Made by a program: the position numbers and the translations under genes
Notes under the pieces: generated by a model
What the model saw: only the letters and a program-made list of their open reading frames with translations
Told to the model about the DNA's origin: nothing
The model's database searches: none
Source of the DNA: Clostridia bacterium
GTDB lineage: Bacteria; Bacillota; Clostridia; Christensenellales; Aristaeellaceae
NCBI GenBank assembly: GCA_017397765.1
Contig: JAFQIB010000065.1
Coordinates: forward strand, 1-53,069
Length of the DNA stretch: 53,069 nt
Direction: 5' to 3'
In this document: positions 1-53,069 of the stretch, piece after piece
Layout of the letters: every line of letters begins with the position of its first letter
Numbering within the stretch: position 1 is the stretch's first letter

Positions 1-2
1 AC

Positions 3-395
3 TACAACAAGGCCACCTCCATGAAGGGCATCACCGGTGACAACATGCTCCAGCTGCTGGAGCAGCGCCTGGACAACGTCGTGTACCGTCTGGGCCTGGG
101 CAAGACCCGTCGTGCCGCCCGTCAGATCGTGGTGCACGGCCACATCCGCGTCAATGGCCAGAAGGTGGACATCCCCTCCTACTCCGTGAAGGTGGGCGAC
201 GTGATCACCCTGCGCCAGAAGAGCGCTGAGTCCGAGCTGTTCAAGGGCCTGCGTGAGGGCACCACTGCTGTGACCCCCAAGTGGCTGACCTTTGACGCCG
301 CTAACCTGACTGGCACTGTGGTTGCTCTGCCCGCCCGTGAGGACGTGGACTTCGAGCCCCAGATGCAGATGATCGTCGAATTCTACTCCCGTTAA
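3..395 (+). CDS. rpsD: 30S ribosomal protein S4 (5' truncated)
   Basis: This is the C-terminal part of ribosomal protein S4, a primary 16S rRNA binder that starts assembly of the small-subunit body. The reading frame is already open at the window edge (Y-N-K-A-T-S before the first Met at 21), so the start lies outside; about 130 of the usual 200 or so residues are present. Visible landmarks are RLDNVVYRLG followed by the S4 RNA-binding domain (RRAARQIVVHGHIRVNG) and the family-typical end in EFYSR. It precedes rpoA by 86 bases, as in most Firmicutes, where S4 is also an autogenous translational regulator; the rpsD leader is not in view. Confidence 0.97.
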   Translation, partial: YNKATSMKGITGDNMLQLLEQRLDNVVYRLGLGKTRRAARQIVVHGHIRVNGQKVDIPSYSVKVGDVITLRQKSAESELFKGLREGTTAVTPKWLTFDAANLTGTVVALPAREDVDFEPQMQMIVEFYSR

Positions 396-451
396 TGAAG
401 GGTGCTGCGGGAGTGTGGGTGAGACTCCTCTCCCGCAGAAACATCCCTTCA
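396..451 (+). promoter_or_regulatory. Long hairpin between rpsD and rpoA
   Basis: Outer arms TGAAGGG (396-402) and CCCTTCA (445-451) enclose inner arms CTGCGGGAG (405-413) and CTCCCGCAG (430-438), giving 16 possible base pairs with one internal loop. No T-run follows, so it is unlikely to be an intrinsic terminator. An RNA processing or stability element between the rpsD and rpoA messages is the simplest reading; this is inference. Confidence 0.55.
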
Positions 452-481
452 CTCCGAACCTGAGCAAGGAGGGTATCAAAA

Positions 482-1435
482 ATGGCCGTAGAAATCGAAA
501 AGGCAAAGGTCGAATGTGTCGAAGTTGGCGACAACGGCAAGTACGGCAAGTTCGTCGTCGAGCCGCTGGAGCGTGGCTTTGGCCATACGCTGGGCAACTC
601 CCTGCGCCGCGTCCTGCTGTCTTCCCTGCCCGGTGCTGCGGTGTCCTCGGTGCATATCGAGGGCGTGCAGCATGAGTTCTCCACCATCCCCGGCGTAACC
701 GAGGATGTGACGGAGATCATCCTGAACCTGAAGGGTCTGGCCGTCAAGATGTACGGCGAAGGCCCCAAGAGCGTGATCGTGGACAAGATCGGCCCCTGTG
801 AGCTGACTGCAGCTGACATCAAGGTGGATGAGGAGATCGAAATCATCAACCCCGAGATGCACATTGCCACCCTCAATGAGGATGCGCACCTGCAGATGAC
901 GCTGCGCCTGGAGCGCGGCCGCGGCTATGTCAGCGCCGAGAAGAACAAGGCCCGCGATATCACGATGCCCATCGGCGTCATCGCAATGGACTCCATCTTC
1001 ACCCCCATCCACAAGGTGAACTACACCGTGGAAGACAAGCGCGTCGGCCAGTCCAACGACTACGACCGCCTGACCCTGGAGGTGTGGACCAATGGCACCC
1101 TGAAGCCCGAAGAGGCCGTCAGCGGCGCCGCCAGCATTCTCACTGAGCATCTGGCTTCCTTCGTCCGCCTGACCGACACCGTCCTCCCCGTGAGCATGGT
1201 GCAGCCTGAGGACGACAAGAAGGAAAAGGTCCTGGAGATGACCATCGAGGAGCTGGAGCTGTCCGTCCGCGCTTACAACTGTCTGAAGCGCGCCGGCATC
1301 AACAGCGTGGCCGAGCTGGTTCAGCGCAACCAGGAAGACATGATGAAAGTCCGCAACCTGGGCCGCAAGTCCCTGGAAGAGGTCGAGCAGAAGCTGCAGG
1401 AGCTGGGTCTGGCCCTGCGCCCGAATGATGAATAA
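482..1435 (+). CDS. rpoA: DNA-directed RNA polymerase subunit alpha
   Basis: Alpha subunit of RNA polymerase; the N-terminal domain dimerises and nucleates beta/beta' assembly, the C-terminal domain binds UP elements and activators. The 317-residue length is normal. The NTD shows [20 protein letters not shown] near residues 20-40 and the [15 protein letters not shown] loop; the CTD ends with helix-hairpin-helix motifs ([24 protein letters not shown]). The start follows AAGGAGG at 466-472. It lies between rpsD and rplQ in the conserved alpha-operon order. Confidence 0.99.
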
Positions 1436-1508
1436 GACGGGGCTTAAAAGTGCAGGGAGCAACTGATGTCTCCCCTGCCGCCCATCCCATGATAGGAGGA
1501 AATACCCC

Positions 1509-2006
1509 ATGGCTTACCAGCGCAAACTGGGTCGCACGGCCTCTCAGCGCAAGGCGCTGCTGCGCGGCCTCACGACCAATCTGATCAATAACGGCAAGAT
1601 CGAGACGACCGAAGCCAAGGCCAAGGAAGTTCGCCGCATTGCCGAGCGTCTGATCACTCTGGCTGTCAAGGAGCACGAGAACACCGTGACCGTGATGAAG
1701 GAGTTCCACAACGATAAGGGCCAGCTGGTCCAGCAGGAGGTCGTGAACGACGCTCCCTCCAAGCTGGCTGCCCGTCGTCAGATCCTGTCCTACCTCTACA
1801 ACGTGCCCGTGGCTCGCGAAGAGGATGAGCGCAAGGCTGACTACAAGGCCCGTCAGCGCGAGGTCAAGTACCCCGTCGTTGAGAAGCTGTTCCGTGAGAT
1901 CGCTCCCGCTTGCAAGGAGCGCAACGGCGGCTACACCCGTATGTACAAGCTGGGACCCCGTCGCGGCGACGCTGCCGAGATGGTGATCCTGGAGATCATC
2001 AAGTAA
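1509..2006 (+). CDS. rplQ: 50S ribosomal protein L17, enlarged
   Basis: Large-subunit protein L17, near the peptide exit tunnel. The start ([20 protein letters not shown]) and end ([22 protein letters not shown]) match Firmicutes L17 closely. At 165 residues it is about 45 longer than the Bacillus protein. By comparison with remembered L17 sequences, the extra length falls in two internal blocks: about 28 residues after [11 protein letters not shown] and about 14 charged residues after SYLYN, before [11 protein letters not shown]. The ribosome binding site AGGAGGA is at 1494-1500. Last gene of the operon, followed by a strong terminator. Confidence 0.97.
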
Positions 2007-2109
2007 GGGTCTTTGATCCCTGTCGACCTCGTGTCGTGTACTTGAGTCATCAATAACGTAACAACGTTTTCTTTCGCACACATCAAAAGCAAAGCATCAA
2101 AGCACATTC

Positions 2110-2144
2110 GATCGGCCCGACCGCACATCGGGCCGGTCTTTTTT
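2110..2144 (+). terminator. Intrinsic terminator after rplQ
   Basis: GATCGGCCCGA (2110-2120) pairs with TCGGGCCGGTC (2128-2138), with one G-U pair and a 7-base loop, and is followed by TCTTTTTT. It ends the ribosomal/RNA polymerase operon. Confidence 0.92.
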
Positions 2145-2145
2145 G

Positions 2146-2174
2146 TTGCACCTTTCTGTCAGGCATGCTATAAT
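2146..2174 (+). promoter_or_regulatory. Promoter for the 2204 secreted-protein gene
   Basis: TTGCAC (2146-2151), a 17-base spacer, then a perfect TATAAT (2169-2174), 29 bases before the start codon. It begins immediately after the rplQ terminator, so the downstream gene is an independent transcription unit with a vegetative-type promoter. Confidence 0.85.
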
Positions 2175-2203
2175 AAACCAAACAAGCTGCATGGAGGTGC
2201 CGT

Positions 2204-4408
2204 ATGAAACGAATCGCTGCGTTCTTCCTGTCCATCCTGATGCTTTGTATGCCCCTGTCCGCCTCTGCCGGTTCGGGCCTGTCCACCGAGGACGCGCTCA
2301 CGATCCTCCTGAGCGGCCTTGACCGTTCTCTGTCCGGCGCTCAGCCCGGGCTGCAGCTCACGCTGACCACGCCGGACGGTGAATCCACCGCCATTGGCTT
2401 TGGCAAGACAACCACCGGCTATTCTGCCAACTATACCTCCCCCGATCTGGCGCTCCTGATCAACGAAATCAGCGCTTACCTTACCAGCGGCGGCATCACC
2501 TCTGCCACCTCCACCCAAGCGCTGCTGAATCTGCTGTCCCAGATCGCCAACAGCGGCACGCCGCAGCTGACCCCTGAGGATCTGCAGCTGCTTGCTGACG
2601 TCGGGCTGGCTTTCCTGCAGGGCCTGATGACCTCCGACTGCATCACGGTTTCCGGCAGCGGCAGCACGATGAACCTGCATATTGATCTGGACGGCCTGTT
2701 GGATCTGCTGGACACGCTGGTGCCCCAGGCGTTGTCTGTTTCTCCCGAGAAAATGGAGGCGCTGCTGGCCAAGCTGACTCCCTACCTGTTCGGCCAGCCG
2801 GTTTCCCTGGCCCAGATCACCGATGCCTGGCAGCAGTTGGGACTGCGCGATATCCAGACCGGTCTGGTGCTGGACGCCACGCTGATGTCCACAGGCCGCG
2901 TCATCGCACTGATCGCCTCCTGCATGAACTGGCATCTCAAACTGGCTTTCTCGCCGTCCGGTCTGTCCGGCACCCTGACCACGCCGGAGGGCATTGCTTA
3001 CCCCTTTGATACCAATGATCTGCAGACCGTTGCCGGCCTGCTGGCCGCTGCACCCTCTGCGATCACGGAAGAAGCCTTCCAGATCGAGCAGACCGTTGCC
3101 GCTCAAACCTACAACGGCAGGTCTTTCCCCGACTCCCTTGTCACCACCCACCTCCGCACCGATCTGGCCCTGGTCGTCCGTGACCTTTGTACCGGCCTGA
3201 AGCAATCCATCAACGCCAACGCCCCCACGGTGGATGCGCTGCTGAAGAAGTATCAGCCCTGGATCGATCTTTTCCTCTCCGGTGCCGAAGCGTCCGCTCC
3301 GCTCACTGCGGACGCGCTGATCCAGCTGCTGGACAGCATGCCCGCCCTTTCCTCCGTCCCCGGCGAGGCCACCATCGTCAACAATTACTGCTATCAGACC
3401 GTCACCATCGACGCCTTCCTTGCCAATGCGCAGTTTGAGGCGGATATCAGCACGCAGCGCAGGCAGCAGACCATTAGTGCTGCATTCCGCATCGTTGACC
3501 CGGTTGATTACTTTGAGCTTTCTCTGGACGGCTGCACCGATTACCAGGGCAATACGTCCTGCACGCTGTCCTCCTCCAAGGCGCTGGGCGGCTGCCATGC
3601 ACTGACCTTCAGCTTCTGCAGGCCCTCCGTCTACAACAGCACGCTGTCCATCGCCACCGACAACGACGCCTTCCGTCTGACGGTAGATACCACTCGGTCC
3701 GGTGACCGGCTTGATCTGCATCTGGGCAGCTTCCATCTGGCATACGCCGAGGCAAGCGTCTCCCACGGTCAGATTCAGCCGGAAATGTCCCTGCAATCCT
3801 CCTGGCCGGGCGGCTTTGTCAGCCTGCTTGTGACGGATAACACCGTTGAGTTTGATTCCAATCTGCTGGGCTTCTCCTATGTGGAAACCTGGGATACTAT
3901 CCGGATGGAGGGGTATGTCAGCGAGCACTCGGATGCCATGTACCCCAACAGCTTCACCTTCATGCTGGATGAGGAAAATGAGATTCTCACCGGCAGCATC
4001 ATCCCCTACGACGGTGACGCTGTCCACCTGACCTATCGGACCGGCAAGCTGTCCATCCTGACCGGCGGCAGCGAATGCATCATCGCCGACGCCCATACCG
4101 GCACCCCGACCCAGAATACCACCACCGTCACTGTCGACGGCGAAATTGCTGCAACGGTCGTCACCGACGTGCAGGGCCGTGACAGCATGACTATTCGCCT
4201 GTACCCCGGCGCACAGACCACTGGCGATGCGATCCGGCTGGAGCTTGCCTTCTGCGCCCCCGGACAGCCCGCCCCTGCGGATGCGGTAACCGTATCTCCG
4301 GAGGAATTCATCATGCTTTTGCAGCAGGCCTTCTCCCCCGAAGAAGCTGCGCCGCTGGCAGAAGAAAACACAGCAGCACCCGAGGCTGCGCCTGCCGCTG
4401 CAGAATAA
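2204..4408 (+). CDS. Large exported protein of unknown function (734 aa)
   Basis: I do not recognise a family. The N-terminus is a clear Sec signal peptide (MKRIAAFFLSILMLCMPLSASA, cleavage near residue 22-24). The mature part is rich in Ser, Thr, Leu and Asp with alternating hydrophobic patterns that suggest beta-structure, especially in the second half, and no cysteine cluster or catalytic motif stands out. The last 30 residues are acidic and alanine/proline-rich (EEAAPLAEENTAAPEAAPAAAE), like a flexible tail. No LPXTG anchor or C-terminal membrane helix is seen, so secretion or loose wall association is likely. RBS GGAGGT sits 6 bases before the start. The next gene follows after 16 bases, so they may be co-transcribed. 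Function unknown. Confidence 0.85.
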   Translation: MKRIAAFFLSILMLCMPLSASAGSGLSTEDALTILLSGLDRSLSGAQPGLQLTLTTPDGESTAIGFGKTTTGYSANYTSPDLALLINEISAYLTSGGITSATSTQALLNLLSQIANSGTPQLTPEDLQLLADVGLAFLQGLMTSDCITVSGSGSTMNLHIDLDGLLDLLDTLVPQALSVSPEKMEALLAKLTPYLFGQPVSLAQITDAWQQLGLRDIQTGLVLDATLMSTGRVIALIASCMNWHLKLAFSPSGLSGTLTTPEGIAYPFDTNDLQTVAGLLAAAPSAITEEAFQIEQTVAAQTYNGRSFPDSLVTTHLRTDLALVVRDLCTGLKQSINANAPTVDALLKKYQPWIDLFLSGAEASAPLTADALIQLLDSMPALSSVPGEATIVNNYCYQTVTIDAFLANAQFEADISTQRRQQTISAAFRIVDPVDYFELSLDGCTDYQGNTSCTLSSSKALGGCHALTFSFCRPSVYNSTLSIATDNDAFRLTVDTTRSGDRLDLHLGSFHLAYAEASVSHGQIQPEMSLQSSWPGGFVSLLVTDNTVEFDSNLLGFSYVETWDTIRMEGYVSEHSDAMYPNSFTFMLDEENEILTGSIIPYDGDAVHLTYRTGKLSILTGGSECIIADAHTGTPTQNTTTVTVDGEIAATVVTDVQGRDSMTIRLYPGAQTTGDAIRLELAFCAPGQPAPADAVTVSPEEFIMLLQQAFSPEEAAPLAEENTAAPEAAPAAAE

Positions 4409-4424
4409 GAAAGGAATAGCCCAG

Positions 4425-5015
4425 ATGAAATTCATGATCGCTTCCGACCTTCACGGCTCGGCCTTCTATACCCGGCAGCTGTTGGATGCCTTCCGGCGCG
4501 AGCAGGCAGACCGCCTGCTCCTGCTGGGCGATCTGCTCTACCACGGCCCCCGCAATGATCTGCCGAAAGATTACGCGCCCAAGCAGGTCATCGCCATGCT
4601 CAGCGAGGTCAAGGACAAGGTCCTGTGCGTGCGCGGCAACTGCGACACCGAGGTCGATCAGATGGTGCTCCCCTTCCCCATCCTGGCGGATTACGCCGTC
4701 ATCCCCGTAGCAGACCGGCTGATGTACTGCACCCACGGGCATCACTTCAACGTCAGCGCCCTGCCGCCCATGCAGCAGGGAGATATCCTGATCTACGGCC
4801 ATACCCACGTGCCGCTGCTGGACGTGAATGAGGAGCGCGTCTGCCTGAATCCCGGCAGCGTGTCCATCCCCAAGGAAAACAGCTGGCACGGCTATATGAC
4901 GCTGGAAAACGGCCGCTTCCGCTGGGTGGATCTGGACGGAAACATGAAGATGGAATACGATATCGCCTGGATGAGTCGGGACGGAAACGCAAAGCCGGCA
5001 GCCGACATCCGCTGA
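4425..5015 (+). CDS. YfcE-family metallophosphodiesterase
   Basis: Calcineurin-like phosphoesterase of the YfcE/MJ0936 group, which hydrolyses phosphodiesters with a two-metal centre; the natural substrate of the family is not settled. The metal-binding series is complete: D-x-H (SDLHG, residues 8-10), GDLLYHG, GNCD, THGHH and GHTH, then the NPGS motif (LNPGSVSIPKE). The 196-residue length is typical. It starts 16 bases after the large exported-protein gene with RBS AAAGGAA and ends at a strong bidirectional terminator. Cytoplasmic. Confidence 0.93.
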   Translation: MKFMIASDLHGSAFYTRQLLDAFRREQADRLLLLGDLLYHGPRNDLPKDYAPKQVIAMLSEVKDKVLCVRGNCDTEVDQMVLPFPILADYAVIPVADRLMYCTHGHHFNVSALPPMQQGDILIYGHTHVPLLDVNEERVCLNPGSVSIPKENSWHGYMTLENGRFRWVDLDGNMKMEYDIAWMSRDGNAKPAADIR

Positions 5016-5025
5016 ACACAAAGCA

Positions 5026-5060
5026 ACCCCGGCAGCCGCTGCAGCTGCCGGGGTGATTTT
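5026..5060. terminator. Bidirectional terminator between convergent genes
   Basis: CCCCGGCAGC (5027-5036) pairs perfectly with GCTGCCGGGG (5044-5053). Plus-strand readout ends in TGATTTT; minus-strand readout ends in TTGCTTTG. It separates the phosphodiesterase gene from the convergent acyltransferase gene. Confidence 0.85.
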
Positions 5061-5787
5061 ACGCATGGGTCAGCGCTTCCTCCCTGTCGTAGAGAGCCTG
5101 CATCTGATGGTAGGCCTCCTCCACAATGCGGTCGCGCTCGGCAATGGGGTCGTTCTCCGGGTCATACACGATCTCCGTGCCGAAGGAAACCGTCCTGCCA
5201 GCCTTGTAGCACAGCATCGGCACAAACCGGCAGCGCTTGCCCGTACGGTTGTAATAAACCTGGGCCAGCATCGGAAAGCCGCGGAAGAGCGTCGGCGGAC
5301 GGCCGGATTTATAGCCCGGGCTGTTGGGATCGGTGTCCGGGTCCTCGGGGAAGATCAGCAGATTTGCCCCCTGCTGGAGTGCCTCCACCGACTTGCGGAA
5401 GGTGGTCATCAGCTCCCGGGGCTTGTGGCGGAAGACCGGAATGGACTTCACCGCCTGCATCAGCTTCATCGTATTGGTCGCCAGGAAGCGGGCCACCCGC
5501 TGCTTGGTGTGGTCTGCCCAGTTCACCTTCTTAAGGGTGTAGCGCTTGACGTAGGCAGTGGCTTCCTCCGCGTCACAGCAAAGCTCGCTGATGGTCCACG
5601 GACGCGTATAGCCCGGACAATACAGCATGCCGGTCACCGGCCCGTACAGCTCGCCATGATTGCACAGATAGACAATCGGCTCCTCTTCATTGAGCACGAC
5701 GTTTTCCACATCCTTGAGCCGATGAGGCATCATGCGGCGCAGCACAAACATCAGCAATCGTATGGGTTTGGAATGCATCTGTGCCAT
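5059..5787 (-). CDS. PlsC-like acyltransferase with altered motif I
   Basis: Resembles the 1-acyl-glycerol-3-phosphate acyltransferase superfamily, which adds a second acyl chain during phospholipid synthesis at the inner membrane face. Motif I is seen as CNHGELYGP, so the usual N-H-x4-D lacks its Asp; motif III appears as LIFPEDPD instead of FPEG. There is no obvious N-terminal membrane anchor. The chosen start (MAQMHSK) has GGGAGG 7 bases upstream; a longer form starting at 5814 is possible but lacks such a site. Because the catalytic Asp is absent, the acceptor or even the reaction could differ from PlsC. Confidence 0.75.
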   Translation of the reverse strand: MAQMHSKPIRLLMFVLRRMMPHRLKDVENVVLNEEEPIVYLCNHGELYGPVTGMLYCPGYTRPWTISELCCDAEEATAYVKRYTLKKVNWADHTKQRVARFLATNTMKLMQAVKSIPVFRHKPRELMTTFRKSVEALQQGANLLIFPEDPDTDPNSPGYKSGRPPTLFRGFPMLAQVYYNRTGKRCRFVPMLCYKAGRTVSFGTEIVYDPENDPIAERDRIVEEAYHQMQALYDREEALTHA

Positions 5788-5910
5788 CCATCGGCCTCCC
5801 TTCATGCACATCATCCTGCTATGCAGATTTTATCATATTCCTCGCAGCCTCTGCAACTCAACATTCGTTGATGTTTTCTGTCGTAAATCTGCGAAAAACC
5901 GGATTTGTTC

Positions 5911-5939
5911 TTGCTAAATTCATCATCCTGGGGTATCAT
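5911..5939 (+). promoter_or_regulatory. Promoter for the 5980 membrane-protein gene
   Basis: TTGCTA (5911-5916), a 17-base spacer and TATCAT (5934-5939) lie 40 bases before the start codon. Confidence 0.6.
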
Positions 5940-5979
5940 AGGAGGGAAGCAAGACAATCCACGGAAAGGACGCAAGCTT

Positions 5980-6456
5980 ATGGCCTCAACCCTTTATACC
6001 CAGGCAGATCTGGATGCTATGAATCAGCAGCTGCGCAAGCGCTGGGTTCTGCTCGCCATTCCCTGCTGCATTTTGCTCGCCGGGCTGGTTTCTTCCCTCG
6101 TGATCCGGCTTCAGTGGCTGAGCATCCTGACCACCATCGCCATCGGCGCCATCCTGATCGCAGGCTATGACCTGGCCCTCAAGCCGCTGCGCTGCTACCG
6201 CCGGCACCTGAACACCAGTCTCCATGGGCGCACCCGCGAATGCGAGCTGCCCTTCGTCGCCCTTTCGGAGAATATCGATGTGGTGGACGGCGTGCGCTTC
6301 CGCCAGCTGCTCTGCGCAGATGTGGACGGAAAGGGTCGCCCCTATGACCGTCTCTTCTACTTCGATGCGGAAAAGGAATTTCCGCCGACGGAGCCGGGCG
6401 CAATGCTCCATATTGTTCATTACGATCTGAACGTGGCAAATATCTACCCGGTGTGA
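5980..6456 (+). CDS. Small two-helix membrane protein, unknown function
   Basis: I do not recognise a family. The 158-residue protein has two hydrophobic segments back to back (about residues 22-40 and 45-63), then a soluble C-terminal domain of about 95 residues with a mixed alpha/beta pattern (GVRFRQLLCADVDGKG). The start at MASTLYTQ is chosen because GGAAAGGA ends 9 bases upstream; a longer in-frame form from 5905 would include the promoter and is unlikely. It is a single-gene unit bounded by its own promoter and terminator. Confidence 0.75.
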   Translation: MASTLYTQADLDAMNQQLRKRWVLLAIPCCILLAGLVSSLVIRLQWLSILTTIAIGAILIAGYDLALKPLRCYRRHLNTSLHGRTRECELPFVALSENIDVVDGVRFRQLLCADVDGKGRPYDRLFYFDAEKEFPPTEPGAMLHIVHYDLNVANIYPV

Positions 6457-6462
6457 TCCGCC

Positions 6463-6492
6463 ATGGGGCTGGCATGCGTCAGTCCCATTTTT
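6463..6492 (+). terminator. Intrinsic terminator
   Basis: ATGGGGCTG (6463-6471) pairs with CAGTCCCAT (6480-6488) with one G-U pair, followed by TTTT. Directly downstream of the two-helix membrane protein gene. Confidence 0.75.
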
Positions 6493-6622
6493 GCTGCCAT
6501 TCAACATTTTTTGCAATCTTTGAAAGAATTTCTGCCCCTCATTCGTCTATATAGGTGAAAGCAATCTGCCCTGCGGCCTTATCATTCCATCGCCGCTGTC
6601 CAATCACGAGGGGAGAATACCA

Positions 6623-7267
6623 ATGGCTGATATTTTGATTATTGACCCGGATCTGAACACCTGTATGCAAATGGCCGCCGCGCTGGAGGCCGCCCATCAC
6701 CGCTGTGTGCTGGCGCACACCATTGCCGAGGCCTACGATATTGCCCGGCATTCCACCCGGCTGCTGACCATCCTCAATGCCCGGCTGTCCTGGGCGGAGA
6801 GCTTTTCGCTGCTGCGGCTGCTGGAGGAAAAGAGCTGGCCGCTGCTGTTTGTGACCTCGGAAAGCAGCACAATCCGTCACCTGCACACCCTGTATCAGGG
6901 GCCGCGGGGCGTTGTTCTTGCGCCCTTTGACGATCATCAGCTGCGCCACAGCGTGGCCAGTCTGCTCTCGGAGACCAACAGCCAGCTGACCATCGGCGCG
7001 CTGCGGCTGGACGTGGAGCACCGGGAATGCACGCTGGACGGGGAATCCCTGACCCTGACGGCCCAGGAGTTCAGCCTCCTTCAGGCCCTGATGGAATCCC
7101 CCGACGCGCCCCTCACCCGGGAGGAGCTGCTGCGCACCGCCTGGGGCTACCACACTGCCGGCGAGACCCGCACAGTGGACGTACACATCCAGCGCCTGCG
7201 CCGAAAGATCGGCACCAGCTGCATCGAAACCGTCTACAAGCTGGGCTATCGGCTGAAGATGGCATAA
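6623..7267 (+). CDS. OmpR-type regulator with non-phosphorylatable receiver
   Basis: Receiver-like domain (residues 1-115) joined to an OmpR/PhoB winged-helix DNA-binding domain (about 121-213; ending RTVDVHIQRLRRKIG and ETVYKLGYRL). The acidic pocket D8/D10 is kept, but the phospho-acceptor Asp is Asn52 (LTILNARLSW) and the conserved Lys before the last helix is Ala100 (VVLAPFDD). Phosphorylation by a histidine kinase therefore looks impossible, and no kinase gene is nearby. It may act constitutively or sense something by another route. RBS GAGGGGAG precedes the start. Its stop codon overlaps the start of the next gene (TAATG), suggesting coupled translation. Confidence 0.88.
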   Translation: MADILIIDPDLNTCMQMAAALEAAHHRCVLAHTIAEAYDIARHSTRLLTILNARLSWAESFSLLRLLEEKSWPLLFVTSESSTIRHLHTLYQGPRGVVLAPFDDHQLRHSVASLLSETNSQLTIGALRLDVEHRECTLDGESLTLTAQEFSLLQALMESPDAPLTREELLRTAWGYHTAGETRTVDVHIQRLRRKIGTSCIETVYKLGYRLKMA

Positions 7268-7647
7268 TGGTTACGGAAGAGAGAGACAGGATGAATACGC
7301 CCCCGAAGCTTCGCTGCCGGGAACATCAGCTGAGCGTCCGGCAGGGCCTGTGGAACACCTACATCGTCTGCCGGGAGTGCGGCAAGGAATACGAGACTGC
7401 CTGGAACAAGCTGATTGCCCGCCTGGACATGCTCCTTTTCCTGCCCCTTTATTTTCTGCTGTTTGAATGCATACTTCCAATCCGCCTGCATGCTGCGCTC
7501 CGCACCTCCGATTGCCCCGAATGGCTGCTGCAGGCGCTGTGGATGGGCGGCGGTATCCTGTTCTACTTTGCCCTCCATATCCTGCTCAATCTCCTGCAGG
7601 CCTTTCTCCTGCGCCGCTCGGATGACCTGGCTTCCCATATTTTCTGA
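7267..7647 (+). CDS. Zinc-ribbon membrane protein, unknown function
   Basis: A 126-residue protein with an N-terminal metal-binding pair (C-x2-H near LRCREH, then CRECG about 20 residues later) typical of a small zinc ribbon, followed by two hydrophobic helices (around LDMLLFLPLYFLLFECILP and WMGGGILFYFALHILLNLL). The start shares an A with the stop codon of the atypical response regulator. A second Met 8 codons later, at 7291, is an alternative start with purine-rich sequence upstream. The tight overlap suggests a joint role with the regulator, perhaps a membrane partner; that is inference. Confidence 0.7.
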   Translation: MVTEERDRMNTPPKLRCREHQLSVRQGLWNTYIVCRECGKEYETAWNKLIARLDMLLFLPLYFLLFECILPIRLHAALRTSDCPEWLLQALWMGGGILFYFALHILLNLLQAFLLRRSDDLASHIF

Positions 7648-7653
7648 CCATAC

Positions 7654-7676
7654 AGGCCGCAAATGCGGCCTTTTTT
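7654..7676 (+). terminator. Intrinsic terminator
   Basis: AGGCCGC and GCGGCCT (7654-7671) form a hairpin with an AAAT loop and are followed by a TTTTTT run. Ends the regulator/zinc-ribbon unit. Confidence 0.9.
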
Positions 7677-7727
7677 CATGCAATCTGCCGACTTTTACAC
7701 TTTGTTCATGCATATCCCCCCAATATA

Positions 7728-7736
7728 TGCTATAAT
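7728..7736 (+). promoter_or_regulatory. Extended -10 promoter of the ABC operon
   Basis: TGC directly followed by a perfect TATAAT (7731-7736), 28 bases before the ATPase start codon. There is no good -35 at 17 bases, so an extended -10 type promoter is likely. Confidence 0.65.
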
Positions 7737-7763
7737 GGATTGTATGATCGGAGGTTTATTGCC

Positions 7764-8702
7764 ATGATCGAATGTAAGGGCGTTACCAAGCGCTACGGCG
7801 CTGTGGAAGCCATCCGGAATATATCCTTCACCGCGCCCCGGGGGCAGATCGTCGGTCTGCTGGGGCAGAACGGCGCGGGCAAAACAACCACGCTGAATAT
7901 CCTCACCGGCTATATGCCGCCCACGGAGGGGCAGGTGCTTGTCAATGGCATGGACATGCTCACCCAGGCCCGGGCGTGCAAGCGTGCCATCGGCTACCTG
8001 CCGGAGAAGCCGCCGCTGTATGACGAAATGACCGTGCGCAGCTACCTGAAGTTCGTCTGCGAGCTGAAGGAGGTCAGCCGCAAGGAGATCCCCGCCCACC
8101 TGGAGGAGATCCTGTCCACCTGCGGGCTGACGGACGTCTCTGAGCGGCTGATCGGCCATCTGTCCAAGGGCTACCGGCAGCGCGTGGGCGTGGCCCAGGC
8201 CCTGTGCGGCGACCCGCCGGTGCTGGTGCTGGACGAACCCACCGTTGGTCTGGACCCCCGGCAGGTCGTGGAGATCCGCGGGCTCATCCAGCGTCTGGGC
8301 GCCGGCCACACCGTGATTTTCTCCTCCCATCTGCTGTCCGAAATCCAGCAGCTCTGCCAGCGGGTCATCATATTGCACCGGGGCAAGCTGATCCGCGAGG
8401 CGGACATGGCAGAGCTGACGGAACCCAGCGATGTGCTGGTGCTGCGGGCCGCCATCAAGGGCCGCCAGCAGGAGCTGCTCCCGGCGATCCTCTCCCTGCC
8501 CTGCGTACGCCGGGTTACCCCCCTCAAGCAGGCGGAGGCCGGCGTGACCGAGGTGCGCATCGAATGCACGCGCAATACCTCCCCCGATGCGCAGACCGCG
8601 CTGTTCCGTCTCCTTTGCGCCATGGAAGCGCCCATCATGCAGCTTATCTCCGAGCACGATTCCCTGGAGGACGTGTTCCTGCAGGCCACTGCTGCCGAAT
8701 AA
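7764..8702 (+). CDS. ABC transporter ATPase (GldA/CcmA type)
   Basis: ATP-hydrolysing subunit of an ABC-2 type exporter. Walker A (GQNGAGKTT), Q-loop, signature (LSKGYRQR), Walker B (VLVLDEPTVGLD) and switch His (FSSHLLSE) are all present. The C-terminal 80 residues after the ATPase core form an extra domain common in GldA-like and drug/antibiotic export ATPases. The start MIECKGV is chosen because CGGAGGT lies just upstream of 7764; the upstream extension has none. First gene of a four-gene operon with permease, GldG-like and DUF4340 proteins. Substrate unknown. Confidence 0.95.
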   Translation: MIECKGVTKRYGAVEAIRNISFTAPRGQIVGLLGQNGAGKTTTLNILTGYMPPTEGQVLVNGMDMLTQARACKRAIGYLPEKPPLYDEMTVRSYLKFVCELKEVSRKEIPAHLEEILSTCGLTDVSERLIGHLSKGYRQRVGVAQALCGDPPVLVLDEPTVGLDPRQVVEIRGLIQRLGAGHTVIFSSHLLSEIQQLCQRVIILHRGKLIREADMAELTEPSDVLVLRAAIKGRQQELLPAILSLPCVRRVTPLKQAEAGVTEVRIECTRNTSPDAQTALFRLLCAMEAPIMQLISEHDSLEDVFLQATAAE

Positions 8703-8717
8703 TACTGAATCAATGAG

Positions 8718-9437
8718 GTGAATGCCTTGTTCTCCATCTGGAAGCGCGAGCTTCAGGGCTATTTTTACACCCCCGTGGGCTATGTGTTCATGGGTGTGTT
8801 TCTGCTGCTTTCCTCGGTGATCTTCTTCCTGACCATCATGCAGACCCGCTCCAGCGATCTGCTCGCCTTCATCGGTACCATGAGCTACCTGTGGATGCTC
8901 CTGTGTCCGGTGCTGACCATGCGGCTGCTGGCGGAGGAGCGGCAAAAACGTACCGATCAGCTGCTGCTCACCAGCCCGGTCTCCCTGCCCGGCGTGGTGC
9001 TGGGGAAGTATCTGGCTGCCGTGACCGTCATGGCCGTCACCGTGCTGGCCACCGGTCTGTTTGTGCTGATCGTCGCCCTTTACGGGCAGGTCTATCCCGG
9101 CGAGCTGCTGGTAGGCTATCTGGGCTTTATGCTGCAGGGCTGCGCCTTCATTGCGATGGATCTGTTCATATCCGGCTGCTGCACCAACCAGGTGACAGCA
9201 GTGGTGGCCGCTTTCGGCGCAAACTTCGTCCTCTGGATGCTCGATTTGCTTCAGTCGGCTATTTCCGTCAGCTGGGTGAATGCCCTCCTGTCCTTCTTCA
9301 GCCTGTATGAAAGAAGCGAGCCCTTCCTGATGGGCCAGTTCTCCTTTGCCAGCGTGGGCTATGATCTGTCCTTCGCCGCTGCATTCATCGTGCTGGCCAT
9401 CCACCATCTGGACGCCCGGCGCTACAGGGGGGCATGA
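8718..9437 (+). CDS. ABC-2 type permease (GldF-like)
   Basis: Membrane subunit of the exporter, with about six hydrophobic helices. The N-terminus IWKRELQGYFYTPVGYVF and the segment LLAEERQKRTDQLLLTSP are typical of GldF and related permeases. The GTG at 8718 has no clear Shine-Dalgarno; a TTG at 8727 has GAGGTG 6 bases upstream and may be the true start, giving MFSIWKREL. The 3' end overlaps the next gene by ATGA, so translation is coupled. Confidence 0.93.
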   Translation: MNALFSIWKRELQGYFYTPVGYVFMGVFLLLSSVIFFLTIMQTRSSDLLAFIGTMSYLWMLLCPVLTMRLLAEERQKRTDQLLLTSPVSLPGVVLGKYLAAVTVMAVTVLATGLFVLIVALYGQVYPGELLVGYLGFMLQGCAFIAMDLFISGCCTNQVTAVVAAFGANFVLWMLDLLQSAISVSWVNALLSFFSLYERSEPFLMGQFSFASVGYDLSFAAAFIVLAIHHLDARRYRGA

Positions 9438-10918
9438 GCATGAGAAACATCAAGCTGAAAAAGCCCTCTCTTGCCTTCTGGCATAATCCCCGTTTCCGCT
9501 ACGGCAGCCTGTCCACAGCGCTGCTGTGCGTCGCCATCGCGCTGCTGATCGCCCTCAACGGCCTGTTCACCGCGATGGAAAAGAAGTACGGCTGGCGGGT
9601 GGATTGCTCCTTCAACAGCATCACCTCCCATTCGGAGGGCACTGAAACGCTGCTGGCTGCGCTGGATACCCCCGTGCACATCTATGCCCTGTACGAGCGG
9701 GGCAATGAGGATCTGCTGCTCTTTGAGCTGCTGGACCGATATGCCGCTGCCAGCCCGCTGGTCACCTGGGAGCAAGCGCCCCTGTCCCTCAATCCGGCCC
9801 TGGTCAGCCGCTTCACCGGCACAACCGCGGACAATGCCATCACAAAGGACAGCCTGATCGTCCATTGCGAAAAGACGGACCGCTTCCGCGTGCTGGATGC
9901 GAATGATTTCATCACCCTGTCCATCGACTATGACGCAGGCAGCTGGGCCTATGACAGCCTGACCTATGAAAGCAGCATCACCTCCGCCATCGCCTATGTG
10001 ACCCGGGAGACCATCCCGGTGGTGCATATGGTGCAGGGGCATGACGAGCTGGATGCCAATACCACCGCCGCCCTGGAGGAGCTGCTGCTCAGCAACCATT
10101 TCGACGTGCGTTACGGCACGCTGAGCGCCATGAGCCTCGATCCGGCAGATCTGCTGGTATTCATGGCCCCCGTGCGGGATCTGACCGACACAGAGCTGAC
10201 CATCGTCACCGACTTCGCAGCCAGGGGCGGCGCGCTCCTCTTTGCCTGCGATTATTCCGACCCCATCCGCAGCATGCCCAATTATCAGGCGCTGCTGCGC
10301 TCCTACGGCTTCCTGCCCAGGGAGGGCGTGGTCGTTGCGGCAAAGGAAGACAAGCAGTCCTATTTTGAGGGCAACCGCACTGTCCTGCTGCCCCAGATGC
10401 AGCCCACGGACGCCACCTTCGACCTGATGCTCAACGGCACGACAACGGTGCTCCTGTCCACCGCCCGGGCCTTTGAAATGCCGGATAGCACCGATCCCCA
10501 GCTGACCGTGACGCCCATGCTGCTCTCCGGGGAGGGCTCCTATCTGCGCAGCCTGACCACGGGCAGCGCCTCCCTGACCAAACAGGCGGGTGATCCAGAT
10601 GGCCCCTTCCCCCTGGCGCTGGAAGCCTACCGCTTCTCCGAAACCGGCGATGTGAGCCGCGCCGTCATCATCGGCTCCTCCGCCGCCCTGACCAGTGAAT
10701 ACTACTATTCAATGACCCACGCGCAGGAGTTCATCATCCGCATCATGGAATACCTGCTGAACAGCGCTGCCAGCGATCTGCACATCATGGCCCGCACCGC
10801 AGTTCGGCCCGGTCTGTCCGCCGAGGCGCTGACCCTGGGCAGTCTGCTGCTGGTGGCGATCCCGCTGGCAGTGGTGGGCGCAGCGCTGCTGATCCTTTAT
10901 CCCAGGAGGCACCGCTGA
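9434..10918 (+). CDS. GldG-like ABC transporter auxiliary protein
   Basis: A 494-residue protein with one N-terminal membrane helix (about residues 27-46), a large extracytoplasmic domain resembling the GldG/IftA-like ABC auxiliary family, and a C-terminal membrane helix (LTLGSLLLVAIPLAVVGAALLIL) with a short basic tail. Such proteins accompany GldA/GldF-like ABC systems; in Bacteroidetes these are tied to gliding, while in Clostridia the role is not known. The start overlaps the permease stop (ATGA), and the end overlaps the DUF4340 start (TGATG), so stoichiometric production is likely. Confidence 0.88.
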   Translation: MSMRNIKLKKPSLAFWHNPRFRYGSLSTALLCVAIALLIALNGLFTAMEKKYGWRVDCSFNSITSHSEGTETLLAALDTPVHIYALYERGNEDLLLFELLDRYAAASPLVTWEQAPLSLNPALVSRFTGTTADNAITKDSLIVHCEKTDRFRVLDANDFITLSIDYDAGSWAYDSLTYESSITSAIAYVTRETIPVVHMVQGHDELDANTTAALEELLLSNHFDVRYGTLSAMSLDPADLLVFMAPVRDLTDTELTIVTDFAARGGALLFACDYSDPIRSMPNYQALLRSYGFLPREGVVVAAKEDKQSYFEGNRTVLLPQMQPTDATFDLMLNGTTTVLLSTARAFEMPDSTDPQLTVTPMLLSGEGSYLRSLTTGSASLTKQAGDPDGPFPLALEAYRFSETGDVSRAVIIGSSAALTSEYYYSMTHAQEFIIRIMEYLLNSAASDLHIMARTAVRPGLSAEALTLGSLLLVAIPLAVVGAALLILYPRRHR

Positions 10919-12402
10919 TGCAGACAATCCACAAAACCCATTCCCCCGCCCCGGAAAAGCGGCGGCTCCTGCTGCTGGCCGGTGCGCTGATCCTGCTGGC
11001 CGTCCTTGCTGTCGCAGCGTTTCTGATGCGGCAGGAGGAGGCGTCCGACTGGCCTGAACCCATCCCCACCGGCCAGACGCTCTTTGCCTATGCACCGGAG
11101 CAGATCAGCCGCATCACCATCCGCCGCCGGGAGGAGGCGCCCTGGACGCTCACGCAGGAAAATGGCCTGCTGGCGCTTGAAGGAGATGCCTCCTTTCCCC
11201 TGTCCGATGCAGCAGCCGCTGCCCTGTTGGACGCTGCCTGCAATCTTCCCTGCGAGGCTGTGCTGACGGAAGACCCCGCTGAGTACAGCGACCACCTTGC
11301 GGATTTTGGCCTTGACAGTCCCCGCTATGAGGCTGTTATCACCTACACAGACGGCGTGACCGCCCATCTGTCCATCGGCAGCCCCGGCGCGGACAACAAC
11401 GCCTGGTACTACATGACGCTCCGGGACGATCCCCGGCTGTTCAGCTTTTCCCGGGGTATGGTGGAAGCCCTCTTTGTCAGCCGGGACTCCCTGCGGGACA
11501 CGGTTACGCCCGTGATCCACAAGGCCCGCATCGACCGGATCACCCTCACCGGGCCGGACAATGTGATCGAGTGGCAGCTGCAGGGCAGCATCACCGATCC
11601 GGACGCGATCGACAAGTGGTTCATCACCCAGCCCTATTCCTATCCGGCAGATGCGGACGCCATGTCCAGGCTGCTGTCCAATCTGGCCAACCTGCGGCTT
11701 GGCGCATACGTCTGCCCCGCCACAGCGGAAAATCTGACCGCCATGGGCTTTGACGCCCCGCGCGTAACTATCGACGTTCACATGGCTGCAGGCGCCATCG
11801 CCGTCAACAATGCGGAGGGCTCGGTCGACGTGACCGATTATCCGGCCACCTCCCTTACCTTTGCCATCGGCGGCCGGCAGAATGATCTGGTGGATTACGT
11901 CCGCTTCGGCGATGACATCTACGTCAGCAGCCACTTCACCATCGGGATGTTCATTGATTACAACGTTTCCGCCACGATGAGCCGGTATCCCGTTCTGACC
12001 GCGCTGGGCAATTTGGCCTCGCTGACTGTCAGAACAGCCGACACACAAGCGGAATACATCCTCACCCGCACCGAGCAGGTGGCTGCCAACAATGAGCTGC
12101 TCCTGGACGAGGACGGCAGCCCCACCTATGACGTGACGCTCATCTGCAACGGGCAGCCCGCCAGCTATGAGGCCTTCCGCATTGCCTATGAGGCCCTGAT
12201 GCTGACGACGGTCTCTGGCACGCTCCCGGAGGATGCGGAGATCACCGCCCACCCCCACACCGTTTTCACCTTCACCGATGTCGATGACACAGTGCATACC
12301 GTGGCGCTTGCCGACTTTGATGCGCTCCATGATGCAGTGATTGTCGACGGGCATGCAGCCTTCTATCTGATCAAGGGCGGTTTCCGGCTGAAGCTGGACT
12401 GA
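10918..12402 (+). CDS. DUF4340-type extracytoplasmic protein
   Basis: A 494-residue membrane-anchored protein with one N-terminal helix (RLLLLAGALILLAVLAVAAF) and a long external part made of beta-rich modules typical of DUF4340, a family found repeatedly next to GldG-like ABC proteins. Patterns such as LADFGLDSPRYEAVITYTDG and AMGFDAPRVTIDVHM recur, consistent with repeated modules. It is the last gene of the four-gene ABC operon. A role in presenting or receiving the exported substrate outside the membrane is inferred from context only. Confidence 0.82.
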   Translation: MQTIHKTHSPAPEKRRLLLLAGALILLAVLAVAAFLMRQEEASDWPEPIPTGQTLFAYAPEQISRITIRRREEAPWTLTQENGLLALEGDASFPLSDAAAAALLDAACNLPCEAVLTEDPAEYSDHLADFGLDSPRYEAVITYTDGVTAHLSIGSPGADNNAWYYMTLRDDPRLFSFSRGMVEALFVSRDSLRDTVTPVIHKARIDRITLTGPDNVIEWQLQGSITDPDAIDKWFITQPYSYPADADAMSRLLSNLANLRLGAYVCPATAENLTAMGFDAPRVTIDVHMAAGAIAVNNAEGSVDVTDYPATSLTFAIGGRQNDLVDYVRFGDDIYVSSHFTIGMFIDYNVSATMSRYPVLTALGNLASLTVRTADTQAEYILTRTEQVAANNELLLDEDGSPTYDVTLICNGQPASYEAFRIAYEALMLTTVSGTLPEDAEITAHPHTVFTFTDVDDTVHTVALADFDALHDAVIVDGHAAFYLIKGGFRLKLD

Positions 12403-12418
12403 CGCAATTGCACACAAA

Positions 12419-12464
12419 GGGCCCCTGCTCTCCCGACTTGGGAAAGCAGGGGCCCCAATCATTT
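12419..12464 (+). terminator. Strong hairpin after the ABC operon
   Basis: GGGCCCCTGCT (12419-12429) pairs with AGCAGGGGCCC (12445-12455), with further TCCC/GGGA pairing inside. Only a short T-rich stretch follows (CAATCATTT), so termination may be partial. The remaining bases to 12594 show no recognisable gene. Confidence 0.65.
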
Positions 12465-12594
12465 CCGTCCGATGCACACCGCGCGCCGCCGCTGCTGTGA
12501 CCTCCGCATCAAATCGCAAGTCGGAGGCTGACATGGCACTGGCGATACAGCCGATGATTTTATTCCGGACGTTTCATGTTCATCCGTATGGGCA

Positions 12595-14448
12595 TCAATC
12601 AGTGATGCTCTTTGCCGTCACGCTGGGGATGGGCTCGTCGCCCACCTGATCAGCCGAGGGGCTCTTTGCCTTCGGCGTCTGTTCGACCGCAGCGGTATGC
12701 CCGATGACCGCCTGCATGATGGCATCAGCATCGCAGGTTCCGGACACATCTGCAAAGGCAACAACCAGCATTTCGTCCATGCCTTCGCCAAGGTAGAGCA
12801 GATAGCTGCAGGTCTGGGCGCCGGTTTCGATTCTGCCGTATCCCGCAGGCCGTCCGTCAACGGTCACATGCTGGAATTCCTTCTGGATTTCTGTGCCTTC
12901 GCCGCTTGCTTCCGCTGCGATTGCCTCAAAGACTTCCTCATACAGCTGCGGCAGGAGGTCATCATGCTTCCTGGCAGGCTCCACCGAAGACAGATCGCGG
13001 AACATGACCGTGAGGACGTCCGCCCCGCTGCCGTAGGCATAGGCATGCATCCCATCGCTTTGCTGGTGTGCAGTATACCCCTCCGGGATCGCAATCCGAT
13101 AGCCCCGGTCTTCCAGGAGCTCGCAGACAGCCGGTTGACTGCTTTCCGCCTTCGGAGCCGCAGTCAGCTCCGTCATCTGCTGCTTCAGCTGAGCATTCTC
13201 CGTCTGTGCCGCGAACAGCGCATCTTCCGCAGACGCCTTCAGGCTGGTCATCTCCGTCAACGCGGCTTCCGTAGCCGTCAGCGCTGCTGCTGTTTCCGTC
13301 TGTTGCACGGTCATCTCCGTCAGCGCAGTTTCAGCGTTTGCGAGCTTCCCTGCCGTTTCCGTCTGAAGCGCAGACATGTCCGCCAGCGCGGTTTCGGCGC
13401 TTGCCAGCTTCGCTGCCGTTTCCGTCTGAAGCGTGGACATATCCGCCAGTTCAGCCTCCGTCGCTTTCAGCTTTGCCGCTGCTTCCGTCTGAAGCGCCGT
13501 CATGTCCGCCAGCGCGGTTTCGGTGCTTGCCAGCTTCGCTGCCGTTTCCGTCTGAAGCGTGGTCATATCAGCCAGTTCAGCCTCCATGGCTGCAAGCTTT
13601 GCCGCCGCTTCCGTCTGAAGCTCCGTCATGTCCGCCAGTGCGGTTTCGGTGCTTGCCAGCTTCGCTGCCGTTTCCGTCTGAAGCGCCGTCATGTCCGTCA
13701 GCGCAGCTTCTGCATTCACGAGCTTGTCTGCGGTATCTGCCTGAAGCACAGTCATGTCGGTCAGCGCAGTCTCCACAGCTGACTTACTCGTCTCTGTTTC
13801 TGCCTTGGCTGCCAGCAGCTCCTTCAGCTGGTTCTCCGCAGCAGCCAGCTGATCGGCAGTCTCCTGCCGGAGGGCCGTCATTTCATTCAGCGCAGCTTCT
13901 GCAGCGGCCAGGGCCGTCGAAGCTTCCTCCTGTCGCGTCGTCATATCCGCTAGCGCAGTCTCCGTGGCGGCCAGCGCTGCGGCGCTTTCCTCCTGGAGCG
14001 TCGTCATGTCCGTCAGCGCAGTCTCCGTGGCAGCCAGTGCTGCAGCGGTTTCCTCCCGGCGCGTTGTCATGTCCGTCAGCGCGGTCTCCGTGGCGGCCAG
14101 TGCTGCAGCGGTTTCCTCCTGGCGCGCAGTCATATCAGCCAGCCCTGTCTCTGTCGCTGCAAGCTTGTCCGACGTTTCCGTCTGACGCTTCGTCATGTCG
14201 GTCAGCGCCGTCTCGGTGGTCGACAGCTTCGCCGCTGTCTCTGTCTGCAGCGCGGTCATATCCGCCAATGCAGTATCCGTCGTTGCCAGGGTCGCCGCCG
14301 TTTCCGTCTGCAGTGCGGTCATTTCATCCAGCTTTGCATTGAGATCATAGCTGGTAAAGCCCAATGCGCCGGCGCCGGCGAGCGCAATCGCCAGACCTGT
14401 GGAGAGTGCGACGGTTAGAGGGTTCTTCTTTTGTTTTACGTTTGACAT
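12595..14448 (-). CDS. Membrane-anchored protein with seventeen 21-residue coiled-coil repeats
   Basis: A 617-residue protein in three parts. A basic start and one membrane helix (residues 10-31) form a signal anchor. Residues 46-402 are seventeen consecutive 21-residue repeats (three heptads each) of the type LQTETAAKLAST followed by ETALADMTA; units 8 and 9 are the most diverged and divide the array. Leu/Ala spacing indicates a long alpha-helical coiled coil. The C-terminal 170 residues form a separate globular domain (RGYRIAIPEGYTAHQQ, VTVDGRPAGYGRIE) resembling small surface lipoprotein-like domains but not assigned. RBS AGGAGGT is 7 bases upstream. The layout suggests a domain held away from the membrane on a stalk. 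Function unknown. Confidence 0.88.
   Translation of the reverse strand: MSNVKQKKNPLTVALSTGLAIALAGAGALGFTSYDLNAKLDEMTALQTETAATLATTDTALADMTALQTETAAKLSTTETALTDMTKRQTETSDKLAATETGLADMTARQEETAAALAATETALTDMTTRREETAAALAATETALTDMTTLQEESAAALAATETALADMTTRQEEASTALAAAEAALNEMTALRQETADQLAAAENQLKELLAAKAETETSKSAVETALTDMTVLQADTADKLVNAEAALTDMTALQTETAAKLASTETALADMTELQTEAAAKLAAMEAELADMTTLQTETAAKLASTETALADMTALQTEAAAKLKATEAELADMSTLQTETAAKLASAETALADMSALQTETAGKLANAETALTEMTVQQTETAAALTATEAALTEMTSLKASAEDALFAAQTENAQLKQQMTELTAAPKAESSQPAVCELLEDRGYRIAIPEGYTAHQQSDGMHAYAYGSGADVLTVMFRDLSSVEPARKHDDLLPQLYEEVFEAIAAEASGEGTEIQKEFQHVTVDGRPAGYGRIETGAQTCSYLLYLGEGMDEMLVVAFADVSGTCDADAIMQAVIGHTAAVEQTPKAKSPSADQVGDEPIPSVTAKSITD
13243..14313 (-). 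repeat. 63-bp tandem repeat array inside a coding region
   Basis: Seventeen in-phase 63-base units encode the 21-residue repeats. Units 11-16 are much more alike than units 7-10, a pattern expected from recent duplication or gene conversion. Copy number may vary between strains and may be misassembled from short reads. Confidence 0.9.
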
Positions 14449-14615
14449 CAGCTTGACCTCCTGCTATGTTCAGATAAACCTTTTTCCCATGCCTTGAAGC
14501 GATGATCCTGCCCAATTTGCTTTGTGCTGTTCTCAGATTCATGTGTGCCTTTCCGGGCAGCCTGAGCGGGGTTGTATTCTTCTGAATGCTTCTTGCGCAA
14601 CGTGAAACCAGTCAT
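14448..14615 (-). CDS. Possible 55-codon leader ORF overlapping the repeat-protein start
   Basis: Between the predicted promoter and the repeat-protein gene there is a 55-codon frame (MTGFTLRKKHSEEYN...) whose TGA stop overlaps the downstream ATG (TGATG). The ATG is only about 6 bases from the predicted transcription start and has no Shine-Dalgarno, so it would have to be leaderless. It is very charged and matches no family I know. It may be a regulatory leader peptide or chance; weakly supported. Confidence 0.25.
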   Translation of the reverse strand: MTGFTLRKKHSEEYNPAQAARKGTHESENSTKQIGQDHRFKAWEKGLSEHSRRSS

Positions 14616-14627
14616 GATCTTGCTTTC

Positions 14628-14656
14628 AGTATACAGCAATCCACAGTACAAAGCAA
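14628..14656 (-). promoter_or_regulatory. Promoter of the repeat-protein gene
   Basis: Read on the minus strand: TTGCTT, a 17-base spacer, TATACT. It predicts a 5' leader of about 175 bases before the repeat-protein start, unusually long for this window. Confidence 0.65.
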
Positions 14657-14757
14657 GTATTTTCTGTTCTGCCGATGCGGCCAATACGCACACTGGCATG
14701 CATCCCTTTCTGATTGGCAGGCATGCTGCATGAACACGCAATTCCGGGTTATGATGA

Positions 14758-14783
14758 AACAAAAAAAGCGGCCGAAGCCGCTT
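14758..14783 (-). terminator. guaB terminator
   Basis: On the minus strand AAGCGGC-TTCG-GCCGCTT forms a stable UUCG tetraloop hairpin followed by a run of seven T. Confidence 0.95.
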
Positions 14784-14793
14784 ATGGATTTGA

Positions 14794-16317
<1,524 letters not shown>

Positions 16318-16427
16318 CTACGAATGTCAATGGCATGACTGACGAAAATTCTCCCATATCAGGAAGTATCGGACAGGGTTTCTCCTTTTCTGCCAGATGC
16401 TTCCTTTTTCCGACTTTGAGAAAACCA

Positions 16428-16457
16428 TTGCGCAACCGCCCGGGAGTGTGGTATACT
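16428..16457 (+). promoter_or_regulatory. Promoter of the cytidylate-kinase-like operon
   Basis: TTGCGC (16428-16433), an 18-base spacer ending in TGG (extended -10), then TATACT (16452-16457), about 53 bases before the start codon. Confidence 0.7.
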
Positions 16458-16510
16458 GTAGGCAGAGGAACAACGTCTCCTTATGTCCGTTATTGATGAG
16501 GAGGGATATG

Positions 16511-17140
16511 ATGAACAATCGAATTGTGATTACCATTGGCCGTCAGTTTGGCTCCGGCGGACGTTATGTAGGCCGCCTCCTGGCTGAAAAGCTGGGGATC
16601 GCATTCTATGACAAGGAGCTGCTCTCGGAGGCCGCGAAGGATTCCGGCATCTGCGAGGAAATGTTCGAGGATCACGATGAAAAGCCCACCCGTTCCCTGC
16701 TTTTCTCCCTGGTCACCGGCATGCAGACGCACATGAGCAGCGGCGCCTATTACATGGACATGCCGCTGAACCACAGGATCTTCCTGGCCCAGTTCGACGC
16801 CATCCGCCGCATTGCGGGCGAAGGCAGCTGCGTGATCGTCGGCCGCTGCGCCGACTATGTCCTCCGGGATGATCCCAACACCGTATCCGTCTTTGTCAAG
16901 GCCGATATGCCCAGCAAGGTTGACCGCGCTGTGAAGTATTACGGCATCGAGGCGGACAAGGCCGAGGATCGCATCCGCAAGGCCGACAAGCAGCGCGCCA
17001 GCTACTACAATTACTATGCCACCGCCACCTGGGGCGACGTGGACAACTACGATCTGGTTGTCGATACCGGCGTGCTGGGCGTGGAGGGCGCAGTGGAGCT
17101 GATCGCAAAGTTCCTGGAGCTGCGGGAAAATAAGCAATAA
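16511..17140 (+). CDS. Cytidylate kinase-like family protein
   Basis: Nucleotide-kinase fold of the cytidylate-kinase-like family. The P-loop-like N-terminus reads VITIGRQFGSGGRYVGRLLA, where canonical CMP kinases have GPxGSGKG; the usual P-loop Lys is Arg. The lid region (RAVKYYGIEADKAEDRIRKADKQR) and YYNYYATATWGD are typical of this family, whose substrate is not well established. RBS GAGGAGGG favours the second of two adjacent Met codons. The secreted-protein gene follows after 11 bases and is probably co-transcribed. Confidence 0.85.
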   Translation: MNNRIVITIGRQFGSGGRYVGRLLAEKLGIAFYDKELLSEAAKDSGICEEMFEDHDEKPTRSLLFSLVTGMQTHMSSGAYYMDMPLNHRIFLAQFDAIRRIAGEGSCVIVGRCADYVLRDDPNTVSVFVKADMPSKVDRAVKYYGIEADKAEDRIRKADKQRASYYNYYATATWGDVDNYDLVVDTGVLGVEGAVELIAKFLELRENKQ

Positions 17141-17151
17141 GAGGTAACCTG

Positions 17152-17886
17152 ATGAAAAAGCTTGCAGCGCTTCTGCTCTGCGTACTGATGATGCAATCCT
17201 TTGCCCTGGCGGAGATCCAGTGGCCTGCCGCCCTCACCAGCAGCCAGGCTGCCCTGCGCAACTATGTGGATCGGGTCAATCTGACCCTTGCCCAGCAGCA
17301 AGCCGGGGTGATCGACATGCTCTATGAGCTGTACACCGCCTTTGCGAGCCTGGGCATGAACGGTGAGGAAACCCCTGAAACGGCGGAGATCTATTTCCAG
17401 CTGGGCGAGACCGGCTTGCATTCCCTGACGCTGCGGATGACCCAGCCGGATCAATTCCAGCAGGTTGCCGCCGCCTGCCTGGCCTCCGCTTCCAACACCA
17501 TCTCCCTGGAAAGCGCGCTGGAGGTCACCAGCAAATATGCCGACGTGCTCCGCAAGGATCTGGCAAACAAAAACGCAAACCCTGATGATGCCATGACCCA
17601 TTCCTTCGAGGAGGACGTGGTGACACTGCAGGGAACGCAGCCCCGGGCCTATTTCGCCTATTACCCCAACCAGTACGGAGACGATCAGCACTGGCTTCAG
17701 ATGACGCTGATCTTCGCCCGGCCCGGGAGCGACAGCGCAGGTCTGGGCCTGGCGGATGCAACCCCCGCCCCTGCCGGCGACGTGGAATACGAGGGCTTCT
17801 TCTCCCAGGACAATTACACCCATCTGGAGATCTTCGCCACCCCCACGCCGGAGCCCGACTCCGCCGCCATGGAGGACTGGCGGTAA
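17152..17886 (+). CDS. Exported protein of unknown function
   Basis: A 244-residue protein with a Sec signal peptide (KKLAALLLCVLMMQSFALA, cleavage near residue 20). The mature part is helical and acidic, with Gln/Leu-rich stretches (NLTLAQQQAGVIDMLYELY) and a Pro/Thr-rich tail (ATPTPEPDS). No Cys at the cleavage site, so not a lipoprotein. No family recognised. It sits 11 bases after the kinase-like gene and has RBS GAGGT. Confidence 0.75.
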   Translation: MKKLAALLLCVLMMQSFALAEIQWPAALTSSQAALRNYVDRVNLTLAQQQAGVIDMLYELYTAFASLGMNGEETPETAEIYFQLGETGLHSLTLRMTQPDQFQQVAAACLASASNTISLESALEVTSKYADVLRKDLANKNANPDDAMTHSFEEDVVTLQGTQPRAYFAYYPNQYGDDQHWLQMTLIFARPGSDSAGLGLADATPAPAGDVEYEGFFSQDNYTHLEIFATPTPEPDSAAMEDWR

Positions 17887-17892
17887 TATATC

Positions 17893-17924
17893 AATTATGA
17901 ATTAGGAATTATGAATTAGGAATT
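17893..17924. repeat. Heptanucleotide tract (AATTATG/AATTAGG)
   Basis: Two perfect 14-base units AATTATGAATTAGG followed by AATT. Related GGAATTN tracts lie at 32086-32120, 44071-44086 and 44130-44160, all directly after the end of a gene. Confidence 0.85.
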
Positions 17925-17935
17925 GAGTTTGATTG

Positions 17936-18190
17936 GCCCCGGTGAATGCCGGGGCTCAGACTGTCAAAAACTCCTGGAGGTGTCGGAGGGCCCGCAGGCC
18001 CTCTGACTGTCATCGTATCCGGGGGCTTTGCCGCCGGGGCGGGGCGTTTTCGGCTTTCAGCCGAAAACATTCCTTACACGGAGGAGCGGCCGGGAGGGCC
18101 TTTCAGGCCTGACCAGCGACGGAGTGCAATCCTCGAAAAAGTGCCCGAAGCACTTTTTCGACACGCAGAGCCCCGGTGGATGCCGGGGCT
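17936..18190. repeat. MITE-like structured repeat element, full copy
   Basis: The left end CCGGGGCTCAGACTGTC-AAAAA (17949-17970) and the right end read in reverse (18154-18176, CCGGGGCTCTGCGTGTCGAAAAA) form an imperfect terminal inverted repeat. Each end carries a nearly identical 21-base hairpin (17936-17956 and 18170-18190, one difference). Inside are hairpins at 17982-18007, 18046-18068 and 18133-18161, joined by linkers TTCCTTACACG, CGGCCGGGAG and GAGTGCAA that recur at 52712-53069. No coding frame of interest. It could be a non-autonomous mobile element, a dispersed structured RNA, or both. Confidence 0.75.
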
Positions 18191-18211
18191 TTCTTGTAAG
18201 GAGGAGTAACG

Positions 18212-19084
18212 ATGTACAGGTTTTCGGTGCCGGAGAATAAGCGCGTCCGGGTGATCGTTTCGTCGGATACGGCCTGCGAGGCGGATGATCCCTTTGCCAT
18301 TGCCCACGCGCTTTTGTCCCCCAAGCTGGAGGTAAAGGCGGTCATCGCCGAGCATTTCATGTCCGAGGGCTCAATGGAAAAGAGCTATGCTGCTGCGGTG
18401 AAGCTGCTGACGCTGATGAAATCCGATGTGCCGGTGCTGCACGGTCAGGTATGGCCCAGGGACGGACAGCTCAGCGAGGGCGCGCAGTGCATCATTGATG
18501 AAGCCCGCCGGACGGATGACCGGCCCCTGTATGTGCTGCTGATGGGCGCGACCACCACCATGGCGGACGCCCTGCGCGCCGCACCTGACATTGCGGAACG
18601 GCTGACCGTCGTCACCATCGGCGGCAACGCCTACGGCAAGGACGCCTGGGCCTTCCGGGAGTTCAACTGGGGCAACGATCCGGAGGCCATCAACTTCATC
18701 CTCCGCGACACAAAGGTGCCGGTATGGCAGATTCCCTTCAGCGGCTATGCCTATGTCCGTACGAGCCTGGCAGAGCTGCAGCACCGCGTTGCACCCTGCG
18801 GCGAGGTCGGCGCTTATCTCCTCCGCCAGATGGATGAATACAACAACAGCCCCTACTCCGGATGGACAGCAGGCGAAAGCTGGTCTTTGGGCGACAATCC
18901 CAGCGTGGCGGTGGTCATCGACGACTGCGCCGGACGCTCCACAATGCAGAATGCATGGCTGATCGACGCGCAGACCGTCTATACCGAGGAAGTGCCTGAC
19001 CGCCCCATCCGCGTTTTCCACACGATGGACAGCCGCTTCGTGCTGGAGGATCTGTTCTGTAAGCTGCAACTAAATTTCGGGTGA
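18212..19084 (+). CDS. Nucleoside hydrolase-like protein
   Basis: A 290-residue protein resembling inosine-uridine nucleoside N-ribohydrolases, which split nucleosides to base and ribose using a bound calcium. The N-terminal metal-binding signature, usually DTDxGxDDA, appears as SSDTACEADDPFAIAHAL: the Asp pair is kept but the first part is changed. MGATTTMADAL and FREFNWGNDPEAINFIL match the fold's later segments. RBS AAGGAGGAG. The changed motif leaves the substrate open; a distant nucleoside-hydrolase-like role is likely but unproven. Confidence 0.8.
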   Translation: MYRFSVPENKRVRVIVSSDTACEADDPFAIAHALLSPKLEVKAVIAEHFMSEGSMEKSYAAAVKLLTLMKSDVPVLHGQVWPRDGQLSEGAQCIIDEARRTDDRPLYVLLMGATTTMADALRAAPDIAERLTVVTIGGNAYGKDAWAFREFNWGNDPEAINFILRDTKVPVWQIPFSGYAYVRTSLAELQHRVAPCGEVGAYLLRQMDEYNNSPYSGWTAGESWSLGDNPSVAVVIDDCAGRSTMQNAWLIDAQTVYTEEVPDRPIRVFHTMDSRFVLEDLFCKLQLNFG

Positions 19085-19121
19085 TTATTGATAAAACTAC
19101 TGTAGAGCAAAATGTCCATAT

Positions 19122-19157
19122 AGAAAAAATGCCAGACTATTGTCTGGCATTTTTTCT
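19122..19157. terminator. Perfect bidirectional terminator
   Basis: A 16-base perfect inverted repeat (19122-19137 and 19142-19157) with core ATGCCAGAC/GTCTGGCAT and A6/T6 flanks. It serves both the nucleoside-hydrolase-like gene and the convergent acetyltransferase gene. Confidence 0.95.
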
Positions 19158-19180
19158 ATGAGGCGGCCATGTATAGATGG

Positions 19181-19612
19181 TTACGATTGTTTCTTAATGA
19201 TCCACTTTGACATTCCTGAACCGCAATGTTCATTCGGATGCAGTGAATAACCAGCCTTTTGATAAAAGCCTTCCTTTCCTTTGGCACTTACCAACTGCAA
19301 GTATCCTTCCCACCCCGATTGCAGCCGGGTGTGAATGTACTCCTCAATGTGTAAAAGTAGACTCCTGCCTATACCGTGCCCCTGAAACGACGGCTCTACC
19401 ACAAAATCCTTTAGAAAAAAGGACATCGCACCATCGCCAAGCAAACGAGCCATCGCAATAACACGGTCGCCACACACGACAGAAAACGTAGCGTAGCTGT
19501 TAAGCAATACGATTTGCACCAAATCGCACGGCAGTTCTCCCCAGCCTGCGCTTGCAAATAGCCGGACAAAATCTTCTGCCCGCAACTGATTATCCTCTAT
19601 TATGTAATTCAC
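19181..19612 (-). CDS. GNAT family N-acetyltransferase
   Basis: A 143-residue acetyl-CoA-dependent acyltransferase. The CoA-binding motif A is seen as VVEPSFQGHGIGRSLL, with the later GFYQKAGYSLHP typical of GNAT motif B. Substrate unknown. The gene looks clearly less GC-rich than its neighbours and has more A/T-ending codons, hinting at recent acquisition. It lies alone between a bidirectional terminator and hflX. Confidence 0.9.
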   Translation of the reverse strand: MNYIIEDNQLRAEDFVRLFASAGWGELPCDLVQIVLLNSYATFSVVCGDRVIAMARLLGDGAMSFFLKDFVVEPSFQGHGIGRSLLLHIEEYIHTRLQSGWEGYLQLVSAKGKEGFYQKAGYSLHPNEHCGSGMSKWIIKKQS

Positions 19613-19652
19613 AGCCCACCTCCTGCACGCTCTATGCAGACAACAGCCCTAA

Positions 19653-21413
19653 TTATGCCTTGATGATCTGCTTGCCGTACTTCGCCACCAGGCGGTCACG
19701 GTCCGCATTGCCGATGATGATGGTCAGCTCAGTGCCCTCATCCGTGTAGTTTTCGCTCACCACGCGGCCCAGCGGACGGATCTGGCTCACCAGCCCGTAC
19801 TGGCTGAAGGGCAGCACGAAGGTCACCGGAGCAAAGGACTTCTGCAGCTCGGCAGCGATGCGGCTTTGCAGCTCGTCCAGCCCGTCGCCGGTTTTGGCGG
19901 ACACCATCACCGCGCCGGGGAAGGTCGGTTCGGCCTTGCCCAGATCGCACTTGTTGATGACCTCAATCCGCGGCTGCTCCGTTGCGCCCAGCTCCTCCAG
20001 CACCTGCATGACCGTGTCATGCTGCTTGTACATTTCACTGGATGCACCGTCGTTGACGATCAGCAGCACGTCCGCCAGCGTCGCTTCATCCAGGGTGGAG
20101 CGGAAGGCGCTGACCAGGGCGTGGGGCAGCTTGCGGATAAAGCCGACCGTATCCACCAGCAGGAATGGCGTATGCTCAGCGGTCTCAATGCGGCGGGACA
20201 CAGCGTCCAGCGTAGCAAAGAGCTGATCCTGCACATACACATCGCTGCCGGTCAGCTTGTTCAGCAACGTGGATTTTCCGGCGTTGGTATAGCCCACCAG
20301 CGCCACCACGGGGATCTCGTTCTTCTCCCGGTTCTTGCGGCGGAGCTCCCGCTGCTTCTCCACTGTCTCCAGGCGACGGCGCAGCTCGGTCATGCGCTCA
20401 CGGATGCGGCGGCGGTTCATTTCCAGCTTGGATTCGCCCGGGCCGCGGGTGCCGATACCGCCCGCAAGGCGCGACAGCACCAGGCCCTGGCCGATCAGCC
20501 GGGTGGACTGATACTGCAGCTGGGCCAGTTCGACCTGCAGTTTGCCCTCCGCAGAGGAGGCACGCTGGGCAAAGATATCCAGGATCAGCGTCGTGCGGTC
20601 AACGACCTTCACATGCAGCATATCCTCCAGGTTTCGCATCTGGATGCCGGACAGCTCCTCGTCAAAGATGACCATGTCCGCCTCCAGCGCCTGCGCCTGG
20701 CGGGTCAGCTCATCCGCACGGCCCTTGCCGATGAACAGTGCGTTGTCGGGCTTATCGCGCTTCTGCAGGAACATGCCGACCACCTCTGCACCGGCGGTTT
20801 CCGCCAGCCGGGCCAGCTCCTGCAGGCTCTCCTCGCTTTCGATACCCATCAGAACTGCCCGTTCTTTGGCATTGGGATTCTTCTGCTCGTCCTCCCAGCC
20901 GACGATCCGGTCGCTCTCCTCAATTTGACGGTTCCACTCCGCGTCCGGCACCTTGTACCAGCGGACGGGCTCGTCCATGAGGATATTCTGCTTCTCCCCC
21001 AGGAAGGCGGCCTGCACGAAGGTCGGCTCCCCCTTCAGGCAGCCGACGGAGACCATCGCGTCATAGCGGAAGGAGCGCAGCGCGGACAGATCCACGTCGC
21101 TCAGCCGTCCGTCCCCGTTGGGATGGGTATGCACGCAGCGCACGCAGCTCAGGCGCTGGGCATTGCGGCGCAGCCGGTAGTCCCGCAGCTCCACGTCCCG
21201 GTCCGTACCCACGGACACTTCGACGATCTCGCCGTCGCGGGTGATATACACGGCGATCTCACGGTTGAGCGCGCCGGAGAACCGGGCCAGGAACTGCATC
21301 AGCTCCCGGGGGAGGAAATCGCCGTCCTCCACTTCATAATTGTACAGGCTCGCCAGCGCGTCGATCACGCTGTCGCGAATGCCCGTCAGATTGCCATGCA
21401 CTTCTTGCTTCAT
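19653..21413 (-). CDS. hflX: GTPase HflX with N-terminal JAMM-like domain
   Basis: Ribosome-associated GTPase that splits stalled or hibernating 70S ribosomes. The HflX domain (about residues 188-350) holds the family GTRGPGESKLE motif, and the G domain has GYTNAGKST (374-382), DTVGF and NKCD. Residues 1-150 are extra: they carry E62/E65, then VHTHPNGDGRLSDVD with H95, H97, S105 and D108, exactly the H-x-H-x10-D spacing of JAMM/MPN metalloprotease or RadC-like domains. The ATG at 21413 has AAAGGA upstream; a TTG 5 codons earlier is less likely. No partner gene suggests a substrate for the extra domain. Confidence 0.95.
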   Translation of the reverse strand: MKQEVHGNLTGIRDSVIDALASLYNYEVEDGDFLPRELMQFLARFSGALNREIAVYITRDGEIVEVSVGTDRDVELRDYRLRRNAQRLSCVRCVHTHPNGDGRLSDVDLSALRSFRYDAMVSVGCLKGEPTFVQAAFLGEKQNILMDEPVRWYKVPDAEWNRQIEESDRIVGWEDEQKNPNAKERAVLMGIESEESLQELARLAETAGAEVVGMFLQKRDKPDNALFIGKGRADELTRQAQALEADMVIFDEELSGIQMRNLEDMLHVKVVDRTTLILDIFAQRASSAEGKLQVELAQLQYQSTRLIGQGLVLSRLAGGIGTRGPGESKLEMNRRRIRERMTELRRRLETVEKQRELRRKNREKNEIPVVALVGYTNAGKSTLLNKLTGSDVYVQDQLFATLDAVSRRIETAEHTPFLLVDTVGFIRKLPHALVSAFRSTLDEATLADVLLIVNDGASSEMYKQHDTVMQVLEELGATEQPRIEVINKCDLGKAEPTFPGAVMVSAKTGDGLDELQSRIAAELQKSFAPVTFVLPFSQYGLVSQIRPLGRVVSENYTDEGTELTIIIGNADRDRLVAKYGKQIIKA

Positions 21414-21437
21414 GTAGTTTCCTTTCAATGATGCAGA

Positions 21438-22142
21438 TCAACCATTTCCGTCATCGTCGGAGGATATATAGTAGATTTCGCCGGTCACCGCATCAATATT
21501 CACCTGGCAGACCACCTGGCCGTTGTCAGCCATGCAGATTTCCCAGATACCGTTGCAGTCCTCCCCGCCCATGATATACCCAGGACAGGCCAGATAGCCT
21601 GCTGCCTGGCCACCGGGGTAATAGGGCGCAAGTGCGATGACGGCCAGTTCACAGGCCTCACTTGCGGACATATCATCGTCTTTGGGCAGACCGTACATAG
21701 GCTGTATCGCATAGAGGGCGTCAATCAACGCTTTTTCCTCCACACGCCACAGCGCCTTATTCGTGCTGCCGTCTTTCCAGGCTGCCCATTTTTCCAGCGG
21801 CTCGGTGAAGAAGCCATCTTGGGTGGTATAGCGGTCCATCACAGCGCCCGTAGCTGCATCGATCTCCACACACCAGCCGTCTGTCAGTGTGGTCAGGTCG
21901 AAAGCCGTCACAATCCAGCGAAAGGTATCATCGCTCATTTTGACGACTTCTGCGTGGGACTGATACTGCTCGATTCCCTCAGGCAGCATATCAACAATGG
22001 TTGTGAGAGCTGTCTCCAAACCAACCTGGATATGATTCTGCGCCCTTTCTTCCACAATCTCCACAGGGATCGGCGCTTTTTCCTCCGCATACGCAGGCAG
22101 ACAGAACATCAGCGCCAGCAGCACGATCAGTTTCTTCATCAT
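21438..22142 (-). CDS. Exported protein with PepSY-like modules
   Basis: A 234-residue protein with a Sec signal peptide (KKLIVLLALMFCLPAYA). The mature part seems to hold two modules ending in similar beta-hairpins, CVEIDAATGAVMDRY and QVNIDAVTGEIYYIS, a pattern seen in PepSY-type domains that often inhibit or chaperone secreted peptidases. This is a resemblance, not a firm assignment. Two adjacent Met codons follow AGGAGG; the second has the better spacing. Lies 24 bases upstream of the hflX start on the same strand. Confidence 0.7.
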   Translation of the reverse strand: MMKKLIVLLALMFCLPAYAEEKAPIPVEIVEERAQNHIQVGLETALTTIVDMLPEGIEQYQSHAEVVKMSDDTFRWIVTAFDLTTLTDGWCVEIDAATGAVMDRYTTQDGFFTEPLEKWAAWKDGSTNKALWRVEEKALIDALYAIQPMYGLPKDDDMSASEACELAVIALAPYYPGGQAAGYLACPGYIMGGEDCNGIWEICMADNGQVVCQVNIDAVTGEIYYISSDDDGNG

Positions 22143-22216
22143 GATTCCTCCTAATGGGAATTTGGGAAAAGCTTTCCCTGCCCATACAACGAAGCAGACA
22201 GGGATATTCTTCCCCT

Positions 22217-22582
22217 TTACCTGCGGCTTCTGATCAGCGTCACCGCCAGGAAGCCGATGAAGGCGCTTTCCACCAGGATCACATTGCTGTCCCCGGTGCG
22301 CAGCATGTGCAGCACCGGCACCTCAATGCCAATCACCGCCAGATACTGGCTCAGCACTGCGAGGATCAGCATCATTAGCGGAACCCAAAGCAGCCCGGCA
22401 AAGGGCTCCCGCTTCTTCGTCGCGCCGCAAAGCGGCAGCACCAGCGCCAGCGCAACGCCCAGCGTCACGCCCTTGAGCACCTCCGTCCAGAAGGGAATGC
22501 CGTCCATCAGCGGGAAAATCAGACACAGCAGCGCCGCCATCAGCAGCGGCAGCAGAATGACCACCAGCTTGCGCAAAAACAT
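22217..22582 (-). CDS. Small membrane protein coupled to trmD
   Basis: A 121-residue protein with three or four hydrophobic helices (KLVVILLPLLMAALLCLIF, VTLGVALALVLPLCG, LLWVPLMMLILAVLS, ILVESAFIGFLAVTLI). No family recognised. Its ATG overlaps the trmD stop (TGATG) and has GGAGGA 6 bases upstream inside trmD, so it is translated with trmD. It takes the place where rplS often lies in Firmicutes. Confidence 0.75.
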   Translation of the reverse strand: MFLRKLVVILLPLLMAALLCLIFPLMDGIPFWTEVLKGVTLGVALALVLPLCGATKKREPFAGLLWVPLMMLILAVLSQYLAVIGIEVPVLHMLRTGDSNVILVESAFIGFLAVTLIRSRR

Positions 22583-23301
22583 CACTGTTCCTCCAGCCAT
22601 TTCTTTTCCTTATCGGTGAGCGCCGCCTTTTCCAGCAGATCCGGGCGGAATTTCTTCGTCGCCCGCAGGCTTTCCTGTCGCCGCCAGGCCTTGATCTTCG
22701 CATGATCGCCGGACAGGAGGATCTCCGGCACCTCCATGCCGCACAGCTCCCGGGGCCGGGTATACTGGGGATATTCCAGCAGCCCGTCGGAGAAGCTTTC
22801 CTCCTCTGCCGACTCCCCCGAGCCCAGCACGCCGGGGATGAACCGGGACACGCAATCCGTCAGCACCATCGCCGCCAGTTCACCACCGGTGAGGATATAG
22901 TCGCCAATGGAGATTTCCTCGTCGATGCAACTATCCAGCGCTCGCTGATCCACACCCTCATAGTGGCCGCAGAGCAGCACCAGATGCTCCTCCCTGGCCA
23001 GCTCCCGGGCTTTGGCGGTGGTCAGCGTCGTACCGCGCGGGCCCATATAGATGCGCCGCCCGGAGAAGTTCTCCCCCGTGACCTGCTTCATGGCGTCCAT
23101 GATGGGCTGGGCAAGCATCACCATGCCTGCGCCGCCGCCGAAGGGGTAATCATCGGTATTCTTATGCTTCCGGTCGGAGAAAGGGCGGATATCGACGCAT
23201 TCTACCTCGATCAGTCCCTGCTCCCGGGCCCGGCCGAGGATGCTGGAGTTCATGACGCTCTCGAACATCTCCGGGAAGATGGTCAGGATGGTGATCTTCA
23301 T
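22582..23301 (-). CDS. trmD: tRNA (guanosine(37)-N1)-methyltransferase
   Basis: SAM-dependent SPOUT enzyme that methylates G37 of tRNAs reading CNN codons, preventing +1 frameshifting. The trefoil-knot motifs are intact: YPFGGGAGMVMLAQP, LLCGHYEGVDQR and ISIGDYILTGGELAAM. Length 239 is typical. It lies 3 bases after rimM in the expected rimM-trmD order. Confidence 0.98.
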   Translation of the reverse strand: MKITILTIFPEMFESVMNSSILGRAREQGLIEVECVDIRPFSDRKHKNTDDYPFGGGAGMVMLAQPIMDAMKQVTGENFSGRRIYMGPRGTTLTTAKARELAREEHLVLLCGHYEGVDQRALDSCIDEEISIGDYILTGGELAAMVLTDCVSRFIPGVLGSGESAEEESFSDGLLEYPQYTRPRELCGMEVPEILLSGDHAKIKAWRRQESLRATKKFRPDLLEKAALTDKEKKWLEEQ

Positions 23302-23304
23302 CCG

Positions 23305-23826
23305 TCATTCCTCCCAGACCGCGACTTCATCCAGCTTTTCGCGGATGACGCTGATGCGCTTTTCCGCCACGTCCACCGTGGGGAACACGGCCTTCAGCGC
23401 CGGGGCCATGACGGACGTGCCCTTGGCCTTGAAGACGTACACATCCACCATGCCATACTGGAGCACGTCGGTCAGCTTACCGATGGACTTACCCGCCTCA
23501 TCGATGCCCTCGCAGCCGATCAGGTCGGAGATATACACCTCACCCTCCTCCAGCGGATTGGCATGGGCGCGATCCACATAGAGCTGCACTGCACGGAGCT
23601 TTTCCGCATCCTCCATGGAGGCACAGTCGCCCAGCGTGGCATAGACAAAGCCGTCATGGACGCGGCTGCACTTCATCTTGACAGGCGCATACGTTTCGCC
23701 CTGCTTGACATAGAGGGTTTTCCAGCGGCGGAAATCATCGTGGTTGGCGGCATAGGGCTTGATCTTGACCTCGCCCTTGATGCCCTGGGGCTTGAGGACT
23801 TCGCCGATCATCAGGTATTCGATCAT
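23305..23826 (-). CDS. rimM: 16S rRNA processing protein RimM
   Basis: Assembly factor for the 30S head domain that binds S19. The N-terminal part reads MIGEVLKPQGIKGEVKIKP and the C-terminal PRC-barrel-like half contains VYISDLIGCEGIDEAG. The 173-residue length is typical. The frame stays open for another 400 bases upstream, but the true start is at 23826: AAGGAGA precedes it and similarity begins there. trmD follows after 3 bases. Confidence 0.96.
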   Translation of the reverse strand: MIEYLMIGEVLKPQGIKGEVKIKPYAANHDDFRRWKTLYVKQGETYAPVKMKCSRVHDGFVYATLGDCASMEDAEKLRAVQLYVDRAHANPLEEGEVYISDLIGCEGIDEAGKSIGKLTDVLQYGMVDVYVFKAKGTSVMAPALKAVFPTVDVAEKRISVIREKLDEVAVWEE

Positions 23827-24390
23827 GGTGTATCTCCTTTTGCGGGGCTGCCAGTCGGGCTTCGGCCTCCGGCGGGCAGGGCGCTGCCCTGCACCTGCCA
23901 GAGGGATTTCATCCCTCTGGACTCCCGTTTCGCGTTTGAGGTTGAGGATGGAGTCTTGGTTGGTCGCGCGTGGGGCTTTTGCGTTCCCTGGGGCTGTCTG
24001 CCGCGCCCTCATGGCGCGGGCCTTGGGGCTGCGCGTTTTGGCAGGATTGGGCTGGGCGAGCTTTGGCTCGGATCTGTGAACAAGTTCACAGAGTCCTCGC
24101 GTCGCGCCGGCTTGTCTGCGCCTGCATGGTTGTGAGAGGCGGCAACCTCCTGCGGAGGTTGGCGGGATAGTGTGGGGCAGCCTCCGGCGGGCAGGGCGCT
24201 GTCTTGCTGCCAGGATATTCTTCCCCGATGGAGCTGGCAGCACCGGCGGGCGATGCCTGAGGGGGGGTAGCGACGGCTTCAGTCAGTTCAGCGTCTGGCT
24301 GTGCGGTGTGCTGAAGCAGGCATTTCCGCTTCCCTGTGAAAAAGGGCACAGGAAATTGTCTTTCCCGCGCCCCTTATGTATCCATGTAGC
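23827..24390. repeat. 564-base non-coding stretch with many perfect hairpins
   Basis: Lies between khpA and rimM inside an otherwise tight operon. A 22-base direct repeat (23865-23886 and 24180-24201) brackets it. Perfect hairpins: GCAGGGC/GCCCTGC (23876-23892), CCAGAGGGA/TCCCTCTGG (23898-23920), CTGTGAAC/GTTCACAG (24074-24091), CAACCTCC/GGAGGTTG (24143-24161). Frames that cross it show no family similarity. The composition and hairpin chain look like inserted repetitive DNA. Confidence 0.7.
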
Positions 24391-24627
24391 TTACTTGTCG
24401 TCCTCGACGATCTCGACGTAAACAGGCTTGCTGTTCTTGGCCGTCGCAGCCTTGATCACCGTGCGGATGGCCTTGGCAATGCGGCCCTGCTTGCCGATGA
24501 CCTTGCCCATATCCTCGTCAGCCACGCTGAGCTCCAGGATGATGGCCTCGGCCTCGGTCTCACGGACGACGACCTGGTCGGGATGATCCACCAGGGACTT
24601 CGCCACGAAAGTGAGCAATTCTTGCAT
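24391..24627 (-). CDS. khpA: KH-domain RNA-binding protein KhpA
   Basis: A 78-residue KH protein (YlqC family) that pairs with KhpB/Jag and affects cell size and division in related bacteria. The KH signature is ADEDMGKVIGKQGRIAKAIRTVIKAA, with its GxxG loop as GKQG. It sits between rpsP and rimM, its usual place. Confidence 0.95.
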   Translation of the reverse strand: MQELLTFVAKSLVDHPDQVVVRETEAEAIILELSVADEDMGKVIGKQGRIAKAIRTVIKAATAKNSKPVYVEIVEDDK

Positions 24628-24718
24628 TGGAGGTTCCTTTCTGCCGACTGGCGGTCAACGTGAGCATAGTACACCCTTGGCGCATATGCTTACGTCGAAA
24701 AGAGGGGCTGAAAGACCC

Positions 24719-24985
24719 TTACTTCTCGATGACGCCGGTCTTCTTCAGCAGAACGCGAACGGTGTCGGTGGGCTGGGCGCCACAGGCGATCCAGTACTTG
24801 GCGCGCTCGCCGTCAACCTTGATATCAGCAGGCTGGGTCATGGGGTTGTAGTAGCCGATCTCCTCGATGAAGCGGCCATCGCGGGGGCTGGCGACGTCAG
24901 CGACGACAACGCGGTAGAAAGGCTTCTTCTTCATACCCATGCGCTTGAGACGAATCTTAACAGACATTTTTGTGTTCCTCCTCAA
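24719..24985 (-). CDS. rpsP: 30S ribosomal protein S16
   Basis: Small-subunit assembly protein. Starts [32 protein letters not shown] by family pattern (first 19 residues clear) and continues with IGYYNPMT and [13 protein letters not shown]. 88 residues is normal. Located between ffh and khpA as in most Firmicutes. Confidence 0.98.
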
Positions 24986-25209
24986 ATTCTTGTGAGTTTT
25001 GATCTATATGGAAATCATATGCTTTTTGCTATATGACCCACTCGAGTTTCATATGGGACTTGCGTCCCGCAGCCTGATCAAAATCAAGCCGGTAGCCCGC
25101 CCGATGAGCGGGCGGAAGGTCAACGCCGCATGCCGACCCAACCTGCACGCGTTAGGTCTGTGGCGTAGAAAACAACTTCATCGCGAGTTGCCCGCGGGGG
25201 CAGCCCCGC

Positions 25210-26544
25210 TTATTTCATGCCGGGGAAACGGCGCATCATGCGCGCGCCGCGGCCGCCCTTCATCTGGCTGGTCATGCGTTTCATCATGTCCTTGGCCTGC
25301 TCGAACTGGCGGATCAGCTGGTTGACGTCCTGCACGGTGGTGCCGGAGCCGGCGGCGATGCGCTTGCGGCGGCTGGCGTTGAGGACGCTGGGATTGCGGC
25401 GTTCCTTGGGCGTCATGGAGCGGATGATGGCTTCGGGCTTCTTCATGGCGTTTTCGTCCACGTCGATGTCCTTCCCGCTCATGCCGGGCAGCATCTCCAG
25501 CATGGACTTGATGCCGCCCATTTTTTTCATGGACTGCATCTGGTCCAGGAAGTCCTCCAGGGTCAGATCCGCGTTGCGGGCCTTGCGGGCGAGCTTGTCC
25601 GCCTCCTGCTCGTCAAAGGCCTCGGCGGCCTTGTCGATCAGAGTCAGCACGTCGCCCATGCCGAGGATTCGGCTGGCCATGCGGTCCGGGTGGAAGGGCT
25701 CGATCTCGCTCAGCTTCTCGCCGATACCGGAGAACTTGATGGGCTTGCCGGTCACCGCACGCACGGACAGGGCCGCACCGCCGCGGGTATCACCGTCCAG
25801 CTTGGTGAGGATCACGCCGTCGACCTCAAGCTTCTCGTTGAAGGCATTGGCGACGTTGACGGATTCCTGACCGATCATGGCGTCGATCACCAGCAGGATC
25901 TCCTGGGGCTTGATGGCGGTCTTGATGCGGACCAGCTCATCCATCAGCACCTCGTCGATCTGCAGACGGCCGGCGGTATCGATAATCAGCACGTCGCGGC
26001 CCAGATAGCGGGCGCGCTCGACGGCCTCCTGAGCGGTCTTCACCGGGTCCTGGGTACCGTGCTCATACACCGGCACCTTGACCTGCTCGCCGACCACCTG
26101 CAGCTGCTTGATGGCAGCGGGGCGGTAGACGTCACAGGCGGCGAGCATGGGCTTCTTGCCCTGCTTGACCAGCCACCCGGCCAGCTTGGCGGCCATGGTG
26201 GTCTTACCTGCGCCCTGCAGGCCGCAGAGCATGTACACCGTCAGCGGGCTGGAGGACCAGGTCAGCTTGGCGTTCTGGCCGCCCATGAGCTCAGTCATTT
26301 CATCGCGGACGATGGAAATAACCTGCTGGGAGGCCGTCAGGCTGTTGGTGATCTCCTGACCGATGCAGCGTTCGGTGACCTTCTTGATGAAATCCTTGGC
26401 AACGGCGTAGTTGACGTCCGCCTCCAGCAGGGCCATGCGAACCTCGCGCATGCCCTCCTTGACGGACTGTTCAGTCAGCCGGCCCTTGCTGCTCAGCTTG
26501 CGCAATGCGCCCTGCAGCTTTTCTGTCAAGCCCTCAAAGGCCAT
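25210..26544 (-). CDS. ffh: Signal recognition particle protein Ffh
   Basis: SRP54 GTPase that targets nascent membrane and secreted proteins to FtsY/SecYEG. N domain, then G domain with GLQGAGKTTMAAKLAG (P-loop), DTAGRLQIDE and TKLDGDTRGGAALS, then a Met-rich M domain (MKKMGGIKSMLEMLPGM; RRKRIAAGSGTTVQDVNQL) binding SRP RNA and signal peptides. 444 residues is typical. It overlaps the end of ylxM by 11 bases, with its RBS inside ylxM. Confidence 0.98.
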   Translation of the reverse strand: MAFEGLTEKLQGALRKLSSKGRLTEQSVKEGMREVRMALLEADVNYAVAKDFIKKVTERCIGQEITNSLTASQQVISIVRDEMTELMGGQNAKLTWSSSPLTVYMLCGLQGAGKTTMAAKLAGWLVKQGKKPMLAACDVYRPAAIKQLQVVGEQVKVPVYEHGTQDPVKTAQEAVERARYLGRDVLIIDTAGRLQIDEVLMDELVRIKTAIKPQEILLVIDAMIGQESVNVANAFNEKLEVDGVILTKLDGDTRGGAALSVRAVTGKPIKFSGIGEKLSEIEPFHPDRMASRILGMGDVLTLIDKAAEAFDEQEADKLARKARNADLTLEDFLDQMQSMKKMGGIKSMLEMLPGMSGKDIDVDENAMKKPEAIIRSMTPKERRNPSVLNASRRKRIAAGSGTTVQDVNQLIRQFEQAKDMMKRMTSQMKGGRGARMMRRFPGMK

Positions 26545-26905
26545 TGTTTTCCTCCTGATCGAGCCGGATAAGCGCGTCTATCGCCCGTTCGGCTTCGTCG
26601 TAGCGCTTCTCTTGCAGGAGCGCCCGGCATGCTTCCAGCCCGTCTTCCATCCTGCGGAAGCGCGCGGCCACCCGCAGCTTGGCCTCCATGTCGAAGAGCC
26701 GCTGAGCTGCCCGGGTCAGCATGTCATGCACGCCCTGGCGGCTGACGCCGACCTCCTGGGCGATCTCGCCAAGGGACAGATCCTCCTCACAGTGCAGCAT
26801 CAGCACCTGCCGCTGCTTATCCGTCAGCAGCCCGCCGTAGAAGGCCGTCAGCCACGCCAGCTCGATCTTCCGGCTGACTTCGTCTGCGATCCGTTCGTTC
26901 TGCAT
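26534..26905 (-). CDS. ylxM: YlxM-type helix-turn-helix protein
   Basis: Small sigma-70 region-4-like DNA-binding protein of the YlxM/p13 family that accompanies ffh in Gram-positives and is thought to modulate SRP function. The HTH is LSLGEIAQEVGVSRQGVHDML, preceded by LLTDKQRQVLMLHCEEDLS. The start at MQNERI is chosen because GAGGAGGA precedes it. First gene of the ylxM-ffh unit. Confidence 0.93.
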   Translation of the reverse strand: MQNERIADEVSRKIELAWLTAFYGGLLTDKQRQVLMLHCEEDLSLGEIAQEVGVSRQGVHDMLTRAAQRLFDMEAKLRVAARFRRMEDGLEACRALLQEKRYDEAERAIDALIRLDQEENNGL

Positions 26906-26955
26906 GCTGCATCCTCCTCGCGGCGCTGTCAAGGAGTTCCCATTGACACCACGCT

Positions 26956-26984
26956 ATTATACACCAGGCCGCAGCAGGTGTCAA
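26956..26984 (-). promoter_or_regulatory. Consensus promoter of ylxM-ffh
   Basis: On the minus strand, a perfect TTGACA, 17-base spacer, perfect TATAAT. An 8-base dyad GGTGTCAA (26977-26984, overlapping the -35) and TTGACACC (26943-26950, just past the -10) brackets the promoter, a possible operator. Confidence 0.9.
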
Positions 26985-27035
26985 GTACTTTTCCATGACA
27001 GATATCAGGAAATTCTCTTCTTATTTGCCCGCATT

Positions 27036-27067
27036 ACAGAAAAACCGCCCTCCGTATCGGAAGGCGG
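27036..27067 (-). terminator. Terminator of the 27075 gene
   Basis: On the minus strand CCGCCTTCCG and CGGAGGGCGG pair with one mismatch around a 3-base loop, followed by TTTTTCTG. Confidence 0.88.
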
Positions 27068-27074
27068 CAGTGAA

Positions 27075-29345
27075 TCACTTGTAGGGGATCTCCTGTCCGG
27101 TCAGCTCCAGCCAGAACTTGCGCAGCGCCTTCTGGTTGGTCACGCCGTAATCCGGGTCCTTCTGTTCGGTCTCGGACATATCGCGCAGGAAATGCACGCA
27201 GTTCTGTCCCTCAAAATCATTGTTGGGGATGGGATTGATGCCGTGAGCCACATTGTGGGTCGTGGCCACCGTCCAGGTGCCGCTGGGCAGGCGGACGTAA
27301 ACAGGCTTGGGCGTCCAGTCCTCCTTGTACCCGAAGGCAGCATGCATCGCTGCAGTATCGGCCTTTGTGGTGGGCTCCACGTCGCAATGGCGGCCGCGGG
27401 CAATGATCGTCAGTGACCAGCTGATATCCGTCACGGGGTCATAAGCCAGAATCGCCTGACCGTTGGCAACAGAGCCCTTGATCTGGTCAGCCCAGTGCAG
27501 GAGCTTGATCTGGGACTTGGCGGGCTCCGCTACATAGCCCATGGAGCCGTAGATCGCCTGATCCGGGCCCACCGGGAAGCGCACCACACTGCTGGAGTAC
27601 AGCTTGGACTGGGTATTGCGGCCCGCCACGCCGTCCACCGACAGCCCGTTGAGGGACTGGAAGGAACGGACAGCCTGCTCCGTGGCTTCGTCATAGGTGC
27701 CGGTCACGCTGAGCTTGTAGTCAAACCGCACCAGCGCCTGCTGCAGACGGATGACCGCCGGGCCCGTAGCACCGGAGCGCAGATTGGTATAGCTGGGGTT
27801 GGCAGCGCCCTCCGTGACGCCCTTGGCATTGAGGGCGCTGTCGGAATAAAGGGCTGCATAGGTCGCCAGATCGCCGTTGCCGGTGGCAGTAAGGCCATTC
27901 ATCTGCTGGAAGGCCTTCATTGCTGCTGCCGTACTGCTGCCGTACTGGCCGTCCGCTGAGCTGAGCAGATACTCCAGCGCCTTCAGCCGGAGCTGGACGG
28001 ACTTCACGTCGTTGCCGGAATCCCCGATGGTCAGGGAGCGGATGGGGATCAGATCCGTCGTCGGTTCATCCTCCGGCTCCCCGGATTCCGGCGCGGCAGC
28101 CACAGCCTTGTCGGAGAAGAGAATCGCATAGGTCTTTGTGCCGGCCACGCCATCCACGCTCAGGCCGTTGTTGGCCTGGAAGGCGCGCACCGCCGTGCGG
28201 GTCTTGCTGCCGAAGTCGCCGTCCGCCGTGCCGGTCAGATAGTTCAGCTCGATCAGCCGCTTCTGCAGCAGCTTCACGTCCTCGCCCGAATCGCCGTAGC
28301 GCAGCGTACGGGTCGGGATGGTGATCTCCTCATCCGGTTCCTCCGCGGGCGGGACAGGAAGAATCTCGTCCTCCGGCGGATCATCGGGCGTGATGACAGG
28401 CGGCGTCTCCGGCGGAGCAAGCGTTGTGCCATCGGCTGCAATGGCGTCGTCGGAGAACAGCGCGGCACTCGTCCGGCTGCCCACTGCGCCGTCAGCCGTC
28501 AGGCCGTTGCGACGCTGAAAAGCCATCACCGCAGTCAGCAGGCCGGTGCCGAATTTCCCGTCCAGCGCACCGGTATAGTAGCCCAGCGCTTTGAGCCGCT
28601 CCTGGGTATATTTCACGTCGTCGCCGGACATGCCGTAGCGCAGTGTCCGGGCAGGTACGGTGTATTCCGGCTTGCTTTCCTCCTCCTGTGCCGGGGGAAC
28701 GCTGGGTGAACCGATCAGATTCCCATCTGCATCGAAGAAGGTTTCAAGCTTCATCAGGGTGTTTTTACCGGCCTTGCCATCCACGGTCAGCGAATTGCTT
28801 TTCTGGAAGGCCTTCACGCCCACATAGGTAGCCGAGCCGAAATCGCCGTCCACATGGCCCACATCATAGCCCAATGCCTTCAGCGCCCGCTGCAGGATGC
28901 GTACCCGCTCCCCTGACGAGCCGATCTTCAGGGTCGTGTATACGCCGTCAAACAAGCCCGTTCCGTTCCCGCCGGAGACATCTCCATCGCTGCCGGAGGA
29001 ACCAGAGCTGCTCTGGTCATCATCGTCGCTGTCACCGGCATCGCTTGGACCGCCCACAACGATCCCCGTAAGGGCTTCGATCTTCTCCAGAGTTTTGGGG
29101 CCGGCCACGCCATCCCGGGTCAGGTTCCAGGCCGCCTGAAATTCCTTCACGGCAGCGCGGGTGCCATTGCCGTAAATACCGTCGATATTCTGGTCATAAT
29201 ATCCAAGCATCTTGAGCGCTGTCTGCAGGGTCGTCACATTTTCCCCGCGCTGGGGATAGCGCAGCGTCAGAGCCGACGCGCTGCCGGTCAGCAGCACGAT
29301 TGCCAGCGACAGCGTCATCAGACGCAGAACGTACTTTTTCATCAT
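27075..29345 (-). CDS. Secreted protein with six peptidoglycan-binding repeats and a Cys/His C-terminal domain
   Basis: A 756-residue exported protein. After a signal peptide (VLRLMTLSLAIVLLTGSASA) come six PG_binding_1 modules of about 65 residues with GxxGxxVxxLQxxLxxLGY...DGxFGxxTxxAVxxFQ, separated by acidic or Pro-rich linkers. The last 170 residues form a different domain: HCDVEPTTKADTAAM, THNVAHGINPIPNNDFEG and GQNCVHFLRD. The H...HG...G-x-N-C-V-H layout recalls L,D-transpeptidase active sites (SHGCxR) in a changed form, so a cell-wall enzyme is possible. RBS AGGAGGG precedes two adjacent Met codons. Confidence 0.88.
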   Translation of the reverse strand: MMKKYVLRLMTLSLAIVLLTGSASALTLRYPQRGENVTTLQTALKMLGYYDQNIDGIYGNGTRAAVKEFQAAWNLTRDGVAGPKTLEKIEALTGIVVGGPSDAGDSDDDDQSSSGSSGSDGDVSGGNGTGLFDGVYTTLKIGSSGERVRILQRALKALGYDVGHVDGDFGSATYVGVKAFQKSNSLTVDGKAGKNTLMKLETFFDADGNLIGSPSVPPAQEEESKPEYTVPARTLRYGMSGDDVKYTQERLKALGYYTGALDGKFGTGLLTAVMAFQRRNGLTADGAVGSRTSAALFSDDAIAADGTTLAPPETPPVITPDDPPEDEILPVPPAEEPDEEITIPTRTLRYGDSGEDVKLLQKRLIELNYLTGTADGDFGSKTRTAVRAFQANNGLSVDGVAGTKTYAILFSDKAVAAAPESGEPEDEPTTDLIPIRSLTIGDSGNDVKSVQLRLKALEYLLSSADGQYGSSTAAAMKAFQQMNGLTATGNGDLATYAALYSDSALNAKGVTEGAANPSYTNLRSGATGPAVIRLQQALVRFDYKLSVTGTYDEATEQAVRSFQSLNGLSVDGVAGRNTQSKLYSSSVVRFPVGPDQAIYGSMGYVAEPAKSQIKLLHWADQIKGSVANGQAILAYDPVTDISWSLTIIARGRHCDVEPTTKADTAAMHAAFGYKEDWTPKPVYVRLPSGTWTVATTHNVAHGINPIPNNDFEGQNCVHFLRDMSETEQKDPDYGVTNQKALRKFWLELTGQEIPYK

Positions 29346-29400
29346 GGTTTTCCCTCCTGTGGCGGACATATCGTCATCAGGCGACATGCCGTCAGGATTC

Positions 29401-29429
29401 AGTATAGCATGTTTTTTCGTTTTTGTAAA
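29401..29429 (-). promoter_or_regulatory. Promoter of the 27075-29345 gene
   Basis: TTTACA, 17-base spacer ending in TGC, TATACT on the minus strand. Nearly the same layout as the promoter at 30691-30719 of the sister gene. Confidence 0.8.
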
Positions 29430-29473
29430 CGTAGATTACATTCTTGTTACATATTTTCATTATCTCTGCACAG

Positions 29474-29501
29474 AAAAACCCGCAGCGCACTTGCTGCGGG
29501 T
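29474..29501 (-). terminator. Terminator of the 29513 gene
   Basis: On the minus strand ACCCGCAGC and GCTGCGGGT pair around a 6-base loop, followed by TTTTTCTG. Confidence 0.93.
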
Positions 29502-29512
29502 GAAAAACTTTT

Positions 29513-30643
29513 TTACTTCGCGGGCACAGCATCGGCTGCATCCAGCTTATCCTGCGTGCGGGGGCCCACCTTGCCGTCCACCGCCAGACCATTGCGGGCC
29601 TGGAAGAGACGCACGGCGGTCCGGGTGCCGGTGCCGAACTTGCCGTCCAGCTTGCCGGTGTAGTAGCCCAGCACGGTCAGGCGGGTCTGCAGGGCCAGCA
29701 CCTTATCGCCCTTGTCGCCGAATTCCAGCGTCTTGTCGGTATCCACCTCGGGCTTGGGCGGGACGGGATCGTCCGCATCCAGAGCGTTGGAGGAGAAGAG
29801 CACGGTGATGGTCTTGATGCCCACTGCGCCGTCCGCCACCAGACCGTTCTTCTTCTGGAAGGCCTTGACCGCCTTGAGCATGCCGGCGCCGAACTTCTCG
29901 TCCACCTTCTTGTTGTAGTAGCCCAGGTCATACAGGCGCTGCATGGTGTACTTCACATCCAGACCGGTATAGCCAAAGCGCAGCGTGCGCTCGGGGATGC
30001 CGTAGGTGGGGGCGTTGGGATCGGGCTCGGGATCAGCGGGCTTGTTGCCGGCGATGGGGCCGGAGGTGCAGTTGCCCTGAGCGTCGAAGTAGCCCTCGAG
30101 CTTGGTCAGGGTCTTCTTGCCAGCCTTGCCGTCCTGGGTCAGGCCGACGATCTTCTGGAAGGCCTTCACCGCCGCATGGGTGCTGGAGCCGAAGGAGCCG
30201 TCCACCTTGGTGTCAAAGCCCAGGGCCAGCAGGGCGCGCTGCAGCACGCGCACACGGTCGCCCGCGGTGCCGAACTGCATGGTGCGGTAATCGCCGCCGA
30301 AGATGGTGGTGGGCTTGACAGGCATTTCGACCTTGTCTTCCTCGGTGGTCTCGAAGGTCACGCCGGTCAGCGTGGACAGCTTGGCCTGGGTCGCCCAGCC
30401 GGCGAGGCCGTCCACCGTCATGTACTGCTCCTTCTGGAACTTCTTGACGGCAGCCAGGGTGCCCTTGCCGAACACACCGTCCAGCTCGCCCTCATAGTAG
30501 CCCAGATCCTTCAGGGCAGTCTGAAGGATCAGCACGTTATTGCTCTTGTCACGGAACCGGATGGTCTCCGCTACGCCGCTGGAGGCCAGCAGCATGATCA
30601 TAGCCAGCGAAAGCGCGAACGCCCGCAGAATCAGCTTCTTCAT
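29513..30643 (-). CDS. Secreted protein with four peptidoglycan-binding repeats
   Basis: A 376-residue exported protein: signal peptide (LILRAFALSLAMIMLLASSGVA) and four PG_binding_1 modules with short linkers (for example VKAFQKIVGLTQDGKAG). There is no catalytic domain, so it probably binds peptidoglycan only. Module order and sequence parallel the start of the neighbouring six-repeat protein, so the pair probably arose by duplication. RBS GGAGGA 7 bases before the ATG at 30643. Confidence 0.9.
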   Translation of the reverse strand: MKKLILRAFALSLAMIMLLASSGVAETIRFRDKSNNVLILQTALKDLGYYEGELDGVFGKGTLAAVKKFQKEQYMTVDGLAGWATQAKLSTLTGVTFETTEEDKVEMPVKPTTIFGGDYRTMQFGTAGDRVRVLQRALLALGFDTKVDGSFGSSTHAAVKAFQKIVGLTQDGKAGKKTLTKLEGYFDAQGNCTSGPIAGNKPADPEPDPNAPTYGIPERTLRFGYTGLDVKYTMQRLYDLGYYNKKVDEKFGAGMLKAVKAFQKKNGLVADGAVGIKTITVLFSSNALDADDPVPPKPEVDTDKTLEFGDKGDKVLALQTRLTVLGYYTGKLDGKFGTGTRTAVRLFQARNGLAVDGKVGPRTQDKLDAADAVPAK

Positions 30644-30690
30644 ATAAAAATCCTCCATTGCATACGGTTGGGGTATGCACTCTTTTGACC

Positions 30691-30719
30691 ATCATAGCAC
30701 ACTTTTGGGAACGTGTAAA
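30691..30719 (-). promoter_or_regulatory. Promoter of the 29513-30643 gene
   Basis: TTTACA, 17-base spacer ending in TGC, TATGAT on the minus strand; the twin of the promoter at 29401-29429. Confidence 0.8.
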
Positions 30720-30736
30720 GGCAGGCCCGGGGATTG

Positions 30737-31381
30737 TTAAAACTCCGTAACACTTGTCACATCCAGCGGATTGGCCGCGATGAATTCCGCGCCGCTGTCC
30801 CGCAGCTCCGCCTCCGTCCGGAAGCCCCACAGCGCGCCGACCGGGTGCATCCCGGCATTGCGCGCGCAGTGCATGTCCGTCGCCGTATCGCCCAGATACA
30901 GCACCTCCGCCGGCTGAACGCCCAGCGCCTGTGCAACGGCCAGCGCGCCCGCCGGATCAGGCTTCACCGGCACGCCCTCCCGCTGTCCCCGGACCTGCGC
31001 AAAGCGGATCTGAGGGAAAAAGTGGCTGACCACGTTCTTCGTATCGGCGTCGGGCTTGTTGGAGAAGACTGCCATGGGAATGCCTCTGGCCTGAAAAGCC
31101 GCAAGCATCTCCGGCACGCCGTCATAGGGCCGGGTCGTCACCAGGGCGTGAGCCTCATAGTCCGCCTGATAGGCCCTTTGCACGGACAGCGCCAGCTCCT
31201 GCCGATCCCGCACAGCCCGTTCCGCCAGCTTTTTCGCGCCGTCCCCCACCAGATATCGGTACGCCTCCACCGGCCATTCCGGCAAGCCATGCAGCCGCAG
31301 GGCCCGGTTCATGGCGTCGGCAATGTCCTTCAGTGTATCCGTCAGCGTGCCGTCCAGGTCAAAAATCACTGCCCGGATCAT
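30737..31381 (-). CDS. HAD family phosphatase (Gph/PpaX-like)
   Basis: Cytoplasmic phosphatase of the haloacid dehalogenase superfamily. Motif I FDLDGTLTDT with the nucleophile and acid Asp, motif II FSNK, motif III Lys in VKPDP, motif IV YLGDTATDM. The cap between motifs I and II is helical as in phosphoglycolate phosphatases and PpaX. Start MIRAVIFDL with AAGGAG upstream. Substrate not defined; 2-phosphoglycolate is the usual annotation. Confidence 0.93.
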   Translation of the reverse strand: MIRAVIFDLDGTLTDTLKDIADAMNRALRLHGLPEWPVEAYRYLVGDGAKKLAERAVRDRQELALSVQRAYQADYEAHALVTTRPYDGVPEMLAAFQARGIPMAVFSNKPDADTKNVVSHFFPQIRFAQVRGQREGVPVKPDPAGALAVAQALGVQPAEVLYLGDTATDMHCARNAGMHPVGALWGFRTEAELRDSGAEFIAANPLDVTSVTEF

Positions 31382-31458
31382 CCCTTTGCACTCCTTCCCC
31401 AGGGAATAACCGCCAGCCTCTTCTGCCATACTACCGGCAGAGAAAGGAGCGATTGCCC

Positions 31459-32082
31459 ATGAATGATATGGATCGTTTCAACGGCCAGTACCGCCGCCCC
31501 AAGCCTCACCTGACGGAGCAAAATGCAGCCGTCAGGCCCACCGTCGACCGGAAAAGCCTGCTGACCGGCACCGCCATGCTGCTGGGGCTGACGCTGCTGA
31601 TGATCGCCGCGCTGGTGCCCAAGCGTGCTGTGGATGACCTGCCGCCCCAGACCGCCCAGGTGCGCTCCGACCCGCAGCTGACCACCGCAGAGGACTGCCA
31701 GCTGATCCAGCACATGACCTACGCCCCCTGCGGCCACGACCTGACCCGCCGCCAGACCATCCCGCAGGAGCTGGCCGGCAAGAACCGGGAGGCCCTTTCC
31801 GCCGCCTACGACGCCTGGCAGATCACCTCCTTCGCCTCTGCGGAGGTGGTGATGGAGCAGACCCTGGCGCTGTACTGCCCGGAGCATGTGGTGCTCAAGC
31901 CCGATGAGGGCGGGATGCTGTGCATCTTCCAGAACAAATACGGCGACGCGCTGGCGCTGGTCAAGGAGCTGGATCTGCTCCTGAGCGAGCTGCCGGACAG
32001 CATCCAGCAGGCCGTGCGCCAGGGCAAGGGCTTTGCGACCATCGAGGAGCTGGAAAAGTGGCTGGAGGGGGCGGAGAGCTGA
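31459..32082 (+). CDS. Membrane-anchored BofC-like protein
   Basis: A 207-residue protein with a basic N-terminus, one membrane helix (LLTGTAMLLGLTLLMIAALV) and an external domain. The C-terminal part, VVLKPDEGGMLCIFQNKYGD followed by LPDSIQQAVRQGKGFATIEELEKWLE, has the pattern of BofC C-terminal domains in Clostridia, proteins linked to forespore-to-mother-cell signalling. The family call is moderate. RBS AAAGGAG lies 8 bases before the start. Divergent from the HAD phosphatase gene with 77 bases between. Confidence 0.6.
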   Translation: MNDMDRFNGQYRRPKPHLTEQNAAVRPTVDRKSLLTGTAMLLGLTLLMIAALVPKRAVDDLPPQTAQVRSDPQLTTAEDCQLIQHMTYAPCGHDLTRRQTIPQELAGKNREALSAAYDAWQITSFASAEVVMEQTLALYCPEHVVLKPDEGGMLCIFQNKYGDALALVKELDLLLSELPDSIQQAVRQGKGFATIEELEKWLEGAES

Positions 32083-32085
32083 AGG

Positions 32086-32120
32086 GGAATTCGGAATTAG
32101 GAATTCGGAATTCGGAATTG
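32086..32120. repeat. Heptanucleotide tract GGAATTN x5
   Basis: Five consecutive 7-base units: GGAATTC, GGAATTA, GGAATTC, GGAATTC, GGAATTG. It begins 4 bases after the BofC-like stop codon. Confidence 0.9.
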
Positions 32121-32139
32121 AGAATGAGGGACGGCAGCT

Positions 32140-32346
32140 TTATTGCTTGCTGGCCTCATTCTTTTTGGCGGTTTTCCGGGATTCGTGCAGAATCGTCAGG
32201 TTGGCTGCAAGGCCGGCGAGAAAGCAGGCAGCCAGGACGATCTTGATAGGGAGCGGAAAGTTCACGGCAAAGCATTCCTTGACGATCAGCATGAGGGCTG
32301 CGATGCAGTTCAGGATCAGGCCGGCCAGACAAAGTTTTCGCTTCAT
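32140..32346 (-). CDS. Small two-helix membrane protein coupled to apgM
   Basis: A 68-residue protein with two hydrophobic helices (CLAGLILNCIAALMLIVKE and IKIVLAACFLAGLAANLTIL) and a lysine-rich end. Its ATG overlaps the apgM stop (TAATG) with CTGGAGGTC upstream, so it is translated after apgM. No family recognised; similar small proteins are common in Clostridia. Confidence 0.7.
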   Translation of the reverse strand: MKRKLCLAGLILNCIAALMLIVKECFAVNFPLPIKIVLAACFLAGLAANLTILHESRKTAKKNEASKQ

Positions 32347-33566
32347 TACTTGTTGACCTCCAGCAGACGGCCCATGATGAAGCGACCCTCGGGGAGCCAT
32401 TCACCCTTGGCAGCAGTGGCTTCGTCCAGGCGGCTGGGTTCACCGGGCTTGCGGCTGTCGTAGATGGCGTAGGGCACGGGCTTGCCATCGTGGGTGCGGG
32501 TGGACATGAGGGTCTTGTGATCGCTCAGCAGCAGGATGCGGAAATCGCCCAGCGCCGGCAGCTTCTCCAGCAGAGGCTTGATGACCAGCTTGTCCAGGCG
32601 GCGGATGGCTTCAAGCTTCTCCGGCAGCTTGCCCGCATGGGTCATCTCGTCAGGCGCTTCCACATGGATGGCAGCGAAATCGTCACCATTCTTGAGCGCC
32701 TCGATGGCGGCGTCCACCTTTCCCGCGTAGTTGGTGTCCAGATCACCGTTGGCGCCGGGCACCTCGGGATGCTTCAGGCCTGCCAGCTCGGCGATGCCCC
32801 ACACCAGCGGCACTGCGGAAATGACCGTGCCGGTGCGGCCATACTTCTCCACGAAGTTGTCCAGCAGCATCGCGCGGCCTGCACCCCAGGGCCAGATCAT
32901 GTTCGCCGGGAGCTTGCCCGCAGCGATGCGCGCCTGGTTGATGGGGTGATCCTTCAGCACCTCGTAGGAGGCCTTCATCAGCGCGGTGATCTCATCCTTC
33001 ATCGCGCCGGTGGGGTAATACAGGCCCACGTCCTGCTCCAGCACATTGTGGGGCTCGGTGGTCTTGAAGACAGCGGCTTCATCCACATCCGCAAACACGC
33101 CGATATGGCGGAAGGTGCGGCTGACGTGAACCGTCAGCTTTGCAGCCTCCTTGGCGGGCTGGAAGCGGGGATCCGCCAGCAGATCGTTCATCAGCGTCTC
33201 GGCCTCATCGCCCTCGATATTGCCGCCGTTGTGGCTGTGGATGATCAGCTTGCCGCCAATCTCCTCCACGGCGCAGAGATTGACGCGCATGGAGACCTCG
33301 CCCCTCTTGAGCGTCACGCCCACACCGGCAGCCTCCAGCACGCTGCGGCCGGTGTAGCTCCAGCGGGGGTCATAGCCGAAGATGTTGAGAATGGCGGTGT
33401 CGCTGCCTGCAGGCACGCCCTCGGGAACCGTCTGGCAGGTGCCGGTTTCGCTTCCCGCCAGCGTACCGAAGTAAGGCAGATCCAGATATTCCAGCGGCGT
33501 CTTGCCGCCCAGTTCCTCCACCGAATCGTCACTCATGCCGTCGCCAATCACAAGAATGTACTTCAT
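32346..33566 (-). CDS. apgM: Cofactor-independent phosphoglycerate mutase, archaeal type
   Basis: Interconverts 3- and 2-phosphoglycerate in glycolysis. It belongs to the alkaline-phosphatase-like ApgM group, distinct from GpmI. Motifs: VIGDGMSDD near the start, the nucleophilic-Ser region PAGSDTAILNIFGYDP, HIGVFADVDEA, and the metal-binding VEAPDEMTHAG and LLSDHKT. 406 residues fits. The small membrane protein gene overlaps its stop codon. Confidence 0.93.
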   Translation of the reverse strand: MKYILVIGDGMSDDSVEELGGKTPLEYLDLPYFGTLAGSETGTCQTVPEGVPAGSDTAILNIFGYDPRWSYTGRSVLEAAGVGVTLKRGEVSMRVNLCAVEEIGGKLIIHSHNGGNIEGDEAETLMNDLLADPRFQPAKEAAKLTVHVSRTFRHIGVFADVDEAAVFKTTEPHNVLEQDVGLYYPTGAMKDEITALMKASYEVLKDHPINQARIAAGKLPANMIWPWGAGRAMLLDNFVEKYGRTGTVISAVPLVWGIAELAGLKHPEVPGANGDLDTNYAGKVDAAIEALKNGDDFAAIHVEAPDEMTHAGKLPEKLEAIRRLDKLVIKPLLEKLPALGDFRILLLSDHKTLMSTRTHDGKPVPYAIYDSRKPGEPSRLDEATAAKGEWLPEGRFIMGRLLEVNK

Positions 33567-33728
33567 AGGTTGCTTCTCCTCTCATATAACGAATGGGAAG
33601 GCGCTGCCATTCCCTTTTTCGCGCTTTTGGGATACAAAAATATTTTACGGCATGCGAAGGCATTTGCCAAGGGCACAGGGGCGAAAATACATCAAAAAGA
33701 CGGGCGCAAAAGCTTTTCAGCCAGCCGC

Positions 33729-33757
33729 TTGACACCTGCAGCATAGCCGTTTATACT
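33729..33757 (+). promoter_or_regulatory. Consensus promoter of the kinase-like gene
   Basis: Perfect TTGACA (33729-33734), 17-base spacer, TATACT (33752-33757). The leader of about 80 bases contains GCACGGCCGGGC-rich and CAGCTGCGACAGAGCTG inverted segments of unclear role. Confidence 0.85.
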
Positions 33758-33842
33758 GGATCCAGCTCCCCTTTTGCCCCGGCGCACGGCCGGGCTGAGA
33801 ACAGCCGCATTCAGCTGCGACAGAGCTGCCGGAGGTAGTCAG

Positions 33843-34388
33843 ATGCAGGATATATTGACCGTAAACCACACGCCCTATCGGATCATCCGTCTGCTGGGAC
33901 ACGGCAAAGGCGGGTATTCCTATCTGGCAGAAAGCCAGGGAAAGCAGGTCGTGGTGAAGCAGATCCATCATGAGCCCTGTGATTACTATACCTTCGGCAA
34001 CAAGATCGAAGCGGAGCTCAACGACTACGGCAGGCTGCTCCGGACGGGGATCAGGCTGCCGAAAATGATCGACGCTGACATGGCCGCCGAACGGATCGTC
34101 AAAGAATATATCGACGGCCCGACCATCTTTGAGCTGGTAAAAGCCGGGACGATGAATCCCGTCTGGCTCGCGCAGGTACGGGAAATGGCAGCGGCCGTCC
34201 GTGCATTCGGACTGAACATCGATTATTTCCCTACCAATTTCATCGTCCAGAACGGTAGCCTTTTCTATATCGATTACGAATGCAACGACTATATGGATGA
34301 ATGGAATTTTGAAAACTGGGGGATCAAATACTGGTCCCAAACCAGGGAGTTCCTGGACTATATGCGCCAGCATCAGGCCGCCAATTGA
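33843..34388 (+). CDS. Small protein-kinase-like protein
   Basis: A 181-residue protein with a minimal kinase fold. Gly-rich loop GHGKGGYSYL (19-28), ATP-anchoring Lys39 in VVVKQI, and a catalytic-loop-like NIDYFPTNF where D127 and N132 match D-x4-N but the usual His is Asn125; the metal-binding DFG is IDYE (D144). It lacks most of the C-lobe helices of eukaryote-like kinases, so it resembles sugar or small-substrate kinases such as the WaaP/Rio-type fold. Start chosen at GGAGGTAGTCAG before ATG. Single gene with its own strong promoter. Confidence 0.75.
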   Translation: MQDILTVNHTPYRIIRLLGHGKGGYSYLAESQGKQVVVKQIHHEPCDYYTFGNKIEAELNDYGRLLRTGIRLPKMIDADMAAERIVKEYIDGPTIFELVKAGTMNPVWLAQVREMAAAVRAFGLNIDYFPTNFIVQNGSLFYIDYECNDYMDEWNFENWGIKYWSQTREFLDYMRQHQAAN

Positions 34389-34401
34389 CCGGCAAAAAGA
34401 A

Positions 34402-34446
34402 GCGCGCACCTGCTCACCGAAAAAGGGAGCAGGCGCACGCTTTTTT
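34402..34446. terminator. Terminator between convergent genes
   Basis: CCTGCTC (34409-34415) and GAGCAGG (34427-34433) plus flanking GCG/CGC pairing, followed by TTTTTT on the plus strand; the minus strand also ends T-rich (CTTCTTTTTG). Confidence 0.8.
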
Positions 34447-34485
34447 GTCTTTGGAAACGGCATTTCTCCTGCCGGAGGCTATGCG

Positions 34486-36798
34486 TCACAGCGGCTTCTC
34501 AGATGATGCCCAGAAGCTCCTCAGGGCAGTTTCCGCCTCCTCCCGACGGATCACCCAGTGTTCCGGGCACAGCCGACGGTATGCCGTCTGCCGATAGCGG
34601 TCGTCCAGCAGGATCGCCGCGCCCCGGTCATTTTCCGTACGGATGACGCGGCCCACCGCCTGGGCCACCTTCTGCATCCCCGGCAGCATGTAGGCGTACA
34701 GGAAGCCGTCGCCAAAGGTACGCTCGTAATAGGCCCGCAGCGTCTCCTGGAAAAGGTTCACCTGGGGCAGACCCACGCCGACGATCACCACGCCGTCCAG
34801 CGCGTCTCCGGGCAGATCGATGCCCTCGGCGAAGATGCCGCCCAGCACGCACAGGCTGAGCACCGGCGCGCCGCCCGGCACATAGGGCGCAAGAAATTCC
34901 CTGCGCTCCGCATCGCTCATGCCGCTGCGCTGTGCCTGATGGGGCACAGCCAGTTGCTCCGACACCTGCCGCAGGTAGGCAAAGCTGGGGAAGAATGCGA
35001 TATATCGCCCCGGCTTGGCGCTCACCATGCTGCAAATCGCCGCGGCGATCTCCGGACAGGCAGCTTCCCGGTAGCGGTAACGGGTGTTCACGTCCCGCTG
35101 CAGCACCAGCAGATTCTCTCTGGGAAAAGGTGAAGGCATGGCAAAGCAGGCGTCCTCCGCCTGCCCGCCAAGAAGCAGCTTCATGTCCTCCAGGGGATGC
35201 ATGGTTGCCGAAAAGCAGACCACGCCCCTGAGCATCGTCGTGACCTCCTCAAAATAACTGGCCACGTCCAGCGCGAAGGCCGTAATCTTCCGACTCTTTC
35301 TCCCCTGCCAGAGCCAAGCGTATTCCGTCGTGTCCCGGCGGCGCGCGCGGATGAAGGACAAAAGCGGCGTCACCGTGTCCCGCACCTCTTCGCCCACCTC
35401 ACCCCAGGGGAAGCGCTCGTTCTGCGCCGCCATGAAGGCGTCCGCCAGCTCCATGCAGGCGTTGTCCAGGGCGTTGGGCAGCTTCGGCAGCTCGCCCTCC
35501 GTGGATTCATCCACCGGAACAGGCAGATCGTCCAACGCTTTGAGCACCTCTGTCATCGCCTTGTAGAGGGCATGCTTGCGCCCGGCCGCCTTGCCCACCT
35601 GGGTGCGCAGCCTGCGGATCCTGCCGCCGTCCACCCAGCCGGAGAGCATATCCCTCAGCCGGGAAAGCAGATTGTGCGCCTCGTCGATGAGCAGCGTCAC
35701 ATTGGCCGTCTTGTCAAAGATGCGCTGGATGTGCACCGCCGGGTCAAGGGCGTAATTATAATCACAGATCGTCAGATCGGCAATCTCCGCCAGCGACAGC
35801 GAAAACTCGAAGGGGCACAGGCAGTGCTTGTCAGCCATCTGCCGGATGGCCTCCGGCGACCAGTCGTCCGTTTCCAGCATCTCCTCAATGGCCGCATGGT
35901 CGCGCAGGAAATGCCCTTTGGCCCGGGGGCAGAAGTCCGGATGGCACAGCGTCTTGTCCGGGCATTGCTTGTCCTTGGCGTCCAGGGTCAGTGTCCACAG
36001 ATGCAGCGGCTGGCCCCGCATCAATCGCAGCGCCTCCAGGGGGCCCTGACGCTGGGTGGTGCGGGCAGTGAGATAATAGACCTGCCCGGTCAGCCCCTCC
36101 CCCAGCGCCTTGAGCGCCGGGAACAGCGACGCGGCGGATTTGCCCGTCCCGGTGGGCATGGAGGCAAATAGCCTGCGCCCCAGCCGGATGGCCGTATATA
36201 CCTGCACCGCCATTTCTCTTTGGCCGGGCCGGTAGCTACCGAAGGGAAAGCGCAGATGGCGCAGCGATGCATCCCGTTCCCGGCGATGGCGGCGGATCAG
36301 CCGCATCCGGCGCAGATACGGCTCCAGGAGCGAAAGGAACTGCGCTTTGCATTCCTCCGCCGTCAGCAGCGTATCAAACTGCCCCCGCACCTTTCCGCGG
36401 CGATCCACATAGGCCACCCTGACAATGACCTGCCCAACGCCTCGCTCCAGGCACAGCATATGCCCGTAGCACACCGCCTGCATCTGATGGGCGTCAAAGG
36501 GGGCAAGGGGCGGCTCCCTGTGCTGCCACAGCTTGATCTCCTCGATGACCGGTATCTCCGCCTCCTCGCAGAAGGCGTCCATGCGCCCGGAAATATGAAG
36601 CTCCGCGTCCTCGTCCTCTACCGGGACAGTCAGGCCGAGCGGTACCTCCGCCGTCCAGCCCTCCCCCAGCAGGGATTGGCGCGCCTTGTGACCCAGCATG
36701 CCCTCCTGCATGTCCTGCAAGCTGCCGCCGGGGCGGATATCCGCGCCGTGGAGGGTAAACTCCACCAGCGTGCGCACAGCAATCCGGATCGTCTCCAC
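34486..36798 (-). CDS. PD-(D/E)XK nuclease fused to Rad3/DinG-type helicase
   Basis: A 770-residue DNA repair type enzyme. Residues 1-115 look like a RecB/Cas4-type nuclease: D74 in ISGRMDAF, E87-x-K89 in VIEEIKLW, then HQMQAVCYGHML. The rest is an XPD/DinG superfamily 2 helicase: Walker A MPTGTGKS (214-221), four Cys for an iron-sulphur cluster (QCPDKTLCHPDFC and a later CPFEF), LLIDEAHN, and QAVGRVIRTENDRGA near the end. Starts at GTG with AAAGGAGG upstream. It should unwind 5'-3' DNA or R-loops; the nuclease part would allow cleavage. Isolated gene. Confidence 0.93.
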   Translation of the reverse strand: METIRIAVRTLVEFTLHGADIRPGGSLQDMQEGMLGHKARQSLLGEGWTAEVPLGLTVPVEDEDAELHISGRMDAFCEEAEIPVIEEIKLWQHREPPLAPFDAHQMQAVCYGHMLCLERGVGQVIVRVAYVDRRGKVRGQFDTLLTAEECKAQFLSLLEPYLRRMRLIRRHRRERDASLRHLRFPFGSYRPGQREMAVQVYTAIRLGRRLFASMPTGTGKSAASLFPALKALGEGLTGQVYYLTARTTQRQGPLEALRLMRGQPLHLWTLTLDAKDKQCPDKTLCHPDFCPRAKGHFLRDHAAIEEMLETDDWSPEAIRQMADKHCLCPFEFSLSLAEIADLTICDYNYALDPAVHIQRIFDKTANVTLLIDEAHNLLSRLRDMLSGWVDGGRIRRLRTQVGKAAGRKHALYKAMTEVLKALDDLPVPVDESTEGELPKLPNALDNACMELADAFMAAQNERFPWGEVGEEVRDTVTPLLSFIRARRRDTTEYAWLWQGRKSRKITAFALDVASYFEEVTTMLRGVVCFSATMHPLEDMKLLLGGQAEDACFAMPSPFPRENLLVLQRDVNTRYRYREAACPEIAAAICSMVSAKPGRYIAFFPSFAYLRQVSEQLAVPHQAQRSGMSDAERREFLAPYVPGGAPVLSLCVLGGIFAEGIDLPGDALDGVVIVGVGLPQVNLFQETLRAYYERTFGDGFLYAYMLPGMQKVAQAVGRVIRTENDRGAAILLDDRYRQTAYRRLCPEHWVIRREEAETALRSFWASSEKPL

Positions 36799-36836
36799 AG
36801 CACGGGCCTCCTTTCATCATCCTTTGGGGTGCATGC

Positions 36837-36867
36837 AAAAAGGCGGGAGCAGCATTGCCGTCCCGCC
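36837..36867 (-). terminator. Terminator after divIVA
   Basis: GGCGGGA and TCCCGCC pair around a 12-base loop and are followed by TTTTT on the minus strand. It ends the sepF-divIVA cluster. Confidence 0.9.
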
Positions 36868-36876
36868 GTGATGTGC

Positions 36877-37380
36877 TTACAGCTCCGTGACCGCGTCCAG
36901 CATCTTCTGGGCTTCGGCGATCATTTCCGCAAACTTCACCTTATATTCCTGCGCCGCCACCTTGAGGGAGTCCACTTCGGCCTCCAGCTCATCCTTCTCA
37001 TCCGCCAGGTTGCCCAGGCGGGCCTTGACCTCGATCTCGGCATTCTCAACGATCTCGGCAGCCTTGGCCTGTGCATCGGCAATGGTCTGCTCCTTGACGC
37101 GCTGCGCCATCTCGAGGATCTCGCGGAAGGTGCTGTCCGCACCGGACAGCGGAGCGGCCGTCACCACGGGTTCGGGCTCCCGGACCTGGGGCTGCGGCAC
37201 AGCCTGATTCTTCAGCCGGTCATTCTCGGCCTGCAGGGCTGCCATTTCCGCTTCCATCCGCTCCATTTCGTCGCAGATGCTGTCCAGGAATTCATCCACC
37301 TCATGCTGATTGTAGCCGCGGGCAGCCACATGGAATTCCTTGGTTTCGATCACTTCGATGGTGATTTTCTGGTTCTGCAT
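36877..37380 (-). CDS. divIVA: DivIVA-domain protein
   Basis: Curvature-sensing coiled-coil protein that marks poles and division sites. The N-terminal lipid-binding domain is recognisable (TKEFHVAARGYNQHEVDEFLDSI), followed by two coiled coils (to residue 60 and from about 85) split by a Pro/Gln/Val linker. 167 residues is normal. Last gene of the sigma-hlyD-like-yggS-sepF-yggT-ylmH-divIVA cluster. Confidence 0.95.
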   Translation of the reverse strand: MQNQKITIEVIETKEFHVAARGYNQHEVDEFLDSICDEMERMEAEMAALQAENDRLKNQAVPQPQVREPEPVVTAAPLSGADSTFREILEMAQRVKEQTIADAQAKAAEIVENAEIEVKARLGNLADEKDELEAEVDSLKVAAQEYKVKFAEMIAEAQKMLDAVTEL

Positions 37381-37462
37381 AGTAAGTACCCCCTCATTCG
37401 CAAGGAAATCAAGCTCACTTGATGATATGCGTAACTCTTTCTAAAATGACGGGCCGCGCAGG

Positions 37463-38227
37463 TCAGCCCTTGTGGAACACTTCCAGCTGCACCGGGAGAC
37501 GATCCTTCCGGGTAGGGCTGCCAACGTCCAGCAGGCGGATGCGCCCGAAGCCGCGCACAGACAAAAGCTGCCCGGCCTCCAGCAAACGGTCCATCCGTTC
37601 CTCCGGCATGTGATTCACCGACACCGCGCCTGTGCGGATGATCTCCGCTGCCCGGCTGCGGGAGATTTTCATCCCGGCAGACAAGATGCAGTCCAGCCGC
37701 AGGGACGCCACCGTGTCCCGGAGCAGCTGACCGGCAGGCGGCGCAATGACCGGCGGCTCGTCCAGCAGCTTCACCCGGATGGGGACGCTGCCGGCCTTGT
37801 CCCATTCCACAGGAAGCCGCGCGGCAGCCTCCGGCAGGCACAGCAAATAGGCCCTGTCCTCCAGAGCGATCAGATCCCCGAAGAACGCCCGGTCCATACC
37901 CAGCGCCATCAGGCTGCCCAGCAGATCGCGATGGTCTGCATGGGCAAACTTCGCCGCCCAGCGGATCTCCACCCAGACAGCGGTAAAGTCCGCCTCAGCC
38001 CAGGCCGGATGAAAGCAGACCTGCACCCGTTCCGCATCCGGCCAGCCGCCCTCAAAGGAGACGGCCACCCGGGCTTCCCGCGCAGCATGAACCGCCAGCG
38101 CCCGTTCCTGCCCCGTGACGAAGCGTCCCGGAACAGCGGCGTCCAGCCGGTCAGCCCGCTCTGCAAGCTGCTTCAGCCTCAGCGCAAGCTGTGCGGAAGC
38201 GTCCCGTTGACTCAGGGCAGCAGCCAC
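37463..38227 (-). CDS. ylmH: YlmH-like S4-domain RNA-binding protein
   Basis: A 254-residue protein with an N-terminal domain of the YlmH type and a C-terminal S4 domain (SAGMKISRSRAAEIIRTGAVSVN). In Bacillus YlmH is a ribosome quality-control factor acting on peptidyl-tRNA in stalled 50S subunits. It starts with GTG and overlaps the end of yggT by 16 bases; no strong ribosome binding site, consistent with coupled translation. Confidence 0.93.
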   Translation of the reverse strand: MAAALSQRDASAQLALRLKQLAERADRLDAAVPGRFVTGQERALAVHAAREARVAVSFEGGWPDAERVQVCFHPAWAEADFTAVWVEIRWAAKFAHADHRDLLGSLMALGMDRAFFGDLIALEDRAYLLCLPEAAARLPVEWDKAGSVPIRVKLLDEPPVIAPPAGQLLRDTVASLRLDCILSAGMKISRSRAAEIIRTGAVSVNHMPEERMDRLLEAGQLLSVRGFGRIRLLDVGSPTRKDRLPVQLEVFHKG

Positions 38228-38469
38228 TGGATCAGGGTGATCACGATGATCAGCGCGATGGGAGACCAGTCACAGATCTGCCAGTTCTTGGGCAGGTACT
38301 GGTTGACCAGCTTGCGCACGGGGCCCAGCACGGGCTCGGTGATGCTGGAGAGCAGGCTGGTCCACTTGTTCTCGGGCACCTTCACCAGGGTGATGACGAA
38401 ATGCACCAGCAGCAGCAGCTTGTAGATATTCAGGACAAGATGAACCAGACCAAAGATGAAACCAAACAT
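38212..38469 (-). CDS. YggT family membrane protein
   Basis: An 85-residue protein with two membrane helices separated by the family motif: LLLVHFVITLV then EPVLGPVRKLVNQYLP. YggT/YlmG proteins lie with sepF in many bacteria and plastids and affect division or nucleoid distribution, mechanism unclear. Overlaps ylmH. Confidence 0.95.
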   Translation of the reverse strand: MFGFIFGLVHLVLNIYKLLLLVHFVITLVKVPENKWTSLLSSITEPVLGPVRKLVNQYLPKNWQICDWSPIALIIVITLIQWLLP

Positions 38470-38496
38470 GTTCGTATTCTCCTTTGCCGTTTGTAT

Positions 38497-39714
38497 TTAT
38501 CGGGATTTCATACCGAATCCACCGTAATCGGTGTATCCGTTTGTATGCATCTGACTGCGGGCGGCCCGGCGGCCGAATCCGCCGGCGAAATCGCCCTGCC
38601 GGGCCTGATTGAAGCCCATCGTCTGCTGCCCCTGGGGATTGCCCATGGGCTGCACATTGTTCACAAAGGGCTGATTGCCCATCTGCTGGGGCTGCATATT
38701 GGTCTGCAGCGCACCGGGCCAGCGGCGCTCGATGTCCGCCATGCCCGCCCTGCGCAGGGGCTCAAAGGGCGCGACATACACCTGAGGCGGCGTGATCAGG
38801 TAGATCTGCTTGCCGGAAACCCGCATCAGGCGCTGCTTCATCGCGCAAGCCGCGCCGAAGATCAGATCCATGCAGCGGTCCGCCTCCACCAGATCGGTGA
38901 TCTGCTCGGCGTTGACGATAACCGCCTCATTGTTGTACATGAACTCGATCACCCGGAAGCAGCTGGGCACGCCGGTGATCTGCGCCACGCGGAAGATCAG
39001 CTTGTAGGCATTGCCGTCCACCACATAGCTCTCGCCCGGGAAGGCAAAGGTCTGGGGCGCCTCCTGAGCCGGCTGCACGTTCTGCACAGGCTGAACCGGC
39101 TGAGCCGGCTGCATCGGCTGCACCGGCGGCATCTGGGGCGCAGGCTGGTGTGCCTGATTCTGCCTGGCTGTGAAGAAGCGCAGCGGATTGCGGGACTGCT
39201 GCTCATTCTGCTGGAAGGCAGGCTGCCCGAAGCCGGGGCGGGTGGGCTGCTGGGGCTGGGGCTGGAACTGCTGCCCGGGCTGACCCTGGAACTGGGCCTG
39301 AGGCCGGGGTGGCATCTGCTGGGGCGCCGGCTGGGGCGGCATCTGCGGATTCACAGGCTGCTGATAGCCGGTGCGGCCAAAGGGCGGCTGCTGCGCCTGG
39401 GGGCCCTGCTGGGGCATCCCCTGCTGGGGCTGCATGCCCTGGCCCGGCTGCTGGAAGGCGCCGGTCTGGCCGCCCACAGGCTGGAAGTTCTGCATCACAG
39501 AAGGATCCACACCGGTGGGCATCATGTTTTCAAAGCCGGCAGGACGAGCCTGATGCATCCCGGTGGGCATCGGCTCCTGCTGGGGGCGGTTCATCTTGGG
39601 CACATAGCCGCTGAAGCCGCCGTCCGCCCGGTTGGAGAGCACCTGATGCTCCTCCTGCTGCCTGGGCTTCATGGCCTGCAGCACTTTATTCTTCGCGTCA
39701 TCCCAGAACGCCAT
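38497..39714 (-). CDS. sepF: SepF with very long Gln/Pro-rich linker
   Basis: Cell-division protein that tethers FtsZ to the membrane. The SepF core is at about residues 250-315: FRVIEFMYNNEAVIVNAE, DLIFGAACAMKQRLMRVS and QIYLITPPQVYV, matching the FtsZ-binding domain. The N-terminal amphipathic helix is present (MAFWDDAKNKVLQAM). Between them lie about 180 residues dominated by Gln, Pro, Gly and Met, and the C-terminus adds another 85 Gln/Asn/Gly-rich residues. At 405 residues it is more than twice the usual 150. Confidence 0.9.
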   Translation of the reverse strand: MAFWDDAKNKVLQAMKPRQQEEHQVLSNRADGGFSGYVPKMNRPQQEPMPTGMHQARPAGFENMMPTGVDPSVMQNFQPVGGQTGAFQQPGQGMQPQQGMPQQGPQAQQPPFGRTGYQQPVNPQMPPQPAPQQMPPRPQAQFQGQPGQQFQPQPQQPTRPGFGQPAFQQNEQQSRNPLRFFTARQNQAHQPAPQMPPVQPMQPAQPVQPVQNVQPAQEAPQTFAFPGESYVVDGNAYKLIFRVAQITGVPSCFRVIEFMYNNEAVIVNAEQITDLVEADRCMDLIFGAACAMKQRLMRVSGKQIYLITPPQVYVAPFEPLRRAGMADIERRWPGALQTNMQPQQMGNQPFVNNVQPMGNPQGQQTMGFNQARQGDFAGGFGRRAARSQMHTNGYTDYGGFGMKSR

Positions 39715-39729
39715 GGTTCTTCATTCCTC

Positions 39730-40443
39730 TCAAAAAGGTCCGTTGTTCATATTGCCGTAATCGCGGGGGCCCATCAGGGCGCTGCCCAGGCGCACCATTG
39801 TCGCGCCGTGCTTTGCGGCCAGCAGATAATCCCCGGACATGCCCATGCTCAGTTCCTGCATGTCCACATTGGGGAGGGCCTCGTCCCGCAGCTGCTCAAA
39901 GAGCGTGCGCATATTCCCGAACAGCCGGGACAGGAGCGCCTGATCCGGGGTGTTGGGCATCACAGCCATCAGCCCCTTCACCTGAAGGCCGGGCATATGC
40001 CGCACCGTCTCCAGGAACGGTCGTACCTCCTCCGGAGGCATGCCGCCCTTCTGCTCCTCCCCTGCCGGGGATACCTGCAGGAGCACCGGCATCACGCACC
40101 CATGCTTCTGGGCCTGCCGGTCGATCTCCTGCGCCAGATTCATCCGGTCCACGGATTGAATCTGGCATACCTTATCCATTATATACTTAACTTTGTTGGT
40201 TTGCAACCGCCCAATGCAGTGGAATTGGAATTTTTCCTGCAGATCCGGCCACTTTTCGAGGATTTCCTGCACCCGGTTTTCGCCGATCTCGGCAATGCCC
40301 AGATCAGCCAGGGGCAAAATCTCCTCCGCCGGATGCGTCTTGGTCACCGCAATGATCCTCGGCGGCGCATACAGCCCCTCCGAGGCCTCTGCCAGCGCGG
40401 CCTTTGCCTGTTCATACCGGGTGCGCAGCAGCTGTGCGTCCAT
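39730..40443 (-). CDS. YggS family pyridoxal phosphate homeostasis protein
   Basis: PLP-binding alanine-racemase-fold protein (YlmE in Bacillus) that buffers the pool of vitamin B6 cofactor. Lys in IIAVTKTHPAEEI binds PLP; IGENRVQEILEKW, FHCIGRLQTNKVKYI and SMGMSGDYLLA are family hallmarks. 237 residues typical. Directly upstream of sepF, as in Bacillus. Confidence 0.96.
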   Translation of the reverse strand: MDAQLLRTRYEQAKAALAEASEGLYAPPRIIAVTKTHPAEEILPLADLGIAEIGENRVQEILEKWPDLQEKFQFHCIGRLQTNKVKYIMDKVCQIQSVDRMNLAQEIDRQAQKHGCVMPVLLQVSPAGEEQKGGMPPEEVRPFLETVRHMPGLQVKGLMAVMPNTPDQALLSRLFGNMRTLFEQLRDEALPNVDMQELSMGMSGDYLLAAKHGATMVRLGSALMGPRDYGNMNNGPF

Positions 40444-40468
40444 CAGCTTTCCTCCCTGTCAGAGGCCG

Positions 40469-42046
40469 TCAGAACAGCAGCACCGTCATGCCTTCAAACA
40501 GATGGCCCTGCTGGATGGCCTGGAAATATGCGTTGCCGTTTGCATAGTGGATCACGTTGACGGGGATGAAGGACTCGGTGGAGCCGTTCACCACCACCAC
40601 GCCGGTCATGCCGTCCTGCACATAGATGGCCCGCTCGGGCACGTACATTGTGGACATGCTCTCGCCCAGAATCGCGCCGCAGGAGCGCATGTACAAAACC
40701 GGCTTGACGCTGCCGCTGACCTTGAGGCGGACCAGCAGCTCGCCGCCGGAACGGGTAAAGCTCACCACCTCGGCAAAGACCTGCGTGTTCTCAAACCGCT
40801 CCAGCCGCAGCTGATAGACCTGCCCCTTCACCGGGTTCCAGTCCGTATCATCCGAAAGGAAGAGCACGAACCATTCGCCATCCTCCACCATGCGGTAGAT
40901 GGTGGTCTTGCCCTTCTGAGCCGTGGTCTTTTCCGGAGCCGCGCCGTTGATCATGCCGCGCACCTGCCGGGGCTCGAAGGTGGTGTAATTGTCGCCGGTC
41001 AAGCCGTACTCATAGCCGTCGGAATAGAAGCTCACCACGCCGGCGGTAGTTGCGGTATACTGCTTGGTCCAGGAGTCGATGCGCTGGGTCTGGCTGAGCT
41101 CGTCGTCAAAGAGGCGGGACAGGCGCTGATCCGCAGCATACTTGGACTTCATGTAGACCTGGCGGGCCGCCACCGCATTGGCCAGCAGCTCCTCCTGGTT
41201 TTCCAGCGAGCCGCGGGCGCCGCCGATCAGATCGCGCACTGCCTTGGCATAAGTCAGCACGTCGGAATTGACGCGATTCAGCTTGGCGTCGTAGGTGGTC
41301 TCGGATTCGATCAGCTTCTTCTGATAATCGCGGATGGAGGTGCGGTAGTTCTGCAGCGTGTTCATCTCACGGGTGGAATAGCCGGAGGAATACACCTTGC
41401 AGATGGGATCGTTTCGGATGACGCTGCTGCCCTCCTCCGCATCGTACACGACGCTGGTGACGCCTTCTGCGTCAAAGGGCACCTCGTGGCGGACGATCAG
41501 GCAGTCGCCGGCATGGTTTGCCGCCAGGGAGCCGGAGGTGATCTGGCCGTACTTGGCCGCTTCCGGCACGAAGGTAGCATACAGATACCAGCCCAGGAAG
41601 CCAAGGGCCGCCACGATGACCGCCACATGGAAGGCCGTCAGGCGGAGCCGGGGCTTCTGCGGCTTGAGCTCCTGCGGCGGGAAACCGGTAGGCGTCTGCT
41701 CCTGCATCACGGACTGGGTATGATCGAAATGGTACTCATAGCCCGCCTCCGCATAGGGCTGCTGGGCGCCGCCGTAATTCTGATAGCCGTAGGCCGCCTC
41801 CTGCGCCGCGCCCTGCTGGGGCTGCAGATAAGCCGCATAGCCGGACTGCTGCAGGTCATAGGGATTGTAGGGCTGCTGCGCGGCTGCATCCGGCATCTGG
41901 CCGGGTGCATAGGCGTCCTGGGACGCCTGCTGGCCGTAGCCCTGCGGGGGCTGCTGTCCCTGCGGCCCGTAGCCCGCCATCCCGCCCTGGACGGTTTGTC
42001 CGCCCTGCGGATACCCACCCGACGGCGGATAGAACTGGTTATCCAT
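40469..42046 (-). CDS. HlyD-like membrane protein with Gln/Tyr/Gly-rich N-terminus
   Basis: A 525-residue protein with a cytoplasmic low-complexity segment of about 130 residues (Gln, Gly, Tyr, Pro, Ala), one membrane helix (137-158), then a barrel-sandwich/coiled-coil layout typical of HlyD-like adaptors: YGQITSGSLAANHAG, a helical hairpin (SIRDYQKKLIESETTYD to YAADQRLSRLF), then beta strands (VSSFTRSGGELLVRLK-like, VVVVNGSTESFIPVNV). It occupies the place of the ylm genes between sigma factor and yggS. No ABC partner is adjacent. Division-site trafficking is speculative. Confidence 0.8.
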   Translation of the reverse strand: MDNQFYPPSGGYPQGGQTVQGGMAGYGPQGQQPPQGYGQQASQDAYAPGQMPDAAAQQPYNPYDLQQSGYAAYLQPQQGAAQEAAYGYQNYGGAQQPYAEAGYEYHFDHTQSVMQEQTPTGFPPQELKPQKPRLRLTAFHVAVIVAALGFLGWYLYATFVPEAAKYGQITSGSLAANHAGDCLIVRHEVPFDAEGVTSVVYDAEEGSSVIRNDPICKVYSSGYSTREMNTLQNYRTSIRDYQKKLIESETTYDAKLNRVNSDVLTYAKAVRDLIGGARGSLENQEELLANAVAARQVYMKSKYAADQRLSRLFDDELSQTQRIDSWTKQYTATTAGVVSFYSDGYEYGLTGDNYTTFEPRQVRGMINGAAPEKTTAQKGKTTIYRMVEDGEWFVLFLSDDTDWNPVKGQVYQLRLERFENTQVFAEVVSFTRSGGELLVRLKVSGSVKPVLYMRSCGAILGESMSTMYVPERAIYVQDGMTGVVVVNGSTESFIPVNVIHYANGNAYFQAIQQGHLFEGMTVLLF

Positions 42047-42088
42047 GTATGTATACTCCCCTTACTTTCGGTCGTGGGAAAGGTAAAA

Positions 42089-42838
42089 TCAATGCAGGGT
42101 ATGCCATCTCTCCGTCAGCTCGCGCAGGCGGGAAAGCACCCGGCGCTCCATGCGGCTGACCTGCATCTGGCTCACACCCAGGGCTTTGGCGGTCTCCCGC
42201 TGGCCCAGGCGGTCAATGAAGCGCTTCTCCAGCAGCAGCCGCTCCTGCGGCGTAACCTGCTGCAGCACCCATTTCATCCATTCCTGCTGCTCGACCTGCT
42301 CATAGCCCGCCTCCTGCACACCCAGGCGCTGCTCCAGCTTCTGGGCATCCTCATCGGAGGACATGGCCGCGTCCATGGAAAGCACCTCGGAGGCGTCTCG
42401 GGCGTCCAGCAGGCTCAGCAGCTCGTCCGGCGTGACCTCCATCGCTGCGGCGATCTCCTTCAGGGAGGGCTCGCGCTGCAGCTGCTGGGTGAGCCGGTCG
42501 GTGACCTTTCTGAGCTGATAGAGGCGGCTGCGGGTATCGCGGTTGACGCGGATCGCGCCGCCCTTGTCTCTGATATGGTTGCGGACCTCGCCCGCAATGG
42601 TGGGCATGGCGAAGGTGGTGAACTTGAAGCCCCGCTCCGGCTCAAAGCGCTCGATGGCCTTCATCAGCGCAATGGCAGCGACCTGCTCCAGATCCTCCAT
42701 CTCCACGCCTTGCCCGCGAAAACGCCGCGCAATGGAGCGGCACAGCGGCAGATAGCCCTCCACCAGCTGCGCCATCACGTCCCGGTCCCGGGTCGCGGCA
42801 TAATCCGCCAACAGCGGCGTCAGACGCGTATCATCCAT
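42089..42838 (-). CDS. RNA polymerase sigma factor of the SigB/SigF/SigG group
   Basis: A 249-residue sigma-70 family factor with regions 2 (GVEMEDLEQVAAIALMKAIERFE), 3 (LKEIAAAMEVTPDELLSLL) and 4 (LGQRETAKALGVSQMQVSRME). Sequence features resemble SigB/SigF more than SigG, but its position directly before the yggS-sepF cluster matches sigG of Bacillus. The gene for a probable anti-sigma factor ends 4 bases upstream. The start MDDTRL is chosen over an upstream Met because it is past the neighbour's stop. Likely a stress or developmental regulator. Confidence 0.92.
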   Translation of the reverse strand: MDDTRLTPLLADYAATRDRDVMAQLVEGYLPLCRSIARRFRGQGVEMEDLEQVAAIALMKAIERFEPERGFKFTTFAMPTIAGEVRNHIRDKGGAIRVNRDTRSRLYQLRKVTDRLTQQLQREPSLKEIAAAMEVTPDELLSLLDARDASEVLSMDAAMSSDEDAQKLEQRLGVQEAGYEQVEQQEWMKWVLQQVTPQERLLLEKRFIDRLGQRETAKALGVSQMQVSRMERRVLSRLRELTERWHTLH

Positions 42839-42842
42839 CGTC

Positions 42843-43244
42843 TTACGCCTCCGCCGCAACGGCCTTCTTCAGCGTCAGGGAAATGGCCTGAATGCAGCCG
42901 CAGTCCTTTGCGCACATTTCAACTTCGGGGATGAGGGTCTCCAGCACCGCGCGGGAAACCTCCGTTTCCTCCTTGTCGGCCAGGAACGCCCCTTCCCCAG
43001 CAAACTCTGCACAGATGCGGACCGTCAGCCGGTCGCCGCCATCCACCACATACATCGTCAGCCAGGAAACCTCCCGGCCCTGATGCAGCAGGCAGTCCAC
43101 CGCTTCATCGGAGGCGCTGCGCAGGTCATCCAGCGCACCGGCGTCCAGATCCTTCAGTATGGCCGCACCGCCAAGGGCCAGGCGCAGCACCAGCGCATAT
43201 TCCCGCTTGCCGGGCACGCGAAGGGTGATCTCCTGCTGAGTCAT
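42843..43244 (-). CDS. Probable anti-sigma factor with degraded ATP site (RsbW/SpoIIAB-like)
   Basis: A 133-residue protein with the size and context of a RsbW/SpoIIAB-type anti-sigma factor. The N box is SDEAVDCLLHQ, where the conserved Asn is Cys; the D-x-G-x-G box of GHKL kinases is not recognisable (CAEFAGEG follows instead). Kinase activity is doubtful. It also holds C-x3-C-x-C near the end (CAKDCGC), a possible metal or redox site. It lies 4 bases before the sigma gene, so they are co-expressed. No STAS anti-anti-sigma gene is nearby. Confidence 0.7.
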   Translation of the reverse strand: MTQQEITLRVPGKREYALVLRLALGGAAILKDLDAGALDDLRSASDEAVDCLLHQGREVSWLTMYVVDGGDRLTVRICAEFAGEGAFLADKEETEVSRAVLETLIPEVEMCAKDCGCIQAISLTLKKAVAAEA

Positions 43245-43288
43245 GCAAAGCTCCTCCTGTCAGATCATTTCATAGTCTGCCACATTGT

Positions 43289-43318
43289 ATTATAGCACAT
43301 CAAGGAGCATTTTGGCAA
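43289..43318 (-). promoter_or_regulatory. Promoter of the anti-sigma/sigma operon
   Basis: TTGCCA, 18-base spacer ending in TGC (extended -10), perfect TATAAT on the minus strand. It lies mostly within the 3' end of the TauE/SafE gene. Confidence 0.75.
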
Positions 43319-44045
43319 GCAGCAGACACAGCACAATCAGCAGCATGCGGCGGATGAAGCCCACGCCCTTTTTGATGGTCAGGCCTGCGCCCACCCAGTT
43401 GCCGGCAATGCCGCACAAAGCCGCCGGAAGGCCCAGCGCAATGAGCACGTTACCGGTGGAGAAAAGGGAAATCAGCGCGGCCAGATTGCTGGTGAGGTTG
43501 ACGACCTTCGCCGTGCCGGAGGCCATGACCGCCTCCATGCCCAGCGCCATGGTGAACAGAAGAATCAGGAAGGTGCCCGTGCCGGGGCCGATCAAGCCGT
43601 CATAGAAGCCGATGGCCAGGCCAATGGCAAAGGCCAGCGGGCGGTAGAAGCGCTCCTCCACCAGGCAGCGGCCCTGCATCTCCCGCTTGCGCAGCACCAC
43701 CGCGGCAACCACGGGAATGGCGCAGATCATCATCAGGCGCACCGCATCCTCCGGGATCTGCCGCAGCAGGAGCGTGCCCAGCCAGGAGCCGGGGAATGCG
43801 CCCGCCGCCGCAAAGACCGCCGCCTTCCAGTCCACCTTCTTTTCCCGGACGAAGCGGGTCGTGGAGGCCACGGTCCCCAGGCAGGCGGAGAGCTTGTTCG
43901 TGCCGGCCGCCAGCACCGGCGGCAGCCCGGCGGCCAGATAAGCCGGGAGCGAGATCAGTCCGCCGCCGCCGGCCACCGAGTCGATCAGGCCGGCCAGAAA
44001 CACCAGCGGACATACGATCAGATAGGTCACCCATGTCAGTTCCAT
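43290..44045 (-). CDS. TauE/SafE family permease
   Basis: A 251-residue membrane protein with about seven helices and the family motif LAGLIDSVAGGGGLISLPAYL near the start and IGFYDGLIGPGTGTFLILL in the middle (two-fold internal repeat). Members move sulphite, sulphoacetate or other small organosulphur anions outward. The ATG at 44045 has AAAGGAAGG upstream; a TTG one codon earlier is the alternative. Substrate unknown here. Confidence 0.92.
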   Translation of the reverse strand: MELTWVTYLIVCPLVFLAGLIDSVAGGGGLISLPAYLAAGLPPVLAAGTNKLSACLGTVASTTRFVREKKVDWKAAVFAAAGAFPGSWLGTLLLRQIPEDAVRLMMICAIPVVAAVVLRKREMQGRCLVEERFYRPLAFAIGLAIGFYDGLIGPGTGTFLILLFTMALGMEAVMASGTAKVVNLTSNLAALISLFSTGNVLIALGLPAALCGIAGNWVGAGLTIKKGVGFIRRMLLIVLCLLLAKMLLDVL

Positions 44046-44070
44046 CAAAAAGCCTTCCTTTCGTAACGCA

Positions 44071-44086
44071 AATTCGGAATTCGGAA
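44071..44086. repeat. Heptanucleotide tract AATTCGG x2
   Basis: AATTCGG twice plus AA, in inverted orientation to the larger tract at 44130-44160. Confidence 0.75.
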
Positions 44087-44129
44087 AGCAGCAGGCGGAA
44101 ACGGAGGCAGCCCCTGGCTGACACTCCTC

Positions 44130-44160
<31 letters not shown>

Positions 44161-44168
44161 ATTATGTA

Positions 44169-45491
44169 TTACTGGTTGACAAAGGCATTATAAACCGCCT
44201 GGATGGTCTTCTCATAGTCCTTGTCGTCCACGCCGACGATGATGGACAGCTCGCTGGAGCCCTGATCGATCATCCGGACGTTGATGCCCGCGCTGGACAT
44301 GGCGCCGAAGAGCCGGGCAGCGGTACCGCAGTTATGCACCATGCCGCGGCCGACGGTGGCAATGATGGACATATGGTCATGCACGGTGATGGTGTCGGGA
44401 TTGGTGGTAGCCACGATGCGGTTGATGATCTTGTCCTTCACCGGGGCAAAGGCGTCGCCGGCGACCACCACGCACATGGTGTCAATGCCGGTGGGCAGAT
44501 GCTCGATGGACACGCCGTACTGCTCGAAGGCGCTGAGCACCTTGCGGGAGAAGCCCAGCTCGGTGTTCATCATGGCCTTGGCAATGCTCACAACCACAAA
44601 GCCCTTGCGGCCCGCAATGCCGGTGATGGTGGGATGGGCGGCGTCAAAGGGCGCGTCCAGGCTGATGACAGTGCCGGGATGGGTGGGGTTGTTGGTGTTG
44701 CGGATATTGGTGGGGATGCCCGCCTTGTGCACGGGGAACATCGCGTCCTCATGCAGGACGGAGGCGCCCATGTAGCTCAGCTCGCGCAGCTCCATGTAGG
44801 TGATGCTGCTGATCTCCCGGGGATTTTCCACAATGCGGGGATCGGCCATGAGGAAGCCGGAAACGTCCGTCCAGTTCTCATACACGGCAGCGTTGACCGC
44901 CCGTGCGACGATTGCGCCGGTGATATCGGAGCCGCCGCGGGAGAAGGTGCGCACCTTGCCGTCGTAATAGGAGCCAAAGAAGCCCGGCACCACCGTGGGG
45001 ATGCCGTCGGCCAGGCGCTCGGACATCAGGCGGTTGGTCAGCTCTGCGTCCAGCAATCCGCTCTGGTCAAACTTGATCACCTCGGCGCTGTCCAGGAAGC
45101 GCCAGCCCATGTAATCCGCCAACAGCAGGCCGTTGAGGTATTCGCCGCGGGAGGCGCAGTAATCCTCATCCGCACCGGCGGCGATCTTCTCGTTCACCTC
45201 GTCCAGCGCCGCGCCCAGATCGACCGTCAGGCCCAGCTCCTCGGCAATATCCATATAGCGGGCAGCGATCAGGTCGAAGGTCTCCTGGAAATCCTCACCC
45301 GCGTGAGCCAGGCGGCAGCACTTGTACAGCAGGTCGGTGACCTTGTCATCCTCCTTGAAGCGGCGGCCGGGGGCAGAGGGCACCACATACTGGCGGTTGG
45401 GGTCCAGCAGCAGGATGGACTTGACCTTGGCAAACTGCCCTGCATCCGCCAGGGAGCTGCCGCCGAACTTGGTGACGATCTTATTGGACAT
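44169..45491 (-). CDS. Aspartate kinase
   Basis: First enzyme of the aspartate pathway (lysine, threonine, methionine, diaminopimelate). N-terminal kinase domain with VTKFGGSSLADAGQ and the later TFSRGGSDITGA; two ACT domains at the C-terminus (IEHLPTGIDTMCVVV and IATVGRGMVHNCGTAARLF), which normally bind feedback inhibitors. 440 residues. The start at MSNKIV has GGAGGT 7 bases upstream. It has its own promoter, bracketed by a 12-base perfect dyad. Confidence 0.96.
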   Translation of the reverse strand: MSNKIVTKFGGSSLADAGQFAKVKSILLLDPNRQYVVPSAPGRRFKEDDKVTDLLYKCCRLAHAGEDFQETFDLIAARYMDIAEELGLTVDLGAALDEVNEKIAAGADEDYCASRGEYLNGLLLADYMGWRFLDSAEVIKFDQSGLLDAELTNRLMSERLADGIPTVVPGFFGSYYDGKVRTFSRGGSDITGAIVARAVNAAVYENWTDVSGFLMADPRIVENPREISSITYMELRELSYMGASVLHEDAMFPVHKAGIPTNIRNTNNPTHPGTVISLDAPFDAAHPTITGIAGRKGFVVVSIAKAMMNTELGFSRKVLSAFEQYGVSIEHLPTGIDTMCVVVAGDAFAPVKDKIINRIVATTNPDTITVHDHMSIIATVGRGMVHNCGTAARLFGAMSSAGINVRMIDQGSSELSIIVGVDDKDYEKTIQAVYNAFVNQ

Positions 45492-45519
45492 GACAGATAC
45501 CTCCATCACAAATTGAAAA

Positions 45520-45574
45520 GCAGAAATCGTTTTCCATCATACAGGGCCAACCCCTGATTGTCAACGATTTCTGC
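45520..45574 (-). promoter_or_regulatory. Aspartate kinase promoter within a 12-bp perfect dyad
   Basis: Minus-strand TTGACA (45559-45564), 17-base spacer, TATGAT (45536-45541). The arms GCAGAAATCGTT (45520-45531, near the start of transcription) and AACGATTTCTGC (45563-45574, overlapping the -35) are exact inverse complements with centres 43 bases apart, about four helical turns. The right arm lies upstream of the transcript, so this should act as DNA, probably a two-site operator. Confidence 0.85.
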
Positions 45575-45711
45575 CTGAAAAAAACGGGAAAAAACCAGAA
45601 AAATCGGGCGTTCCCGGGGCGTTTGTGAGATTCGGGGATTATTTGACCAGATTGCCCGCCGCCCGCCGTTTCCCTCCTTCTGAGGATGCCCGGCATCGGG
45701 CGGATTCATCC

Positions 45712-47952
45712 TTACAGCAGGCTTTGGGGCGCGAGCATGGACACATGCTGCAGCCGCTGGCTCAGCGCCGTGTAGCGACGCAGCACATGGTCGTTCTCCA
45801 CCATGCGCATCACGATCTCCTCCCGGCCCACCAGCACCACCAGCGTCCGGGCGCGGGTCAGGGCGGTATAGAAGAGGTTGCGGGTCAGCAGCATCGGCGG
45901 CCCGCCGGCTACCGGCATCACCACCACCGGGAACTCGCTGCCCTGGCTCTTGTGGACGCTCAGGCAGTAGGCCAGATCAAGGTTTTCAAACTGCGCGGAG
46001 GCGTAGACCGCCTCCTTTTCCTCATCGAAGCGGACCGTCAGGCAATGCTCCTCCGTATCCACGTCCACGATGAAGCCCACATCGCCGTTGAACACACCCT
46101 GCCCGTCCTCCCAGCCGGTCGGGGTCTCTCGCCGCCACTCCAGCTGATAGTCGTTCTTCGTCTGCATCACCTTGTCGCCCAGGCGGAAGATGGTCTCGCC
46201 GTACTGCAGGGAGGGCTTGTCCTTTGCAGGCGGATTGAGCGCCGATTGCAGCATCTGGTTCAGCGCAATCACGCCGCACTCGCCCTTTTTGGCCGGAGCC
46301 AGCACCTGAATATTGCGCACCGCCTCGGCGGCAAAGTCCGCCGGATCGTATTTGAGGAATTTGGGCAGCCGCTGGGTCACCAGGGACACAATCGTCTGGG
46401 CTGCGTCATAAAAGCCGGCCTTGCGCTCAAAGAAGAAATCCGTCCCCTTCTCGTTCAGCAAAGGCATCTCGCCGTGGTTGATCCGGTGGGCATTGACGAC
46501 AATGCGGCTGGTCTCCCCCTGGCGAAAGATGTCCGTCAGCATGCATTTGGGAATGACGCCGCTCTCCAGCACGTCGCCCAGCACATTGCCTGCGCCCACG
46601 GAGGGCAGCTGGTCCGCATCGCCCACCAGGATCAGGCGCGTGCCCGGCTCAATCGCCCGCAGGAGGGAGCGCATCAGGATCAGATCCACCATGGACACCT
46701 CGTCCACGATGACCACATCCGCCTCGATGGGGTTCTCCTGGTTGCGGGCAAACTGACCCTCGTCGCCGCCGTATTCCAGCAGGCGGTGGATGGTCTTCGC
46801 CTCCACGCCGGTGGCCTCGGTCATCCGCTTGGCCGCCCGGCCCGTGGGCGCGCACAGCACCACCTCGCCCTCCTGGGAGAGCAGGCTGATGATGCAGTTG
46901 ATGATGGTCGTCTTGCCCGTGCCGGGGCCGCCGGTGATGACCAGCACGCCCTCGCGACAGGCGCTGAGGATGGCCTCACGCTGGCGGGCGGAGAAGGTGA
47001 TGCCGTGCTTTTTCTGGAAGCGGTCGATCTGCGCGTCCGCGCCAGCCGCCGCACCGGTGCCAAAGGCCGCCATCAGCTCGCACAGCCGCAGGGCAACTTC
47101 CCTTTCCGCGCTGTCAAAGGCCGGCAGGTAGACCCGCTCCTCCTCGTCCGCGGTGGTCTGGATCAGCTCCCGCAGCAGCGTCATGCGCATCAGGTGATGC
47201 TCCGCCAGCTCGGGCTCCACCCGCAGCAGCTGACTGGCGCGGGCCAGCAGCTCGGCACGGGGCAGATAAATATGCCCCTGGGCCGCAGCGGCGTCCTTGA
47301 GCAGGTATTTCATGGCGGCGCAGATGCGGCCCTCGCTGTCCGGCGAAACGCCCAGCGCCGTGCCGATTCGGTCTGCCGTCAGGAAGCCCACGCCGTCGAT
47401 ATCCTCGCACAGCCGGTAAGGATTTTCCCGGATGATCGCGGGGGTGCGCTCGCCGTACATCCTCGATATTTTGATGCTCAGCGTTGCCGGAATGCCGTAG
47501 GTCTGCAGGAAGACCATCGCTTCCCGCGCGCCGGCCTGCTCCCGGTATGCCTCGGCGATCTGCTTCCAGCGCTTCCGGCCCATCTTGGGCACTTCCTGCA
47601 GCCGCTCCGGATGCTCGGAAAGCACCGTCAGCGTTTCCTCGCCGAAATGGGCCACGATCATTTTGGCTGTGGAGGGGCCCACGCCCCGGATGACCCCGGA
47701 GCCCAGATAGCGTTCGATGCCCAGCAGCGTTGTGGGCTTCTGGAGCGTGACGGCGCTGCATTTCAGCTGCCGCCCGTAGGTGGGATGGGCGATCCACTCG
47801 CCGGTGAACACCGCCTGCTCGCCCGGATGGAGCTCAGGCAGCGTGCCCACGATGGTGATTTCCCTTCGGCCCTCCCGGGCGGTCAGGACTGTATAGCCGT
47901 TTTCTTCATTGCGGTAGATGGTGCCAAGGACGCTGGCTTCGACCTGTTCCAC
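45712..47952 (-). CDS. recD2: RecD2-type ATP-dependent DNA helicase
   Basis: Superfamily 1B 5'-3' helicase working without RecBC, active in mismatch and gap repair. N-terminal beta domain and helix-hairpin-helix region (LGSGVIRGVGPSTAKMIV), then Walker A GGPGTGKTTI, VDEVSMVDL, GDADQLPSVG, an SH3-like insert, and the end motif SQGSEFPVVV and YTALTRAR. 746 residues is typical. The frame stays open upstream, but the GTG at 47952 with AAAGGAGGT 7 bases before it is the true start by family length. Confidence 0.95.
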   Translation of the reverse strand: MEQVEASVLGTIYRNEENGYTVLTAREGRREITIVGTLPELHPGEQAVFTGEWIAHPTYGRQLKCSAVTLQKPTTLLGIERYLGSGVIRGVGPSTAKMIVAHFGEETLTVLSEHPERLQEVPKMGRKRWKQIAEAYREQAGAREAMVFLQTYGIPATLSIKISRMYGERTPAIIRENPYRLCEDIDGVGFLTADRIGTALGVSPDSEGRICAAMKYLLKDAAAAQGHIYLPRAELLARASQLLRVEPELAEHHLMRMTLLRELIQTTADEEERVYLPAFDSAEREVALRLCELMAAFGTGAAAGADAQIDRFQKKHGITFSARQREAILSACREGVLVITGGPGTGKTTIINCIISLLSQEGEVVLCAPTGRAAKRMTEATGVEAKTIHRLLEYGGDEGQFARNQENPIEADVVIVDEVSMVDLILMRSLLRAIEPGTRLILVGDADQLPSVGAGNVLGDVLESGVIPKCMLTDIFRQGETSRIVVNAHRINHGEMPLLNEKGTDFFFERKAGFYDAAQTIVSLVTQRLPKFLKYDPADFAAEAVRNIQVLAPAKKGECGVIALNQMLQSALNPPAKDKPSLQYGETIFRLGDKVMQTKNDYQLEWRRETPTGWEDGQGVFNGDVGFIVDVDTEEHCLTVRFDEEKEAVYASAQFENLDLAYCLSVHKSQGSEFPVVVMPVAGGPPMLLTRNLFYTALTRARTLVVLVGREEIVMRMVENDHVLRRYTALSQRLQHVSMLAPQSLL

Positions 47953-47988
47953 GGGCAGGACCTCCTTTCCCTTGCTGAACTCCCGGAC

Positions 47989-47997
47989 ATTATAGCA
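47989..47997 (-). promoter_or_regulatory. Extended -10 promoter of recD2
   Basis: TGC plus perfect TATAAT on the minus strand, about 37 bases before the GTG start. No strong -35. Confidence 0.6.
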
Positions 47998-48244
47998 CTC
48001 TTTCCTCAAAAAGGGAATGGGAACAGCAAAATTCACTGCCGCTGAAGCCGCCCCTGCCGCCGCTGCATCAGCACAGCCGTCTCCCGGCCGCAGCCATCGG
48101 ACTGCCTCCGGAGGCCAATATTTCGGAATCGTTTCCAATGTCGGAAAATCAATCTTTTGCACCTCTTGACATGTTGCCCAAAAATCCTCGGTTTCCGTGG
48201 TAAAAACTCTCCACAGCACACAAAATTATTTATGAAATACCCCC

Positions 48245-48273
48245 TTGCAATCCCGCGCCAAACATGATATATT
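48245..48273 (+). promoter_or_regulatory. Promoter of the HPr-like gene
   Basis: TTGCAA (48245-48250), 17-base spacer ending in TGA, TATATT (48268-48273). Confidence 0.75.
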
Positions 48274-48279
48274 ATCGGC

Positions 48280-48293
48280 GTACCAAATGGTAC
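48280..48293. promoter_or_regulatory. Palindrome at the transcription start of the HPr-like gene
   Basis: GTACC-AAAT-GGTAC, a perfect inverted repeat located 6-20 bases after the -10 box, where a repressor could block initiation. Regulator unknown. Confidence 0.5.
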
Positions 48294-48320
48294 CAAGACG
48301 ACACGGAGGTGCTACTGAAA

Positions 48321-48548
48321 ATGAGGTCTGTAAACATTAAGCTGAACCTGATGACCGACGGCGCGAAGTTCGTGCAGATCGTTGGCGCATACCCCTACGA
48401 CATGGACCTGCGCTCCGGCCGCCACGTGGTTGACGCCAAGTCCATCCTGGGCATCTTCTCCCTGGACTGGTCCAAGCCCGTCACCATGGAAATCTACAGC
48501 GAGGATTGCGAAGATCTGCTCAACGAGATCAAGCCTTTCATCGCCTGA
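48321..48548 (+). CDS. HPr-like protein without the active-site histidine
   Basis: A 75-residue protein with the second half of an HPr fold clearly visible: HVVDAKSILGIFSLDWSKPVTMEI matches the HPr Ser-46 region (KSIMGVMSL pattern), followed by a closing helix EDLLNEIKPF. The N-terminal part, KLNLMTDGAKFVQIVGAYPYD, lacks the His-15 phosphorylation motif (GxHxRPA). It therefore cannot carry phosphate for PTS transport, but the regulatory Ser is kept, as in Crh. The start follows CGGAGGT by 10 bases. Single gene with its own promoter and terminator. Confidence 0.85.
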   Translation: MRSVNIKLNLMTDGAKFVQIVGAYPYDMDLRSGRHVVDAKSILGIFSLDWSKPVTMEIYSEDCEDLLNEIKPFIA

Positions 48549-48617
48549 GACACACTGCGGTAACGCGCATGCGGCGCAGGGCCCGTCCCTGTCCACCGCC
48601 ATTGATTCAGGATCAAC

Positions 48618-48650
48618 ACCCCTTCCGGCTCCGGCCTGAAGGGGTTTTTC
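48618..48650 (+). terminator. Terminator of the HPr-like gene
   Basis: ACCCCTTC (48618-48625) pairs with GAAGGGGT (48638-48645), followed by TTTTT. Confidence 0.9.
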
Positions 48651-48719
48651 TGGTTCCCGGCAGGAAAAATCCCCCGCACGTCAAATTCATAACGCGACAC
48701 TAATCCTCAGGAGCAAGCA

Positions 48720-49478
48720 ATGGAACGCAAAATCATTCCCGAAACGGAGAACCGGCTGGTCATCCTCTATGCCCTGCGCCGCCTGGGGCCGGTGACCGCC
48801 ATGCAGCTGCTGCAGGCAATGGCCGAGGGCGACCTGATGAACTATATCACCATGCAGCTGAGCCTGTCGGACATGGAGAGCCAGGGGCAGATCACCCAGC
48901 GGGCGCATCCCCTGGGCAGCCTGATCGAAATGACCGGCGAAGGCGATTTTATCCTCCGCAGCTTTGAAAAGCGAATCCCCGCCAGCCGGCGCGCCGTGAT
49001 CGACGAGCACGCAGCAGACTGGCAGCAGCGCTTCGCCGCCGAGCAGATGGCCCCGGCGGAGGCCTTCACCCTCCCCGACGGCCGCTCCGTCATCCACCTT
49101 CGCCTGCTGGACCGCGCCGCCACGCTCATGGATCTGATGCTGTATCTTCCCAGCGGGCAGAGCTTCCCTCTGCTGGCCCAGCGGTGGCGCGCCTGCGTGC
49201 AGGCTGTCTACGCCACCGTGCTGGCACACCTGACCGCGGATTACGATCCTGCCCAGCCCATGCCGGACGCTGCGCAGACAGACGCCGTCCGCCAGTGCGG
49301 CCTGGACGACTGGCTCCTCACCCTCACCGATGATCCCGCGGCTCCCGGCCTCGATCTGATGATGTCCCTGCCCGAAGAGCATCTGGCCCGCTGCAGTGCG
49401 CTGCGCTGGCCCCTGGTCTGCGGGGAGATCCGAAGGTTTGTGCTGGAACTGCTGGAAAACACGATCCCTGAACTGTAA
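48720..49478 (+). CDS. DUF4364 winged-helix protein
   Basis: A 252-residue protein. The first 110 residues match the DUF4364 winged-helix family of Clostridia: ENRLVILYALRRLGPVTAMQLLQ, YITMQLSLSDMESQGQI, then FEKRIPASRRAVIDEHA. The following 140 residues form a C-terminal domain longer than usual for the family. Probable DNA-binding regulator, target unknown. It precedes the CE15-like esterase by 12 bases and is likely co-transcribed with it. Confidence 0.85.
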   Translation: MERKIIPETENRLVILYALRRLGPVTAMQLLQAMAEGDLMNYITMQLSLSDMESQGQITQRAHPLGSLIEMTGEGDFILRSFEKRIPASRRAVIDEHAADWQQRFAAEQMAPAEAFTLPDGRSVIHLRLLDRAATLMDLMLYLPSGQSFPLLAQRWRACVQAVYATVLAHLTADYDPAQPMPDAAQTDAVRQCGLDDWLLTLTDDPAAPGLDLMMSLPEEHLARCSALRWPLVCGEIRRFVLELLENTIPEL

Positions 49479-49490
49479 GGAGGTACGCCC

Positions 49491-50795
49491 ATGATGAAGC
49501 TGCTCGTTTTTCTCCTCGTGCTGCTGTTCACCCTTGCCTCCGCCGCTCTGGCGGAGGAGACCGCCCCCATCCGCTGGGGCCAGACCGACGCGGTCATCCC
49601 CTACACCAACCCCAAGCAGCTGCCTATTCAGGAGGAGCTGCCGGATCTGATGACCTTCCTGGACGGCAGCAAGGTTGAAACCGCTGAAGACTGGGCACAG
49701 CGGCGCGCCGAGATCAAGGGCCTCTACGAATACTATATGTACGGCTACATGCCCGACGGCTCGGAGGAGACGCTGACCTGGTCCGTCTCCGATTCCGTGC
49801 TGCACATCACCGTTGCCCGTGCTGGCAAGGAGGTCACCCTGGACGTGCCCTTCGTGCTGCCCGAGGGGAACGCGCCCGAGGGCGGCTGGCCCTACTACAT
49901 CGAGTACAGCTTCTGGGGCATGAGCGACGTGGTCACCTATGCCGCCAGCCGCGGATATGCCGGCTTTGCCTATGCCCCCTATGCCGTCGCATCCGACAAT
50001 TCCTTCTATACCGGCGCATTCTACACCCTGTATCCCCGGGGCCTGCACCCCACCAACCGCACCGGCGCGCTGGTGGCCTGGGCCTGGGGCGTAAGCAAGA
50101 TCATCGACGCCATGGAGCAGGGCGCGGCGGCGGAGCTGGGTATCAATGCGGTATACTCCCTGGTGGGCGGCGTGAGCCGGTTCGGCAAGTCCGTTGCCGT
50201 CGCCGGCGCCTATGACGAACGCATCAAGGTGGTCATCCCCTCCTGCTCCGGCGCGGGCGGCCTGGGCATGCTGCGCTACTCCTGCGAGGGCAAGACCTTC
50301 GATCTGGCCAGCATGGGCTACAAAGCCGAAGACGGCACCAGCCTGTGGACCAACGGCGTGACGGAGAAGTTCTCCAACATCCGCGGCTCCGGCGAGGGGC
50401 ACTGGTTCAATGGCACCTTCATCGTCGTTCCCCAGCCGGAGAGCCTGCCCTTTGACCAGCATTTCCTGGCTGCCCTGTGCGCCGATCCCGGGCGCCACTA
50501 CATCGTCGTCACCGGCATCCTCAGCGAGCCCTGGAACAATGTCGAGGGCCAGGCGATGGCCTTCGTGGGCGCACAGCCTGCCTGGGATCTGCTGGGCGCC
50601 TCCGGCAACAACAACATGATCGTCCACCTCACCGGCCATGCCATCCTGCCAAGCGACATGGAGCTGATCCTGGATTACTGCGATCAGGCCTTCTATGGTC
50701 TTGAGCCCGCCCGCGATCTCTCCGTGATGAAGACCAACGTCTTCATGGAGGACAAGAACGCCTCCGATCTGCTCAAATCCCTGATGGCCAATTAA
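49491..50795 (+). CDS. Secreted CE15-like esterase
   Basis: A 434-residue exported alpha/beta hydrolase with a signal peptide (LLVFLLVLLFTLASAALA) resembling family CE15 glucuronoyl esterases, which split ester bonds between lignin and glucuronoxylan. The nucleophile motif is GVSRFGK with Ser229, where the family usually has GCSRxGK or GHSRxGK; the downstream DERIKVVIPSCSGAGG and the substrate-contact GHWFN are in place. Length and order fit. It would act outside the cell on plant cell-wall material or related glucuronate esters. It directly follows the DUF4364 gene. Confidence 0.85.
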   Translation: MMKLLVFLLVLLFTLASAALAEETAPIRWGQTDAVIPYTNPKQLPIQEELPDLMTFLDGSKVETAEDWAQRRAEIKGLYEYYMYGYMPDGSEETLTWSVSDSVLHITVARAGKEVTLDVPFVLPEGNAPEGGWPYYIEYSFWGMSDVVTYAASRGYAGFAYAPYAVASDNSFYTGAFYTLYPRGLHPTNRTGALVAWAWGVSKIIDAMEQGAAAELGINAVYSLVGGVSRFGKSVAVAGAYDERIKVVIPSCSGAGGLGMLRYSCEGKTFDLASMGYKAEDGTSLWTNGVTEKFSNIRGSGEGHWFNGTFIVVPQPESLPFDQHFLAALCADPGRHYIVVTGILSEPWNNVEGQAMAFVGAQPAWDLLGASGNNNMIVHLTGHAILPSDMELILDYCDQAFYGLEPARDLSVMKTNVFMEDKNASDLLKSLMAN

Positions 50796-50804
50796 ACGCA
50801 TTTA

Positions 50805-50855
50805 CCCCGGACTGCGAAGATACAGAACATTCATCTCCGCCGTCCGGGGGTTTTT
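50805..50855 (+). terminator. Terminator after the CE15-like gene
   Basis: CCCCGGAC (50805-50812) pairs with GTCCGGGG (50842-50849) around a 29-base loop, followed by GTTTTT. Confidence 0.8.
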
Positions 50856-50892
50856 GCGCCAATTTACGAACAATCTGAAAATAAATTGCAAA

Positions 50893-50937
50893 AAAGCCGA
50901 ACATTTTGCATTTCAGGGGCTTCCATTATTCGTAAAC
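50893..50937. promoter_or_regulatory. PurBox-like operator pair upstream of purR
   Basis: AAAGCCGAACATT (50893-50905) matches the Bacillus PurBox consensus (AWWWCCGAACWWT) at nearly all positions. An inverted, weaker copy (ATTATTCGTAAAC, 50925-50937) lies 19 bases away and overlaps the -35 region. This is the expected arrangement for PurR autoregulation. Confidence 0.65.
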
Positions 50938-50949
50938 CTGTGATATACT
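50921..50949 (+). promoter_or_regulatory. purR promoter
   Basis: TTCCAT (50921-50926), 17-base spacer ending in TGA (extended -10), TATACT (50944-50949). The leader to the GTG start is about 70 bases. Confidence 0.65.
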
Positions 50950-51023
50950 GTTGCGGTATGCAGCGCAAGCCGCAGTTTCTGTGCACACTTCCGGGCCTGA
51001 TATATACAAAGGAGCAATCAACC

Positions 51024-51845
51024 GTGGAAAAGATCCGCCGCAATGAACGCATGAGCGCGATGATGAAGATTCTCTCCGGCGCGCCCAACCGTATTTTTAC
51101 CCTGAGCAATTTCTGCGAGCTGTTCGGCACAGCCAAGTCTACCATGAGCGAGGATATCGACATCCTTCGCGAAGTGGTGAGCCAGTTCGGCCTGGGCGAA
51201 CTGGAAACAGTGACCGGTTCCGCCGGCGGCGTCCGCTACCGCGCGAAGGTGAAGCGGCCCGACGCCCGGAAATTCGTGGGCGAGCTGTGCCAGATGCTGG
51301 CCGGCAGCGAGCGCGTGCTCCCCGGCGGCTTCCTGTACTACTCCGACATTCTGTCCAACCCGGCCATCACCTGCCGCATGGGCGAGATCATGGCGACGGA
51401 ATACTACAGCCTGGCCCCCGATTTTGTGCTGACCATGGAGACCAAGGGCATCCCGGTGGCCTTTGCCACCGCCAACGCCCTGGGCGTGCCGCTGGTGATT
51501 GCCCGCCGCTCCTCCAAGGTCTATGAGGGCAGCGCGGTGAACATCAACTACGTCTCCGGCTCCGGCAGCATCGAAACCATGAGCCTCTCCCGCCGCAGCG
51601 TCAAGGAAGGCCAGCGCTGCCTGATCGTGGACGACTTCCTCAAGGGCGGCGGCACCGCCAAGGGCATGGTCGACCTGATGCACGAGTTCGGCGTGGAGGT
51701 CGTGGGCATGACCTTCGTGATGTCCACCGCCAAGCCGCTGAAGAAGCGCATCACCGGCGAAAAGAGCCTGATGGTGATGGAAATGGACGCCGAGACCGAA
51801 ACCGCCCACGTCAAGCCCGCCTTCTGGCTGAACGGCGACGCCTGA
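51024..51845 (+). CDS. purR: Purine operon repressor PurR
   Basis: A 273-residue Gram-positive PurR: N-terminal winged helix (RIFTLSNFCELFGTAKSTMSEDI) and a phosphoribosyltransferase-fold effector domain with the PRPP-binding loop LIVDDFLKGGGTAKG. It represses or activates purine genes by binding PurBox pairs and is released by PRPP. The start is GTG at 51024 with AAAGGAGC upstream. The likely PurBox pair before it suggests autoregulation. Confidence 0.96.
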   Translation: MEKIRRNERMSAMMKILSGAPNRIFTLSNFCELFGTAKSTMSEDIDILREVVSQFGLGELETVTGSAGGVRYRAKVKRPDARKFVGELCQMLAGSERVLPGGFLYYSDILSNPAITCRMGEIMATEYYSLAPDFVLTMETKGIPVAFATANALGVPLVIARRSSKVYEGSAVNINYVSGSGSIETMSLSRRSVKEGQRCLIVDDFLKGGGTAKGMVDLMHEFGVEVVGMTFVMSTAKPLKKRITGEKSLMVMEMDAETETAHVKPAFWLNGDA

Positions 51846-51893
51846 TGCGGCCGCTCCTGTCGTCCCCATACAGATGATGCCATGCAGGGATTT

Positions 51894-51926
51894 GCGCCGG
51901 TCAGACGTTATTTATCCTGACGGCGC
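51894..51926 (+). other. Hairpin between purR and lepB
   Basis: GCGCC-G-GTCAG (51894-51904) pairs with CTGAC-GGCGC (51917-51926) with one bulge. No T-run follows, so read-through from purR into lepB is possible. Confidence 0.45.
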
Positions 51927-51959
51927 GCTGCGCATCACAAACGAAAGGAAGTTATTGCA

Positions 51960-52682
51960 ATGCCTGAAATGGAAAAGGTGAAGGCGGAGGCCGCCGAAGC
52001 CGAGAAGAAGCCCCGGGAACCCTGGCTGAAGAAGTTCCTGCCCACCTGGTGGGTCTTCCAGCCCAAGCCCGAGAAGGTCAAGAAGCCCTTCAAGCAGGAG
52101 GCAGCGGAGTTTGCCATCACCCTGGTGGCAGCGATCCTGATTGCCTTCCTCGTGCGCACCTTCGTCTTTGAACCCGTGCGCGTGGACGGCGACAGCATGT
52201 ATCCCACCCTCCACCACGGCGAATTCATGTACGTCTCCAAGACCGATTACGGCACCACCTTTATCGGCATTCCCTTCACCGGCCTTGGCACCTATGTCAC
52301 CACCGGCGGCGATCCCGAGCGCTTCGACGTGGTCGTTTGCAATTATCCCGACCGCCTGGACAAGCGCGGCGCACGGCTGAACTTCGTCAAGCGCGTGGTG
52401 GGCCTCCCCGGCGACACCGTGGAAATCCGCGGCGGCTATCTCTACGTCAACGGCGTCCGCTATGAGGAAAAATTCCTGCACGAGCGGATGTACCGGGATT
52501 TCGGGCCCATTGTGGTGCCGGAGGGCCGCTACTTCCTCATGGGCGACAACCGCAACAACTCCAACGACAGCCGCAACGGCGCGGTCGGCCCGGTCCCCCG
52601 CGATATGATCGTGGGCAAGGTGACCGGCGTGGTCTGGCACAGCATCCCCTCTACCCTGGAGGACTGGGGCGAGAAGGACTGA
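51960..52682 (+). CDS. lepB: Signal peptidase I
   Basis: Membrane-bound serine protease that removes signal peptides from secreted proteins. One membrane helix (about residues 48-66), catalytic Ser79 in RVDGDSMYPTL, general-base Lys144 in NFVKRVVGLPGD, and the closing GDNRNNSNDSR box. The N-terminus carries an extra charged cytoplasmic segment of about 45 residues. Downstream is the second copy of the structured repeat element. Confidence 0.97.
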   Translation: MPEMEKVKAEAAEAEKKPREPWLKKFLPTWWVFQPKPEKVKKPFKQEAAEFAITLVAAILIAFLVRTFVFEPVRVDGDSMYPTLHHGEFMYVSKTDYGTTFIGIPFTGLGTYVTTGGDPERFDVVVCNYPDRLDKRGARLNFVKRVVGLPGDTVEIRGGYLYVNGVRYEEKFLHERMYRDFGPIVVPEGRYFLMGDNRNNSNDSRNGAVGPVPRDMIVGKVTGVVWHSIPSTLEDWGEKD

Positions 52683-53069
52683 GGCCGCCCTTCCTGACAA
52701 CCATATCAAGCCTGACGCTGCTCAGCTTTCCTGCGTGCAGCGTCAGACCATCAACAAACCCTGGGAGGTGTCGGAGGGCTCGCAAGCCCTCCGACTCTAC
52801 ATCGAAAATCGGCGAGCCCCTTCGGGGCGATAAAACGGGGCGAAGCCCCTGCGCGGCGATTTTCGTGCTTTTCCGTTAGGAAAAGCTTCCTTACACGAAC
52901 GAACGGCCGGGAGAACGACTTGTCGTTTCACGAGGGAGGCGCTCGCGCCGACTAGCGAGAGCAAATGCTTGCATTTGCCGAGCATAGCCAGCGCCGGGCT
53001 TGTCCCGGTGATGGCCGAGTGACCAGTGAGTGAGTGCAAAACCTCGACAAAGTGCCTATAGCACTTTGT
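52683..53069. other. Gene-free stretch to the window end
   Basis: No gene. It holds a 10-base perfect hairpin (52712-52721 with 52737-52746) after lepB and the second copy of the structured repeat element, cut by the window end. Confidence 0.85.
52712..53069. repeat. Second, partial copy of the structured repeat element
   Basis: Shares with 17936-18190 the left end (TCAGACCATCAACAAAC), GGGAGGTGTCGGAGGGC with its hairpin (52770-52795), TTCCTTACACG (52887-52897), CGGCCGGGAG, and GAGTGCAA...CCTCG plus the final hairpin (53045-53069, incomplete). This copy has extra hairpins, for example GCAAATGC-TT-GCATTTGC near 52960. The right terminal repeat would lie beyond the window. Confidence 0.75.

Follow-up and report, generated by a model that had tools for sequence, protein, structure and literature searches.

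The target duplications made by a DDE transposase are generally constant in length. Terminator hairpins are the insertion sites of group IIC introns, which to our knowledge have neither inverted ends nor target duplications, and REP and BIME sequences are high-copy structured hairpin repeats of intergenic DNA. Within the IS1182 family, IS1272 is described as replacing its target, and duplication of the whole hairpin was drawn as a hypothetical pathway b (Wan et al., PMC5678879). For TnSha1/IS1272, the accessible text reports hairpin and terminator targets with partial deletion (Furi et al., PMC4923244). In Methanosarcina acetivorans, IS1182-type MITEs of 160-169 bp, present in 7-14 copies, were assigned to ISMac2 (Kamoun et al., PMC3852290); we take the entries 26/4 and 25/0 in Table 4 of that paper to be inverted/direct repeat lengths, by comparison with its other rows. 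In the open-licence literature, as far as its accessible portions extend, we found no report of an observed whole-hairpin target duplication, nor of the element described here.

The DNA analyzed (the window, 53,069 nucleotides) is the entire contig C17 of a 3.13-Mb draft genome (G000) of 158 contigs. It contains two copies, A and B, of a repeat whose type a preliminary description of the sequence did not identify, and which we now assign to a mobile IS1182-type element (MITE). Judged from sequence comparison, the two copies very probably represent a MITE family with ends resembling those of an IS1182-family IS, with whole-hairpin target duplications and with covarying interior hairpins.

Copy A (213 bp, plus strand, 17957..18169, CAGACTG...CGCAGA) lies between two copies of a duplicated terminator hairpin, both listed without strand: GCCCCGGTGAATGCCGGGGCT on the left (17936..17956) and GCCCCGGTGGATGCCGGGGCT on the right (18170..18190), the latter followed by a T-rich tract. 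On the plus strand, its interior comprises the hairpin H1 (17982..18007, GTCGGAGGGCCCGCAGGCCCTCTGAC), H3 (18046..18068), which ends one base 5' of TTCCTTACACG (18070), the linker with the H4 stem (18070..18129, the final part being GAGTGCAA, 18122-18129) and the terminal hairpin H5 (18133..18161). AT-rich short repeats of the GAATT type (AATTATGAATTAGGAATT) adjoin the insertion (17890-17925), and such repeats also occur in similar intergenic places at two other loci (L004 and L202).

Copy B (337 bp, plus strand) begins at 52744 and reaches the end of the window at 53069, where it is cut off because the assembly contig ends within it; its final 11 bases, CGATACGCTGA, are found on contig C72 (positions 130-140). 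The left copy of its duplicated target hairpin, a palindrome without assigned strand (52712..52746), overlaps the CAG of the element with its final 3 bases and has no T-run, which comes after the second copy on C72. Hairpins of copy B, again on the plus strand, are H1 (52770..52795, GTCGGAGGGCTCGCAAGCCCTCCGAC), H2 (52803..52865, containing nested CCCC/GGGG hairpins), H3 (52867..52886, directly 5' of TTCCTTACACG at 52887), the TTCC linker with the long stem H4 and its tandem G.A steps (52887..53039, extending to GAGTGCAA, 53032-53039) and the terminal H5 (53044..53069, closed by CGA on C72). The H4 stem of this copy is broken by a nested multi-hairpin module of 89 bp (52931..53019, no strand assigned). 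This module was seen inside B copies, a related one lies inverted in H3 of some A copies, and related modules occur alone or in arrays with a period of about 93 bp in congeners; beside the window, the places concerned include L074, L077 and G016 (contig C56, 20890-21520). The 89-bp module looks like a separate repeat family.

The first 129 bases of contig C72 are identical to the end of the window (52941-53069), and the contig continues with CGATACGCTGA, then GACGCTGCACAGCTTTCCTGCGTGCAGCGTC (its first GA being common to the element end) and then TTTTTGTG; after CGATACGCTGA, the left-end hairpin appears again, followed by a T-run. The same 129 bases are also present exactly on C158 and C151 and near-exactly on C74, C54, C77 and C35. 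Among the contigs sharing this end, the left-end hairpin of copy B is found on C72 only, and the palindrome at 52714-52744 has its sole same-arm counterpart in the draft genome at C72:139-169, with one loop base different. As C72 alone carries the matching hairpin, the stem is closed by CG and a second left hairpin comes next, as the preliminary description had forecast. It had also predicted an inverted form of the left end beyond 53069: the left-end hairpin does recur there, as a direct and not an inverted repeat, and it looks inverted because a hairpin is a palindrome. The outermost hairpins are duplicated target DNA, which differs between sites and lies outside the element. Several contigs (among them C17, C72, C158, C54, C77, C35 and C151) start or stop inside repeats, with identical or near-identical ends of 129-133 bases. 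Since contig ends lie in shared repeat ends, the MITEs fragment this assembly.

The element starts with TCAGAC(C/T)(A/G)TCAA and ends with CGA(C/T)AC(G/A)C(A/T)GA, which together form an imperfect inverted repeat. Scanning the loci for pairs of ends yielded 50 candidates; given a choice of left ends, the script preferred good ends and long repeats jointly. A flush direct repeat was present in 36 of the 50 candidates, and in 29 of the 30 whose ends each have no more than two mismatches, the exception being L113, with perfect ends and no duplication. Although hairpin fit played no part in this rule, in 29 of the 36 insertions neither end of the duplication, which is 19-38 bp long in these cases, deviates from the hairpin bounds by more than 3 nt, and duplication length correlates with hairpin length (r = 0.79; 35 of 36 insertions, stem score at least 6). 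A stem score of at least 8 was reached in 31 of the 36 insertions versus 47 of 342 downstream control windows; the laxer cut of at least 6 separates less well (35 of 36 versus 191 of 342). At L012 the duplication measures 12 bp and is not a hairpin, the hairpins at L120 and L123 are weak or doubtful, and L002, L066, L069 and one of the two insertions at L107 are beyond the 3-nt limit at one end.

The duplicated sequence varies by site and is a complete hairpin in most of the 36 insertions. Loci collected later (20 candidate rows) added four more such insertions, including two outside the genus (L258 in g49, L261 in g25). Comparison of the two hairpin copies in 31 pairs of equal length showed 16 differences among 239 unpaired positions and 24 among 594 paired ones; of the latter, 14 preserve the pair and 10 break it in the left copy. 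A T-run was found on the right of 16 of the 36 insertions and an A-run on the left of 16, with both in 8 and neither in 12, and terminators of either strand may serve as target. Where a terminator is the target, one of the two hairpin copies retains the T-run. At L091 (contig C12), two different MITEs lie in series between three copies of one hairpin. Another MITE, similar in its type of ends and in its hairpin duplication but with a different hairpin-rich interior, was seen at L097 (G000, contig C26, ending at 19041) and at L091; on C12 it shares its target with a B copy, which leaves the hairpin present three times.

The gene pair flanking copy A was located in seven congeners. In three of them (G017, G001 and G004) the flanking genes are direct neighbours separated by one hairpin, which is short in G004 and is followed by a T-run in G017 and G001. 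In G011 the alignment leaves no space between the flanking genes; G016, G010 and G009 apparently have a further reading frame at this place. The genome analyzed here has two hairpins, with copy A between them. One hairpin in congeners versus two in G000 indicates that insertion doubled the hairpin. Flush duplications in the proportions given above, and single-hairpin empty sites in three congeners, are not what target replacement of the IS1272 type leaves.

One IS1182-family transposase was detected in G000, on contig C117 (NF033551, 415 bits against a cut-off of 270), with the DDE domains PF13751 and PF01609. The left end of this IS is TCAGCCTGTCAAAAA... and its right end ...TTTGACAAGCTGA, the element beginning with TCAGCCTGTCAAAAAAGG and finishing with ...TTCTTTGACAAGCTGA. 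Left ends are alike in the start of copy A (TCAGACTGTCAAAAA) and in the C117 IS (TCAGCCTGTCAAAAA), and right ends match more loosely (CGATACGCTGA or CGACACGCAGA in the MITE versus TTGACAAGCTGA in the IS). The C117 IS sits between two copies of AACCACCCGTCAAACGGGTGGTT, with a T-run after the right one. An IS1182 IS in another genus (L174 in G056), with a transposase 56% identical to that of C117 over 449 aligned columns, also lies between two hairpin copies. Among 17 IS1182 loci (two of them, L173 and L184, too incomplete to score), flush whole-hairpin duplication was found in just these two (L163 and L174), and none of eight further IS1182 loci had it, a long repeat at L169 being an artefact of search windows that overlapped.

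The MITE forms, at 213-337 bp, are too short for a transposase of about 476 aa and contain no transposase gene. The likeness of the ends and the shared type of duplication suggest that the C117 IS may move the MITEs. An IS1182 match was found in 1 of 11 congeners (G006), at a locus where hairpin duplication was not detected; as G006 alone was matched, and without duplication, no partner is evident in most of these congeners. Within the family, IS1182 matches occur in 62 of 120 genomes, in 15 of them above the cut-off, and in the order the G000 protein is matched in 42 of 396 genomes. The right end of a B copy beside a TnpV gene (L119, C44:4474-4501) was considered as autonomous partner and rejected, having no adjacent transposase and differing flanking hairpins. 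Positions 3678-4501 of this contig hold the TnpV gene (125 bits to Pfam TnpV) and a frame of 95 aa that has no match in Pfam. At L164 (G006, contig C81), a second IS1182-family transposase gene lies upstream of a frame resembling TnpV by eye.

How does the element compare with the systems introduced at the outset? With group IIC introns it shares insertion at terminator hairpins, but it has inverted ends and a target duplication and no Rfam match. Unlike REP and BIME sequences, it has defined ends, a likely IS1182 partner and a whole-hairpin duplication. It resembles IS1272/TnSha1 of staphylococci, as far as these are covered in the accessible text, in the transposase family, in targets that are differing inverted repeats or terminator hairpins and in insertion in both orientations (PMC5678879, PMC4923244). 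The same text describes the hairpin as deleted or replaced, with no target duplication (PMC5678879, PMC4923244), whereas here the whole hairpin is duplicated and the moving DNA is mostly non-autonomous and structured. The IS1182 MITEs of M. acetivorans are likewise short and non-autonomous with an IS1182 partner, but the available part of their description mentions neither a long hairpin duplication nor a conserved interior fold (PMC3852290).

We propose that a DDE transposase would attack the folded palindrome (cruciform) at the 5' feet of its two hairpins, and that subsequent repair would copy the entire hairpin. Duplication length would then equal hairpin length because repair copies the hairpin as a whole. 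In this scheme, both the cruciform and the act of transposition are presumed steps.

Comparing copies A and B, the preliminary description had listed several paired differences, and the letters bear it out. From A to B, the innermost pair of H1 changes from C-G to T-A and another from G-T to G-C (GTCGGAGGGCCCGCAGGCCCTCTGAC versus GTCGGAGGGCTCGCAAGCCCTCCGAC); in the last hairpin, A/T at 18137/18157 corresponds to C/G at 53048/53068; the middle hairpin before TTCCTTACACG has different arms (GTTTTCGGCTTTCAGCCGAAAAC(A) in one copy, GCTTTTCCGTTAGGAAAAGC in the other); and the linkers CGGCCGGGAG and GAGTGCAA are conserved. Two copies alone prove little, and therefore further copies were gathered. 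Matches to the 3' half numbered 64, of which one false match was removed; the remaining 63 were dereplicated to 45 distinct copies, and 42 of these were aligned with MAFFT without using structure, the other three, with a module inside one hairpin, being left unaligned.

In the covariation test on collected copies for which the preliminary description had called, pairs co-vary far beyond chance among the 42 distinct copies. Given the named structure, 86.6% of cells pair, compared to 74.6% after shuffling; both sides have changed in 24 of 38 pairs versus 18.4 (a value reached by 1 of 500 shuffles), and there are 201 double-change cells versus 76. The covariation score is 0.307 versus 0.136 in shuffled data, where none of 500 reaches it, and at most 0.088 for slid structures. 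One of the five measures, the number of further pair types, was unexceptional (55 versus 51.1, reached by 43 of 500 shuffles). A test on a FastTree tree with parsimony states, H3 excluded, gave 69 branch events that alter both sides with the pair kept, distributed over 18 of 30 pairs; the null has a mean of 2.9 and a maximum of 14 when 3' columns are re-dealt, and gives 0-2 events when the structure is slid.

RNAalifold, unaided, recovers the long stem and most of H5. It does not predict H3, for which 63.4% of cells pair in fixed alignment columns, a low value caused by a shift in register of the 5' arm. When each copy is folded separately, 41 of 42 form an H3 hairpin whose end is at TTCC or one base short of it (L081 folds elsewhere, and the hairpins of L086 and L140 are weak). 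Whole H3 arms differ between copies with the hairpin retained, and hardly any variation is seen in the TTCC linker across the alignment of 42 copies. Conserved positions that are not Watson-Crick pairs occur in the H4 stem: G.A at columns 35/85 (42 of 42 copies) and 39/81 (36 of 42), A.G at 36/84 (35 of 42) and 40/80 (39 of 42), G.A and A.G at 49/70 and 50/69 (37 of 42 each), and A.C at 31/89 (42 of 42). They stand beside Watson-Crick pairs that co-vary. Where the G.A steps are lost at 49/70, 50/69 and 40/80, the replacement is a Watson-Crick pair in 11 of 12 lettered cells; at 39/81 and 36/84, this is the case in just 3 of 13, the remainder being A.C or G.G. In three other genera (L257, L258 and L259), the H4 stem, judged by eye, is an uninterrupted palindrome of different letters. 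The interior is a chain of about five hairpins in which pairing, tandem G.A steps and the TTCC linker are kept and stem letters turn over.

The conserved G.A steps suggest that the plus strand folds. G.T cells outnumber A.C cells by 32 to 15, a modest strand preference, and 28 of 36 full elements are more stable as plus-strand RNA; core folding energies favour neither strand (20 versus 22 of 42). Minus-strand RNA was first suggested by the A.C positions, which are G.U on that strand, and was abandoned, the full count being opposite. The folded strand is probably plus-strand RNA from read-through. No Rfam family reached the gathering score in the window; in permissive scans of both copies the best match was Virus_CITE_8 (25.1 bits, cut-off 80), the scan of the other copy giving 17.4 bits, and this resemblance to a viral translation element, far below threshold, was put down to chance similarity between hairpins.

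Of the two outcomes that the preliminary description had named as refuting its reading, neither occurred: the pairs covary strongly, and the sequence beyond 53069 does complete both stem and end hairpin. The explanation offered there, selection on folded RNA or DNA, is the likeliest reading of these data and not the sole one. We favour selection on a folded single strand as the most economical reading. On a rather doubtful view, the core is a free-standing host small RNA gene or 3'-UTR element that was captured between IS1182 ends. Covariation and tandem G.A steps are indeed RNA-like, and the MITE at L097 and L091 combines a different structured interior with the same kind of ends; a host gene would, however, have to be reconciled with the lack of any Rfam family at gathering score and with an even orientation to terminators (16 T-runs on the right and 16 A-runs on the left in 36 insertions).

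The main rival to selection, for the paired changes themselves, is mutation: template switching in replication can correct imperfect palindromes, one arm being rewritten from the other, which also gives paired changes. Such correction would account for H3 arms that differ wholly between copies with the hairpin retained, and for the uninterrupted H4 palindromes seen by eye in L257, L258 and L259. It should, however, erase mismatches, whereas H4 keeps its G.A positions (42, 36 and 37 of 42 copies) and its A.C position (42 of 42), and the TTCC linker is nearly invariant. These conserved positions inside the stem make correction alone less likely, and thus weakened, we consider it unlikely.

Alternatively, the hairpins could be DNA structures that serve the biology of the element itself, for example as landing sites for IS1182-type insertions that spare host genes. 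Hairpins are targeted by IS1182-type elements according to the accessible text of two reports (PMC5678879, PMC4923244), modules are nested within the element, one flank (L101) has 17 bases in common with MITE DNA, and the L091 site took two insertions. Against this, at E 1e-4 the flanks of 34 of 36 insertions match neither MITE nor module sequence, and of the two matches found, one is to the hairpin that a double insertion has in common; we prefer selection on a folded strand and regard landing sites as quite improbable. A group IIC intron or an HUH element (IS200/IS605 or REP-type) would suit hairpin-rich sequence inserted at terminator hairpins, but is hardly credible and is refuted in the main by the target duplications: related inverted repeats stand at both ends of a long target duplication, which we know of no intron or HUH mechanism to make, no Rfam match reached the gathering score in the window, and the genome has a DDE IS whose ends are similar and whose insertion shows this kind of duplication.

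In a bolder reading, a transposase that reads shape and not sequence leaves hairpin-long duplications, joining strands at the two 5' feet of a cruciform, and carries a conserved RNA (tandem G.A steps, UUCC linker) acting in mobility or in taming effects on the host; we consider this reading speculative and improbable.

In its own genome, the A query matched 51 places and the B query 42, fragments being counted apart and the lists unmerged. The B query had a match in 17 of 17 congeners; elsewhere in the family it matched 2 of 6 genomes, and in other families none of 16. A 1.5-kb query spanning copy A and the genes beside it had matches in all 18 genomes of the genus, own genome included. When up to 24 candidates per genome were scored with a covariance model built on the 3' half, at least 177 matches were obtained in 14 of 150 family genomes and 6 of 50 genera, one of the six (g7) only at 4e-4. 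A DNA pattern detected 40 stretches in MAGs deposited in GenBank under the titles Clostridia, Clostridiales or Oscillospiraceae, and many of these titles name deer, goat or sheep gut. No match was found in plasmids with the B query or in phages with the A query. An uncultivated contig classed as viral in IMG/VR (L162) contains one copy of the element core.

Together, these observations describe a small, very abundant mobile DNA of uncultured gut Clostridia. Its duplication length tracks the hairpin, and its insertions provide natural junctions for a pathway that, in the literature accessible to us, is only drawn as a possibility. Insertion is sequence-independent and takes place beside terminators, with a complete terminator left on one side, and the interior is a conserved fold without known family that occurs in six genera of one family.
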